Shown piece after piece: positions 1-64,000 of a stretch of DNA of 64,000 bases. This DNA comes from Psococerastis gibbosa. Its lineage: Eukaryota; Arthropoda; Insecta; Psocodea; Psocidae. The translations under genes and the position numbers were made by a program. Below the pieces are notes generated by a model that was given only the letters and a program-made list of their open reading frames with translations, was not told the origin of the DNA and did not search any database. The stretch spans positions 44,489,039 through 44,553,038 of the forward strand of contig OZ020487.1 in NCBI GenBank assembly GCA_963971405.1, read 5' to 3'. The stretch's first letter is position 1. Every line of letters starts with the position of its first letter.

Positions 1-311
1 TTTTCAGTCTTCACACACTTGAATTATTCATAAAATTATAGTACTTCCTGTAAGAAGTAAGGCACTATAATATAGAGCCCTAGTAAGAAGTAATCAAGTA
101 ATATCAATAAAAATAAATTTCAATGGCTGCTATGGATGCTACGTTGCTATGGCAGCCGCGTGTCGCCCAGTTGCAAAAAAAATAGGATGTCGAAACTTTA
201 CAGTTTACTTCTGTCCTCCTGTCGAGACTCCACAGACCACAGACCTGAGAGTTGAGACCACCCACAAACCCACAAATCAGTGAATCAGTGAATCACTATA
301 CATTATACAAA
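1..311 (+). promoter_or_regulatory. Nopp140 upstream region and 5' UTR
   Basis: This is the sequence before the first Nopp140 codon. It is mostly AT-rich with a short GC-richer patch around 130-170 (CGCGTGTCGCCCAG). No clear TATA box sits at a sensible distance, so a TATA-less promoter is likely. The transcription start cannot be placed. The start codon at 312 has the context ACAAAATGG, good for insect initiation, and an in-frame ATG is absent upstream within the open frame except at 252, which lacks family similarity. Confidence 0.4.
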
Positions 312-413
312 ATGGCTGAAGACGCGAGTGCTGTAACAAATGCATTAATTTACCAATATATTAGCTCTTTTGATAAGAATTTAGCCGGTGTCTTTAAAAA
401 ATCAAGAAAATGC
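312..413 (+). CDS. Nopp140: Nopp140 exon 1
   Basis: This exon encodes 34 residues beginning [17 protein letters not shown] and ending SRKC, then donor TGC|GTAAGT (phase 0). The helix-rich [11 protein letters not shown] stretch fits the LisH-like N-terminus of NOLC1 proteins. The start was chosen for its initiation context and because the family begins this way. Confidence 0.85.
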
Positions 414-3400
414 GTAAGTACAACCGGTTTTTGACTTGATGGCTATCGCACTTGTACATTTACCAGGAAAAGTTGTCGTATGTTACACCACGTGTTTACC
501 AAACATTTACCCTTCGAATTTGTAAATTTGTATGAAATAATGAGAAAGTTAAGTTTCATTGATTATTTTTTCAAGAACTACAGCACTAGATATACTAGGG
601 AATGGGGAAAATTTAAAGGTATTGTAATGATCGCGGGAAGTAGCAACCGCAAAGTTCTGCTGAAGTTCTTTCAAGTGTAAAGACAAAAATTGGAGTTGTG
701 AAGAGGCTATGGTTCCTACCTCGAAGTTTAGAATAACTCTTTTCAAAACATTGATTAAACCACATGTGAATTATTGTCAATCACTGTTTGTACATGCGCC
801 CGTCCACATTACAAACCAAGTTCAAATACTCCTAAACGATGGAATGAGAGCGGCCCTAAATATTCGAGTGGCGAGGGAGGTTCCACGAAAAGTGTTATAT
901 GAGCAAATTGGAGTCATTCCACTGCTGGATGAAATGTACGTTCATGTAATGATTCTGTTGCACAAGGTAAAACTTCAAGAATGCCCAAGTTATATGGTTG
1001 ACAAGACTAGGAGAGTAAATGAAGTCCACTCATACAGTACACGCCGAGCTAGAAATTTTTATTATGAATTGTCAAATTCTGGAAGAGGAAGAAAATCTAT
1101 CTTTAAGGAATGGGTATCAAAATACAATCAACTAAGTTACGAACTAAAGAACATAACTGAGATTTCGAAATATAAAGTTGCCCTGACGAAGAAGATCCAA
1201 GAAAGTTAAGAAGATGAGAAGTTGATGATGTTGCGGTCAACAAATTAGCAGCTGCTGCTACCATGTTCAACAACAACAACAACTCGGCGCTCCAGTGAAA
1301 ATTATGTGCCAAGATTTATAAAATAATAATAAGAGGGAGCCGTTATTTTCCGCCATCTTCATGCAATCTTGTGTTGTTTGATGATGTTTATTTAATAGCC
1401 ATGCGGTTAGTTTGCGACACTACCCAGTAATAAAAAGGCCAAAAGTTATTGTGATTTGTGATTAGCAGTAGTCTTATCAAATGCTAGTTACTCCAGTGTC
1501 AATAAGGCATGAGAACTATGTCTCCCGCGAGGCCTTGCAAACTGGAACAACAAGTGGAAGTGGAACAGATGTGGGTTTGTACAACACGTGTTGGGGTCGA
1601 AGGGGAGAAAAACGTATGACTTGACTAAGGTAGGCGCGTCCAGCCCGGGGGGACTTTTGGCCGCTGCCACTACACCACGCCATCTCGGATGATCTTCCAC
1701 CGTTAGCTTCCAGTCTCGGGACTCGGGTGCCGGTGGCGTGCACATCCTCGAGCACTTGATCACTCATCTGAGCCTTGGCCTACCGGGACGCCTAGGGTGG
1801 TTGAAGGTGTCTTCGAAAACCAGCTTCGGCGTTCTCTCTCCCCTTGCATACGGTGCAAATGACCACGCCGTCAAAACAGTCTGGCTCTATATACCCGACG
1901 CCCTTTTAGTTCTAATATTATGTTCGGCGAGGCTAAAAGAAAAACGTATATTAAATGCAATTCCTTTAAAATCTAATCTGGCCCTCGAGAAAAAAAGTTT
2001 GGGGACCGCTGCTTTAGATAAACTATTACTATGAAACCAATTGTTCAAAAATACTCGAATATTATGTTTATTAGCTGCAGAAGCTCTAAATTCATATCTG
2101 TTCGGTTTGTGTCATTCAATTGTTTTGGAAACACAATTTTTTCAAAGGCACATAATATATATGTTCGGTCACTGTTGGCAACTACATTTACTAGAAGACT
2201 AACCTCTAGACTGGTTTATCAAGATTACTTTCTACGTTATTCCCTTGTGTAATAATGGTTTGGATTACGAGAGAAGGAAGTTGAATAGCAAGCCAGATCT
2301 CTACCTAGACAATTGAACAATACAATGATCAAAATTATGGTAATATTGTTGATGTTCTGAAATTATTGTTCTTATTCAAGCTTCCTGTTCTAGGTGGATC
2401 TTGAGAAGGGTGCACCATCACTTATTAATGTTGTGTCACATTATACAAAGTAAGTAATGCTATTTTTGTTGTTGTTTAAATAGTAGATTTTTAACCTCAC
2501 TAAATTGAGGCAGAAAAAATTTCTTGGATTCCTATAATTTTTTAAAATGTGAGTAAAATTTGATACCATAAATGGTGGAAATAGGTTCAGAACTGCAGCA
2601 CTCAACAAAAACTAACGAAAAGTTATCCCCCCCCCCCGCTCAGAAATCCTGGGAACGGCATTGGGGCTTAGAACAAAACAAATGCAACGTGTAAGTTTTG
2701 ACCCTATTCAACACCATTCATGGTACCATTGAATCGTTCACTTTCCTCGCTTTTTATCTCTTAACAATATTCATCATTATACCCATTGTTAGACGTGTTG
2801 GCTAACTAAACTTGTGGATCTATACGTTAAAAAAAAAAATAAGGCGTGGGATCCTTACGGACTTGGCGCTATAAATACAAAGACTTCGTCGGAGTCAGAG
2901 GTCGGAGTTGATGAAGTGATGAAGCAGTAGAATCGGGGATGATAGGCCATATTCGATATGAAAGCGTATTTCCAAACGGTTGACATCTATTGTGGCACTG
3001 CGGAGACTCAGCAACTGCTGCTGCTTCGAAGTCTGTGCAGTATGTGCACAATAGATGTCGTCCGCAGGTGCTGACGAAACGATTGGATTTGGCGCTGGTA
3101 GGTGATGTGAGTAGTGCGTATTATTAAAAAAAATATTATTAATAATTTTAAAAATTACAGGACCCATGGTCAAGGAAAGAAATTGAAATGCAAGGGGAAG
3201 AAGGATGAATCGTCTTCGGAAGAAAGTTCCGATTCAGCTGATAAAAAGCCTGCGCAAAACAAGAAAGCTACCCCAGGTTTGTGCAATACAATTAGAAATT
3301 TGTGACATTATTAAGGGTGTACAGCCCGTAGGAAAGTGGCAGCCCGAAATTTATTACTTTTTATTTTTTATTTGTTTCATCAAAGTTGTAGAAGACTACT

Positions 3401-6400
3401 TCATGCATCATATAATAAGGTATTTTTAGTTTTCGAAATTGTAGTTTTTTTTTTTTATAAAAACGATAATACGTTTTTGTTTATCAAATATTTGCATGTT
3501 TCTGAAAAAACTACAATTTCGAAAATTAAAAATATCTTATAATATGATGCATGAAGTAGTCTTCTACAACTTTGATGAGCCAAATCTTTAATAACATGCT
3601 TAGTTAATTAAATAAAAAATAAAAACTATTAAATTTCGGGTTGCCAATTTCCTACGAGCTGTACACTCTTAATCTTTAGCTCCAGTTGCCCGGGTGAGGC
3701 ACGTGAACCTCTTCCACCCCACCTATACTTGTGATTATCCAATACTCCCTCTGATATCATTCTCACTGTTCTGAGATCGTCCTCAATCTCCTTTGGCCTT
3801 CCTCTTTGAATGTTCCCTCTATTTCTTCCTTCGCGCATTTCCTCGTGCACCTGCTGTTATCCATTTGCTTTCTAGTCTCGGTGAAGAGTCTCGCGTCTTG
3901 GTAGATGGCAAAATACATGAACTAAAAGTAAGGTAGGTTGCAGATATGGCTAGTGATGGAGCCATTTTAGCTTTAAGAGTCTCTATGTCTATTGAAAAAC
4001 ACTTAGCCATACGCCTAACAAACGCCCAAACTCAGCTAGGGTGCCTTTTTGCATTTAAATTATACTTACTTACTTGACGTGTCCGGTCCGGGCCTAGGAC
4101 ACGTTGATCCAAAACGTTGCGGTCTGGATGGCCTTGTCGTTGACGTCTGAACGACCCGCCTAGGACACAGCCTCTCCCAGTTAGACAAGAAGGTGGCTGT
4201 CGTCTTGTGTCTGCATTCAAAAGTCCGCCATTCCCCACCTACACAAGTTCGCGCGGCATCTTGTGACCCCCGTTCTTAGCCTATTGAGGCTCCGCCATGC
4301 AGGGTAGGGTAGGGCTCCGGGCGCTATTTTTCCCTGCATGTTTGGAGTTAGGTTCTTCCACCTTATTATACAATATAATTTAAGTTAATATTTATTTATT
4401 TATTTATTTATGTATCGTGTGTTTGCAGTCCATTTAAATTCTTGGAATGTGTTCCTTTATTGCAGTTACAAATGGCAAAGCCCCTGCCATCGCTAAGAAA
4501 GCATCTTCCAGTGATGATTCCTCTTCAGAAGAAGAAACGTCTAAACCATCCACACAAGTTAAGAAGACACCTGTTCAGGCTAAACCTGGTAAGAAATTTA
4601 TGGTCATCATCAGGGGGTCTGGAAATTGCTTGAAATTAATCTTCCTATTCACTTTATAATTTCGATAGCATGAAAATTACGTATAATCATGACCTTGTCT
4701 TTCCGAAGTTAACATTAAATGTTTAGTTCAGCAGTTTATAAGGGTCTTCACAGTGATGGTGTTATCGAGTTAGATATAGTGCCTTAGTTATCATGCTATA
4801 TTTTTACAGGGTAAACAACGTGGTAGTAGTCAGACGTTCGTGGCACGGTTTTAAAGAAAGTGGAAGAACTCTAATCTAGTGCCACATTTGTTTACATTTT
4901 TTTGTACATTTTGGTTATTATAATTTTAAGTATTTACGGTAATTGCTTGTGATAATAGATTATACAAATAAATTTAAATACTACAAAATTTTAAACGCGT
5001 GTTTCAAATCAATCAACAAAAACAAAGATGGCGGCGGTCAAACCTGAGCTACCGATAAGTTAAATAGCGCAGTTAACCAACTTGGAAGTGAGTTTAGGAT
5101 AGCACACTGGTTAGCTTGGTTATTGGGTTATCGGTGTGTTAACTTAACTTGATATAACACACTTAACTAGGTATAACTCGATAGCACGAACACTGTGAAG
5201 ACCCCTTATTTCTAAAATTCAGTTTTTCGCCTGTTACAATGTTAATGTTACCCATTATCGCTTCGATTAGGTGTGAGTTGACACCGAGGACGTGAATCAG
5301 TTAGCCAAAAATTAAAACAATACCAATAATGTCCGAAAACCTGATGTAGTCGTAGGCAGAGCAAGCAGGCATACGTCCAAAAGTCCTTCAAATTATAATC
5401 AAAATTAATTATCCAACGTTCCTTTACAAATCGCATGTCTAAAATCATTTGTTAACGCTGTTTGGTAACTCATAAAGTTTACGTTAATGCTTTCGTAGTT
5501 ATTCGTTAGTAAAAAAATCTTTGTGATGGTTGAAATTTTTGATTTCGAGATTTCAACGGATTTACACGTTTTGAGGTGGCAGGATCCCAAAAACGTATAT
5601 CAGTCGATTTGTTTACCATGAATCTGCCCATGATCATTTTTTCGATACCGATAATAGATTAGTATAGAAAGCACCTACAGGTTCACTCGTACCGGTTTTT
5701 GATAAGCATAGCATTTGCTTGAAAGGGTCGAACTATTGGTGTCAAATGATGTCAAACTTGCGATGTTTGTTAATAGTTTTTCTGAACATGCTGAGTATTC
5801 ACCCGAAAGATTATTGTTTTTTTTTCTGAATTTTCTGGCCATACCTAAATCTAACCATACTGTAAAGTGGTTACTTAAAGTAAAAAACTATTAATAAGTC
5901 ACAAAGCAGAAGTTTAAAGTTAACATTTGGTCTATTTCAGTTGCTAAAGTTCCGCCTAAGAAAGAGTCAAGTAGTGACGATTCTTCGTCGGAAGAGGAAC
6001 CGGCAAAACCTGCTGTAGCGAAACAGCAGCCTACTAAAAAACCAGTAGCTCCCGTTAAGCCAGTTAAAAAACAAGAATCTAGTGATGACTCTAGTAGTGA
6101 CAGTGATGAAGAAAAAAAGAAACCGGCGGCAAAAACTCCCGTCAAAACCATTCCCAAGCCAGCAGCATCTGCTAAGACCTCAGGTAAGGCGGCATTCTGC
6201 GAAGACCAGTGCTGTTTTTTAATTTAAGAGGCGCTTTGCCCTAATGAACTTCCACGCTCCCTGATTCTTCCGGAGTGTTCTGCAGAGGAGGTTGACTTGA
6301 GGTACACGATGACGAGAAGCATGACCCTAAATAAAAAATGACTTTGTTTTATTACTAAGCCAACCTAGCCATAAAGCCCTCTCGTACACTCAGCTAGGAG

Positions 6401-7519
6401 TTAGTTAAGTTGTTTGGCCCAAATGCGCAATATTGTGGTTGTTGGTTCGCCTTATTGTGATGATTTTGCGCTGAATTGCACTATTTTAGAGGTCTTTTTG
6501 ACGTAGACCTAGTTGCTCATTGAGCATTGTCATATATTACTCCATGCAATTTTCGTTATATTTCGTTATATGGGGTAAACTGGCGTATATATTATCCTCG
6601 TCGATATCAGCTTACATCAGTTGGTGTCGGCAATTGGACCAGCTGCCGCTTGCTTCCCATAAACTCAATGTGTAACAGGTCTTATGTGGATTGGGAAAGT
6701 CTGCTGATACTCGTTTTGTTGTTTGTTTTTCAGTAAAAAAAGACGAGTCTTCAAGTGACGAAGACAGTTCCGATGACTCTGAGGAGAATAAGAAGACTCC
6801 TGTCGTCAAGCAACCTCCGACTAAACCTGCTGCAAAGGCAGCACCTGTTCAGAAAAAGAAGCAGAGTTCAAGCAGTGAAGAAGAGTCGTCGGATGATGAA
6901 AAAGCGAAGCCGGCGCCGAAAGTAACACCGGCCAAACCGGCTTCAACACCGGCAAGTAAAAAGGCACCAGCAAAGAAGGAAAGTTCAAGTAGTGAGGAGG
7001 ATTCATCAGAAGATGAGAAAAAACCTGCACCAACCCCAAAGAAAACACCAGCTAAGGTAGTTGTTGCAAAGAAGGCGAGTTCAAGTAGTGAAGATTCGTC
7101 TGATGAGGAAGAAAAGAAACCTGCGGCCAAGCCAACACCAGCTAAAGCTGTCGCTACTCCTGCTAAGGTAGCGAAAAAGGATAGTTCTAGTAGTGAGGAA
7201 GATTCATCTGATGAAGATGCGAAGCCTGCAACTAAATCAACACCATTGAAGGGTGCCATTGCTGGCAAGAAGAAGGATTCTTCGTCGGAAGATAGTTCTT
7301 CTGACGATGAACCACCTGCAAAGAAGGGAACGCCGGCTACCAAAAAGCCAGAAGTAAGTATAGCCGACAGTCTTGGATCGCAATGGGAAAAAGCTATGGC
7401 TAACCTGTTTTGAACTTGAACTTGGTCACGTTCTATATGTAGCTTCATATCAATTCATAAGAAAAAGCAGTCAGGCCCAATAAACAGAATTTGTTATATA
7501 ATCCCTGAATTAACTGTTG

Positions 7520-7573
<54 letters not shown>

Positions 7574-10500
7574 GAAGGGCTTTTTATAAACATAGGCATA
7601 ATTGTAGTGTAGGCCTATTGATCCTTGTGCCGATGACTGTTTCCGAGTGTATTTCTAGCCGTTGACTCCCCGACGTCAACCCACACCGAGTACAAGTGCT
7701 AATGTGCAAGCTCGGACATGCTTACCATTGACATTGTGAGATCGTGTTAACCAAATTTGTGAACAAGTCTATGAATATACTAAAGAAACATTAATTTTTT
7801 AGCCTGTTAAGAAACAGAAGAAAGAAAGTTCTTCAGACGATGACTCTGATGACAGTGAGGAGGCACCGGCCAAGAAACCTGTAGCGCAAGCGCCAGTTGC
7901 CGCTAAGAAGAGAAAAGCACCTGATGATGATGATGACGACGACGATGAAGAAACTACTTCAAAATTCCAGCAGAAGAGTGAGTGGCCGCTTTTGGTTTAC
8001 TACAATATAAGTCATGGAAAAAATAGGGTTTTATGAATTTTATCTGGACCCGCCATTTATAAGGGGAATGTGGGGAAATATTGGCTAATAAGTTGTTGAC
8101 GTCTGCTAATTGGCACTTGTCTTAAATTCAATAAATTATTTGATAACTTTTAATAATTTACGTTTTTTTAAAAATCAAAATCGAACGATCTGTTGGCAAC
8201 AATGATTAAGGGACAGATTTCCAAATATTTCGTTGACAAGGAATGGAATTTCACAAAATAAAGTGACATAATTTTGTTGAATATTTATTTATTTTATAAT
8301 ATTTATTAATTTATAGTATGGTTTTTAGAATACCTCATTGACTTGCCAAAGGATAGCGTCATTAGTTAGGTGATGGCCCCAATAATTAACTATTATTAAT
8401 TAACTGTTAACTAACTATTGATTTAATCCTTATTTCAGGTGCCAAAAAGAAAGCTGTTGATACTGAGAATGGCGGCTCGTTTGACACATCTCATGATAAT
8501 AGCCAGGTGAGAAATTATTGCAATTGCAAGACAACCAGGGATAATTTTTTCTCAATTTTCTACTGTTGCACAGTCAAATTTCTCATGAAATATAGTTAAT
8601 AAGGTGTCATGAACTGGCAAATATATTCCTCTACGCTTTGATGTTCATTATGGTGTCAGTAACACAGATTGACTACGGTTATATTATATATTATTATGGT
8701 ACTTAATTTGTTAAAAATAACGGTCACTGAGGATGTCAGGAGGTCCAAAACTGCCCAATTAGCGTTAGTCACGGCACATACGATATGCCAAATTAAAGAG
8801 GAAAATACATTTTACTTTATAACTTCTCATTTATGACTGTGCGATTAAGATGCCATACGAAATTTTACTTTGAGCGGAAAAATACAGAGGACTCCTTTTG
8901 CGTTAGAACATGCAAACGTGTCGACATTTTTTTTTATAGGGCTAATCGCATACACATTTTAATTAATGAATCCGATTGACCTCTTCAGTCGCCTCTGTAG
9001 GTTAGTACCCGTGTTGAGTTGCGACAAAGAATTGTAATTGTAACTATAATTTTTCCTAGACTAATGGATATTCATCTAAGAAAAAACCTGAGCCTTTCAG
9101 GCGCGTGCGGTCCGAGGAGGTAGAGATTGATCCGCGGCTTGCCGACAACTCGTTCGAGGCCAAGGTAACGCAAGGGTGTCACTGCGAGAGGGGCGTATGG
9201 AAGTGCCTTATTCACTTTTTGTACAAAAGCGGCTGCTCTCTTCTGACAAATAATTTGGTTATAAAATTTGGTGGTTTTGACTGAACAAAAAAAAAAAAAT
9301 TGTGTTCCATTAAAACTTGTAATAACATCATCTGAGGTCACAATCTCTTTACAAGTGAAAAAATCAAATATCTCGTAGAGCTATCAAAAATATCACATCC
9401 ATTGAAGGAAACTTTTCTGCCCATTCTGACAAATGATAAGTAGGCTACCTCTTTTTAACACCAGTTGACCACAAAATTATCGAAAATGACTTATGCGACA
9501 AATACTTACTTACTTAACTTGTCCGGGCCTCTTTGATCCAAAAACTTGCGGCCTGGATGGCCTTGTTATTAGCATCTGAGTGATCTGTCTGGGACGAAAA
9601 CTGTGGCCAACAGGTGCTAGAGACGGCCAAAATTTAGGCGCAAATTCCACCGACCTCGATAGTGATATTGACGTGGTAGCAGACATTAAAGACAGTCTAA
9701 AAATGTCTGCTACCACGTCAATATCAGTATCACTATCGAGGTCGGTGGAATTTGCGCCTTAGTTGGGATTTATTCTAAAGGATGTCATATTTTTGGTAGC
9801 TCAACTATGAATATATCCTGTGAAATACAATGCAAGTAAAAGAATAATTGATGACAGTGAAAACGCATGTAGATATGGTAAATAATTATTTTATAAACCA
9901 TTTAGAACACATAAATGCACCAAGTTTTATAAACAAACTGACGGGAGAGAAGCGCTTATGATGCCGAGCAGTGACTAAATCCACCTTTGCGTTATTTAAT
10001 AGTATATATTAAGGTCACTTTCATACAAACCTCTCGTTATTTTGCAGGAAGGTGGTGAAGAGGAGGAAGAAAACGGCTATGGCGGAGGTGGTCGCTTTGG
10101 ATTGGGCTATAAAGACAGGGGTGGTCGAGGTGGTAGAGGTAGGGGTGGAGAGCGAGGGGGTCGCGGGAGGGGTGGAGGCGACAACAGTTACGGGCAGAGG
10201 GAAAGCGACTGGAACTGCCCCAGTGCTAGCTGCGCAAGCTCAAATTTCGCATTTAGGCATGAATGCTTCCGTTGCGGGCAAGCCAAGCCTGGTGGAGAGG
10301 GGGGTGAAAGTGTCAGTCCTGGCGGTGGCCGCGGTGGTTTTAGGGGCCGAGGAAGAGGTGGCGGCGAAAGCAGTTATGGGCAACGTGACAGTGGTGGCTT
10401 TGAGAAACGAGAAGGCGATTGGAACTGCCCCAGTGCCAGCTGCGGAAGTTCGAATTTCGCATTTAGGCAAGAGTGCTTCCGTTGCGGTCAGGGCAAGTCT

Positions 10501-11239
10501 GGCGGAGAGGGTGGAGATGGTGCCAGCCCGGGGGGTGGCCGCGGTGGGTTTAGAGGCCGAGGAAGGGGTTTTGGCGGCGATCGAGGCGGCAGGGGACGTG
10601 GCGGATTTGGGGATAGAGGCGGCGGTAGAGGGCGAGGTAGGGGTGGGTTTGGAGGTGGTGATAGAGGGCAGAGACATTCCTTCGGCGGGGGGGATGCAGC
10701 TTCGCAGAATAAGAAGATTACATTCGACGACTAGACTAGGTATGTTGGGCTGTTCTTCAAAAAGTGGCTCATAGCTGTAACCATCTTGAGCATCTGTGGG
10801 TTTTTGTAGAGTGTAATTTATCTCATAATAATTTTTGCCAGTGACTTAGCGGCATATGCTTACATTCCTTTAAGTAAAGAATTCGATAAAGGCAAGTTAA
10901 TACTTGCGTTTTCCAACGAAGCAAACCATTTTATTATGGATAAATATATTTACAGTTTCGCCTTGTTTACCATATGGTAAGCTGCATTCTGTTAAATAAT
11001 CAGAGACTAAACTAACTCGTTCCGGTCCTGTCATTTATTTTTTTCATCATTTCATCATTGTAATTCTATTTCAGAAAAATGCACGCGGCTCCTGGGGTGA
11101 GGGTGCCAATTCAGTGCTGAAATACACGAAAGGAAAGTCATTCAGAAAGGAGAAAACAAAGAAGAAACGAGGATCTTATCGGGGTGGAACTATTGATATG
11201 GCCGTTAACTCTATAAAATTTCATTACGATGACGATTAA
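312..11239 (+). CDS. Nopp140: Nopp140 / NOLC1 nucleolar phosphoprotein (gene span, alternatively ended)
   Basis: Spliced gene. Coding exons: 312-413, 2394-2449, 3161-3276, 4466-4588, 5941-6183, 6734-7353, 7803-7977, 8439-8506, 9060-9164, then either 10048-10734 (RGG end) or 11075-11239 (canonical end). Phases agree at every join and predict 764 or 590 residues. The N-terminus (exons 1-2) looks like the LisH-type dimerisation segment. The middle (residues about 55-500) alternates acidic CK2-type Ser blocks such as [12 protein letters not shown] with Lys/Ala/Pro linkers, the hallmark of the family. Exon 9 holds PFRRVR and DPRLADNSF, close to human NOLC1. Family role: a nucleolar and Cajal-body chaperone of box C/D and H/ACA snoRNPs that also binds Pol I machinery, regulated by heavy CK2 phosphorylation. 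The paired True/RGG ends resemble those known for Drosophila Nopp140. Identification is firm; isoform use is inferred. Confidence 0.93.
414..2393 (+). other. Nopp140 intron 1
   Basis: A 1,980-bp intron with donor GTAAGT and acceptor CTGTTCTAG. It contains a same-strand LINE reverse-transcriptase fragment (709-1209) and a GC-rich stretch (about 1500-1900) with no intact frame that is probably transposon-derived. No other gene was seen. Confidence 0.7.
709..1209 (+). mobile_element. LINE reverse-transcriptase C-terminal fragment
   Basis: A 166-residue open frame with the typical post-catalytic pattern of jockey/CR1-type LINE polymerases. It has a YxxLIxPHxNYC-like segment ([13 protein letters not shown]), then [15 protein letters not shown], a [18 protein letters not shown] block and a charged tail. 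The catalytic YADD region and endonuclease are missing, so the copy is 5'-truncated and dead. It lies in the sense orientation inside Nopp140 intron 1. The family label comes from pattern resemblance only. Confidence 0.7.
2394..2449 (+). CDS. Nopp140: Nopp140 exon 2
   Basis: A 56-bp exon after acceptor TTCTAG, reading [18 protein letters not shown] and ending AA|GTAAGT (phase 2). It completes the N-terminal LisH-like region; LINVVSHYT parallels the 'LLDIYSFW' region of human NOLC1. It is too short for standard ORF detection and was recovered by phase. Confidence 0.8.
2905..3075. repeat. Truncated foldback element in Nopp140 intron 2
   Basis: It shares 'gaagcagtagaatc', 'tatgaaagcgta' and 'ttccaaacg' with the foldback at 17,291-17,473, in the same order. 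Only part of the second arm remains, so this is a degenerate relative inserted just upstream of exon 3. Confidence 0.5.
3161..3276 (+). CDS. Nopp140: Nopp140 exon 3
   Basis: Acceptor AAATTACAG, phase 2 in, phase 1 out (CCA G|GTTTGT). It encodes a Lys-rich segment (KKLKCKGKK) followed by the first acidic Ser block ([11 protein letters not shown]), then a basic linker. The donor GTTTGT is a weak match to consensus, so exon 3 may be inefficiently spliced. Confidence 0.85.
3311..3672. mobile_element. MITE-2 copy A (TTAA-ended foldback element)
   Basis: Long inverted repeat. The left end TTAAGGGTGTACAGC is mirrored by GCTGTACACTCTTAA at the right end, and the arms continue with 'gaaattta' and 'gtagaagactacttcatgcat' modules. 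The arms exceed 100 bp around a short AT-rich centre. TTAA or TA at both borders may be the target duplication. Related copies are at 27,028-28,106 and 14,560-14,829. It begins only about 35 bp past the Nopp140 exon 3 donor. Confidence 0.8.
3640..3890 (-). mobile_element. LINE polymerase tail fragment (overlapping and flanking MITE-2 A)
   Basis: The minus-strand frame reads [18 protein letters not shown] and HKYRWGG, resembling the C-terminal 'GRPK..W.D.L' tails of LINE reverse transcriptases. The end 'cacccgggcaactggagct' recurs at 18.4 kb and 25.1 kb in the same tail family. Badly decayed. Confidence 0.5.
4060..4230. repeat. Dispersed repeat with copy at 9.5 kb
   Basis: The block 'cttacttacttgacgtgtccgg' through 'gatccaaaacgttgcggtctg' to 'gatggccttgt' recurs in diverged form at about 9,505-9,600. 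Both lie in Nopp140 introns in the same orientation. The ACTT-rich edge suggests a retroposon end. The family is not identified. Confidence 0.55.
4466..4588 (+). CDS. Nopp140: Nopp140 exon 4
   Basis: Acceptor TTATTGCAG, phase 1 in and out (CCT G|GTAAGA), 123 bp. It encodes one acidic/basic module: [20 protein letters not shown], then [20 protein letters not shown]. Being symmetric, it can be skipped without a frameshift, like exon 5. Confidence 0.9.
4589..5940 (+). other. Nopp140 intron 4
   Basis: A 1.35-kb intron. It contains a SINE-like dispersed repeat (about 5,270-5,395) and a partial copy of another dispersed repeat at 5,505-5,600 ('tttgtgatggttgaaatttttg'). No coding potential was seen. 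Confidence 0.5.
5270..5395 (+). repeat. SINE-like dispersed repeat copy
   Basis: It contains 'ttgacaccgaggacgtgaat', then 'taatgtccgaaaacc' and 'catacgtcc', in the same order as copies at about 25,515-25,650, 54,308-54,460 and 55,935-56,095. Inverted copies lie at about 7,616-7,730 and 16,040-16,170. At least six diverged copies are in the window, so this is an abundant short interspersed family. Confidence 0.6.
5941..6183 (+). CDS. Nopp140: Nopp140 exon 5
   Basis: Acceptor GGTCTATTTCAG, phase 1 in and out, donor TCA G|GTAAGG, 243 bp. Two acidic Ser modules ([14 protein letters not shown] and [16 protein letters not shown]) are separated by Lys/Pro/Ala linkers. This is typical NOLC1 repeat architecture with many CK2 consensus sites (S-x-x-E/D). 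Confidence 0.93.
6734..7353 (+). CDS. Nopp140: Nopp140 exon 6 (main repeat exon)
   Basis: 620 bp, acceptor GTTTTTCAG, phase 1 in, phase 0 out, donor GAA|GTAAGT. It holds six or seven tandem acidic modules of the type [12 protein letters not shown] alternating with KKTPAK/APAKK linkers of about 20 residues. These are the repeat units that in the family are phosphorylated by CK2 and bind snoRNP and Pol I partners. Repeat DNA is conserved between modules, suggesting recent internal duplication. The frame stays open through the donor for 19 more codons to a stop at 7411-7413. Confidence 0.95.
7354..7484 (+). promoter_or_regulatory. Nopp140: Possible intronic stop and polyadenylation site
   Basis: If the exon 6 donor is bypassed, the frame adds 19 residues ([19 protein letters not shown]) and stops at 7411-7413. 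AATAAA follows at 7479-7484 with T-rich sequence after it. This would make a short Nopp140 lacking exon 7 onward and either C-terminus. Directly seen: the frame, stop and hexamer. Use is inferred. Confidence 0.4.
7521..7573 (+). repeat. ATT microsatellite
   Basis: About 17 perfect copies of the trinucleotide ATT in Nopp140 intron 6. The long uninterrupted tract is likely polymorphic. Confidence 0.95.
7803..7977 (+). CDS. Nopp140: Nopp140 exon 7
   Basis: Acceptor AATTTTTTAG, phase 0 in, phase 1 out (AAG A|GTGAGT), 175 bp. It encodes [20 protein letters not shown], a KKRKAP putative nuclear localisation motif, and a run of eight Asp before [10 protein letters not shown]. Confidence 0.93.
8439..8506 (+). 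CDS. Nopp140: Nopp140 exon 8
   Basis: A 68-bp exon with acceptor TTATTTCAG, phase 1 in, phase 0 out, donor CAG|GTGAGA. It reads [20 protein letters not shown] then NSQ. It is too small for ORF detection and is supported by matching phase on both sides. Confidence 0.82.
8521..8800 (+). repeat. Dispersed repeat copy (second copy at 28.7-29.0 kb)
   Basis: The blocks 'tattcctctacgctttgatg', 'ttcattatggtgtcagtaac', 'gttaaaaataacgg' and 'gttagtcacgg' occur in the same order at about 28,735-28,990. One copy is in a Nopp140 intron and the other in an SRRM1 intron. No coding frame or terminal repeats were recognised. Confidence 0.65.
9060..9164 (+). CDS. Nopp140: Nopp140 exon 9 (start of the SRP40 C-terminal domain)
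   Basis: 105 bp, phase 0 on both sides, acceptor TTTTTCCTAG, donor AAG|GTAACG. It encodes [20 protein letters not shown] then [15 protein letters not shown], matching the conserved 'PFRRVR..E.EVD.RVADNSF' block of NOLC1/SRP40 proteins. It is the last exon shared by both isoforms, so the RGG isoform keeps this block but loses the rest of the domain. Confidence 0.95.
9637..9759. mobile_element. Short TA-flanked hairpin MITE (MITE-1-like)
   Basis: Nearly perfect palindrome. 'ggcgcaaattccaccgacct' at the left is mirrored at the right end, and the arms (about 52 bp) meet around 'ttaaagacagtctaaaaa'. TA sits at both borders. The inner arm 'gacgtggtagcagacatt' is shared with the larger MITE-1 elements at 12.7, 27.0 and 30.9 kb and, in altered form, with 56.8 kb. 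Confidence 0.85.
10048..10734 (+). CDS. Nopp140: Nopp140 alternative 3' exon: RGG domain with two RanBP2-type zinc fingers
   Basis: Acceptor TTATTTTGCAG in phase 0 with exon 9, 228 residues to TAG at 10732-10734, ending KKITFDD. The order is an acidic start ([15 protein letters not shown]), an RGG box, zinc finger 1 (about residues 589-614 of the isoform), RGG, zinc finger 2 (about 660-684), then a long RGG box. Both fingers fit W-x-C-x4-C-x3-N-x6-C-x2-C with the NFAFR and EC motifs of FUS/EWS/TAF15 fingers, which bind RNA. Each finger is followed by the same [11 protein letters not shown] tail, so the unit was duplicated. RGG boxes are PRMT substrates and bind RNA. The RGG isoform class is known from Drosophila; the fingers are the unusual part. 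No AATAAA was seen before the next exon, so both ends may share the signal at 11354. Confidence 0.9.
   Translation, partial: EGGEEEEENGYGGGGRFGLGYKDRGGRGGRGRGGERGGRGRGGGDNSYGQRESDWNCPSASCASSNFAFRHECFRCGQAKPGGEGGESVSPGGGRGGFRGRGRGGGESSYGQRDSGGFEKREGDWNCPSASCGSSNFAFRQECFRCGQGKSGGEGGDGASPGGGRGGFRGRGRGFGGDRGGRGRGGFGDRGGGRGRGRGGFGGGDRGQRHSFGGGDAASQNKKITFDD
11075..11239 (+). CDS. Nopp140: Nopp140 canonical terminal exon (SRP40 C-terminal domain)
   Basis: Acceptor CTATTTCAG, phase 0 with exon 9, 54 residues and TAA at 11237-11239. It reads [20 protein letters not shown] then [18 protein letters not shown] and ends [11 protein letters not shown]. This is nearly the human NOLC1 C-terminus ('WGERANQVLKFTKGKSFR', '[10 protein letters not shown]', 'VNSIKF'), the family's most conserved part. 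It is mutually exclusive with, or downstream of, the RGG exon. Confidence 0.96.
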
Positions 11240-11329
11240 AGGTGGAGACCTATGTTTATAATATTGTAATAAGTAACTTTCAATGTAAACCATCATTCAA
11301 TAGCCAGAGCACAAACGCAAAAGAAAATC

Positions 11330-12110
11330 TAGTCCGGGAGATTTTTTAAACCTTAATAAATTATATGCAACCCAAAGGCAGAATAGTTCACAAATTAAAA
11401 AAAAATTCCAACTCTTTTAAGAAAAATTAATTATCTTCATAAATAATATTTCAAAGAATAATCTATAAGCATATTCTTATAGAGACAGCTTTACTTGTAG
11501 CCTCCATCCACTTTCAATATTGCTAGCCTTGGCAGAAGAATTAAGGGCCTCTGGGAAATTGTTTTTTTCCGGTCATTTTTTTTTTTTGTTTGGGGGCTCC
11601 TACTAATACTGTTTTCATGGGACGGCCTTGATTGCACTTTTGAAGGTGGTAGAAGTAGCTGTAACCAATTTCCTCTCAGATGCGCTGGCTTGGTGAAGAT
11701 GGATGACCTTCTCCCTTTTGAAATTGAATTTTCTCTTGGCATTTTTTTAAATTTTTAATGTTTTTCAACACTTCTCACGTGATAAACTTGATAACAGACG
11801 AAAATTTGGCCTTTAAACTAAAAGAGGATTCAGTAAAAACTTGCTAACTATTGTCTCTCATGAAACAAAATATCTTTTTGAAGGACACATATGTATTCTA
11901 TTTGATGTTTGTATTGCTAAATTTACTTCATCGTGTCCTCAACAACTGATAGCAAGGATTATGATATAATAGTTCTTTATAATATTATTCATTAAGGCTA
12001 TAACCTTTTTAACAGGAGTTGGAAACTTTAGAGGTGTGCGAACTATTCTGCCTTTGGGTTGCATATTATTTATAAAACTTTAAATATTTATTATTAAAAC
12101 CTTTAAAATG
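11330..12110. repeat. Long imperfect inverted repeat over the Nopp140 3' end
   Basis: The left arm (about 11,330-11,480), containing 'tgcaacccaaaggcagaata', is the reverse complement of the right arm (about 11,950-12,110), containing 'tattctgcctttgggttgca'. Further matching blocks ('agttgga', 'aataatattat') lie in mirror order. The arms are about 150 bp with a spacer of about 470 bp. The polyadenylation hexamer lies in one arm. Confidence 0.75.
11354..11359 (+). terminator. Nopp140: Candidate Nopp140 polyadenylation signal
   Basis: AATAAA 115 bp after the canonical stop. It falls within the left arm of a long imperfect inverted repeat (11,330-12,110). It may serve both isoforms, since no hexamer was found between the RGG stop and the final exon. 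Confidence 0.55.
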
Positions 12111-12267
12111 GTCCAGGTCTAGAATGCGCAACTAATTCATCTCTGTTGGCCACAGTCTTGTCCTTTTTCTCATCTTAGTGTTAATTTTTATTCATTGAAA
12201 TGTATTTGCGTCAGTTTTCACTTATCCCGGATTAGTTATTCTGTAATGTTGGTGCTATGTCAGCTGG

Positions 12268-12385
12268 ACGACAAAGAAAAAGTAAGGATCTTATTGGGAT
12301 GGAATTATTGATTGACGTGACCGTAAATGCTGTAATATTTTATTATGGATACGATTAAAGCTGTAGACATATTTTAATTACCGTA
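12268..12385 (+). pseudogene. Decayed duplicate of the Nopp140 terminal exon
   Basis: The sequence follows the 3' half of exon 11075-11239 and its early 3' UTR: 'acaaagaaaaagtaaggatc', 'ttattgggatggaattattg', 'gtaaatgctgtaatatttta', 'acgattaaagctgtagacat'. Frame-breaking changes are present, including a stop where the real exon has AAACGA. It sits just beyond the inverted repeat, suggesting it was copied during the rearrangement that made that repeat. Confidence 0.7.
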
Positions 12386-12686
12386 TTATCAATAATCAGC
12401 TAGCTCTAGTTGCTCGTGTAGGCCTATGTGACGTGAGCCTCATCCACTGACTGTTCAACTCTTTCCCTGGTACCAGTGGCGGACATAGAAATATATTAAC
12501 TGGAACGGCGGGAGCCAACTATCAAATATAAGTAGCAAAGTACAAAATATCGAAGTCTTCATTACAGCATAGCAGAACGGATCAAAACTCTGTACTTGCC
12601 AACGCTGTGCACACTACCAAGTATGCCGCAGTTTGGTACAGGTTCTGTTCTGGTTGATTCAACATGGTATGGCCGTTGGCAAATTA

Positions 12687-13055
12687 GGCGCCCATTCCAT
12701 TGACCGGCTAGGGCTATTTCCAAAAAACAGTGACGTGGTAGCAGACATTCAAGACTTAGGTTTCCACCGATCTCGCTTTGCAGAATGCAAATGACTGACG
12801 GAAATTAGAATTTTTCTTTTTATAGAAATCTATTAAAATGTTTGTACTTAACATATCCCATGACGCCATTTTTAATTTTAGTTTGTGATTTTACCGTATG
12901 ATCATTGATCAATTTTAACTATGGCATAGAGGAAAATAAACATTTCCGTCAATTCTGCAATGCGAGGTCGGTGGAAATCCGCCTAAGTCTTGAATGTCTG
13001 CTACCACGTCACCGTTTTTGGAAATAGCCCTAGCCGGTCAATGGAATGGGCACCT
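12687..13055. mobile_element. MITE-1 copy A (TA-flanked)
   Basis: Terminal inverted repeats start ggcgcccattccattgaccg and end in the complement (cggtcaatggaatgggcacc), flanked by TA on both sides. The arms carry 'gctagggctatttcc' and 'gacgtggtagcagacattca'. The second inner arm pair is 'ccgatctcgc' / 'gcgaggtcggtgg'. 369 bp with no open frame. The TA duplication fits a Tc1/mariner-type transposase acting in trans (inference). Confidence 0.85.
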
Positions 13056-14114
13056 TAATAATAAATTACTCCTCGGCTATATTTTCGGTGAGTTATCAAT
13101 TTTTTTCTCCCTTAGATGTATAGCCTACACATAAATTAAAATTCAGATTACATTTCAAAATGCTACCTGTAGATTTTAATTTTTATTAGTATTTCCTTGA
13201 ATTATAAAACAATGCAACCATTCCCTAGTATTCTAATAATTTATTAATGCGAATTTCCCGCGCATATGTTAACACCGTCACGTGACACCTTACTACTGTG
13301 GTAATAAAAAATAATCCCCGGTGTTAAGTTAATCCGCAATCGCCGTAATAGGGCTGCTGGACGGAGAAATTAATTAATTAATTCTCGTACCCCATGTTGT
13401 CTTTTAAAAAATATTTGGGAAGATTCCCCTTAAAATGCTGATCTACAGGCAATGACGCGTTGGAAGACAAGTTAGGCTTCAATTGTACATAAAAAACATA
13501 ATGTAATGACACAAAACAAATATTCAGTTGACCTCAAAACACTATCTTTATTATTCCATGACTTTCTTTCATAGATGATAATTATGTTAACGGATAGTTT
13601 CACTTGTTTAACCTCCTCCTATGAAACAATCGAACACCCCCCTTGCCCGTATTTAAAAAATAAATAAAATGCAATTGCACAGGTCGAACAGCGATAAATG
13701 AGACGTCATAACGTAGAAGTAATGTTGCTCTACATTATGATACGTGGCCGTCACTAACGCCAATTGGACACTGTTTTGGAACTCCTTAGACTTGTTATCC
13801 TCAATGTATGTTATTTTTTACAAATCAAGTACAATAACTAGCCGATCTATAATCATGTATCATAAAATGCAGATCAAAATGGATATGAACATTTCAACAC
13901 CCGAAAGGTTGAGTCCCACTTCTTCGTTTTCTGGCCAAGCTTCTTCGAAAAATAGCCTTCCTAGTTGAGCTAGAAGGGAGCTTTCCCGCCAAAAATCAGC
14001 TATAGGCTGACTTAGTTGTTACAACTTTTCCGTTATGACATCTATGATAGGCATTGGCTGGCTCTAAGATAGATATTTAGTTTTTTTACGTCCGTAAGGC
14101 TTCTCCCCTCAGTC
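13056..14114. other. Intergenic, no gene seen
   Basis: AT-rich sequence between Nopp140 and SRRM1. One 74-codon frame (13744-13968) has no recognisable features. Nothing supportable was seen. Confidence 0.5.
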
Positions 14115-14297
14115 CAAGGTCGGATCCAGAGGAAAATTTAGTGGGGGGGGGGGGTCCACAAGTTTTTTGTAAGTTTAAAAGGAGATTTTTAAAATGAAAA
14201 GTTGAGTTTTATTAATTTTTTTTTTTACTATAGGTAACTTATGAATTTAATCATTTAGGGGGGTCATGACCCCCTGACCTGCGTGGATCCGCCACTG
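14115..14297. mobile_element. Non-autonomous hAT-like element with 8-bp target duplication
   Basis: CCTCAGTC occurs immediately on both sides (14,107-14,114 and 14,298-14,305), as expected for hAT insertions. The right end reads TGGATCCGCCACTG and the left end CAAGGTCGGATCCAGA, its imperfect complement. CAGTGGCGGATCC-type ends are typical of many arthropod hAT-derived MITEs. 183 bp, with a poly-G run inside. Confidence 0.75.
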
Positions 14298-14559
14298 CCT
14301 CAGTCTCTTAAGGGAAGGAAGGCCATAACATTTGAGAAGCCTACGGAAAATGAGAACGGCCCAGGACACAGAAGAATAGATAAGATGGAAAGAAACATTC
14401 ACTGCAACGAAATCGACGTAGCGACTAGAGAAGAAGTCTCACACTTTATATATACTTAATTACCATTTTAGCCCTGTTACAGTACACTATACCCGAACCA
14501 AAATACGTTACATAAAAAAAACCTGAATAACGAAACATTTCGACGTTCTGTTTGAACAT

Positions 14560-14829
14560 AGTTGCAGAAGACTACTTCGTGCATAATATAATAACATATT
14601 TTTAATTTTCGAAATTGTAGTTTTTTTCATAAACATGATAATATTTTATAAACAATAACTTTTCACGTATATTTTATTTCGAAAACTAAAAATACCTTAT
14701 TATATGATGCATGAAGTAGTCTTCTACAACATAAATAAGCCAAATCTTTAATAACTGGCTTAGTTAATTAAATAAAAAGTATTAAATTTCGGGCTACCAA
14801 TTTCCTACAGGCTGTATGTACACTCTTAA
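14560..14829. mobile_element. MITE-2 copy C, left end missing
   Basis: It shares 'gaagactacttcgtgcataa', the mirrored 'atgatgcatgaagtagtctt' and the right end 'ctgtatgtacactcttaa' with MITE-2 A. The outer left arm is absent (truncation or replacement). Confidence 0.7.
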
Positions 14830-17290
14830 GATTTAGCAAAGAAAAAAAGCCAACATACTGCAGATAGGAGCTCTTTAGCAAATGATCATACTTCTTATAA
14901 TGCTTGCATTGTATTTTCCCCTTTATATAACTAGCATGCTACGTTGATAATGCAAGGAGAGAGGTCAGTTGCCCCCCCCCCCTGCGATTGGACCACTTAA
15001 GCCGCAACGCCTGTCCTCCATTTTGCATTTTTCATAGCTAAATTGTTCTATATCAAATGAATGCTCACGGACTGATCTAAAAGATGAGCGCATTTGTTAA
15101 TGTGTGCATACATTTTTTTAGTGTTTGACAATACACAATGACCGACTAGGTACTAAAATATTATACTGCTATCCTTATTGAAGCCCTTTTCCATTGGGAT
15201 ATTTCCTATCCGCACTACCTTTCGGCAGTTCCTGTTTCCCAGTCAGAGAAGGGCTTTTACATAAACTTCACAAAATTCTACCAAACCCCCACGTTTTCAG
15301 TTTAAAAATTTACTCGAACAAGTTTTATTTCTTCATTAACCTTTCAATTTTATTTAAATCTAGGAAGGCCAGTAGTATTGACAAAAACGCGGCGGGATTT
15401 TATTCTCTATTTACTAACGATGAAAATCACCGTGTACTACATACGTAACCCGATTAGGAGGAATTTCTATGAAGCAGAACAAAAATGAGAATGAAAACTA
15501 TTGGGGGATGCTTAAATTTATTGTTTTTTTTTTACACCTGGCTCACTTTTTTCCATAAAAAATAACCCTTTTACCCTACTTTACCCCTAAACACTAACTT
15601 AGGGCGTCACGATTACGTTTCATCTGTCCCTTTATTTTGGCATTAATATTGAAAACTACTCTACTTGGATAATACGTGTAGATATTAGATAATGGCTCCT
15701 CCCGGTTAAGGAGAAATGCCACTTATACTTAGCATACTGTACAGCTGTCAAAGTTTCTTTTCGGAATTGACGTGACTTATTTTTGTTGACATATTTTAAA
15801 AAATTAAATTTGTTTTTAAGATAGTACCCACAAAATTTAAATAACACGAGCAACAATACGGCACCAATTAAAAGGGTTCGCACGCGACAGACTATCCTAG
15901 TTTAAGCTTGTTTTATTCTGCTTTTAATTCAGTATGTGTATCACCTGACGATGATATAAGGTTGAAACCGGTAGTACTTTAAGAAATTTTGTGGTTGACA
16001 TTGAAAGGGCATGTGACGCAGGCTTACATGTAGTGTGGCCCATTGAACCTACCCCATCGGTTTTCGACTTTTATTGGTATAGTTTCCGAACGAATTTCTA
16101 ACCATTGGCAAACTGGTTCACTCCTCGACGTCAACCCACACAGACTAGAAGTGCCAATGGGCAAACTCAGGTATGCTTATGGGAAAGAGTCAGTGGTTAC
16201 TAGAAATAAAGTTTAAATTTTTAAAACATGTCCAAGTACAGTAGAACTCTTATTTTCCAAATTGCTTTTTAAACCAAAAAATTTCAGCGGATGCGCGACT
16301 CGGCTGCCTGACAGTGTGTGAAGACAGCCAACCAAAATAAATTACTTACTTTGACCGTGTTGTTCAGCTAAGGGGAATTTTTCAAATATTTGGAAATCAA
16401 CATGGCGTAAGAGTTAATTGAACAAATTTTCGTTCCATAGTAGCTATACCGGCTAAATCGTCTTCCTGAAATATATAAACTTTGATAATACACCATACAT
16501 AATTTGTAGAAGTGAACCATTGGTAATTTATAACAATAATCTAATTAAAGGAAGAAGCAGACGATGTAATCGAGAAATATCGAGTTTTATATTAATGATA
16601 GTTCACAAGACAAAATCTATTGTGTATTATCCCAGATTTTATATTTTAGGAGGTGTTATTAATTAGCTCTCACCCCATGTTGCTTTTCAAAAATTTGGAA
16701 AGATGCCTCTTAACCTAGACGTTCTTTTCCCTACTATACTAATACTCATTTATTTAGTAAACGAAAATAAGCCTTTTTCTATCAAATGTATACCCTTTTT
16801 TTGAGAGCTCCAATTATCCGAATTATCCAAATTGATTCGGGTAATTGGAGTTAGTGACGCGTTACAACTCCAGGTGGAGTCAACTCCATGACGGCTAGTC
16901 AGCATGACTCTAAGAAGTCCTACAGTCTCATTGCATATGCAATGAGTAAATAAGTTAAACGCGCGTACACTGTGCCTACTACTACTCAACGTATTGCAGG
17001 ATAACAGCGCGTGCTTTTTAAAGTTTAAGTGGTGGCAGTTTTTATTATATTAATGAATTACCTATACACTGAAGAATTGTTACTTTAAGTTGCTATTCAT
17101 AAGGTAAGCATGCGACTTCATAAGGCGGACGTAGCGTACTGTGTAGCATGAGCAATCGGAATTGGAATGACACGCCGCGAAAGAGTCCGCCAGTGGAACC
17201 AGTCCGGGCTAATATGCTTAGTTATACATCACTAATAGGAGTTCTACTGTACCAACAAGTAAAGGTAGAAACTATATAATTACAAAGGTT
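14830..17290. other. Intergenic between Nopp140 and SRRM1
   Basis: No intact gene. At 15,945-15,975 there is 'cctgacgatgatataaggtt' followed by 'gaaaccggtagta', a phrase common in arthropod retroelement ends. At 16,040-16,170 lies an inverted copy of the SINE-like repeat seen at 5.3 kb. A poly-C run lies near 14,983. Small open frames here show no family features. Confidence 0.45.
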
Positions 17291-17473
17291 TTCATGGCCG
17301 GAGTCACGTGACGAAGCAGTAGAATCCTGTATGAAAGCGTACTTCCAAACGTTTTGTCAACATCTGCGGTCGACATCATCAGTGGAACAACATAGACTTA
17401 TAAGATGTTGACGAAATGCTTGGAAATACGCTTTCAGAACGACCACGGCCTATCATCCCGCATTCTATTGCTT
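17291..17473. repeat. Foldback element (about 180 bp)
   Basis: The left arm 'gacgaagcagtagaatcctg', 'tatgaaagcgtacttccaaa' and 'gtcaacatct' is mirrored by 'agatgttgacgaaatgcttg', 'gaaatacgctttcagaacga' and 'gcattctattgcttcgtcac'. It lies about 170 bp downstream of the SRRM1 stop and so probably within its 3' UTR. A truncated relative is at 2.9 kb. Confidence 0.75.
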
Positions 17474-17646
17474 CGTCACAAATAGTTTGTTTAAACATGT
17501 ATAGCCACTGTGCTATATTACCATAGTACCCCCTGCTAGGGCTGCAGTTAGTGTTTAGGCCAAGAGTTAAGATTTCCCACCATTTGAGACCTTATACTGT
17601 ACAATATCTGTGCTGACTCCTAAACTGGAATTGGCCCTAATCGGTG

Positions 17647-17751
17647 TCAGTCGCTGCCACTCTGATCATCATTCGACTTCTTCATGCTTTTCAATGCCCT
17701 CTCGCGAAGTCGCCGTTCCAGCTCTTCATTACCGCTCTCGGCCGAAGAATC
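17647..17751 (-). CDS. SRRM1: SRRM1 exon 18 (terminal)
   Basis: Acceptor TTTTTCAAG, phase 0, 34 residues DSSAESGNEELERRLRERAL then KSMKKSNDDQSGSD, TGA at 17649-17647. It matches the human SRRM1 tail 'DLEKHLREKALRSMRK'. It is separated from exon 17 by a 4.5-kb repeat-filled intron and is too short for ORF detection. Confidence 0.9.
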   Translation of the reverse strand, partial: DSSAESGNEELERRLRERALKSMKKSNDDQSGSD

Positions 17752-20700
17752 CTTGAAAAAACGTGTCTTGATAAATTACGAGAAAATTGGAGGGGGGAAA
17801 TTTCCTGTAAAATGTGAGATTTGTTAATCAAAAACAGACATTGGGGGTGTCCGATTTTGCTCCTAAGAAATCCACCTTCATCAAAAATTTATGCTGTTGT
17901 GATCAGCCATATTGTATTGTACACAGGATGTATACATATTGTGCGTTTTTAGAATGGTACGTCTGGTTACATCTTTAGTCGTTACTAATTGGAAAGGGGT
18001 GAGACAATATTTTGCTTGTCTAATCGGCGGATAATTTGCTTTATTTATAAAAAAGTAAAATATAAAATAGGATTAGAAATGAAGTCATGACCAGAGAGTT
18101 CGGGGTGGTTGGGGAGGGAAGATATCGAGAAGACAGCAATGGTTTGGACACGTTAAAACGAAGATACAATGCAACAGCAGGTGCGCGAGGAAATGGCTGG
18201 ATGAATAAGAGAAAGAGATGCAAAAATCAGAATGAGGACGATCTTAGATGAGTGTAAAGCGAATGGATAGCAGCAGGTGCGAGAGGAAATGGCTGGAGGA
18301 AGAAGAGAGAGAGATACAAAAATCAGATTGAGGACGATCTCAGAAGAGTGGCAATTGTACCAAAGTAAGTGTCAAATCATCAGAAGTGGAGTAGAGGCTC
18401 ACGTATTACACCTGGGCAACTTCAGCTGATTTAGGAGCTCACAATTCTACGCACTACCGGGTACCTGTTCGTACTGTTCAATGGGTTCACAACCTACGTC
18501 AGCGAATTGATCATAATAATTGTGTGGGTGCTAATATATATAAAATAGTCTCCTTTGTAACTTTTATAATATTTCGAACACATTATAATAAAAGTTGAGT
18601 TGATAAAATATTACACAAAAAACATAAAAATTATGTCACAACCGGTTTCGACAAATTGGCATTCTCAAGTGAGCAGATAAAACTTAAAATAAAAACAAGT
18701 AATTGCAAGTTAATGTTAATTAATTAGTTAACTTAATGTTTATAACATGCAATTACTTGTTTTTATTTTAAGTTTTATCAGCTCACTTGAAAATGACAAT
18801 TTGTAGAAACCGGTCGTGCCATAATTTTTATGGTTTTTTGTGTAATATTTTATCAAGTCAACTTTTATTATAATACGTGGATGCTCACAAACACTGGGCC
18901 TATGCTTTACATTATAGATGTGAAGTAAAAATAAATAAAACTATAATAAGCATTCGAAAGAAACATCAATGTCTAGTGAAGCAATCTCTAAAACTCAACT
19001 TGGTAACTTGGCAACGACGCGTCGATAGGTTTTGTCAGTAGGTATACGCGTAGAATTGCGAAAGTTGATGCTTACAATTCCAATTCTCAAATATGCTCTG
19101 TTATTTACTAAAGACTTCAATGCCCCAATTTCGAACCTTCTACTCAAAAGTCCCAATTTTACAGTTTTACAGTTTTACAAACTGTACTATAACTATGGAT
19201 TCTCTCCCTTTATTTCAGTCCCAATAAAACAGTATTTTTTATTGCTTTCCGATTTATGCGATAGTATAAGGAAAGCTTTGTTTACTTAAAAATGATAAGA
19301 TCTGGTAATATTTTCATTTGTTGTTAGTTTTTTTTTCTCTACGTCGAAACCGGTCGGGTTTGGATGTCCTTTGGCCTTTTGTAGCCCGGTTCGGCTCCTT
19401 CTCGTAGCCTGATATTTCACTTTGTGCCCCTCTGGATGCATCGTCACCCTAAAGTCAGAAGGACCCACATTTTGGCGGAATTGAGTTATGATCACACTTA
19501 GTGACTTCGTCATGAGCTCTACCATTGCGTACACCGAAAAAACTCAATCTTGGAAAATAAGGTTGAAATTTTGGATTAGGAGGGTGAATCTGACTGTTTG
19601 TAGGAAACTATATACCCACAGAACCGCAATTATCTCGGGGGATACGAAGGCAGCCTCCTCGAATGATCGTTTCCAACGATCGGGCATCCCCTGGAAATGC
19701 CTTCTCCACCAGGTGGAACAACACGACAACGTGTTCCTGGACACGTTAAGTAAGTATTATCTCGAAATGTTTTTGATGGTACGCCCTTCTGACTTTAGGG
19801 TAACGACGTTCCTCCATAGCTAGTTCAAGTCAGCCTCTTAAGTCCTGTTTTTGCACCACTATAGTACGGGTATCATTCATTCGTCTCCGAAGTGTGGCCA
19901 CTCAAAACTCAAACTTGCCAACTCCTATCAGACCAACAAGTGCTGGCATAGCCTGGCAGGTTTTTGCCTATCATGAACTTGGTCATTGAGGAAATCGAAC
20001 ATAGCAGCAACAGGAGGCACAATGCTCTAGTTGTATTCTTTGATATGTTGCTGCAAGTCAGAGATTCCAAAAAGAAGCATTGTGTTTCCACAAGCTATGT
20101 TGATGGCGTTATTTGTTAGTTAAGAAGGATCCTACAGACTTGACATAGCCAGATAGATCTTTACAAATTATACTGAATTCCTAAGCCAGCGACAAAAAGG
20201 ACGTTTAAACCACGAGAATATAGCTCTTTTCAAGGTTTAACAACTCCGTTAAAATTAGGGATCATTCCTGAAATAATGCTGAAAAGCGGTTCCAGGATAG
20301 TTCGGGGGAGAGGGGGAAAAACAGGAATCATGCAAATGAGTTGAACCTTACTTATCGATAAAACAAAAATGGTTGTCTGTAAAGTCGGTTTACGGACGAT
20401 AGTTTAACGTGACAACGTCATAACAAAACATTGATGAAATGAATGCATACTTTTATGAATAATAAAATTGAATCATTTTTATTGAATTATCATTATTCTC
20501 TAAGGAGTGAAATGAAATCTACAATTTAATTGATCCATAGGCTCGTCAGGTTTATCAGCCATTGGGTAATTAAAATAAAATATAATTTAAAAATTTTAAA
20601 AATATTAAAAAAATAAAAATAGATATACTGTATACAGATATACAGGGTGTTCCAGACCTCCCGGACACCTCCTATAACTCGGTTATTATGAGGAATTTTG

Positions 20701-23700
20701 AAATACGGTAAAAAACTCGATAACTGAGTTGGGGTCGAACTACCTTATGGTGGAATCAAATGTTTTCTCAGGGGGGGGGGGGTTAAAAAGGGGGGGGGGG
20801 GTTCAGGGGTGTCACAGAGGGTATCTCTGGATTTTCAAATGTAAAGGTGGGCCGCGTTACACTTCAAACGAAAGTCCTTTTGAAGAGCTTTCATATGATG
20901 TAACAATTACAAAATTGTTGGTGTTCCAGACCACCCGGACACCCCCTACAAATCCGTTATTTTTAGTAGGAATTTTGAAAGGCGGTGAAAAATTCGATAA
21001 CAAATTAGGAGTCGAACTACCTTATGGTGGAATCAGATGTTTTTCGGGGGGTTCGAAAGGAGGTTTTCGTGGGGTCGTAGGAGGTTTCTCGGAATTTTCA
21101 AATGTAAAGGTACGCCGTGAGCTTTCATTTGATGTGCGACGCGACATACCTTTGCATTTGAAAATCCAGAGATACCCTCTGGGAACCCCCCTTTTTCAAA
21201 AATCCTCATAGTAACCGAGATATAGGGGGTGGTCTGAAACTGAACAAAATTGTAATTTGTGCTAATCGTACCTGTACCTGAAGATGTTTGGCGAAAATAA
21301 GGTCACTGTATTCAAACATATTTTATGTAAAGCACAGAAAGTGAGAATCTATTCTAAAAGAACAATATTGAAATAATTGTTTTTTTCCGACATGTTAGAA
21401 TAAATTGTGCCTGAACCTTTCAAGCTAGGTAAATATTCATTTGATGTGCGACACGACACCTTGGTATTTGAAAATTCCGAGATACCCTGAAACCCCCCTT
21501 TTGGACCCCCGAGAAAACATTTGATTGCACCATAAGGTAGTTCGACCCCAAGTTAGTTATCGAGTTTTCAAAATTCCTCATAATAACCGAGATATAGGGG
21601 GTGTCCGGGTGGTCTGGAACACCCTGTATATATTATATAAAAAAATAGAAAATTATAAAAAAATTTTGTTGTAATATGCAATGAAAACAACATAACGCTT
21701 TTCTGGGACAATGAGTATAACGCATAGGCGTAACACTTTCGTGCATACACCCAGTGTTCCAGCCAGCGTTCATCGATTTATTAGACGTTGTCACGTCAAA
21801 ATTTGTACACATATTATGATCCTAACAATAACTTTAAAAATCCAGTGCTTTTTTTTCAACTTCATGGTAAAAAATAATAGTCAATAATACAATAGTCAAT
21901 TAGTGAGTCAGTTCGATTGCCTATATTTGCGAGACATGATAGCGTCGGTTGCTAAAACCTCAGAAATTCATCTGTTTTCAATGTGGTGATATGCGGGCCA
22001 GGAATGCTGCGCCCATATACACCTAACATGCTCCTTAGCCCAAACTAACCATGAGGCTCCGTCTCTTAATATTAGGTGGTTCAATGCATGCCATAGCACA
22101 AGAAAAAGCTGCCAAGTATGCGACTCGAACTCGCAACTTTTCCGGGGCTAAGCCTTAAACGAGCGAAGAGGAAGAAAAATAACAGAAGCTAATTAAACAA
22201 TAAATGAATGTGTATATGCAGTCAGTAAGTACACTAAGAACTCCCTAAGGGGAGAATTAAGAAATACTTACAGCTCTCTTTCTATGTTTCTTTTGTTTCT
22301 TATGCTTTTTATGCCTGTGTTCGGGTTTATCCGACTCACTCCGGTTTTTCTTCTTCTTCTTTTTCTTTTTGCCTGAAATAGAACAGAAGAAATTAATATC
22401 CATTATACAAAACTATAAACTTCATCTTTATTTACCTTGTTAGTAACCCCTTCAGTGTGTCAAAGGACTCTCAATTCATACATAACACAGCGTCGCTGTT
22501 CTTGCAAATGGCCGTGGGTCAAGAAAATCCAATTTTCTGTTTTTGGTCTCGTTGGAAAGATGTTGTGAAGATGCACATTTTGCAGAAGGTCCTATGTCAA
22601 GGAAAAAATTCTGCAGTAATTGAACTCTATTTGAAAAAAGACGTATGTGGATACATCTATAATAGAAATTATAGTTTTTTTCGCCTACTGAAAAGTAGGG
22701 GTCTCGACATACGGCTTTTTGCAAGAACAGCGACGACAATCTCTGTCAATCCCACGATCGCAGTCTGTCCAGAATTCTTTAAGGAGACATTTCTAAGGGT
22801 GGCGAGCACAGCCCTCAAATCCTTAATGTATGGTAAACAGGGAGGATACAATAAACTTATTCACCAACAGAAGAAACATGCCGAGAGACGGGTGTGCACC
22901 GCTGTCTTAATTGAACTTCTTTTATGTTCACAAATAAAATACCGAAAAAAATGAGACATATTCCAGAGACGGCCGAAATCGCAATGGCCGTGATTTTGTT
23001 TTTTGTAAGTTGTATGTCCCAGTCTTTCCTAGATGACTGTTATGTAGGGCTTTATAGCCTTAACTCCGCTGGGTCAGATTAGTAGTCATTATTTTATTTA
23101 TTTATTTACTGTAGGACACGGACACACGTTAATCGATGGTCAACTATTTTTTAAATTTCAAATAGTTACCTTGATCTTCTGAATCAGAACTAGATTCATC
23201 TTTCTTGGAACTTTTTTTTTTTTTTCGACGATCTTCAGTCTCTTCATCATCATCATCGTCATCATCGGAAGAAGGTTCGGATTCGTCGCTGTCATCTCGA
23301 CGTCTCTGCAATATTTTAAAAAACAACTTAGTACATAAATTAAATTTGCTTAACATAACCGTATTATTAACAAAATTTGTAGTGTAAATAAATACATGCC
23401 AATGTGATTTCCACATTGGCATGAAATGTACGCATCGGTGCTACACCTCTGGTTTAAGAGCAAGTTGACATTGGCCACCCCTAGATCACCCCAAATTAGG
23501 TTGGCTTATACATATATTTTATTTTAAATGTAAGTTATAACTATTTGGTCTGTTCAATTTTTGCTTTCCAATTTATACGTAGTATAAGGAAAGCTTTGTG
23601 ATGGTCCAAATATTCGATTCCGAGATTTCAACGAATTTTTATTTTTACGAATTTTTACGAAATGTCTGTCTGTATGTATGTCTATCTGTTCATCGATTTC

Positions 23701-26700
23701 CGGGCAAACTACTCGGTGGATTTGGGTGAAATTTGGCATGTAGGTTCACAAAAATCATACCTCGGGACCATTTTTTTTATTTTGGGGGGTTTTATTTCCA
23801 AAAACTCCAAAAAAAAACGTCTAAAAAAATTATTTCTCAAAAACGGCTCCAACGATTTCTTTTCAATTCACATATATTCTAGTCGTCATTAATGTTGATA
23901 AAATGCGAGGGGTCGCTTACCCCTTGATAGTTTGCTTCTGGGGGTAAAAAAATAAAAATTACTAAATTTTTATGAAAAATGACTAAAAAATAATTTTTCT
24001 GCGAAACCTTTCTATCGATGATTTCTACCTTCAGGCATGTTTTACGTGTTAAATTGAGTAACGAAACCGGACAGTTTGCTTTCCCCAAAAACTATTTGGT
24101 TTTGTGGAATTTTTTTTTTTTTTTTTTTTAATGAAAGCAAATTCACGCTCAAATGCATTGCGTGCCCTGCCATTATTGCTGTGTGGTAATGTGTTGGTCT
24201 GCCCTATCTAGAATTTACGTTACCTCCAGTGACGTCATGTGGACGAGTGAAGGCCTAATATAAAAAAAGTATACCTTTTTTGTTCGCCTCTTCTTCTTGG
24301 GAGACTCGTCATCGCTAGATTCGTCAGAGGATGACTTCTTCCGCTTCCGCTTCCTTTTCTTGCCATGGTCGGAGGCACTGCCCTCCTCCTCGGAGCTGTC
24401 CTTTCGCTTCCGCTTGCTTTCTGTCCTCTTTTTCGCTTTAACCTCAACTTCTTCGACAGATTCCTCCGAATTATCGTCGTCATCGCTGTCTTCATCCTCA
24501 CTCTCGTCAGAACTGGCTGACTTGCCGCGGTGTTTCTTCTTATGACTACTTTTGGGTGTTGGCAGCTGCTTTGCTTTCGATACAGGCGTGACTTCTTTCG
24601 CTGCAATGTAAAAGCAACGGAAATAAGATGAAAAAAAAACGTGGCGGCATGACAACCTATAAATATCTAAGGACTGGTAGAGGATCTTCTTGCTTGACCA
24701 CTGCTTTCATATGGATGTTGAAGTAGCAGTATGCCTGGAATATGCGATTTTCCTTATCGGTGAAGGAACCCATTAGGGCTGGGTGGACCCAGGCTAGGCG
24801 GAAATTATTTTCTTTTATTATGCAGAGTGCTAGTCTAATTTTCTATCGATTGGAATACGCTTAGCTAGATTTATTTTTGTCAGTGTCGTCAATGTACAGG
24901 AATTACAATTTACATAATTTATGCTCAAAAGAGGACAAGATGGCTAGGAGACTGTAACGGTTCGGACACGTAAAACGAATGGATAATAGCAGGTGCAAAG
25001 AAATGGCTGGAGGAAAGAATAGAGGGAGCACGAGGGTAGTTATTGAATAATCAGAAGTGGAGAGAACGGGAGGGAGTGGAGGAGGTACACGTATCACACC
25101 CGGTCAACTGCAGCTAGTTATTGATGATGATGTGCAATGAAATCAATTTTCATCAACCCTTAGAACGCACTATTTAATATTTCTCAAAGGAAAAACCTGA
25201 TAGATGGAAATCCTTTGGTATTCTCAGCATTCACGTAATGTTTGAACCTGACATAAGACTGTACTAACCGTGTTCTTTTTTATCAGCTTCTTTTCGCGGC
25301 GCCCTGTCCTCCCTAGACTCGCGAGGCTCCCTTTCTCTAGTCCCATTTTTCTTTTCTTCCACAACTTTTTCTTCTTTCTTTTCCACCACCTCAATTCCAT
25401 CCGAACTCGACGACTCTCCATCCTCTTCGTCCGAAGATGAACTACTGAAAATGAAAAGACGTTTTATAGGAAACACAAAATATATCTTGCATCAGCATAT
25501 ATTGTAACCTGTGTAGGTTGAGATTGAGGACAAATACCGGTTTGCCAATGGTCAAAAACTCATACGGAAACAATATAAAGAATGTCCGAAATCCATGGGG
25601 GTCGTTGGCATTGAACAAGTTGGCCTAGGTCCATAAAAAGTCCTTCACGATATTATTATTTGCCTTAGAATTTTGTTGTCATTGTAATTTCATTTTTGTT
25701 GGCTAATAAAATGCAGTATGTAATTTGCTGGTAGCAGGTTCAATTACCCAAGGAAAGAGAACTGCTGCAAATGCTGTAGTGGAAATATACGGTCTAAATA
25801 CACGGCCGGAGACCGACGAATCAGTCTCATAACGTTCTTATAACTTATCCATCGTGAGTGAGCAGAGTCAAGAGTGGCTGTACATTTATGCATATGTTCG
25901 CTCGGGCACATTAGTGCCTAGTAAATATCCATACCTAGACCCTGACGAATCATGAGACTTCTGCGCGATAGGAGAACCCCGGCCCCGACTGGTCGGCGGG
26001 GTTGGCGTGCGCTTTATAGTCACAACACGACGGTACACGGGGGAGGAAGTCCGTTTACGAGGCGGCTGAGCCGCAGCCGACTCGTTCCGACGGTCGGGCC
26101 GTCTTTCGCCACTGGGAGAGCGACGCTTCGCGGGCAGAGGCGAGGAGCGACGTTTGCCGCCGGGCGACGGTGAGCGGCGCTTGGGTGTGCGGGAGCGTCG
26201 TTTCGCAGGTGACGACCGCCGAGGGGTGTGAGACCGTCGCCGAGGACTAGGTGAGCGGCGTCGGCGACGCGGTGAAGGAGATCGTTTGCGGGGTGATCGG
26301 GATCTAGAACGCACATGAAAATCTTTCAGTCTCTTCTGCTATTTTCGTTTTACTACATTTATTATTTAAATTAATGTTCATTACAAAATAAGCTTTGAAA
26401 ATTAAATTGTTTATTTATATACACAAAAAAAGGTGACTTACGAAACGCTGAAGTGTATGCGTGAGATAGTCTGGAGAGGGAAAAGCCTTAAAAGGTGTAA
26501 AAAGCAAATATCTTAAGTTATATAGATTATAGCGCTGTCAAAAATATTACATCGCTTAGAAGATAATTATACTGCCGATAAAAACACTTAATTTAGAATA
26601 CAGAAATAATATAACTTACTTTGAAGTTCGATTCCTTTCTTTTTCCTTTGGAGAACGAGACCTGAGCGAGGAGCGCCGTCCGCGAGGCGAAACAGACGGA

Positions 26701-29700
26701 GAAGACCTTGATCGTCTACGTCTGGCCGGCGGCGACTCAGATTTCTTTTTACGTTCGCGTTCCCTTCGCTCTTCGCGTTCTCTTTCACGTTCTTTTTCCC
26801 GTTCGCGTTCCCTATTAAACATTATTTACTTTTTTAGAGTGGTTAAAATTATCCAATCCACTATATCCCGATAAACGTTAAGAAGCTTTTTAAACGTACT
26901 TGCAGTGCCGGATTAGCCACGCAGCAAGAGTAGCAAATAACGGGCCCCGCGAATTTGAGGGTCATGAGCTCCAACGCCTGTCTGACCGCAATAAAAAAAA
27001 TTACATTGACAGTGTTATCGTTATCTCTTAAGAGTGTACAGCCCTAAGGTGCCCATTCCATTGACCGGCTAGGGCTATTTCCAAAACCGGTGACGTGGTA
27101 GCAGACATTCAAGACTTAGGTGGCGTTTCCACAGACCTCGCATTGCAGAATGCAAAAGACATTGTCGGAAATTAGAATTTTTCTTTTTATAGAAATCTAT
27201 TAAAATGTTTGTACATATCCCATGACGCCATTTTTTAATTTTAGTTTGTTTGTGATTTTACTGTATGATCATTGATCAATTTTAACTATGGCATAGAGGA
27301 AAATAAACATTTCCGTCAATTCTGCAATGCGAGGTCGGTGGAAACGCCACCTAAGTATTGAATGTTTTTTTTTTTTGGTTTTTGGAAATAGCCCTAGCCG
27401 GTCAATGGAATGGGCACCTTAGGAAATTGGCAGCCCGAAATTTAGTATTTTTTATTTATTTAACTAAGCAAGTTATTAAAGATTTAGCTCATACAAGTTG
27501 TAGAAGACAACTTCATGCATAATATAATAAGGTATATTTTTAATTTTTGAAATTGTAGTTTTTTCATAAACACGATAATAATTAATAAATTACCAAGTAT
27601 AAATTATTATCGTGTTTATGAAAAAATTACAATTTCAAAAATTAAAAATACCTTATTATATGATGCATGAAGTAGTCTTCTACAACTTAAATGAGCCAAA
27701 TCTTCAATAACTTGATTAGTTAACGTTCATTTTATTATATTAGATTTTATTTTTGTATTTTTATAAGACGTATGTATTTTAATAACTTTAATAATTTAAA
27801 TACGTTCCATTTTAATAAGACGACCGGAAGTTAATTGATTTGCAATAACATAATTTTAAAAGAATTTGTTTTGTATTGTAGATTAAGTTTAGAATAAGTT
27901 TTAATATAAGTGTTATCCATTAGGTCGAGGGGCCCATCACGGGAAATGGTGCCCTCTGAACCATCAATAAAATGTATGTATAAAAAATGTAACATCGAAT
28001 GTAAAAATAGAATTTATTTTATTTATATTTATTTAGTTAATTAAATAAAAAATTAACAAGTATTAAATTTCGGGCTGCCAATTTCCTACGGAATGCACAC
28101 TCTTAATTTGCCCATATTAAATCCAGAAAAGTTTATTTGTAACGGTTTTGTTTTATTTAATACCCTAAAGTGGAGAACCTACAGCACACCAAGGCAAGGG
28201 CCCCTAGACAAGCCCCGCAATGGCTTCATCCGGCATTGCATACTTGCCATACAAAACAAATGTGATAAACTATTTGAGCGACAATAATTGTAATTATTAC
28301 ATAAGATAAGCTTTCTGTTTGCTTTGTTTTTTAAATAGGTTGAAATGGATTTTTAAGAGAATTCTAACTAACTCATAGGCTCGGTCCTACCACGCGTAGA
28401 AAAGTATTCATGAGGAATATTGGCGCACCGCTATGCATGAGAAGGGGGGGGGGGGGGCGCTTTACTACATAACAATAGCCACGGTTATGAATGCTGAATT
28501 CATGCCCCAATGCATAGCGGTGTGCCAGTATTCTCCACGGAAACTTTTCTAAGCATGACTTTCACCAAGTACCAAAAACCTTTCCTCCGGTAAATGTGAC
28601 GGTAAATTTTACAAAGTTAATAGGAGACTATTATGATCGCTTACGGTTAGCGGCTGCACCATAAGTGACATTATGGGCGCGCAAATTCTAAGATTATCTA
28701 TTTTTTTGCGCCTCAATTTTAAGGGCCAATTCCATTTTCCATTTTTGCGCAGTCGCATTTCTCATTAAATATCGATCGTAGAGCTATAAATGAGGTGTCA
28801 TAAACAAGAAAATATATTCCTCTACGCTTTGATGTTCATTATGGTGTCAGTAACCGATTGACCCCAGTTATGAGACTTGATTTGTTTGTTAAAAATAACG
28901 GTTACTGCGGATGTCAGGTCGAAGGAGTTCCAAAACGGTGGCTGATTGGTGTTAGTCACGGTCTCACATTATGTATGAAAATGAAGAGCAACATTTCTTC
29001 TACATTATAATACCTCATATTTATAACCTTGAGAAATTTGACTTTGTGCAAAAAAAAAAAAAAAAAAAAAAAACGGGAAATGCGGAGTCCGTTTGCTCTT
29101 AATAACTTTCTTATGGTAAATAAAAATAAAGAAATAACTGACAGTTTCAGTTATGCTCCTAGGACGGGAAATTAACTACAATATATATTGTTTGTTAGCT
29201 ATACCTTTCCCTCTCGCGCTCTCTCTCGCGCTCTCTCTCGCGCTCCCGACGCTCTCGTTCCCTTTCACGCTCCCTCTCGCGTTCTCGTTCCCTGCGAAAA
29301 TAATTTCGCTTTATACTATCGGGCACCCCACTACCAACGGACAGTTTTCCTATAGAATTACCTGCAGTGGTTGGGTAGTCAATTCCAAATTATAGCGCCC
29401 ATGATTAACTTAGGCACATATCACTTTCTATTTTATTTCATTCAATTTACGACGAAATAGCATTTGGTCTTGTTGCTTATTTGGATTACAGGGGTCGCAG
29501 GAGCATAAATAAGTGGCTTTGCGGACCTCTTCCATAGAAAATAGTTAGCTGAAAAAGGTATCATTCGTGTCTGTCCTATTGCACCGTCTGGTAATTTCCA
29601 TTTATCATCGTCGTAGGCTTGGCAACATGTCACAAATAATCGAATATGTCTCTTTCGTACCTTTGGTAAACAGCTATCATGAGTTCAAAAGGCCGTATAA

Positions 29701-32700
29701 CACACAAATTTTGGTGTGAAACCATGATAAAAAAAAAATGAAATAATGAAAATATCGGTGCGGTCAATTAGAACCTACAACAATTAGAATTACATGTCTC
29801 TGACTAACACTAATTGGCTATTTCACCCTACGCAATTTTATCTAATTCTTGTCAAATGAATATTTATTTATTACCTTTCTCGCTCTCGCTCCCGACGCTC
29901 TCTTTCCCGCTCACGTTCTCGCTCCCTATCCCGGTCCCTATACATAAAAACATTTTAATTTAATTAATAATTTCAGCAGTAATTATTTCAGTAAAACTTT
30001 CCACGTTATATTTTATTATATTATTTATTAATTTCGGTTATAACGTGGAGGTTACCTCTTCAACCAAAGTTAATTTAATGTCAGTGTTATATATTATACC
30101 ATATATTATAACACTACATTATAATGTGTAAAGCATTGCCTTTATGGCATTAAGTAAGCTCAAAGACTTGTTCGATTAGATAGTTGTGTAGCTGTGCTGA
30201 GCTGTCTAACATTACGAATCACATCAATACGAGTATGGAAGTAGAGGATATAAAGCAACTGTTCATGTCGGGGCTTGTGGTCCAGCGGTTAAGACGACGC
30301 CCCGGTTAGGCGTAGATCGTGAGTTTGAATCCCGTCTATATCCTCTTATAATATAATATTGCAATATAATGTGTATAACATACGATATTATATATGTGTA
30401 TATTAGTGACCATTGGGAACGAAGATACCCGAACGGAGATCCAGGTAGCCCCTATCACCGAAAACGTCGGTGAGAAAGGGAACGGAAACTAGATTGGTGG
30501 GGGCCACACGAAGATACGAAGAGTAGAAAGAAAAGAAAGAAAATTGCCTTTATTTTCCATATGAGCGAATTTTGAGCATGTCCATTGTCAATACAATTAA
30601 CCCATTCTAGTAGAGAAGTTGCAACAAAATGTGAGTGACTATTCGGTGGAGGGTACAAGGTCACAATGACGAGCAAGGATCAGCCAAGACCGTAATACCT
30701 GGAAATGAAAATCCATGGCGCCAACCCCTGTGGTAGGGATAAGGCGCCGTTACAGTTAAAAGGCAGACATACCTTGACGAGCGGCGCCGGGGCGAGCGAG
30801 ACCTGGAACGAGACTTGCCACGACGATCCTGAAAAACAATTAAAATTAGGTTATATTGCGATTAAAACAAAAAACACCGTGACATGACAACCCAATTTGG
30901 GTAAGGCACCCATTCCACCGACCGGCTAGGGCTATTTACAAAAACAGTGACGTGGTAGGAGACATTCAAGACTTAGGCGGGGTTTCCACCGACCTCGCAT
31001 TGCAGAATTGACGGAAATGTTTATTTTCCTCTATGCCATAGTTGAAATTGATCAATGATCATACAGTAAAATCACAAACAAAAAAACTAAAATTAAAAAA
31101 TGGCGTCATGGGATATGTTAAGTACAAACATTATAATAGATTTCTATAAAAAGAAAAATTCTAATTTCCGTCAATGTCATTTGCATTCTGCAATGCGAGG
31201 TCGGTGGAAACGCCACCTAAGTCTTGAATGTCTGCTACCACGTCACCGTTTTTGTAAATAGCCCTAGCAGGTCGGTGGAATGGGCGGCTTACGCACTAAA
31301 TAAAAAACATACAAATCTAATAGCAACTGAGGGAGGATCGTTCAATAGCCTTCTATTAGTACTATTAGTAGGATAGATTCTCGACCCATTGCATTGTACA
31401 GGATTTTTTATTTCCCACTGAACCAAATCGGTTGTTTACTAATGTTACTCATTATAATATATAAAATCGTCTCCTTTGTAATATTTTGAACACATTGTCA
31501 TAAGAGTTAACTTAGTAAAATATCACATAAAAACATAAAAATATCGTCACGACCGGTTTCGACAGATTGCCATTCTCAAGTGAGCAGATAAAGCTTAAAA
31601 TAAAAATACATTACATATACGATCCTACTGCCAAGTCCAACAAAGGAGAATTGCTGATAAACGTTGTATCATTTAATAGGGGTTTATTCCTATTAACAGC
31701 TTCTTTTATTTCAATGGTTTCCAGATTATCCAGCAATTTTCCTTTGTTGGCTATGTGTAATATTTTAAAATTCTTAAAGGTACACGAATGTCCTGTGTTG
31801 TTTATATGTTGGACTAGCATTGATTGCGTATCTATTTTACCTATTCATTTAAAATGCTCATACAGTCTCTTCTTAAATTGTCTTCCTGCTTGCCCAACAT
31901 AAGAACTAAGAACAATCACAATCGTCACATAATAGTTGGTACACTCCTGATTTCCTATCTCTCTCCATTTCTGACTTGCAATTGATCAATTTTCTCCCAT
32001 TGACCCTATAGTATAGTAAGCTACAGATTTTTTCACCTTCTCATTTACAAAGACTCTCAAATAGTTACTAATTTTTCCTATGTAGGGAATGTTTATAAAT
32101 TTTTTATCCTGAATGGGGTCAGGTGTGTACTCATTATTGTTTAATCGTTAGCGTCAACAAGATGTCCACATACTCTAATGAGGTCTTCAATGGGCACACC
32201 ATTGCCACATTCAGGCTGGATTTGGAAAGACTAACCAGAAACTACGGGACCTCGATTTGCCGACGTCTGTTCCATTGTAGCCATAGGGCTTTCTTGTCAC
32301 TTCCGACTGTTTTGTGACGTTGACGGGTGTGTAGGGGGAAAACCGTCCTGGTTCGTGTAGTCTGCTTCACGCCAGCTGGCGAAATAGTTGAGAAAACGAC
32401 AAGAAATCTTTTGCAAGCGCTACGACTACAATGGAAAAGACGTCGGCAAATTGCGACAGGCAGAATAGTCCGTGTGTACCGGGCCCATTGGCGTAAATAG
32501 GGGGGTCCTGGGGGGGCTTAAGAGGCACCCGTAGCCCCCCCCCCCCCCAGGATTTCTGGTGACAAAGACGCTATGGAGGAGAAAGGCATAGCATCCACAA
32601 TAAATAAAGGGAAATTAATTCTTGGTATGCTTATTTTACATGAGACATCAAAAAAAAAAATCTTCATATTGACCAAGTACTTTCACAAAAAATATGTTAC

Positions 32701-35700
32701 TCAAAATGCTTAAAACTCCAATATTTCAGACTTATTTTCTCAAAATTTTTCTACGGGGGAGACCCCCGGGCTCCCCTCCGTGGTAGGTTTATTCGTCGGT
32801 AAAAACTAAACTTTACTGCTTGGAAAATGCGTAAAACCTTCTTCATTTGGGCCTATTCATCAAATTTTTTCTCCGGGGGAGACCCCCGTGCCCCCCTTCC
32901 TCCAGGTTAAAATATTCGTATTTGTTCTCCGGGGGAGACCCTTCTGAGTTGACTATGCGTAAAACCTCTCTAATTTAGCCTATTTATCCATTTCAGTCCT
33001 TTCTTCTTTCTCACTTCAGAAGTGAATGAGTAATGAGTAATGAATCCAAGTCTTGGGATCCTAAAGCCCCCCGCCCCCAGAAATTTTGGGAATTTACGCC
33101 AATGACCGGGCCTATAGCAGTTAGGTAGTTGTGAAGCTGCGCTAACCTATCTAACAATTTGAATCTTGTTATTGACCATCAATAAGGGCATCTGGTCCAA
33201 TCGGAGTGCGGTGTGTTCTAGTCCCTCCGGATTCAGTTTTTTCTTGATACCCTATTTCGGATATAATGTATATGTTTCGCCCTTATGAAACTTACATGAC
33301 GAGACCTGTCACGGTCACTTGAATGAGAGCGGTTGCTACGATAATGCCGTTTCTTCTGTACACTGTCTTCCTTTTTGCGAATTTCAAAATCCTCCTTCCT
33401 GGACCTGTAGAAAAATAATAAGTATCCATTAAGAGGACGTTGGTCACCCCCGGACCATCCCTAATAAACCTAAATGTAATGCATAGAACTTGCCAATAAC
33501 TACAATGTTTTATGCATCACATCATAAAGACATTTTAATGTTTGTGGTGTTCGGGACATTGTTATGAATGCCGAAAAATCTAAAATATGAAACAGTAATA
33601 AGTCCAAACAAACATTGAAATTTCTTTGCGATACGATACAACTCGATATAAAATTAGATTCAAAAGGAAGCACTCTGTTACTGGTGCACAACGACGATTT
33701 GAACGCGGCAGTCGCGCTGGGAAATCCGTTATTGAAGCAAATAGGTTCAAAAATAACCGTTAACCAGCTTCAGTTCAACACGGGCTCAGCGTTCCGCAGT
33801 AGACTGTCTTTGGACCAACCCGTTTGCTTTAATGACGGATTTCTCAGGGCGATTGCTGCATTCAATTCGCCTTCGCTTCTTTTTTTCTCTAATTTTATAT
33901 CGGTTTATTGCACCATATCTCAAAGAAATCTCATTGTTTGAACTTATATTTTTTAAATTTAAATTACGATTTTAGATGTCGTTATAATATTGACTCAGTT
34001 TCCTTGCCTTTCACTAGAAGCACTACTCTGAGATCTCCGTGCGTTCTTATCGTCCCGGCGTCGTTTCTTATCAGCGGGGCTAGCCGATCGAGACTTGCTA
34101 GGTTTCTTATCAGCATCATTTTTCAACTTGTCTTGAACGCCACTGAGTGCTTTGGATCTGAGAATAAAGAAGAAACATGAAATTTTGTCATTTGTAAATA
34201 TATACGGTAGCCTCAGTTCAATAAGATGAAATTTCGGAATGGGACGTGGGGATGTCAATGCATCACTTTGACCTAAGGTCATTAACGAATAAATAATAAA
34301 TAACGAATTTTTGTTTATTACAAAGTCAATCTAGCCTCTATGACCGGGTGTTAAAATACTGTACCGGTCTTTAAGTACTGGCCGAAATTGCGAAAGTTGT
34401 TATAGTAGGATAATAGCTTACAGAGAGGAAGAAATATTCAAGTCATCTTTAGCGTCGCCATTGTCGATAGGTTTTTTGGGCGACCGATCCCCTCTCGGAG
34501 ACTTCGACGCAGATCGTCCCCTCTTCTTGTCTCTGTCGCGCCTTTCCCTGCTGGTCTGTAACAAACGCAAAAAGACTAATTAGCGTAGGTTAACTTACAG
34601 AAAATGGGATCTTACGGAAATCGCCATGCATTGCCATAGAAAAAATATAGAAAAAATGGGGTTTCTTGTACAAAGTACAATTGGGAACATTTTATAGCCA
34701 TTTCCGGCTCCAAAACGTTAGATAGCTCAAAATAGACAAACAATTCCGAGATATAATTTTTGTTAATAGACCAAACATCATCAAAATCAATCGAGTAATT
34801 TGTTCACAAATCGACGGAAAGACAGGGGACATATTTAGTGAAAAACGATTTTTTTAGTCCTCAAACCTCAAGGTCACTCTCGACAAAAATGTCAACGGCC
34901 ATACTAAGTTGAATTCAACAGAAGAGAGTGTGTTCAAAACTACTTGGTAGTGTGAAAGTTTTGGTAGGGGAACATGGTAGGACATGATAACTCGCTGAGA
35001 CTATACCAGTCAGTCTGTGTGCGTGTCACCTTCGAATTAATCGTGTGATTTTACTAGGTTCCCCAAAATGGTTCCGAATCCACTACAATCAAGAGGTCCA
35101 CCCTGTCAGTCAACTCCCCTTCTCCCTGGGGTGAAGGAGTTTGCCCTAAGGGTGCCTCAAGTTAAGAAACAGACTCACCCCCCCCCCCCCGCCAGGCTGA
35201 CAGGGCTACTTAAAGTAGACATGCTGAAAAAAGGCGTTGGTAAACAAACAAGCAACCTTCCACGTATTTTCAATGGCTGACCGTAGGAGACGTGGCAGGT
35301 GAAAATTAAAAAAAATCTATTTTTGACGGGAAACGAATGTCTCATCTCACCTATATAGAACTTTACTTACATCCTTGTCACGCTTCCGATCATCTCTCTC
35401 CTTCCTCTGTTCGCGACTGGTTTTGTCACGATCACTCCGATACTTTTCGTAATCCTTCTTCTTTTCCTTTTCCCGCTCACGGCTTTTGTCCTTCTTCTTT
35501 CTATCTTCCTTGTCCTTTTCTTCTCGAGAAGATACAGATTTCTCCACCAGGGTTGATATCCGCTCCTGTTCTTCCTACGAAAAACAGTTGTCAACTTTGC
35601 ATAATGCATGATTCATCATAACATTCATCGCAATGGCAAGTCAATGTTTGCATATGATTCAAATGTCCAGTTGGTCCGAGTTCCAATATGTTAAATAATA

Positions 35701-38700
35701 ACTAAACAATGCTGAAATAATGCTAAATGCTAATCACTACCCCAAAATCGTCACCGCTTAAGTAAGTAAGTAAATAATATATTACAGTTTTCAATATCAA
35801 CCACAGTACTAAGTACTCAAAGAGACTTGCATCACTGGGGCTCTTCACGTCATCCTGTACTCCAGTGACGAGTATGTGCAATCAAATTGAGGCCTTCGAT
35901 GGCATAGTGGTAGCTTGTTCGTACTAGTGCGATCCTGATTTGTTGATTGGCTTCGGCAAGTTTCTGAGGTGGTTACCCAGATTAATAGCGAAGCGTAAAT
36001 AGGAGTTGTTATAGGGTTAAGGCTGAGTGTTCAAAATGTTTTGTAAACAAGAAATTTTGCTGATTTTTGACGAAAATAATTTATTGCTCATTCCACAGAT
36101 ACAAAGATAACAAAGTGAACAGATAAAAACTCATAAAAAATTCAAGTTATCACAGGAAGTTTATATATTCCGAACTGAAATATTATTACCTTAAAAAAAT
36201 TGGATAAAGAGCCTTATACCCATTTTGTAGCACAGTTGTAAATCTGTAAGCGAAATAGACAGCTTTCACAGAAAGCTCGTATTTTTTAAGATTTTTTCAT
36301 CTGTTCCCTTTTATATCTTTGTGGCTGTGGAACGAGCAATTAATTAATTTCGTCCAAAAAGTACGATAATTTCTTGTTTACAAAACATTTTGAACACTCA
36401 GCAATAAATACCCTAGGATTATAACTGTAATCAAAAAAATTTTGAATAGCACTTTCCATTACAAAATTATCTTGTTTACATTTTTACTACCAGGGGATTA
36501 AATAAATACCTGTATTATAATCGCCTCGATCAGGCTGCTGGGGCTGACACAGCTACCTGGGAAACGTGTGACCAGAGGGACACATTGTGAAAACCGTGAA
36601 ATGCCAATTAAATTTCCAAAATTGCTGAAAGACCATCTCATAGGGAAATCTATCTATATTCTACACTGTCAGTGAACCCCTGGAATGACACCGGAAACTG
36701 ACTATTTGACTTTGACTGTTCTTACTTTGTACTTTCATTCTTTTTGTATATGTTTTTATGTATTGATTGTATAATTTAAGACGAAATATATTTAAATACT
36801 TAATTTAAGGGGCTGATTACAGATTATGATGATAGTGATTATGTCTAAGGATAGTGTAACGTAAAACCTTACCATTCGTTTCTTAATTTCCTCTTTCTTG
36901 CCATCCAAAAACTGCTGCGGTATACCAGTCACGCTTTCTTGCGCCGATATCAAAAGCTCCCAAAGGTCTTGCATAAACGTCCGCGCATTTTTTCCATTAA
37001 GAAATCCAGTCATGTTGATCTGCATTTTCTTTGGATCAGGATACTGAAATAGAACATGTAATCATTAATCGTTCCATTACTGGTAAGTATCCTTAATCAG
37101 GGGTGTGGATACCGCACGTTGGACTCAGTAATAGACATTGCTGTTGTTGTCTTTTCGAGGTTGATTTTTAGTAGTATGTACCTTTAGGGGAGAACTTGAG
37201 GCAGCTTTTGGCAAAGTTAGGTATTATGGCTTAGCTGCTCCCGTTCAAACTATGCCCATGTGACACTAACAGCGTTGGGGATGTCCATCATCGCCAAATG
37301 CCAAAATTGGGTATAGGTTGTGTAGATAAGTTGTTTTTTTTTAAATGTTAATCGCATACAAACAATTCAATGAATGTATCCGATTGACCTCTTCTGTCGC
37401 CTCACTAAGTTACCTAATAGGTACTTGTGTCTAGTTACGACACGTCTCCGATCGCATGGCGTGTGGAGACTCGCACAAGTACAAGCACGCTACCACCTGG
37501 CCATCGAAGTCGATGTAAAGTCGAATAAAGTGCCTTCCAAAAAATATCGGATCCGTCCTAATGTTGTAGTACATCTTTTTATTTACCTTGTGCTCTTCAA
37601 GCTGATTAACAACAAACTCGACAACAACATCGTCTTCATATCCCAATATCTCCGTTATCTTTTTGACAATCCATGGCTTTAATACATCCACCTTCACTTT
37701 TGACATATCCACCTGAAAGAAAGGTAAGAAATAAAATCTGCATTTATCAAATATAAATATTAATGTCTATGATGGGCCATAGCCGGAACATCCGAATGAA
37801 AGAAATCGTGAGATCGCAAAGGCCGAAGAAGAGCCCGCAAAGAGAGTAGTTAACATTACAAAAGTATAGAAAAGTTAAAAACATCCAACAGATACTCTAC
37901 ACCACGTAATCCTTGACTCAACTTCGGACCGATTAAAATGTGGTGTATAATTAAAATAAGCCTATTCTAACACTAAAAGAACAATAAATTAACATTGAGA
38001 CAAAGGGGGGGGGGGTGGTATTAGAATCAATAGTTAATAAATATCTGAATAATATAAAATAAATAAAATGTTGCTCACCTTCTGCGTTAGTGATTCCCCA
38101 AACTTCATCTGCTTCATGAGCTTCTTCTCTTTGTCACTGAAACGGCTATCTTGCGTAGCCGAAGTACCCTAAAAACAAAGGCAATTTTTCAATGAACAAC
38201 TTTCGTACAACTAACACAAGAAATGCTCACCGTTTGGGTATGCCCTGGTGTAGGTCCGTCGCATCATTCCCAAATTCGGCAATTAGGTACTACAATGCCC
38301 TGCCCATAAGCCTTACTAAGATTTTTCAGGATTCAAGGCCGTGGTGACAAGGAGAATGAAAGAATGCCCACTCTACAGCTTGGACGAGTTCAGGGAACTA
38401 AGCTGGGATGCATATTAACATTAATCCCCCCCCCCCGTCTAACGTATGCTTTTGCATGAAACTTGTTTTTGGGGTAAAGGTCTAGTTTAGCTACCCCGCT
38501 GTATCAAAAGTCGAATGAAAATGCTTTTAATATGGAAGGAAAACATCCCATTTGCAGGGGAATTCATATTTTAAGCAAGGGTTGTCTTATTTACATGCAT
38601 CTGACAATGTTCCTCCCATTAAAACTTTTAAGAGCAGTTTGTCCCAATGCCTGCCCATGCAAAAATTCGAACTAAATTCGGCTGTAACTCAAAAACTATA

Positions 38701-41359
38701 CTTTTCCGACTTTTAATTCTTTCGGAAATGGGTTTCTTTAAAGCTAAATCAACGATATAGAACCAAATTTTGTGATTTTATGAGGGGTAGCTAAACTGAA
38801 CATTTAACTTTTTTTTTTGTTTTATATTTTTTCTTTTGGACGCCATCTATCCCACCTTGGTGGGTTATAGACAAAGGTTGATTGATTGTATAGAAAAATC
38901 CTTGTGTACAACCCATCAGATCATTGGGGAATTTTTGGCCAAGTGCTACATAGAAATAAGCTTTTTGACTAAATATATCAAATGCAGTTATATATATTAT
39001 GGGGTACCCATAGCCTGCCAATCGAAATAAGCAGACTGGCATTCCTATGCTTATACATAGGATGCAGTATTTCATGGCTTTGTGATTTTTTTCATAAAAT
39101 CACAGGATTGAAGTTACAAAATATTTGCGTCCCACTTTCGGATTTTAGCCACTTGGTAGCGCTTGGGTGTTTCCCGCACAAATTTAAAAATTGAAATGTA
39201 GTAGTCAATATCAATTTAATGAGTCATTTCATATTAATAAATCTATAATGACCCAAATTTAATGAAACCAACTAGTTTATTGTATCATTCGCACACCTAG
39301 GCCTATCTAAATCTAATATCTATGTATATCTAACAATAGTCAATGCAATGAATATTAAAAAAAAATGTCCGTGGTATCCTACGCAGTATGTATTAATGTA
39401 TGGAAGTATCACACACAATGCTTCAAATTATGTTCCAACATGAGTTCAGAAAGAGTACCTACCGTACTTTACGTTACGGCAAGCATTCATTAGGGCCTTT
39501 TCGTACAGGTCACTGGGGGTTTAACATTTTAAACCAAAATCCTGTAAAGGAAAGTGGAAAAAAAGGCCTTGGGTCGTGTACATTAAGCATACTGTCACAG
39601 TAGACCATGTATTGGACATTTTCACAACCCCTATTTATTCAGACAGGTAGTTCCTCACTAACACCCACCATGTTCCCTTCCTTTTGACTCTGTAAGCCAT
39701 GGGTGACAAGTGAAAACTCAAGGTGAGTTCCATGGAAAAGGCTTTTAAAATACAGCAAAATGCAATAACATTAATGTAATAACAAATATACAGTAATTTA
39801 CAGTGAAGAGGACGGAACACAACTAATATTTTTGACTTTTTTCCTTCTGGTAGAAATTGTCTTGCATTAACTTAAAGTTTCCACTCGAATTTCCTTGCTT
39901 CAACATTTTCTCTAGTGGGACGAGACGCCTCCTCTGCTCCTTTTCCTCGAAATCTGTTGCCCTAAAAATGTCAATAATATTAGCCTACCAATACATACCT
40001 ATTAAAATAGGACAACATATTTTGTTTTAGTTAATGTATGCTGCAGTGGACCCATAGAGGGAAGTCACTGTCACAAATTATTACTTCGCAAGCCCCATGC
40101 ATGCAAAGGCTTAAAAATGCTTCTCGTAGGTTGTACAGTAACTTGTTGCACTCGGTGTGTTTGGGAGTGTAGTAGTAGTATGGTTTGACACAGTCCCAGG
40201 CCACGGTGTGGGCCCATAGGACTCCAGTGGACCTCCTGATTATAGTGGATTCCGAACCACTTGGGAAACACAGTCAAGTCACACGATTAGTTCGGAGGTG
40301 ACCAGGACAAGTCCTACCATGTTTCCCTACCGGCACTGTGCACACGACCAATTTATCTGCAGCTTTGAACCTGCTCTGGTCCGCTGGATTCAACTTGGTA
40401 TGGCGGCCGGCTTGTTTGGGAGTGTGCTAAGTGACTTAATTTGGCTACAAGACGGCAACAATGCAACACTTTAAGAAGAATTAAATCTATTGTGAGTTTA
40501 ATATAAATTACTCACTTACCTTTTAGATGTATTATTGTAGACCTACTGTACTTTGCATAATGTGTAGCTTAGTTTGCAGTTTTCAATCCAACAACCGAAC
40601 TTATTTTATTAGTAAAGTAGGTATTGCTGTAGAGATTGAATCAATAAATAATTTTTTTATCATTTTTGTTTATCAAAAACCCACTCATTTCTGCTGCGTT
40701 GTTATTGTTTTGAAAATGAATGTTGACTTCAAAACAGGCAGCCAATAGTAGGCCAAGTTTTATAGAACGTTCGAATACACTCACAATTGTTTGTTAATAA
40801 ATTAATTTGATTGGTTAAAACTGGGACGCAAATATTTTGTGACTCGGCTCATGTGATTTTCCTATTTGGAATCACAGACGGCCCTATACCGACTAGCATT
40901 CTTTAGTAAATATTATTCTATGGGGGTACCTAAGTTGGTAACTTGGTAACGATGGCTAGCACATCAGCAATATCCAGTTTTCAGGATAGCTCGCATATTA
41001 CGTTCTTTGTTAGCATAATAAATTTTAAGGTTATATTACTTCACAACATACGGAACTGAAGCTTAATTTAACTTAATGCTTAGCTAATAGCTACCCTATT
41101 TCCCCAGTAAGATGAAGGAGTGCAGGCTCAATGGTAGCAAAACAAGCCTTCTTATTGGTCCAATAAATAAAAAAGCGACAAATCTCATTGATGCACATAT
41201 CAATGTTATAAAACGCTTGCAAAATTCATATTATTACATTTACAAAGCGTCAAAGCACACAGAACGCTATTTAGCAGATTTCGTTTTAGACACAGTCGCT
41301 GCCGGTGCTTAAATAAAAGACAACCATGACAATACTACAAAGCTTACCGCGTACAACAT
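17647..41359 (-). CDS. SRRM1: SRRM1 / SRm160 PWI-domain splicing coactivator (gene span)
   Basis: Eighteen exons on the minus strand join in frame to about 868 residues: 41359-41348, 38168-38079, 37712-37587, 37043-36873, 35574-35371, 34555-34422, 34157-34008, 33404-33296, 30828-30773, 29937-29875, 29291-29205, 26811-26620, 26303-25935, 25444-25269, 24600-24275, 23305-23170, 22372-22272, 17751-17647. Exons 2-4 encode the PWI domain (about residues 20-130) with VDMSKVKVDVLKPWI and MQINMTGFLNGKNAR, near-identical to SRRM1. The rest is RE/RD-rich, RS-rich and acidic-Ser sequence, a poly-Lys block and the conserved tail LERRLRERALKSMKK. Family role: a nuclear-matrix-associated spliceosome and exon-junction coactivator that bridges SR proteins and 3'-end processing; the PWI domain binds RNA and DNA. 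Exon 1 is the only weak call. Confidence 0.93.
18110..18440 (+). mobile_element. LINE reverse-transcriptase 3' tail with internal tandem duplication
   Basis: The plus strand contains a frame reading QWFGHVKTK (the classic 'WLGHVxRM' LINE tail) followed by two diverged tandem copies (about 18,176-18,260 and 18,266-18,350) of 'caggtgcgagaggaaatggc' ... 'aaaaatcag' ... 'gaggacgatct'. It ends in 'cacctgggcaacttcagctg', shared with the copy at 24.9-25.1 kb. Confidence 0.65.
18545..18880. repeat. Foldback repeat related to a Penelope-like element end
   Basis: The left arm 'gataaaatattacacaaaaa', 'accggtttcgacaaattggc' and 'attctcaagtgagcagataa' is mirrored around 18,700-18,740 by 'ttatcagctcacttgaaaat', 'gtagaaaccggtcgtgccat' and 'tgtaatattttatc'. 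The same left-arm sequence is at 31,457-31,608 beside the Penelope-like coding remnant, so these are probably its terminal repeats arranged head-to-head. Confidence 0.75.
20641..21628. mobile_element. TIR DNA element, ends TACAGGGTGTTCCAGACC
   Basis: The left end TACAGGGTGTTCCAGACC and the right end GGTCTGGAACACCCTGTA are perfect complements flanked by TA-rich sequence. Subterminal blocks ('ataactcggttattatgagg', 'cgaactaccttatggtggaa') recur inverted near 21,540-21,600 and also directly inside, giving multiple internal copies. The frame at 20729-21211 is a by-product of these repeats. No transposase was recognised, so it is non-autonomous. Confidence 0.8.
22272..22372 (-). CDS. SRRM1: SRRM1 exon 17
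   Basis: Acceptor TATTTCAG, phase 1 in, phase 0 out, donor GCT|GTAAGT. It encodes GKKKKKKKKNRSESDKPEHR then HKKHKKQKKHRKRA, matching the long Lys/His-Lys block (KKDKKHKKHKKHKK) before the SRRM1 C-terminus. Confidence 0.9.
22457..22954 (+). other. Uncharacterised open frame around a short inverted repeat
   Basis: A 165-codon frame in SRRM1 intron 16, antisense to the gene. It overlaps a small inverted repeat: 'cgtcgctgttcttgcaaatg' (about 22,491) is mirrored by 'ctttttgcaagaacagcgac' (about 22,712-22,735). No domain, signal peptide or family resemblance is visible. It is more likely a repeat-derived chance frame than a gene. Confidence 0.3.
23170..23305 (-). CDS. SRRM1: SRRM1 exon 16
   Basis: Acceptor ATATTGCAG, phase 0 in, phase 1 out, donor CAA G|GTAACT. 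It encodes RRRDDSDESEPSS, a run of seven Asp, EETEDRRKKKKSSKKDESSS and DSEDQ. Acidic Ser segments of this kind precede the Lys block in SRRM1 proteins. Confidence 0.88.
23556..24095. repeat. Dispersed repeat, about 540 bp (inverted copy at 46.5-47.1 kb)
   Basis: It starts 'ttgctttccaatttatacgt' and ends near 'aaccggacagtttgctttcc'. The complementary order is present at about 46,535-47,102 ('ggaaagcaaactgtccggtt' to 'tacgtgtaaattggaaagca'). The interior has 'gtctgtctgtatg' and 'atttccgggcaaactactcg'. Partial copies: 5,505-5,600, 19,238-19,290, 47,440-47,505. No intact frame; class not identified. Confidence 0.75.
24275..24600 (-). CDS. SRRM1: SRRM1 exon 15
   Basis: Acceptor TTACATTGCAG, phase 1 in, phase 0 out, donor AAG|GTATAC, 326 bp. 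It encodes AKEVTPVSKAKQLPTPKSSH, then three rounds of acidic Ser/Asp sequence and Lys/Arg clusters (KKHRGKSASSDESEDED, KKRKRKRKKSSSDESSDDES). Many potential CK2 sites; disordered. Confidence 0.9.
24935..25120 (+). mobile_element. LINE polymerase tail fragment
   Basis: The plus strand reads RFGHVKRMDNSRC (WLGHVxRM-type tail) and ends 'cacccggtcaactgcagcta', shared with the 18.1-18.4 kb copy. It lies antisense in SRRM1 intron 14. Confidence 0.55.
25269..25444 (-). CDS. SRRM1: SRRM1 exon 14
   Basis: Acceptor ATTTTCAG, phase 2 in, phase 1 out, donor CAC G|GTTAGT. It encodes SSSSSDEEDGESSSSDGIEV, then VEKKEEKVVEEKKNG and the charged EREPRESREDRAPRKEADKK. Low-complexity charged sequence consistent with the SRRM1 central region. 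Confidence 0.88.
25515..25650 (+). repeat. SINE-like dispersed repeat copy
   Basis: 'gttgagattgaggac', 'ttgccaatggtcaaaaact', 'gaatgtccgaaatccatggg' and 'gtcgttggca' align in order with copies at 54.3 and 55.9 kb. Short, non-coding, inside SRRM1 intron 13. Confidence 0.6.
25935..26303 (-). CDS. SRRM1: SRRM1 exon 13 (RS/SP-repeat exon)
   Basis: Acceptor GCGTTCTAG, phase 2 in and out, donor TCT AG|GTATGG, 369 bp. It encodes repeated SPSPRRR, KRRSPSP and RTPKRRS units, then RTSSPVYRRVVTIKRTPTPP. This is the SRRM1 'RRRSPSP/RRRTPTPP' domain, a substrate of SR-protein kinases and the contact surface for SR proteins. Its high GC contrasts with its surroundings. Confidence 0.93.
26620..26811 (-). 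CDS. SRRM1: SRRM1 exon 12
   Basis: Acceptor TTTAATAG, phase 2 in and out, donor TCA AA|GTAAGT, 192 bp. It starts with Glu-Arg dipeptides (EREREKERERE), then KKKSESPPARRRRSRSSPSV and RSRSPKEKERNRTSK. Its first bases GGAACG and RE coding are shared with exons 10 and 11. Confidence 0.9.
27028..28106. mobile_element. MITE-2 copy B, interrupted by MITE-1 copy B and a second insert
   Basis: It begins TTAAGAGTGTACAGCCC and ends ATGCACACTCTTAA. MITE-1 B sits at 27,047-27,419, splitting 'acagccc' from 'taggaaattggcagcccg', with TA duplicated. A further AT-rich insert (about 27,722-28,030) carries 'tcgaggggcccatcacggga' and ends 'catcaataaaatgtatgta', resembling a retroposon 3' end. Confidence 0.85.
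27047..27419. mobile_element. MITE-1 copy B, nested in MITE-2 B
   Basis: Ends aggtgcccattccattgacc / ggtcaatggaatgggcacct with TA on each side (27,045-27,046 and 27,420-27,421). The internal structure equals copy A at 12.7 kb. Removing it and one TA rejoins the MITE-2 arm, so the borders are exact. Confidence 0.9.
28735..28990 (+). repeat. Dispersed repeat, second copy
   Basis: Counterpart of 8,521-8,800 in the same orientation, with 'tattcctctacgctttgatg' and 'ttcattatggtgtcagtaac' intact. It lies antisense inside SRRM1 intron 11. A 23-A run follows at about 29,050. Confidence 0.65.
29205..29291 (-). CDS. SRRM1: SRRM1 exon 11 (RE repeat)
   Basis: Acceptor TTTTCGCAG, phase 2 in and out, donor GAA AG|GTATAG, 87 bp. 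It encodes 28 residues of Glu-Arg repeats. The DNA is almost pure GAGCGC/GAGAGA. It is very similar to exon 10 and the start of exon 12, which suggests tandem exon duplication. Confidence 0.85.
29875..29937 (-). CDS. SRRM1: SRRM1 exon 10 (RE repeat)
   Basis: Acceptor TTATGTATAG, phase 2 in and out, donor GAA AG|GTAATA, 63 bp. It encodes DRDRERERERERERREREER-type sequence. A symmetric exon that can be skipped in frame. Confidence 0.83.
30174..30350 (+). repeat. tRNA-like SINE sequence
   Basis: 'ggggcttgtggtccagcggt' resembles a Pol III box A (TGGTCCAGCGG) and 'gtgagtttgaatcccg' a box B at normal tRNA spacing (30,277-30,291 and 30,320-30,334). A full cloverleaf does not form convincingly and no acceptor stem pairs well. 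The preceding 'agatagttgtgtagctgtgc' has a relative at 33,119-33,160. Called a tRNA-derived SINE rather than a tRNA gene. Confidence 0.55.
30773..30828 (-). CDS. SRRM1: SRRM1 exon 9
   Basis: A 56-bp micro-size exon with acceptor TTGTTTTTCAG, phase 0 in, phase 2 out, donor TCA AG|GTATGT. It encodes DRRGKSRSRSRSPRRRSS, a compact RS motif. Found by phase and RS coding. Confidence 0.85.
30904..31289. mobile_element. MITE-1 copy C
   Basis: Ends aggcacccattccaccgacc / ggtcggtggaatgggcggct, flanked by TA (30,902-30,903 and 31,290-31,291). Its centre is inverted relative to copies A and B (the 'catgggatatgttaagtaca' strand is swapped), showing that the inner segment has flipped or the element inserted in the opposite orientation. 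Confidence 0.87.
31455..32110 (-). mobile_element. Penelope-like retroelement remnant (GIY-YIG endonuclease end)
   Basis: The minus strand gives, across frameshifts, FINIPYIGKISNYLRVFVNE, then KSGVYQLLCDDCDC, SYVGQAGRQFKKRLYEHFK and MLVQHINNTGHSCTFKNFKI to IKEAVNRNKP. The pattern 'GVYQLxCxxCxxxYVGQ.GR.FxxRxxEH' is that of the GIY-YIG domain of Penelope-like elements. A stop and a frameshift make it inactive. A terminal-repeat-like segment (31,457-31,608) with 'gaccggtttcgaca' follows. Confidence 0.75.
32250..32455. repeat. Small foldback
   Basis: 'ttgccgacgtctgttccatt' and 'gggctttcttgtc' are mirrored by 'gacaagaaatcttttgcaag' and 'aatggaaaagacgtcggcaa'. It lies in SRRM1 intron 8 just left of the hAT-like element. 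Confidence 0.6.
32486..33104. mobile_element. Non-autonomous hAT-like element with 8-bp target duplication
   Basis: ACCGGGCC flanks both ends (32,478-32,485 and 33,105-33,112). The terminal inverted repeat is CATTGGCGTAAAT / ATTTACGCCAATG. The inside carries three copies of 'tccgggggagaccc' (about 32,750, 32,872, 32,928) spaced by AT-rich sequence, and a poly-C run. 619 bp, no transposase frame. Confidence 0.85.
33296..33404 (-). CDS. SRRM1: SRRM1 exon 8
   Basis: Acceptor TTTTTCTACAG, phase 2 in, phase 0 out, donor CAT|GTAAGT. It encodes SRKEDFEIRKKEDSVQKKRH then YRSNRSHSSDRDRSRH. It requires the preceding exon to end with two bases of a codon, which fixes the GC donor of exon 7. Confidence 0.87.
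34008..34157 (-). CDS. SRRM1: SRRM1 exon 7 (ends at a GC donor)
   Basis: Acceptor TATTCTCAG, phase 2 in, 150 bp, encoding SKALSGVQDKLKNDADKKPS then KSRSASPADKKRRRDDKNAR. The only frame-consistent end is GAA AG|GCAAGG, a GC donor. The nearby GT (CTA|GTGAAA) gives the wrong phase, and no other GT lies before the in-frame stop. Confidence 0.82.
34422..34555 (-). CDS. SRRM1: SRRM1 exon 6
   Basis: Acceptor GTTTGTTACAG, phase 0 in, phase 2 out, donor TCT CT|GTAAGC, 134 bp. It encodes TSRERRDRDKKRGRSASKSP then RGDRSPKKPIDNGDAKDDLN. Basic and RS-type. Not in the ORF list because of its length. Confidence 0.85.
35371..35574 (-). CDS. SRRM1: SRRM1 exon 5
   Basis: Acceptor TTTTTCGTAG, phase 0 both sides, donor GAT|GTAAGT, 204 bp. 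It encodes EEQERISTLVEKSVSSREEK, then a Lys/Glu/Arg/Asp-rich helix (KDKEDRKKKDKSRE..). This corresponds to the charged region right after the PWI domain of SRRM1. Confidence 0.9.
36008..36417. repeat. Foldback element in SRRM1 intron 4
   Basis: 'agggttaaggctgagtgttc' and 'aaaatgttttgtaaacaaga' on the left are mirrored by 'tcttgtttacaaaacatttt' and 'gaacactcagcaataaatac' on the right. Inner arm blocks ('ttgctcattccaca' / 'tgtggaacgagcaatt') also pair. Arms about 150 bp. Confidence 0.8.
36873..37043 (-). CDS. SRRM1: SRRM1 exon 4 (PWI domain, C-terminal half)
   Basis: Acceptor CTATTTCAG, phase 0 both sides, donor ATG|GTAAGG, 57 residues: YPDPKKMQINMTGFLNGKNA, RTFMQDLWELLISAQESVTG and IPQQFLDGKKEEIKKRM. 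It is nearly identical to the human and Drosophila PWI domain, in which this part forms the last helices and the nucleic-acid-binding surface. Confidence 0.96.
37587..37712 (-). CDS. SRRM1: SRRM1 exon 3 (PWI motif)
   Basis: Acceptor CTTTCAG, phase 0 both sides, donor AAG|GTAAAT, 42 residues VDMSKVKVDVLKPWIVKKIT then EILGYEDDVVVEFVVNQLEE. It contains the signature Pro-Trp-Ile. Diagnostic of the family. Confidence 0.97.
38079..38168 (-). CDS. SRRM1: SRRM1 exon 2
   Basis: Acceptor TTGTTTTTAG, phase 0 both sides, donor AAG|GTGAGC, 30 residues GTSATQDSRFSDKEKKLMKQ then MKFGESLTQK. It matches the SRRM1 start 'GTSAEQDNRFSNKQKKLLKQLKF'. Too short for ORF detection. Confidence 0.94.
38980..40930. repeat. 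Distant inverted repeat pair in SRRM1 intron 1
   Basis: About 39,003-39,140 and 40,815-40,930 are complementary: 'ggggtaccca', 'actggcattc' and 'aaaatatttgcgtccca' on the left match 'ctatgggggtacc', 'gactagcattct' and 'tgggacgcaaatatttt' on the right. The spacing of 1.7 kb suggests the ends of a DNA element with decayed contents. No transposase was recognised. Confidence 0.6.
41348..41359 (-). CDS. SRRM1: SRRM1 exon 1, proposed start
   Basis: ATG TTG TAC GCG followed by the strong donor GTAAGCT gives MLYA joined in phase 0 to GTSATQDSRF. It is the only well-formed minus-strand start plus donor seen upstream. It lacks the vertebrate 'GFFR' residues, so the call rests on position, phase and splice strength. 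cDNA or a related-species comparison would settle it. Confidence 0.5.
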
Positions 41360-41756
41360 CTTCAGGGAAGGCACTAGCCAAAGTCAACTAAACAGTTCCA
41401 CGAATAACTTTAAGGGTAAACTTGGAATTAATGTTAAATTAAACGGACAAAAGTAAATTATTTAAAAATGCCCCATGCACAAACGGCCATTTTACTATGA
41501 CGTTGTTTTGAAATGTTGGCAATCATGGTTCCAACTTCTGCATAAGATAAAACTTAAAAAACACAACAATAAACTTTTACGTTAGCCAAACATTAAAAAA
41601 TTTGGAATGTTTTACGCATATTCACGCATGCGTAGTTTATTTTCGTGGCTGCCAAACAACAAAGACAGTTTTGATTTGTGTGCAAGGTTTTTCTTCAATA
41701 TTTGGACCTAATTGGGGGTTACAATTTGCATTTTAACATATTAATTGTCTTTAAAA
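41360..41756. promoter_or_regulatory. Shared bidirectional promoter region of SRRM1 and Sh3beta
   Basis: The 397 bp between two divergent start codons must hold both promoters and 5' UTRs unless upstream non-coding exons exist. ACGCATGCGT (41,624-41,633) is a palindrome resembling the NRF-1/Erect wing site common in insect and vertebrate bidirectional promoters. No TATA box is placed convincingly for either gene. The binding-site reading is an inference. Confidence 0.5.
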
Positions 41757-41801
41757 ATGGTTGTCAAGATTTATTTGTCAGGTATCTCAGGAAATAAAGA
41801 G
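41757..41801 (+). CDS. Sh3beta: Sh3beta exon 1
   Basis: 15 residues MVVKIYLSGISGNKE from an ATG in context AAAAATGG, donor GAG|GTAAGC. It matches the start of insect Sh3beta proteins almost exactly. Too short for ORF detection; followed by an 8.7-kb intron. Confidence 0.93.
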
Positions 41802-44800
41802 GTAAGCGTTAATTTTCCCTGTGTTTGAAATAGTGGGAGTGTCCGATTGTATCCATGAACCTTAAGCCGCAAATTCGTCATTTTGTCAGGGTTACAATGC
41901 TCATTACAATAATGAAACCTTTTATAAATAGCTTAGATGACAGTATCATTGGTTATCATATTCACGCAATTTTGCAATTATTCTAAACACATATTTCACG
42001 CAATCAATTGGGAGATTTAATTTATTTAGTTCTATCAATTGCCATTTGCAGTCCTCTGAATTTTACCATTGCATTGCACAGAAGCAATTTAGCCAATTAA
42101 TTAACATTTTGTTACGCTTAATGCCGACTATGTTCTAACACATAGTCGAATTATTGTGTGAGAGCTGTTCTTCGTTGCTGCATCAGAAAATATATATATA
42201 TTGGTAGACTTCAAAGAATATTGAGCCAAGCTATGATAATCATGACGACGTCGAGAACCGAGGTTGCATACTAAATAAGTGAAATTGTCTATTAGCATTC
42301 TAAGAGTGCAGTGGGATACTAGTAGACCTGTAACAACGAAGCTGGACAATCAAAGAGATTAGAATACCTAATTTTAAACATGAGACACCAAGAAGTTCAC
42401 AACTAGTGGACAGTACACCGGGAAAATGTGACTACGAGCGATAAACACTATTCCAAAGTGGAACTTCCGAATGCAATAAAATAAAAATAAAATTATGAGA
42501 ATGTACCAAAGTTAAAAATTTCAGACATAAATCGATGGAAGAGATTGTTGAAAGGAGGAGAAAAGTAATGTGGAAATAGATTAATAAACGAAAGACTAAG
42601 AAGAGTTGTGGAAAACAAAATTAGTCTACACTTTTAATTTTTTTTTTTTTAATCAGCGCACTAACTGACAGGAGAAACATGTATGATGTTATTGCTGTTT
42701 ATAACATCCTATCAAATAAGTTTCAATGTTCTTCCCTCCTAGTGAATATTAATATCCATGTCCCTTCAAACACCCGGCACAAAAGTCTATTTTATATGAA
42801 TTTGTACGGAACTAACTACCTACAAGAACTCGGTCTCAATAGAATGCTAACCAGGTGTTATATTCTTAACCAGAAGTGTGACATTGATATATTCCATGAA
42901 TCACTAAATAGCATTAGGAGGAAAGCCTTACAACATGCGTTATAATACCATGTGTACTGTTATTATTCCACTTGTAGCAACTTTGTCAAAATTGGAGTTT
43001 TTCCGTTTATTATAATATTTATTTATATATTTAATTGTTTGCTAACGACAGATATGGCACTGGCACAGCTCCTTGTTTTATTCTTCTTCTGGCTCTACAG
43101 CTCATGATGGGCTTTGGCCTGATCAACAACACTCCTCTAGTCATCTTGGTATGACACTCCACTATCTACGGACTCTGTTTCTAGTTCGTCCTTACTGCGG
43201 TTTTGTTGACGTCTCTGCAGTCTTCTTCCCGTCATGCTTGCTTTGTACAGCTTGTTCGGCTTGCGGTCCTCTGACATTCTTATGACTTACCCCAGTGCTT
43301 TAACAAACGTACTACATCTTCTTCATTGAGTATTCCGTCTATTTCGGAGTAGTTTCTTGTACGCCACTCTGTTTTCGTATAGGGGCCCATAGATTCTCCA
43401 TATTACCTTCAATTCCAAAATTAGTTAAAGGTTAAAGAGAATATAAACCTGTATAGACCTTTCTAATTTCTAACTAACCAACTGATATTAGTGACGACCA
43501 CAAACAATTGTATTGTATGTTAAAATTTACATTTCTTCTATCCCATACGTCCTTATAACAGCTTTTGCGCCATTTTTTCCTATTATTCCAATAATTACCA
43601 AATACTGATGTTAAGGAGGTCCGTAAGTTAATTCTTAACTTCATACCGGTTTGCCTTATTTATCTCGCGCCATATTCCGGGAATTTTTTGATAAGATAGC
43701 TTAAGCGCTGTTTACCATGGGTCATGAATCACATCCTGGATACCTGTAATTCCACTCATTCCATCACTTGCCAAGTTGTCGTGATAGCTGCCAAGTTGGG
43801 TCAAGGCAAAGGTCTTTGTTACGCTCTGTTAATGATCTGATTCCAATTGAATCAATTAAAGTATATGAACTGCCTCTAAAACATGAATCTAGGTTCCGCT
43901 TGTTACACTTGTTAATAATTACGGTATTGCTTCTATTTTTCACACAAAATGTGCGCTTCTTAATTAGGGTTATCATGGTTATGTAGCTAAGTAATTACTC
44001 TCCCGTCCCGTCGGGGCTATGGCCCGTATAGTGCCCTGACCTTCTAATGGAAGAAACGCAGCCATAATTTACACCAAGAGGGTCTAGCTCTAGACTTAAA
44101 ATTCCTGCATATGAAAGAGGCATTCCACAAGTCTTCCCCATACAAGTCTCTATCCCTACAAAAACACTCCGTGTAAAAACAGGCCAAGTTCCTAACACCG
44201 ATCTTGCAAAAAGTTTAGCCATTCAAAGTAATGAGATAGGGTGAGGGCCAAGTTCATAGGTCACTGGATTTTTTCCAAATATATGGCTGCGTTTTAGATA
44301 ACTTGGCCTGGGTCTTAACCTAAAAAATAGCACAACTTCACCAGGAGCGTCTTATGAATAGGCGACCCAGTAATTGTATTCTAGCCTTAAGTTCACAATG
44401 AATTTACGAGACTGCTTTTGAATAGCACTGTCCTAAAGCATCATTTGTCAGGCCAAGTTATCTAAAACGGAGCCATATATTTGGAAAAATCCAGTGACCT
44501 ATGAACTTGGCCCTCATCCCTATCTCATTACTTTGAATGGCTAAACTTTTTGCAAGATCGGTGTTAGGAACTTGGCCTGTTTTTACACGGAGCGTTTTTG
44601 TTGGGATCTCATAACATTTTGCAGTAGGTCTACTTCTGACATCATACGTTTAATACAACATACGTAATGTACGATTAGATGTAGGCGAACTGCTAGACGG
44701 ACGCTGCTGTTTGTATGTTAAGTGGTGGCACCGTGGTGTACACTGGCTGAGGACTCAATCTTTAATTCAAAGTCGCAAAGTCATGTATTCACCACGGTTA

Positions 44801-47800
44801 AGGTTAAGGCAAGGATTTGAAAATCGCAAGAAAAACAACAACAACAGAAACAGCAGCAGCAAACACAGAAACAACAACAGCAAAAGCACACATTACCATG
44901 CAACATGCATCTAAGAACTACAAGCCGCATTAGTTTTTTATTACTCCGCTGTTGTTCAGGTACGACAGCGAATATTTTGGATTTTGGAATTATGCTGTTA
45001 GTTTTAGTTTATTACCTACCTACATGCCAAATTTCAGATTTCTAGGTCCAAGGGATGTCATATTAGAAAAAGCTCAGAATAAGCACATTTTGCGCTGTAG
45101 TTCAGAAAGAACAGCAGATATTTTGAATTTCATAATTTTTCTGTTGGTTTGAATAGGCTACATTACCTAACTACACGCAAAATTTCAGATTTCCAGGTAC
45201 AGTAGAAGTGCCTAAACATTTTGATCAGTCACTCAAACCATTAATGTGGATTAAATCCTATTTATTAAATAGAGTACAGATTACAAAAGTACATGATCAG
45301 TATATAAGTGATAAAGACCCCTAAAATATGGAATTTTGCAGGGTTCTGGGATGGTTCCATTATTTTTCCTTATATTTATTAATGGGTTAAGCAACTTGAA
45401 ATTAAAAATAAATGGTCATTTTTTAAGTTTCGCCGATAATTGTGCAATAATTTGTTCTGCTTCAAATGCATCATTGCTACAGTGCTTCTTGCTTGATTCT
45501 ATAAAAAGAGTCATGAAGTGGATTACGGAACACCAGCTTATAATAAATAGGAAAAAAACTAATATTATCGAATATTCTTATAATTATTCACCTTATAAAG
45601 TGTCTAGTATTTCGAATACGAATGAAATTAAATGCCATTTGTTTAATTATTATCATTCAAACATGACCAATGTATTGACAAATTGTTTCTGCCCAAGAAT
45701 TCTAATCGTTAACAACATCAAATATCTGGGAATAATAATTGATAGCCATCTTTCTTGGGATCAACATGTTAATAACGTATATAAAAAGCTAAGGCTTATA
45801 AATTTACTTTTTTACAACCTGAGTAAATTCATGACTACTAAAGACATGGTACCTATTTATTATGCTTTTTATCAATCAATATTACAATATGGAATCTGTT
45901 TTGGGGGGGGGGGGGGGGTGCTGGAGTTATAAAAACTAAAAAAATTGTTACTTGCCAAAAATTTGCCATGAGGATGCTCAATAAAACAGGGTACAATGTT
46001 AGTACGAGGATAATTTTTAAGGAGTTAGGAATTTTGTCATTTGAACTATTGTACAAGAAAATTTTACTAACAATGGTTGTAAGTAACTTGAGAACTTTCA
46101 AGGTGACAGAATTTCTGCTAATAACATAAGCACTAGGCAAACAGGACGTGGTTTCCTTACGGTTCCTAATTACAAATTAACACACAGCAGAAATTCTGTC
46201 AACTATAATGATATGATCAGGGCCGGATGCCTAGAAAATATTGCATTGTCTGTAATTAAGAACTATATTTTAAGTCTACTCACTGATACAGATTAAAGAA
46301 CCGGTCCGAGTTTACTCGAACATGCTTTCCAATTTATCAATTAGTAGGGAGAGAAAATGAATAATTTCATGGTAAATAATTTTCCTATGGTTAAATTTCG
46401 GATATCTCGGGGGGGGGGGGGGGGTGTCCACCTGACGTCACTGGAGGTGAGGTAGCCTCAATATATTTAAAACACATTACAACACAGTAATAATGGCAGT
46501 TTTTCAAAAAAAAAAATTTTGCGCAAAAGCAAATAGGTTTTTGGGAAAGCAAACTGTCCGGTTTCGTTACTCAACTTAACACCTAAAACATGCCTGAAGG
46601 TCGAAATCATCGATAGAAAAGTTTCGCAGAAATATTATTTCTTAGTCATTTTTCATTAAAATTAAGTTATTTTTATTTTTTTACCCCCAGAAGCAAACTA
46701 TCAAGGGGTAAGCGACCCCCCGCATTTTATCAACATTAAGAACGACTAGAATATATGTGAATTTAAAAGAAATCGTTGGGGCCGTTTTTGAGAAATAATT
46801 TTTTTAGACGTTTTTTTGGAGTTTTTTGAGAATAAAACCCCCCCAAATTGAGTTAGCCACAAATAAAAAAAAATGGTCCCGAGGTATGTTTTTTTTAAAC
46901 CTACATGCCGAATTTCATCAAAATCGACCGAGTACTTTGCCCGGAAATCGACGCACAGACAGACAGAACGACAGACATTTCGTAAAAGCCACTTTTTTGG
47001 GTTCCTTGGACCTTAGAACGTGTAAATCCGATGTAATCTCGGAATCGAAAATTTCGATCGTCACAAAGTCTTCCTTATACTACGTGTAAATTGGAAAGCA
47101 ACAAGCTCGGTGTCATTTTTTTATAATTTGATCTTTTTGTTTTGGCTTAAGGCTATACAGCCATTTCCATTTGGCAAAAGACGGGTGCAAAACTGCTATC
47201 GAGAGCGCACCGGACAACGAGGTTGCCCAACGAATTTGATCTAATTTTATGACATTTTTTTATGAATTTATGGGTTGCAGGTTGTTTTGTCTTTATAGTG
47301 CTGATTATTGTATGCGGTATGTAAAATTAATAATAACAAAATTGTACCATGAACATTTAAAATTTTCAAATATTTATTTTGTATGGTTTGTACGGTATTG
47401 GACGTACCGGTCTGTTTGCAAATAAATTCTTATTTATTTATTTATACCGTCACAAAGCTTTCCTTATACTACGTATAAATTGGAAAGCAATAAAGTGAAT
47501 TGTGCGGTGATCCCAACGCGCCTTTATTGGCTTTGTGGCACCGGTAATTAGAAGAATGTGAAATGTTTTTTTTTTGTTAAATACACGTATTATTATTATT
47601 ATTATTATTATCATTGGCTTTTGAATTAAAATACTTCGCTTTAAAACTTACTTTAATTTTTACTTTAATTACTTTACTTTACTATAATTACTCTTTACGT
47701 TAACTTACAATTTTAAATGGTATGAATTAAACTGATTTGAAATTAAAACTAAGTTTTTTTTGCTAACACAGACGTGAAATAGAAAACATGTTGCATCATC

Positions 47801-49480
47801 TACAGCGTTTACTGTGCGAGCCCCCGACAAGTTGATTAACTTGGGGGCCCACAGGTTATTTGTATTATAAGGGTATAATTGTTAATTTATAAATATATTC
47901 CTTCGGCGCAGGGGAGTACCGGCCGAAGAAGAAGAAGAAAGAAGAAAATCTATATATATATATATATATATCGTTCGTTTTTTCGGCTTTTTCGGGGTTT
48001 TCAGGTGTCTGTATCTCCGCCCCCTGTGAATATGGAACCTAACTTTTTTAATATGTTATAAAGGAGTATAACTTTAGGAAAAATTCAAAATTTCATCGGC
48101 ACAGGTGCATTGGGGGCGAAAGTATATGGGCTCAAAAGTGCCAATTTTCACGTGTAAGCTCTTTCGTGTATAACTACTGGGTCGCGCAACAGTCGGGCGG
48201 GTGTTGGAACTTGGCTCGTGCGCTTCCGCGCATGTTAACTCCTAGTTTGTTGAGGTACTTTTTCGTCACTACGTAGTACGTGGCCCCACCAGTTCAGTTA
48301 TAAGTAATATATATACCTGAAGAACAGACAACAACAAGTAAAAATCCATTCAACGAATGAAAATCATTCATCAAGCAGCACTCTAAGTGTCACACTTCAT
48401 GTAACATATGGCGTTCCACAAGTGTTAGGACCAGTCCTGTTTTGGATATATATCAATGAGCTACTCAAAATTAACATTAACTTCGACTGCACTGCCATAG
48501 GATTTGCCAATGATACAATTCCGTATTTTCACGGACCAAATTGGAAAGAAGTTCACGAAAAGGCTGCATCCACCCTTACGAAAGTTAAGAATTGGCTGGA
48601 CGATAACCTATTAACCTTGAATATATCCAAAACAGAATATATGACGTTCAGTGCCACATCAACAGGACAACCAGCTGAATCAAAGGTTCAACTCCATAGG
48701 AATAGCTGCGAACTTACTAAGCCATGTAAATGTGAACATATCAAGCGAACGAGTAAATACAAATATCTTGGGGTCACAATAGACCAATACCTACGTTGGG
48801 ACCAGCAGGATTTAAATACAGCACAGCGGATTAGAAAAACAATTTACAAATTCAGGCGACTAAGAAATATAATTGACAAGGAAAGAATCAGACAGGTGTA
48901 TTATGCAATCGTACAAGCAATTTTACAGTATGGTATCCTAGCCTGGAGAGGTGCAGCTGATAGCCACTTAAGGACAATAATAGTAGCACAACACTCCTGA
49001 AGACTACATACAACACTCACAAGGAACCAGATTGACTGAAGAGAGCTGCCTCAGAACCCCAACTTTTAGAACTACTTTATTTCAGCATTCACACTCCTTT
49101 CTCTCAGTAAAAGCTTACAATTTGCTCCCTCTATCAGTTAAATCAGCATTAAATCTAACTATTTACAAGGATAAAATTAAAAAACAACTCAGCCAATACG
49201 CTGAAATATACAAAACCCGTCCTTTATTGTCCTAATAGCCACCCAGAATGTCAGCATGTTTTTTATTGTATTACATGTTTAGTTATCGCAACTAAAATTT
49301 AATAATTATTATTCGCTTATCTTAGTTTTTAGTTTTAGCTATTAGCTATATTAAAAGGGGGTCCAGCACAGGCTCGTCCTAAAGGGTCCTCTCCTCCTGT
49401 TATTATACTTATAAAATAATTGTTAATCTATATTTTGAAGGAAATAAAATTAATTTACTTTACTTTTACTTTATATATAG

Positions 49481-49516
<36 letters not shown>

Positions 49517-52500
49517 GTCATAATAATATGCATCTCTGCGACAACCTCCATAGCTTCCCCGCCCATAAATAAATAAATAAATATATATTTCTGTTAAATT
49601 ATACAATACAACAAGTAATTGGCAAGAAAGTATAAAGTAGAATCGTCAAAAATATCGTCAAAATCAGGTAGTTCTGTCATTGTGCTAGTGCCTCAGTGAC
49701 AGCGTAGAGAGCTTTCTCTAAGAGATCATCTCTAAGCAATTTAGGGAAGTATTTCTCGCCGCTTCCAGTTCAATCGCGAGTTTTCTAATGTAAGCGAAAC
49801 CTTGTAGTATAGGATCCAGTCGCTCACACTTGGCTGTGCGTGGCGCTAGCCTTAGAAGGTCTCCCCGTTGCCTCGTGTTGTAGGTGTGGGTGGCCGTTTT
49901 GTTTGAATTTCCCCCACACCTCAGGCTTTAAGATATGTAAAATGCTTCTAAATATGCACAGACTTGGGGCTATCACCCATAGCTCTAGCTCTACAGTAAA
50001 TCTCGATAGATAAGCACAATTATTGTAAAACAAAACCTGTGTTAATTATTGAGACCCTAACATTTATACACGAATTGCCCAATAGTTGTAGAAACCAAAA
50101 TCCTACATAGGCAAGCTTTTGAAAAACCTTGTCAAGGATCTGTGCCTCAATAAGGCTATCTACGCATTAGGGGAAATCTAAGGTATTAACAGTGGGCTGA
50201 TCATAGATTTACTGGTGTTGTCATATGATACAACCAGCCTTAAAAATGGCTTGGCAAGGATGTATATACGGCCTTATATTATATATCGTGCCTTATCTAT
50301 TCATTAATTGTCTGAATTCATCTGTCCAGCGCTAAGGATATAGGCGATGCCCTAACGCAACTTGAATTTTTTCTAGCAGCCAAGTCGCTTAATTTGGTTT
50401 CATCGAAAAGCAATTAAATTTGGATAATTGTAATTCTACCGTATGTAGATATTGTAACAATTTTTCTGATTTCGTTTGCAGGTGAAAAAGAAACAGCAGC
50501 GAGTTCAAATGATCTTAGATAGCAAATCAGTGACGTACGAGGCAATAGATATCACAGAGCCTGGACGGGAAAAGGATAAAGAGCATATGCAACAGAATGG
50601 AAAGGTTCGGGAAGTCCTAGGGAAACACCCATTGCCCCCACAAATCTTTAACGAAGAAATATACTGTGGGGTAAGTACAATATTTATATATTTAACTAAG
50701 AGTTATATTTGTACTTTCATTGTCTGTTGGGTTAATAGACGAGGCAGGTGCCTGACAGTCATCGAACGATTAGGGTGAAGGGGTGTGACGTTTCGGGGAG
50801 GGGAGGGGTGCTACTCCCATCATCAGGCTTAGTCTCGAAATGGCGTGATGGTTTCTGGACGATTGACTCATTGCTCTTGTATTTTTTTCTGAATTAATGG
50901 GTAAATCCGATCCCCTTGAGGATTTTAACTACCGTTGTCCCGGTTGAAATGCAAGCTCTCTAAATATTTGTACATGGCCCTCGCCCCTCAACATTTATTG
51001 CACCACGACTAGTCAGCTCGAATTGAAACAGCCCACCTCTCTAGCTCTCGGAATTCCCGGGTGGAAAATAAAATTTCAGGAATTAGGTTTGTCTCTATTT
51101 TTATGTTGCTTGGGGACTCAGTCGGGCAAGGAAATACTAAAACGCTTAAATCTTATCCTAAAGATTTGCCATTCACATTTAACATCCGTAACTGTGCGAA
51201 AAGAACCGTTCCCGCATGCATTTGACAAGTTGATAACTGTCCGAACTTTTGACAAGCCATTTTGGCGCCATTTTCAAACATTATTTTTATAATCATCAAT
51301 AATGAGCTCCAGTTCCCCGTGTGTGTTTCTGATGTGTGAGCCTCCCCCACTCCCTCCTGTCTCCCCACTTCTGATTATTCAGCACTGCCTCTGGTACCAG
51401 TCCCAATCTTTCGAGTTCGTCCTCAATCTGGTTCCTGTATCTTTATATATTATATATATTATATATTGAGAAGACGGAATAATGGAGTGCAATTAATCAC
51501 GACTTTTATAATACTGCATTATATTGTGGTTTTCATTCTATGATATATAATTCAAATATATACAGTATATATATTTCTGTTAAATTATAAATTCAAGTAA
51601 TCAAGAATGTATAGTATAAAGTAAAATTGTCAAAATCACGTAGTTCTGTCATTGTGCTAGTGCTTCAGTGACAGTGTAGAAAGCTTTCTCTAAGAGATGG
51701 TCTCTAATCTATTTAAGGAAGTTAGTAGCATTTCTCGCAGCTCTCAGTTCATTCGGGAGTTTTCTAAGGTAGCTCACACTTGGCTGTGCGTGGTGCTGGC
51801 CTTACAAGGTCTTCCCCTTTACCTCGTGTTGTGGATTTGGGTGTCCCCGTTTTGGTAGCCCGTGATGGGTCCTGAATTACTTACCTGTTTTTTTTAGGAT
51901 TATGAAGACTTTGATTTGGCAAACGAAACAGACGAACTGGAGGCCTTTCTGCACATACCCATCCCCTCCAAGCTCTCTTCGTCCGACAACACAAATGACG
52001 CAAAGGTGAACGGCTCGCGAGAAGATAACGATGGCCGTCTCGACACCAGTGGCCAAAAAACGACTGAGGTATTTATTAATATGTCATTGCTTGAGATTTG
52101 GTTGTTGTAAATTTTAATTTATGGATGCAGTAGCCTTAGCACTTTTGTGGTATGGGCAGGCTATATAAAGGGAATTGACAATTGTACGAAATCAGATGGC
52201 TCAAATATCCTTTTGCTGAAAATGCTCCTCAACGTTTTGGTATTGGTATGTGCTCGTCACTATTACACCGATTGACTACAAATATTTTGGCGGGAAACAC
52301 ACCACAAAAGGGTTAATATTACTGCAGTACAATAGTAGTATTGTATATTGCACTACGGCGAATGTGATGGTATAGTTTTATTGCTGCTAACATTTCAAGA
52401 GAGTTTAGGTTTGTTTTATGTTGTTCTCTGTTCTCTTGTTGCTATTAAAAAAGAAGAGAAAACGCTTTTAATTGCTTCTTTATTTCTGGGTCAACCTGAA

Positions 52501-55500
52501 ATAAATAAATGTTTCTCTTTGCACATACTCCGATGGTTTTGACAAATTCGTAACTCTTATTGAGGTATTATTTGATATTTCTTGGCCGAATGGGCGGGTC
52601 TTCTTTCTTGCATGGAAAACCAATGTGGCTACTATTCACACAGACATTTATAGATGACGTCACGTCAAATTAAACACATTTTCTAATTGGCTGCTCCTAT
52701 AAGAAAAACAATTGCAGCCAAGGCTGATGAAATTTTATATTCGAAAGTTTCCGTTTTCCATATGGGGGGGGGGGGGGGGAGATGTGGAATGTGTGGTAAT
52801 GGTGAAATAACCATACGCTATAATTCTTCACTGGTATTGTGCTAATCGATTTTTTATCCCTTTGAGGGGTAGAGTATAATGAATGTGATGGGTTCTAGGA
52901 GAACGGAGTGGAGGTGGAATTGACAAGTCTCTCAGAGGAGGCTAGTCTAACGACTGAAGATGCCAAGGTATCGTTTTCTACAGTCCTGTTTAAACTAACC
53001 ACTTTTCTATTTAAAGGACGAATTTTGGCGGTCCACGCTCTGATTGGTGGAGCGCAATCGCTAATAGCTTCAATAATACTTATAATATGGGAAGAAGTCA
53101 ACTTTATCACTTTTTATTTTATTTCACAAAGGTGTACAAGTTTATTTCGTTATTTCTTTGAATAATAACAAATTAGATTCTGCAAGGAATGTGCGGCAAT
53201 AACTATCAATTGACTTAGCCTACTATTTGGGCGTAGATTATCAACTAAAGTTGTTAATTATTCAAAAGATATTTTTGGCCGGAACAAATATACCATCTCT
53301 CACTTATTGAACTATTGTAAGTAAATGTAAGTAAGTAATGTAAATCTAAAACTATACCCGTGCCTACCAAAAAGAACTTTAGTTGATAATCTATACCAAA
53401 ATGATAGACTAAGTCTGTTGATTGCTATTGTCGCACTTTCCTTGCAGAATCTAATTTGTTATAATTCCAAGAAACATCTAAATAAACTTGTCTTTCTTTG
53501 CATTAAATGATGAAGTGCACTTCTCCCGTAAGATAAGTCAGCTGTACGTAGTAGCACGAAGTATTGCAGCCATTAGCAACAGTTGATTAATTGGCAATGG
53601 TAATAGTCAAAATGACTATTATACACTGTTGTGACCCCCAACAATTATGATCATCAATTATTCCCAACACTAATTATTTTTTTTTTCTTTTTCCCTAACC
53701 GGTTACTATGACAATATATTAAACAACAAATTATTATAAAAAAGCTTCCACTTGGGGGTGGCGTCATCAAACAAATAAATGCTGCAGCTTTTCTTAAATG
53801 TTGGCCTTTGCCTAGTTAATTATTCTCTATTAACCACCTTTTTATAACTTTTTATGACTACGGTTTTTTTTTTTTTTTAATAATTATAATAATAGGTTAA
53901 GGCGCTAATGTAATTAGCAACTGCGCTCCACCAATCAGAGAGAGCCTCACCATGTTGGTCTCCTATACGAAAGTTTTCCACTCGCTAATGATCGAGATGG
54001 TTTAGATTTGATTAGGCCAGTTGTAGCCTTGACAATGAATTTGCATAATTTCCAGATTTGAGAATTTTTCTTGGACGCCATGCTTGATAAATTGCATTTA
54101 ATAGGTAATGAGCATGATGAAACTAACAAATAAAATGAGAAAGCTATGAAGCGTTTTTGATGGATTACAGCTCTGTGCAGTAAGTGCAAATTTTTATGTA
54201 CAGTTACATTTAGACAGACTCGTTCCCGTACTTGGTTAAGTCAAGCTAGCGTCTACTACAATGTCAATAGTAAGCATGTCTTAGCTTGTTCATTGTCACT
54301 TGAAGTAGAGGTGGGTTGACATCGAGGACGTGAAATAGCTTGCTAATGGCTAGAAATTCATTCGGAGACAATACTAATAATGCCCGAAAAACCGATGGGG
54401 TCGTTGGCGGGGCTAGGTACAATGGGGAAGTAGGCTTACATCCTTAAAATGTCCTTAAAATAATAATATTACTTTTAAGCACTGTTGTAACCTATCAGCT
54501 GAGCTGTGCAGCTATCTTCGACACTTACTAAACACGGTTGTTGTGGACTAGTACGGTACTAACCTTAATGGTGTGTTCAAAATCAGTGCGATGAAGTGTT
54601 TCTAGATCCAGTAGGTCTTTCTCGACGTTGTCAGACCATCGTAGTCTCAGTCTTGCCACCCATTTTCTGTCCTCGGGTGCCGCGTGGCGGATTTTCTATC
54701 TGGCGTGCGTTACACGTCAGTCATGTATCACGAGCGTAACTGACCGCAGCGTAAGCATTGGATATCACCATTTAGTATTAAGCTTTCCTGACTTCACTTT
54801 ACTCCTTGGCGCTACGGCCCGTGAAGGACATTGGCTGCCAGATCGCGCCAGCCTGCGCGGTACTGCGCTTTCCTTCGTCAGTCATCGACGCAAGGGGTCG
54901 CCAGATCCACCTCGACGTCGCCCAACCATCGCATCCGTGGTCGTCCCACTCGTCTCTTTCCTTGGGGCACCTTGTTGCCCTACTGTCTGGCATTCGTTCG
55001 ACGTGCCCTAGCCACCTGATGCGGGCTCTCTTGATTTCGGCTACTGTCGTAGGTTCTTGGTATATCGCGTAGAGCTCATCATTTCTATGGATATGCCACT
55101 CTCTCTGCCCCTCCCCCTGATTTTGCACTGGTCCTGACTTTGAATACACCTAAATTTCCTGGTATGTGATATTTGGTAACTTTGCAAAATGAAATTGAAC
55201 TTACAATGTTTTGGTCCTGCACGGAATGCTAACGGTTTGCAGGGTGGTGAGACTGCCCATGATGATGCTGAGCCTGCCAATGATGATGATGATGGTGATG
55301 ACAGTGAGACCCCTGCCATTAAGTATGACAGTGAAACTCCTGCGAATGAGCTTGCGAATGAAACCAACCCTGCTGAGCCACAAACAGAACCCGAGGTATT
55401 TCTTGTCTTGCGCCCCCCATCCCTGTATTTTCTTGCTAGTACTAATAATAGTGATGAAATCGAAATTAATTAACTTCTCGCCAAGTTATTTTGCATGTAA

Positions 55501-58500
55501 GGGAAACGTCTTGGTAAGGTATACTGGATGGAACCGAAATGTTCTGTTACATGGCGCTGCCGTCCAGTTTTCCTTAGACCTAGATAGAGTTCTATGTAGG
55601 AGAGACGGGACATTCGAGTGCGCCAAAAATATTTTTTTCCTGGGGCCACCGCCTACGTTTCTCATCCCTCGTAATATATAGAACGTAAGACCTAAAAAAC
55701 TGCCTCTAAGCCTTCAGGTAGCCTATCCTACTTTACTCGTGCTTGGCCTGCAGGTCGCTTCTCTCTCATACTAACTTCTCATTCAACATCTAATTAACTT
55801 CACCTAGCATCTGCTTCCTAGTCATTGTTAGAAGCCATTAATCTTGGGCCTGGTATATCTTCATCATATTTCAATCGTAATGCTACTTGCGTATGCCTAT
55901 TCGCTTTTGTGGTTTGCGGTTTGACTTAGTAATCGACATCGAGGAATGGGCCAGTTTGCCAATGGCTACAAATTAATTAAAAAACATTACCATGTTCGAA
56001 AATGGATGGGGTCGTTGTCAGGGCAAGGTTCAATGAGTCACACTACAAGGAGGCCTACCTCCGTAAAAAGCCCATCAATATTAACACTAATAATACCTCT
56101 AACTTACTAACTAGGGCTATAAAGCCCTCTCTTACGCTCAGCTATGAAGGCCCGTGACCGTGTGCTTTACATGCTCTCCGAAGTATGGCCTGAAGTGTAG
56201 CAAGTGCGGGACCAATGTCTTTTCGGACGAAAGAGTCCTTACCATTGCCCTACATGTCCTGGTACTTGACATTTTCTGTTGATCTTTACTTACTTTTACT
56301 TTGGCGGAGACGCCATTGTGTCGCTATGCAGCGCAATAAATGGCATAATGAAGCTCATGGGGGTTGGATCTTGGCCATTGTTTATCTACTCTTGATCTTT
56401 GAAAAACAGTTGTCAAAAATATAGCTTTTCTAAAATACGTTGAATATGAATTCTGAGTCATCACTTTCTTCTTGTATATATACCTCTTCTAGAGAGGATT
56501 GGCGGCTCTGAAAAGGGAAGTCGGTGTCTTGGCAAACCATTGCCTCAGGTTTTTCAACCAGGATGTTCTTCTTCTGTCGGGAGTCCTCAATATTTCCTTG
56601 GATTATTACATGCAGAAGGCGATTTTTTTGCTTTACACATGACATGGCCGAAATGTATTAGTTTCCCTTTCTTAACCGACAGCAGTAACTTGCCTTCTGT
56701 ATCCATTCACCCTAGGACCTCGGCATTAGGGACACGATCTCTCTGAGATATGCGCCAATGCACTGATTCTGTCCTTAGGCGGGGTTTCCACATACGTCAA
56801 TGGTCAATGAGAAATATGAAATTGACGTTTAAGCAGACATTGAAGACATACTAAAAATGTCTGCTACCCCGTCAAAACCATATTTCTCATTGACCATTGA
56901 CGTATGTGGAAACCTCGCCATAGCTTGGATGACGCACATTCCTCCATGCCATATTGAACAATTGGAAACACATAATATTGGGTCGTACATTATACTAATA
57001 GGGGTACTCACTTAGCTGTGGGTAAGTAGATACAGGATTTCCATTGTATTTCATTATTACTTTTTCAATTTATTAATTAGATTTCTGTCTTCCCTATTAT
57101 AAAATTATAATTCGTATCAAGTCCTACGTGTATTATTGTGCTACACATGAATTCCATCAAATTTGCTGATCATATTGTTTATGGGATTTCAAATTTTGGC
57201 GGCAAGAGTCCGAAGTGATTGAAACTGTGCAAGGACTTGCGCAATTCAAAAGTAGGGCGCCCTATTTTATAAATATTTCGTCATTTACAGACCGAGGAAA
57301 ACAGTGAAGGCGAAACTTCTGACGAAGCAGAGGTGGAGACCGAGGTATTTTTACGTGTCTTGTCACTAAACGCCCCATTAATATTTTGTTTTATTCGTTT
57401 AATTTTTAAAATGCCAATGTCAATTTGAATTATTAAGAATATGATTGCGTTATTTACTTCATTGAGTGACATTTGACTACAGTGTTCAAGGTCACGCGTT
57501 CCGTTTAATAACAGATTGATAGCAATGACCGAAGTCTGATCGGTTGAAACCTAGAATTACATAAAATGTATGATAAGTTGACGGCGAGCTTAATTGTTAG
57601 TAGGATCCCAACCTTCCTATAAAATGCCTTGTTCTATTTAGGAGTGATGGGATATTCGCTCTCTGAACTGACTTGTGCCATCAGCGGGCCTACCATGCCG
57701 TTTATTAATAACTTAACCTGGTGTTAAAATGGTAAACAGAACCATTTTAGAGTAGCACTTTGCATTCTGAACCTGCCTTGTTTACATGTTTAATCCCAGG
57801 TTATGTTATTATTTAACAGCGTGGTAGGCCCGCAAAAATTAAAAAAAAAAAAAAAAATGGCGGTCGAGAATGTTCGTACTATCTCTTTTATGTAGACCTC
57901 TTAAACAATCTTTGTGGCACTAACCTCTACTAGCTCGCCCCAGAAAAAATTAGAAGATGGAAGTTTTTTTTTTTTAATAGAAAATTCGCGGTAGAAATTT
58001 GCTGGTCTTAAATTTTTAGTGTATGGTAGGGACGGTGTGCATTGGCTGAATCACCCGCCGCAGTCCCGCCGGTATCCATTGCAGGCACAAGGGATGATCC
58101 ATATATAAGGAATTTCCTTCTAACCTAACTGGTAATATCGCCGAAGTATTTTCTGTGCAAATAATTGAAATCCATTTACGGTATATGCCCGTTCCACACG
58201 GACGGGTATGCAGGCTAGTTGCTGTTTTTTTCCCCCCATTTTAGCTATAAGACTTTGTGAACGGTTGGTGCAAAACCGCAGAGTCTATTTCAGAAAATGT
58301 CAAAGAGCTGGCGTGGCTAGGGCAAATTCGTGCACCTTCGTGCTTTCTGCTAGCCCATTTGCTACTATAAAAAAAAACCTCGGCAACTCGCGACTGCAGA
58401 CTCGTTCGTGTGTACCTGTTGCGTTTGTCCCGTCATTTTCCGCTAAAACAGTTATAAATTTATGGCATATCTTGGTCCGGAATAGTCCAGTTCGTAGAAA

Positions 58501-61500
58501 ACTGTACGGAATGTCGAAGTTCGAAAGATGACATAATAGGAAAATAAGATTCACCCATCCGTAATGGGTACCTTAACTAAACGTGCGGCTAACGGGTATG
58601 TTACTGGCCACGAAATCCCAAATAAAGCAGTGGTTAATTGATTTACCAGTCCTCAGGCCTAGACTTCAATAGCTTGTCGTGCTTTGATTGGAGTTCGCTG
58701 CACTAATTTTGCTTTAAATTCATCTAACGCGTTTGTCGTTATTTGATCATTTATCACTAGAAATGCTTCGTTAACCATCCCTTATCGTCAAAACATTCCA
58801 TCACGATGTATCTAACCTATTTTCTGACGTTGTCTAATATTTCAGGCAATAGTTCAGACTCAAGAAGCTTTAAGTGAAGCTAAGGAGGCTTCTAATCGCG
58901 AAACTGCATTCACGGATTCAGTTGCTGAGGTACAATACTGTGTAGTTGACCACTTAGATTTAGCTCCATTCTTCATTTGGAAAGCTATTTTGAAGTTGGT
59001 GTAAGCACGTAAAAAATTAGCTAGCTTAAGTTTCGTCTTTATTTTTAACTCATTCCAACTCTTGCAGGAAGCCGGCGACAGTACTTTGGGGAATAAATGC
59101 CCAACCGACGTTGTTCGCAAGACGATTAACGAAACTAAGTTTAGCGTTGCATCCGAGAATAGGGGTGACAATGTGGGCGTTGAGACCTTATCTAAAAAGC
59201 AAGAGCCTAATGAAGCATTGGCGGGCATTATTACTTCTGTAAAAACAATTGAAACAAAAGCTAGTCACACGGACGCAGAAAGCGATAAACTTAACTCTAA
59301 ATCTGTTTCTCCAACTAGTGGTTCTACTCAAGATAATAAAGAACTTAGAGAAGAAAAGGAAGTTGGAACTGAAACGAAGTTAACCTTGGATAAAGTGACA
59401 CCTGGCGAAATTGGGGTTAAGCACATTAACCAAGAGCACGTAATTGTTGAGTTAGAAAACCGAACAGCCTCTAAAGAAGACATTGTTGATTTAAAGAAAC
59501 CATTCATCATTGAACATCTAGAAGGAAATAGTAATCTTTCTAAAGAACGTGCAGTGACCTCTGCTGCAAGTGGCATTGTTGACGATTTTAAACCTTCCCG
59601 GTTTCCTGGTGCATTGAGTTCTGTGGAAACCAACTTGGTAGGAAAAATCTCACCTTCACTGCTTAAAAGTAGCCCAATTGGTGGAGATAAAGATTTTGAT
59701 GTTGCTTCACTTGATGCTGGGGTAGCTGGTGGAACTGTTAATTTATCGGTAGCGAAAGAGCGTTCTAGTCAAGTAGAAGAGGATTCTATTATTGATAAAG
59801 TTGATTCTTCCTCACAGATTAGTAACCCAGTTGGTTTCGGCAGTACAAGTAAAGAGATTGAAATCACAAATAAATATACTGTTATTGAAGACAAGGTAAA
59901 TTCAGAAAGAAAAGAGGAATTCCCAGAAGATAACCTGAGCAGCCCATTGAGGAGTACTTCAGTTGTTGGGAATACGTTTTTACTTAAAAGTGGCCAAATT
60001 GAAGTAGGCAGCTCAACTAAAACTATCAACAGTGCAGAGGAAACATCTATCATTGATATTGAAACAAGAGATCCTTTGTTAGCGGATAACCAAGGCAGTC
60101 AAGTAAAGCGTACGGTTTTAAAGACTACAGATTTTGAACATCCTTCTTTGTCTGAGAGTGGCCATATTGAAATTACCATTTCACAAAATAATACCATCCT
60201 CGCCAATAAAGGTTCCAATATTGACGTTCTGTTAAGCTCAGCAACCAGGGAGCCATCATTGGCAGATAAATCGAGGAATGACGTGAGAGATGACCCGATT
60301 ACGGAGAATATTGATGCTGCACATCCTGGTTTGATGACTAGTGACGTAATTATAATTGCCAAATCATCTGAAAGTACCGAAAGCATAAAGGAAAATTTAA
60401 CTGTTGAATCCTTTGCTGCGGGACTAAATACAGGAGCTAAAGGGTCATTGATAGCTGATATTCTGAACAGCCAAGCGGAGGGTGATTCTATTGTAAAAAA
60501 TATTGACATTAGCTATCCAGCTTCTTTGAGCGCGCCTAAAGATAACGAGTTATCTTCTTTCGACAAAATGAACCGAAAAATGGAATATCATTATCAAACT
60601 TCATATACTCCTGCATCATCTACATCGTCCAGCTCGAGACCGCAGGGACTAAATAGGGAACGCCTCAGCTCTGTCCCCGAACTGAGTGAAGCCACGAAAC
60701 CATATGAAAGTACAGAAGGTTCTGATCGTGCAGAATTTAACAAATCCTTATCTGAACAGAATAAAGCCATTGCAGAAGAACATGAAGAGACCCTCCGTGA
60801 ATCCATTTTAACTCCTCCTGAATGTACTGTAGAAAATGCTGCAAATGTAAGCATTGAGGAAAAGTCCCCTGCTGTTGTGCAACATGGTGTCCCTGGAAAC
60901 GATCAGGGAGGACATGAAATAACTTCAGGCGTCACCGAAAATGTAAATGCTAAACATACTATTAAAGCAAATGCAATCCCAGCTGCTATTGAATTGAGAA
61001 GCGATGAGATTAATGTAAGCCACGATGAAGATACGAGTCGCACAAAACACTCTGGCATATCTACTGTGGACTTGCTAGCCGAAGAACGATCGTCAAAGTT
61101 TGATATAGATAAAATTGAATACTCTCCCCAACTCCAACATGTGTTAAAAACCACCGAAAACAATGATGATGATGATAAGGGTGTTTTCATTAAGAGTTGG
61201 AATCGCCGTGCATCTGAGGCTGATCTGGTTAATCATGTCAGATCGTTGCTAAATGTTAGAGATGCTAAAGTAGCATCACGAAGAGGGAGGGACGCTCGAA
61301 GTCCCGATCCTCAAGCAGAGTTCCTAAATCAAATAAATTGTCTTGTGAGTGATGTCGAAATTGAGGAAGAAGAGGTGTCATGGCCAGTGGTGACACCTCC
61401 GAAGGAACCCACCCCACCTCCTGCTGAACCAGCAAAGCCACTACATCCTCAAAGTGCGTTCCTACTTGAAGTTTTAAGAGTATTGAACTCGCCTGCGCCT

Positions 61501-62361
61501 AGAAGTAAAAAAGTTAAGTCTAAAGAGTCACAGCAGGAAAGCTCATTTTTGAATGATGTAAAGTCTTTATTAAACTCCGAAGAGCAAGCTTTTGACGGAA
61601 GAAGTGTGTATTTTGTCAAAGAAAAAGCAACCGCTCATGAGGACAGCGCTTTTGTTAACAAAGTTAGAGTGTTACTTGACGAGAAAGAGAAAGAATTTGA
61701 AGTGAACAAACCGTACCAGGAGGAGTTCGTTGAGAAGGATCATAGTAATTTTCTTAGTGACGTATTTGTTATGTTAAATGACCAACCAATGAGCGAGGCA
61801 GCAATGGAATTTGTCGGCGAGCTGCATGCATTCGACGACGACGACGATGATGATGATGATGATGAAGGACATTATGAAGAAGTAGAAACCAATCAGAGTA
61901 TGAAGACTGTTAACCTTAAAAATGTTACACAGACCAAGTTTGAAGAAGAGATATCTCTTGAAGATGTCGCTGATAAACTAAAAGATAATAAGACAGAAGC
62001 TTGTAATATTTTAAGTAAAATTGAGGATATAAATGTGGAACCTGCAAAAATAGTAGAATCCGACGTTGACTGCGTATTAAAGAATTCGTCGGATACTGAA
62101 AAACAAACTGTACCCAAAATGGTCCCGGAAATCGAGATTAATGTAGGTTCAGTGGTTTTTGTCAATACTGATGGGAAAAGATCAGCAATGCATCTTGTTA
62201 TTAATAGTAGAAGAAAAGACTACACACTTCAGGTTAAATGTTTTCAAGCAGAACCAGTGGATGTTGAAAAGGAGCTGAATATTGCAGAATTAGTAGCTGT
62301 AGATGGCGACAAGGTTGAAAAAGTTATTGCCAAGGTCGTTGTCACCCCTTCCCACGCGTAA
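41757..62361 (+). CDS. Sh3beta: Sh3beta, SH3BGRL-family protein with giant C-terminal extension (gene span)
   Basis: Eight exons: 41757-41801, 50482-50670, 51898-52068, 52899-52967, 55243-55395, 57291-57344, 58846-58929, 59068-62361. All introns are phase 0 and the product is 1,352 residues. Residues 1-~100 form the thioredoxin-like SH3BGRL domain: MVVKIYLSGISGNKE, KKKQQRVQMILDSK, PLPPQIFN (the family's conserved Pro motif) and CGDYEDFDLANE. The catalytic Cys pair of true glutaredoxins is absent, as in the family. Residues 101-255 are acidic and low-complexity. Residues 256-1352 come from one exon of 3.3 kb. Typical SH3BGRL proteins are about 90-240 residues, so this is a large expansion. Family role: a poorly defined cytosolic adaptor. 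Neighbouring SRRM1 shares the promoter. Core identity is certain; attachment of the long exon rests on splice sites and phase. Confidence 0.9.
44154..44606. repeat. Near-perfect foldback element with 157-bp arms
   Basis: The left arm (44,154-44,310) runs 'ccctacaaaaacactccgtg' to 'gataacttggcctg'. The right arm (44,450-44,606) runs 'caggccaagttatctaaaac' to 'cacggagcgtttttgttggg'. The loop is about 139 bp. Few mismatches, so it is recent. Transcribed Sh3beta pre-mRNA would form a long hairpin here. Confidence 0.9.
45200..46300 (+). mobile_element. LINE reverse-transcriptase remnant
   Basis: The open frame 45336-45932 has PLFFLIFINGLSNLK, FADNCAI (altered YADD box), INRKKTNIIEYS, IKYLGIIIDSHLSWDQHVNN and YYAFYQSILQYGI, in the order of jockey/CR1-like polymerases. 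A 13-G run at 45,903-45,917 shifts the frame. Beyond it the other frame continues TKKIVTCQKFAMRMLNKTGY and FKELGILSFELLYKKILLTM. Catalytic Asp replacement and frameshifts indicate an inactive copy. Confidence 0.85.
46535..47102. repeat. Dispersed repeat, inverted copy of 23.6-24.1 kb
   Basis: It runs from 'gggaaagcaaactgtccggt' to 'acgtgtaaattggaaagcaa', complementary over its length to 23,556-24,095, with interior 'aagcaaactatcaaggggta' and 'ttgcccggaaatcgac'. A small extra copy of its right edge follows at 47,440-47,505. Confidence 0.75.
47951..47972 (+). repeat. TA microsatellite
   Basis: About eleven TA units in Sh3beta intron 1, preceded by a purine-rich GAAGAA tract. A second TA run of similar length lies at 49,485-49,512. 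Confidence 0.9.
48300..49440 (+). mobile_element. LINE reverse-transcriptase remnant
   Basis: The frame 48422-49000 reads LGPVLFWIYINELLK, IGFANDTIPYFHG (altered FADD), WLDDNLLTLNISKTEYMTF, YKYLGVTIDQYLRWDQQ and YYAIVQAILQYGILAWRG. Upstream the same frame gives TYGVPQ, part of the usual 'GVPQGSVLGP'. After a stop at 49,000 another frame gives FLSVKAYNLLPLSVKSALNL and KKQLSQY, the LINE C-terminus. Asn in the catalytic pair and the stop make it dead. Confidence 0.88.
49585..49905 (-). mobile_element. LINE 3' end, copy 1 of a direct repeat pair
   Basis: Diverged direct repeat of 51,567-51,860. The minus strand reads, with a frameshift, IRKLAIELEAARN and LLRDDLLEKALYAVTEALAQ then stop. In copy 2 the equivalent is RKLPNELRAARNATNFLK, a stop, and IRDHLLEKAFYTVTEALAQ. 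This looks like the end of a LINE polymerase ('..LPxxLRxA.s...FKxxLxxHL'). The two copies flank Sh3beta exon 2. Confidence 0.65.
50482..50670 (+). CDS. Sh3beta: Sh3beta exon 2 (SH3BGRL core)
   Basis: Acceptor TTTCGTTTGCAG, 63 residues, donor GGG|GTAAGT, phase 0 both sides. It contains KKKQQRVQMILDSKSVTYEA, IDITEPGREKDKEHMQQN and HPLPPQIFNEEIYCG. The PLPPQIFN motif is the family's conserved SH3-binding Pro segment and cis-Pro loop. Confidence 0.97.
51567..51860 (-). mobile_element. LINE 3' end, copy 2 of the direct repeat pair
   Basis: It matches 49,585-49,905 in the same orientation ('gtagttctgtcattgtgcta', 'cacacttggctgtgcgtgg', 'cctcgtgttgt'). The minus-strand frame ends KAFYTVTEALAQ. It stops about 40 bp before the Sh3beta exon 3 acceptor. 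Confidence 0.65.
51898..52068 (+). CDS. Sh3beta: Sh3beta exon 3
   Basis: Acceptor TTTTTTTTAG, 57 residues, donor GAG|GTATTT, phase 0. It starts DYEDFDLANETDELEAFLHI, completing the SH3BGRL fold (insect forms have DYDAFDMANE..L..FL), then passes into a Ser/Asn/Asp-rich linker. Confidence 0.95.
52899..52967 (+). CDS. Sh3beta: Sh3beta exon 4
   Basis: A 69-bp exon, acceptor GGGTTCTAG, donor AAG|GTATCG, phase 0 both sides: ENGVEVELTSLSEEASLTTE then DAK. Low-complexity acidic linker, skippable in frame. Moderate certainty because there is no conserved motif. Confidence 0.75.
53035..53945. mobile_element. Nested inverted repeats (foldback within foldback) in Sh3beta intron 4
   Basis: The outer pair 'cgctctgattggtggagcgc' (53,035) / 'gcgctccaccaatcagagag' (53,923-53,942) bounds about 0.9 kb. 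The inner pair runs 53,128-53,255 / 53,370-53,490 ('caaattagattctgcaagga' / 'tccttgcagaatctaatttg', 'gattatcaactaaag' / 'ctttagttgataatc'). No coding content. Confidence 0.8.
54308..54460 (+). repeat. SINE-like dispersed repeat copy
   Basis: 'ggttgacatcgaggacgtga', 'taatgcccgaaaaaccgatg' and 'gggtcgttggcggggctagg' match the copies at 5.3, 25.5 and 55.9 kb in order. Inside Sh3beta intron 4. Confidence 0.65.
54590..55150 (-). mobile_element. LINE polymerase C-terminal fragment
   Basis: The minus-strand frame 54799-55149 contains NDELYAIYQEPTTVAEIKRA then RIRWLGHVERMPDSRATRCP, the classic 'R.RWxGHVxRMxxxR' tail of RTE/CR1-type reverse transcriptases. The following frame-shifted part stays GC-rich. 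Antisense to Sh3beta, 90 bp before exon 5. Confidence 0.85.
55243..55395 (+). CDS. Sh3beta: Sh3beta exon 5
   Basis: Acceptor ACGGTTTGCAG, 51 residues, donor GAG|GTATTT, phase 0: GGETAHDDAEPANDDDDGDD then SETPAIKYDSETPANELANE and TNPAEPQTEPE. Acidic Glu/Asp/Pro/Thr linker like the acidic tails of Drosophila Sh3beta isoforms. Confidence 0.85.
55560..55700 (+). repeat. Dispersed repeat fragment (relative at 63.5 kb)
   Basis: 'gagttctatgtaggagagac' and 'gcgccaaaaatatttttttc' with 'ctggggccac' resemble the left arm of the foldback at 63,490-63,673. Non-coding. Confidence 0.5.
55935..56095 (+). repeat. SINE-like dispersed repeat copy
   Basis: 'atcgacatcgaggaatgggc', 'tttgccaatggctacaaatt', 'atggatggggtcgttgtcag' and 'ggcctacctccgtaaaaagc' follow the same order as the 54.3-kb copy. 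Confidence 0.6.
56778..56919. mobile_element. Short TA-flanked hairpin MITE
   Basis: Left 'ggcggggtttccacatacgt' and right 'acgtatgtggaaacctcgcc' pair, and the arms extend through 'caatggtcaatgagaaatat'. The centre 'agcagacattgaagacatac' is shared with the hairpin at 9.6 kb and the MITE-1 elements. TA lies at or next to both ends. Confidence 0.8.
57291..57344 (+). CDS. Sh3beta: Sh3beta exon 6
   Basis: A 54-bp exon, acceptor TCATTTACAG, donor GAG|GTATTT, phase 0: TEENSEGETSDEAEVETE. Acidic linker. Supported by consensus splice sites, phase and composition matching exons 4, 5 and 7; no conserved motif. Confidence 0.72.
57683..57833. repeat. Foldback repeat
   Basis: 'agcgggcctaccatgccgtt' and 'aataacttaacctggtgtta' pair with 'taatcccaggttatgttatt' and 'cagcgtggtaggcccgc'. 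Inside Sh3beta intron 6. Confidence 0.75.
58846..58929 (+). CDS. Sh3beta: Sh3beta exon 7
   Basis: Acceptor CTAATATTTCAG, 28 residues AIVQTQEALSEAKEASNRET then AFTDSVAE, donor GAG|GTACAA, phase 0. Predicted helical and charged. Links the acidic linkers to the giant terminal exon. Confidence 0.78.
59068..62361 (+). CDS. Sh3beta: Sh3beta exon 8, giant disordered C-terminal exon
   Basis: Acceptor AACTCTTGCAG, phase 0, 1,097 residues to TAA at 62,359-62,361. No Cys-rich, membrane or catalytic domain is seen. The first two thirds (residues 256-~960 of the full protein) are Ser/Thr/Glu/Asp/Ile-rich with about four degenerate ~70-residue repeats ('..ADKS..DVRDDPITENIDAAHPGL..' type). The last third (residues about 973-1180) has six to seven short helices of form S-x-FLxxVxxLLN, then a run of ten Asp. 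The tail (about 1285-1352) is a folded-looking segment, SVVFVNTDGKRSAMHLVINS to EKVIAKVVVTP. I do not recognise a homologous domain. Long open frame and codon use argue it is real coding. Confidence 0.88.
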   Translation, partial: EAGDSTLGNKCPTDVVRKTINETKFSVASENRGDNVGVETLSKKQEPNEALAGIITSVKTIETKASHTDAESDKLNSKSVSPTSGSTQDNKELREEKEVGTETKLTLDKVTPGEIGVKHINQEHVIVELENRTASKEDIVDLKKPFIIEHLEGNSNLSKERAVTSAASGIVDDFKPSRFPGALSSVETNLVGKISPSLLKSSPIGGDKDFDVASLDAGVAGGTVNLSVAKERSSQVEEDSIIDKVDSSSQISNPVGFGSTSKEIEITNKYTVIEDKVNSERKEEFPEDNLSSPLRSTSVVGNTFLLKSGQIEVGSSTKTINSAEETSIIDIETRDPLLADNQGSQVKRTVLKTTDFEHPSLSESGHIEITISQNNTILANKGSNIDVLLSSATREPSLADKSRNDVRDDPITENIDAAHPGLMTSDVIIIAKSSESTESIKENLTVESFAAGLNTGAKGSLIADILNSQAEGDSIVKNIDISYPASLSAPKDNELSSFDKMNRKMEYHYQTSYTPASSTSSSSRPQGLNRERLSSVPELSEATKPYESTEGSDRAEFNKSLSEQNKAIAEEHEETLRESILTPPECTVENAANVSIEEKSPAVVQHGVPGNDQGGHEITSGVTENVNAKHTIKANAIPAAIELRSDEINVSHDEDTSRTKHSGISTVDLLAEERSSKFDIDKIEYSPQLQHVLKTTENNDDDDKGVFIKSWNRRASEADLVNHVRSLLNVRDAKVASRRGRDARSPDPQAEFLNQINCLVSDVEIEEEEVSWPVVTPPKEPTPPPAEPAKPLHPQSAFLLEVLRVLNSPAPRSKKVKSKESQQESSFLNDVKSLLNSEEQAFDGRSVYFVKEKATAHEDSAFVNKVRVLLDEKEKEFEVNKPYQEEFVEKDHSNFLSDVFVMLNDQPMSEAAMEFVGELHAFDDDDDDDDDDEGHYEEVETNQSMKTVNLKNVTQTKFEEEISLEDVADKLKDNKTEACNILSKIEDINVEPAKIVESDVDCVLKNSSDTEKQTVPKMVPEIEINVGSVVFVNTDGKRSAMHLVINSRRKDYTLQVKCFQAEPVDVEKELNIAELVAVDGDKVEKVIAKVVVTPSHA

Positions 62362-62700
62362 ATCGATGTCTTCCCTACAGAAATTATTGTAAAATGTTAC
62401 AATATTAACTAGGCTGGTAGCTTTTTCAAATAGACCTAAATGCGTATTTTTTGGGCGAAGTCAAGAGATGTAACCTACCTGCTCTGCTGGGAAATTCAGT
62501 TTGTAGAATGTAAGAGAAACGGATGAAATTGCAAGTTTCCTTTCCCCTTTATGTCATCCAAATTATAGTCTAGAGATGTGATAGAGGTTAGAATGTGAAA
62601 GTGCATGGGGTAAAACTTAAATCATTCAACCATTTAGTTGACAGCTAAAATATCATAGAGGTAAACTTATTGATTTGCTGAATATTTAAAACTAGCCAAC
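62362..62700 (+). other. Sh3beta: Sh3beta 3' UTR
   Basis: AT-rich sequence after the stop without open frames of note. No AATAAA was seen before the minisatellite. ATTAAA at 63,251-63,256 is a possible signal, in which case the minisatellite is inside the 3' UTR. Confidence 0.45.
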
Positions 62701-63130
62701 TACTCAATTCTGGGATGCATGAAATCTTACTTAATTTAAATTTCAGTAGTCCAGAAGCTATGAGACGTACAGTTGTCTTCGACAGCATACAAAACTCTGG
62801 TTGTACTAATTTATTTAAAACTAGCCACCCATTCAATTCTGGGTTGCATGAAATCTTACTTAATTTAAATTTCAGTAGTCCAGAAGCTATGAGACGTACA
62901 GTTGTCTTCGACAGCATACAAAACTCTGGTTGTACTAATTTATTTAAAACTAGCCACCCATTCAATTCTGGGTTGCATGAAATCTTACTTAATTTAAATT
63001 TCAGTAGTCCAGAAGCTATGAGACGTACAGTTGTCTTCGACAGCATACAAAACTCTGGTTGTACTAATTTATTTAAAACTAGCCACCCATTCAATTCTGG
63101 GATGCATGAAATCTTACTTAATTTAAATTG
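62690..63130. repeat. 129-bp minisatellite, about 3.3 copies
   Basis: The unit starts 'catgaaatcttacttaattt' and runs through 'gacgtacagttgtcttcgac' to 'cacccattcaattctgggtt', beginning near 62,718 and repeating about every 129 bp; the final copy is cut after 'atttaaatt'. Units are nearly identical. 129 is divisible by three, so both strands show repeated open frames (142 and 214 codons) that are by-products. Confidence 0.93.
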
Positions 63131-63489
63131 TCCTGACACATAAGGGAAGTGCAGTTGTCTCCGACAGCTTATAAAACTCTGGTTGATCTCATTTCCCGTA
63201 TGTACTCGCAGATCTAGTTTACTATTAGCAAAAAAAAAAAAGAATAGAATATTAAACAGTGTGGTGCTCGGGTCTTGCATTGTGTCCAATTTAAGCTTAG
63301 TCTTTAGTTGTGTGGTTCATTAGATTATAGTCTAGTTGCGCTCTAGTTACGTATTACTAGTACATTTGTTAATATTAGTTCTAAGGTTTATCTGACCGGT
63401 GATATTGCTGCGCTTTCGCCAAAACGCTACGGATTGATACAATGATAAGGATGGCGTTACTAAATCCCAAAGTTGTTTTAATAGAAACG

Positions 63490-63673
63490 CTGGAGTTCTA
63501 TATAGGAGGGATGGGACTTTCAAGAGCGCGAAAATAATTTTTTGAACCTTGGGGCCATCTGATGCCACGTCTGCTATGACCAGCCATTGAAAAAACGTAA
63601 CAAGTAGCCGAAGGGTTCAAAAAATATTTTTGGCACGTTCGAATTTCGGTCCATCTCTCCTTTATGGAACTCA
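63490..63673. repeat. Foldback repeat near the window end
   Basis: 'gagttctatataggagggat' and 'cgaaaataattttttgaa' pair imperfectly with 'ttcaaaaaatatttttggca' and 'atctctcctttatggaactc'. Related to the fragment at 55.6 kb. The minus-strand frames here are by-products. Confidence 0.65.
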
Positions 63674-64000
63674 GAGCTGGACCACCTATGTATAATACAT
63701 TCCTCACTTGCTGCGCCGCGATACGACTGCTGCCAAGTCCTAGCTACAAACCCTTTTTTGAGATACAGGTATATTGCGACTAAAGTCAAAGTAATTTTAG
63801 CTAAAAAAAAAAAAAAATAGTGGAGGGGCAGGAAGTCTATTATTAATAATGTCAGCGCTTTCATCCTTCTAACCACAGACATTCATTCGGCTTAATTTTC
63901 ATTTAATCTGGCACCGCTGCATGTGATCTAATGCTTTTGGCTTTGCTTTCAGGTGTTTTGCTTTGGTAGTTATTCGGTGACATGGTAAAAACGGAAAAGT
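63674..64000. other. Window end, no gene seen
   Basis: AT-rich sequence with a 14-A run at about 63,803. A possible acceptor-like 'ttgctttcag' at 63,944-63,953 precedes the edge, but the following bases do not show a supportable exon. Confidence 0.4.

Follow-up and report, generated by a model that had tools for sequence, protein, structure and literature searches.

Known RGG-ended Nopp140 and comparable proteins

In Drosophila, an RGG tail replaces the standard tail of Nopp140 by alternative splicing (PMC12192640; this and the other papers are cited throughout from excerpts), and the isoforms of the fly gene are also treated in PMC7197718. Over-expression of the RGG form led to expression of R2 in rDNA, while that of the standard form did not, and the fly tail was likened to that of nucleolin, with no zinc finger named in the excerpt (PMC12192640). 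Which RNA or chromatin the RGG tail touches is left open by the Drosophila work, as far as the excerpt goes (PMC12192640). A preliminary description of the locus presented here had pointed to the RGG-ended Nopp140 of Drosophila, as PMC12192640 bears out, and had known of no report of FET-like fingers in it. Indeed, no report of zinc fingers in Nopp140 stands among the matches listed from the open-licence literature, and none is mentioned in the excerpts of PMC12192640, PMC9487646, PMC7197718, PMC4661536, PMC6384913, and PMC7154859. The two-fingered tail is new in detail, the RGG isoform of Nopp140 being already known, and automatic annotations may already include a fingered form without a name for it.

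The locus lies in a window of 64,000 nucleotides (contig C12, 44489039-44553038), and genome searches covered the 409-Mb assembly of 68 contigs. By exon anatomy and phase, it would share with fly Nopp140-RGG the gene, the common N-terminal body, and an RGG tail in place of the standard one, but here the tail has 228 residues and two RanBP2-type fingers. With the FET proteins (FUS, EWS, TAF15, cabeza) the tail has in common the order RGG-finger-RGG, the x4 spacing, aromatic residues at finger positions 17 and 19, and R20, and a GEGGD flank is found both here and in the genome's own FET. Unlike FET proteins, it displays no RRM (Pfam finds Zn_ribbon_RanBP only), has two fingers instead of one with N14 and N24 replaced, and ends in NKKITFDD without a C-terminal R...PY import signal, the own FET ending in GRSRPY; the Nopp140 body also has no SYGQ-rich N-terminal domain, a single SYGQ standing before each finger. 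Nucleolin, like the RGG form, is an acidic phosphoprotein of the nucleolus that ends in a long RGG tail. Its end is of the KK..F-acidic type, which NKKITFDD resembles, but it has RRMs and is not known to carry a zinc finger.

Two further groups of fingers invite comparison. In those of RBM10/RBM5 and the ABI3 suppressor, N14 and N24 are likewise replaced and F24 is present, and CFRCG is also found in RBM5; the Nopp140 fingers differ from them by the x4 spacing (x2 in RBM5, with the gaps in its row placed by us), the FET-like aromatic residue at 19, and the RGG context. For RBM10 and ABI3, binding to GG with a relaxed third base has been reported (PMC6384913). ZRANB2 also has two RanBP2 fingers in one protein, the first of them with x4 spacing, but the Nopp140 fingers lack N14, N24, and R19, and the flanks of the genome's own ZRANB2 are not RGG.

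Structure of the Nopp140 gene

All features given here lie on the forward strand. Nine shared exons of Nopp140 (312-9164), assigned by borders and translation, hold 536 codons, and every border is GT-AG. Exons 1-5 occupy 312-413, 2394-2449, 3161-3276, 4466-4588, and 5941-6183, followed by exons 6-9 at 6734-7353, 7803-7977, 8439-8506, and 9060-9164, the last ending at 9164 with GAG GCC AAG|gtaacg. Read directly, the translation alternates acidic-serine and basic Lys/Pro/Ala repeats. An N-terminal LisH-type motif is a feature of Nopp140 (NOLC1/SRP40); a Pfam scan of residues 1-132 at E up to 1 returned no LisH family, and no Rfam family reached its gathering score in positions 1-14000 of the window.

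The canonical ('true') last coding exon is located at 11075-11239, stop included, and covers positions 28-76 of the Pfam domain SRP40_C (PF05022). Joined to exon 9, it yields 104.4 bits over positions 1-76 of 76, while exon 9 alone matches positions 1-26 with 20.3 bits, below the cut-off, and the last exon alone reaches 71.1 bits (E=1.5e-19). The standard protein, with exon 9 spliced to 11075-11239, has a predicted length of 590 residues. Because SRP40_C occurs once in the genome (a single match, 2 candidates scored), Nopp140 is, judged by this domain, a single-copy gene.

An alternative exon with an RGG tail

Between exon 9 and the canonical last exon, an open frame at 10048-10734, closed by a TAG stop (10732-10734), encodes a 228-residue RGG tail with two RanBP2-type fingers, 12 RGG, 23 RG, and the C-terminal end NKKITFDD. 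Its sequence makes a genuine coding exon, kept by selection, very probable, and this exon very probably provides an alternative tail of Nopp140. Its 3' splice site (10028-10047; ...tattttgcag|GAA) has pyrimidines at 12 of 17 positions before a CAG and ranks second by pyrimidine count among the 47 YAG sites examined in 9190-10739. The junctions of exon 9 with the RGG exon and with the exon at 11075 are both in-phase GT-AG junctions of phase 0. Joined to the RGG exon, exon 9 keeps the first third of SRP40_C (22.8 bits, below the cut-off of 28.6), and the predicted protein has 764 residues. Coordinates, phase 0 on both sides, and finger pattern are as the preliminary description gave them; the in-phase alternative tail that it proposed agrees with the GT-AG borders, the phase, and the translation, the splicing being predicted from sequence, and the order RGG-finger-RGG-finger-RGG is confirmed by translation and Pfam.

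No in-frame ATG occurs in the whole open frame (10003-10734). In the upstream stretch 9166-10039, no donor scores at least 7/9, and when 6/9 donors are allowed the open stretches from an ATG to a donor reach nine codons at most. Having neither an in-frame ATG nor a plausible upstream first exon, the RGG exon must be joined to coding sequence further 5', for which Nopp140 is the only plausible candidate found. The G+C content rises from 0.32 to 0.53 across 10040 (adjacent 60-base bins) and drops to 0.42 where the stop lies and to 0.38 in the following bin, an intron bin (9920-9979) also going up to 0.43; the whole exon has a G+C content of 0.60 versus 0.38 for the window. A spliced retrocopy proving the junction was not found among the three genome matches of the tail (3 candidates scored), these being the tail itself, FET, and ZRANB2. 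We infer use of the predicted 9164/10048 junction, binding of RNA, and action in the nucleolus.

Within the intron that immediately precedes the RGG exon, nested near-perfect inverted repeats occupy 9631-9764, with arms of 41 and 30 nt that are 93 and 97% complementary, respectively. They resemble a small inverted-repeat element and might fold the pre-mRNA into a hairpin.

End of the RGG exon

Five bases past the RGG stop lies a candidate 5' splice site, TAG|GTATGT (10737-10745), which matches CAGGTAAGT at 7/9 positions and would start an intron at 10740. It is the only site of at least 7/9 among the 22 GTs in 10735-11074. Of the nine accepted Nopp140 donors, five score 7, one 8, two 6, and one 5. 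The stretch 10735-11074 has no AATAAA or ATTAAA, and an AATAAA possibly common to both isoforms follows at 11355-11360. Given this donor and the lack of AATAAA/ATTAAA before 11075, the RGG exon is most likely a stop-containing cassette, in which case the SRP40_C exon would follow it as 3' untranslated sequence. An mRNA with its stop five bases from a junction is spared under ordinary decay rules, so that these rules would not condemn the cassette mRNA. A cassette whose 3' end is common to both forms accounts better for the donor and the poly(A) signals than the 'terminal exon' of the preliminary description. The cassette model nevertheless depends on this one 7/9 donor, in a window where 54 of 3,574 GTs score at least as well.

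The two zinc fingers

Finger 1 is encoded at 10207-10290 and finger 2 at 10417-10500. In the genome-wide scan, finger 1 alone reached 20.0 bits, below the Pfam cut-off, and finger 2 alone 28.9 bits, above it; together, the two stretches of the RGG exon match Zn_ribbon_RanBP (PF00641) with 35.7 bits (E=5.2e-9; cut-off 27). Both fit W-x-C-x(2,4)-C-x3-N-x6-C-x2-C with position 17 aromatic, and both are exact fits to the narrower W-x-C-x4-C-x3-N-x6-C-x2-C, so that the RanBP2-type fingers named beforehand are recovered by pattern as well as by HMM search. A low-complexity artefact was considered and ruled out by the Pfam match and by residue shuffling, as not a single fit to the pattern arose in 20,000 shuffles of the tail.

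Across the genome, 16 of the 38 PF00641 matches listed exceed the cut-off, and a pattern scan of 11 loci yielded 21 fingers, 18 of them belonging neither to FET nor to ZRANB2. We compared the Nopp140 fingers with 17 others, 13 drawn from these 21 and the remaining four from human proteins. Both group with FET, ZRANB2, and RBM5, far from the remaining fingers compared. Both possess D4, an aromatic residue at 17 and at 19, and R20, a set displayed by none of the 10 other own fingers compared (10 of the 18 non-FET, non-ZRANB2 ones). By these sequence features, both can be assigned to the single-stranded-RNA-binding RanBP2 class.

A model of finger 2 built from five aligned fingers had a mean pLDDT of 84, and its best fold match in the PDB was the FUS finger bound to UGGUG (TM 0.80, E=3.1e-3), no Foldseek match reaching 1e-3. 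The alignment held FET and ZRANB2 rows, so the match is no independent test and checks the fold, not the ancestry. The two-finger stretch, modelled without an alignment, gave a pLDDT of 48 and was not used. The PDB sequence search was headed by ZNF265 finger 1 (2.1e-7, against finger 2), followed by FUS (1.3e-6, against finger 1). Collections of viral and of prokaryote contigs, which are not made up of animal genomes, gave 69 and 590 pattern matches to a 65-residue stretch, none of them confirmed, a negative of little weight.

Internal duplication and selection

The fingers belong to an internal duplication (10180-10569), a unit of SYGQR[ED]S, finger, and 20 residues being present twice, at 10180-10359 and 10366-10569, the second copy with eight more residues (GGFEKREG) ahead of its finger. 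The duplication suspected in the preliminary description is thus corroborated by an alignment of the units over 60 codons. These codons differ by 20 synonymous and 11 nonsynonymous changes (pS 0.51, pN 0.078; dS 0.86, dN 0.08; dN/dS about 0.1), and the 26-residue finger alone by seven and three. Third codon positions carry 24 of the 31 differences (binomial P 6e-7, Fisher P 9e-9). In the true frame, 10 of 60 residues differ and no stop occurs; in control frames, the differences amount to 28/59, 24/59, 25/60, and 28/59, and one reverse frame shows 8/59 but three stops. To judge by these codon differences, the duplicated unit is under purifying selection, which argues against decay of the RGG exon. 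Gene conversion between the units could affect this comparison by lowering both rates, but would not alone make the differences synonymous.

One SYGQR motif stands ahead of each finger (10180-10206 and 10366-10392). The low-complexity domains of FET proteins repeat SYGQ; its presence here is possibly due to chance.

Predicted RNA recognition

Finger positions were numbered by an alignment made here, in which the gaps of RBM5 were also placed. In ZRANB2 finger 2 and its relatives, the contact roles described include those of D4 and R20 to guanine and of N14 and N24 to U3 (PMC6384913). At positions 4/14/17/19/20/24, FUS and the own FET read D/N/F/W/R/N, RBM5 D/L/F/K/R/F, and both Nopp140 fingers D/S/F/F/R/F. 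Both fingers thus retain D4, R20, and the stacking ring at 17. The asparagines that read U3 in ZRANB2, which FUS and EWS conserve, have given way to Ser (N14) and Phe (N24), and position 19 is Phe, where ZRANB2 has Arg and FET has Trp. Both guanines were required by every finger tested in the excerpted work, in which the RBM10 finger (V14, F24) accepted all four GGN and preferred GGG, and the ABI3 finger (C14, F24) bound GGU, GGG, and GGA and hardly GGC (PMC6384913). With N14 and N24 replaced in both copies, the Nopp140 fingers are predicted by analogy with RBM10 to read GGN with a relaxed third base, not GGU as in FET. The sequence-specific RNA binding suggested earlier is therefore predicted to differ from that of FET, both U3-reading asparagines being replaced in both fingers. 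That Phe at 19 does what the authors of PMC6384913 propose for Trp is a guess, and binding could be weak or lost, in view of this Phe and of the replaced N14 and N24.

Origin of the fingers

The genome's own FET gene, on contig C19, looks intact, with an RRM exon (47.7 bits), RGG exons, a finger exon, and the end GRSRPY; no SYG-rich N-terminal exon was found in the 29 kb scanned. Its finger is the best match of the tail in the protein search of the genome (44.3 bits, 57% over 59 residues), followed by ZRANB2 (27.1 bits). By summed BLOSUM62, the own FET also comes first, with 99 for finger 1 and 95 for finger 2, the runners-up being FUS (91) and ZNF265 (91), respectively. By plain identity, finger 1 agrees equally, at 14/28, with the own FET, finger 1 of the own ZRANB2, and ZNF265, while finger 2 agrees at 14/28, 13/28, and 15/28. 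Blastn aligned the RGG exon with the FET finger exon at 65% over 173 bases, a match largely explained by the protein similarity, and at the DNA level the FET finger exon (7-kb locus) gave 68.3 bits versus 25.4 for the ZRANB2 locus. Codon identity to FET at identical residues was 23/38 versus a synonymous-shuffle mean of 20.9, a value reached by a fraction of 0.235, and nucleotide identity to FET compared with shuffling gave P 0.16 for finger 1 and P 0.019 for finger 2. The DNA trace of FET descent beyond the protein is at most faint.

A tree of 14 fingers set the two Nopp140 fingers apart from all others (support 91) and left FET and ZRANB2 unseparated, the inner nodes of the RNA-binding group having values of 17 to 60; even the own FET was not paired with human FUS, the sequences being too short to decide. 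The flanks were compared in 13 shuffle tests, all P values being uncorrected. Downstream flanks resembled those of the own FET (GEGGD; P 0.002 and 0.027) rather than the own ZRANB2 (P 0.69 and 0.13), and the upstream flank of finger 2 gave P 0.08 against FET and 0.0096 against the own ZRANB2, that of finger 1 P 0.89 against FET. Human FUS flanks entered six of the tests, and all six, that of the own FET against FUS included, gave P of 0.19 or more, so the flanks say little about descent. Read from its borders, the finger exon of the own FET has phase 1-1, and the Nopp140 exon begins in phase 0, so exon shuffling finds no support in the exon borders. Taken from the sequences, descent of the fingers from FET is a little better than even. 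The capture from a FET-like gene put forward beforehand agrees with the FET finger being the best-scoring genome match, but identity, tree, flanks, and codons do not single out FET; likewise, the finger phylogeny called for separated the Nopp140 pair but not FET from ZRANB2. As both fingers share S14 and F24, these changes most likely predate the duplication, unless conversion spread them.

Proposed mechanism

We consider it probable that 10048-10739 is a stop-containing cassette giving Nopp140 an alternative tail, skipping leading to the standard form and inclusion to the form with RGG and two fingers of the RNA-binding class. Skipping would join exon 9 to the SRP40_C exon, giving the 590-residue protein; inclusion would break SRP40_C after about its first third and add the 228-residue tail, giving 764 residues, while the SRP40_C exon, joined behind the included exon, would go untranslated. 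Nucleolar targeting by the Nopp140 body is known in other species, and here the body would carry the RGG isoform to the nucleolus. There, the RGG stretches would bind RNA weakly and broadly, with the two fingers adding two short G-rich contacts, predicted as GGN with a relaxed third base. A further proposal, which we hold to be rather doubtful, is that the splice switch trades a snoRNP-chaperone tail for an RNA-condensing one, that the FET-derived fingers drifted from GGU to GGN, and that the G-rich contacts lie on pre-rRNA, snoRNA, or nascent rDNA transcripts.

With two compact RNA-reading domains and a predicted motif in the tail, the question left by the Drosophila work could be approached by measuring binding. 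The tail would also be a case of a FET-type finger-RGG module at work beyond the FET proteins, and of two fingers moved from GGU to GGN reading with their fold unchanged. If the further proposal is true, a FET-type RNA-reading module was recruited into ribosome biogenesis in this lineage.

Alternative explanations

The exon might, as in the preliminary description, be terminal in the strict sense and use a separate poly(A) site within 10735-11074, where variant signals exist (AGTAAA at 10873, GATAAA at 10885 and 10939, AATATA at 10943, and ACTAAA at 11006); we regard this as distinctly the weaker reading, given the 7/9 donor five bases after the stop and the absence of AATAAA/ATTAAA before 11075 while AATAAA is present at 11355. 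Far more improbable is a separate small gene, or a decayed FET paralogue, within the last Nopp140 intron. The order of finger and RGG does match the FET C-terminus, and the closest relative that the genome offers is the finger of its own FET (57% over 59 residues), but a gene of its own would have neither an in-frame ATG nor a plausible upstream first exon, the exon is without RRM in Pfam and the tail without a PY end, and the genome's FET gene stands elsewhere, on C19, with RRM, finger exon, and SRPY end. Decay, moreover, sits badly with the purifying selection on the duplicated unit.

An alternative Nopp140 tail with a cassette exon being preferred, its fingers could still owe their FET likeness to convergence, a ZRANB2-type or de novo RanBP2 finger having arisen inside a pre-existing RGG exon. 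To this we give a substantial minority chance: the tree leaves the order of FET and ZRANB2 unsettled, finger 1 of the own ZRANB2 ties with FET for finger 1 (14/28), human ZNF265 finger 1 surpasses it for finger 2 (15 versus 14 of 28) and stands above FUS in the PDB search, and the upstream flank of finger 2 is like that of the own ZRANB2 (uncorrected shuffle P 0.0096). Against it weigh the downstream flanks, like those of the own FET (P 0.002 and 0.027, uncorrected) and unlike those of ZRANB2 (P 0.69 and 0.13), the protein search (44.3 versus 27.1 bits), the DNA match (68.3 versus 25.4 bits), and the FET-like aromatic residue at 19, which is Arg in ZRANB2. Whatever their source, the fingers may have ceased to bind RNA and act, like other RanBP2-type fingers, as protein-binding or structural zinc ribbons, as the replacement of N14 and N24 and of R19 by Phe in both copies would allow. 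This appears unlikely, since D4, the aromatic residues at 17 and 19, and R20 are kept, the full set occurring in 0 of 10 other own fingers, the fingers lie in an RGG context, and the RBM10 and ABI3 fingers bind GG-containing RNA in spite of replaced N14 and N24 (PMC6384913).

Other observations in the window and genome

Intron 1 contains a 181-codon open frame (664-1209) resembling the tail of a non-LTR retrotransposon polymerase, with no Pfam family at E up to 0.01. By eye, intron 3 holds an inverted repeat at 3330-3665, the sequence near 3340 returning reverse-complemented near 3640, and two different introns carry a similar, SINE-like repeat (ACTTACTTACTT...GTCCGG) at 4062-4150 and 9505-9600. 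At 62645-63316, open frames on both strands consist, by eye, of three to four tandem copies of a unit some 43 residues long. Contig C68 carries a full COX1, open throughout in the invertebrate mitochondrial code, and 42 more COX1-like matches (E up to 0.001), mostly partial, were found on other contigs. TGA encodes Trp in mitochondria; in-frame TGA, TAG, or TAA occurs in 35 of these 42 matches, and many nuclear copies of mitochondrial DNA seem likely in this genome.
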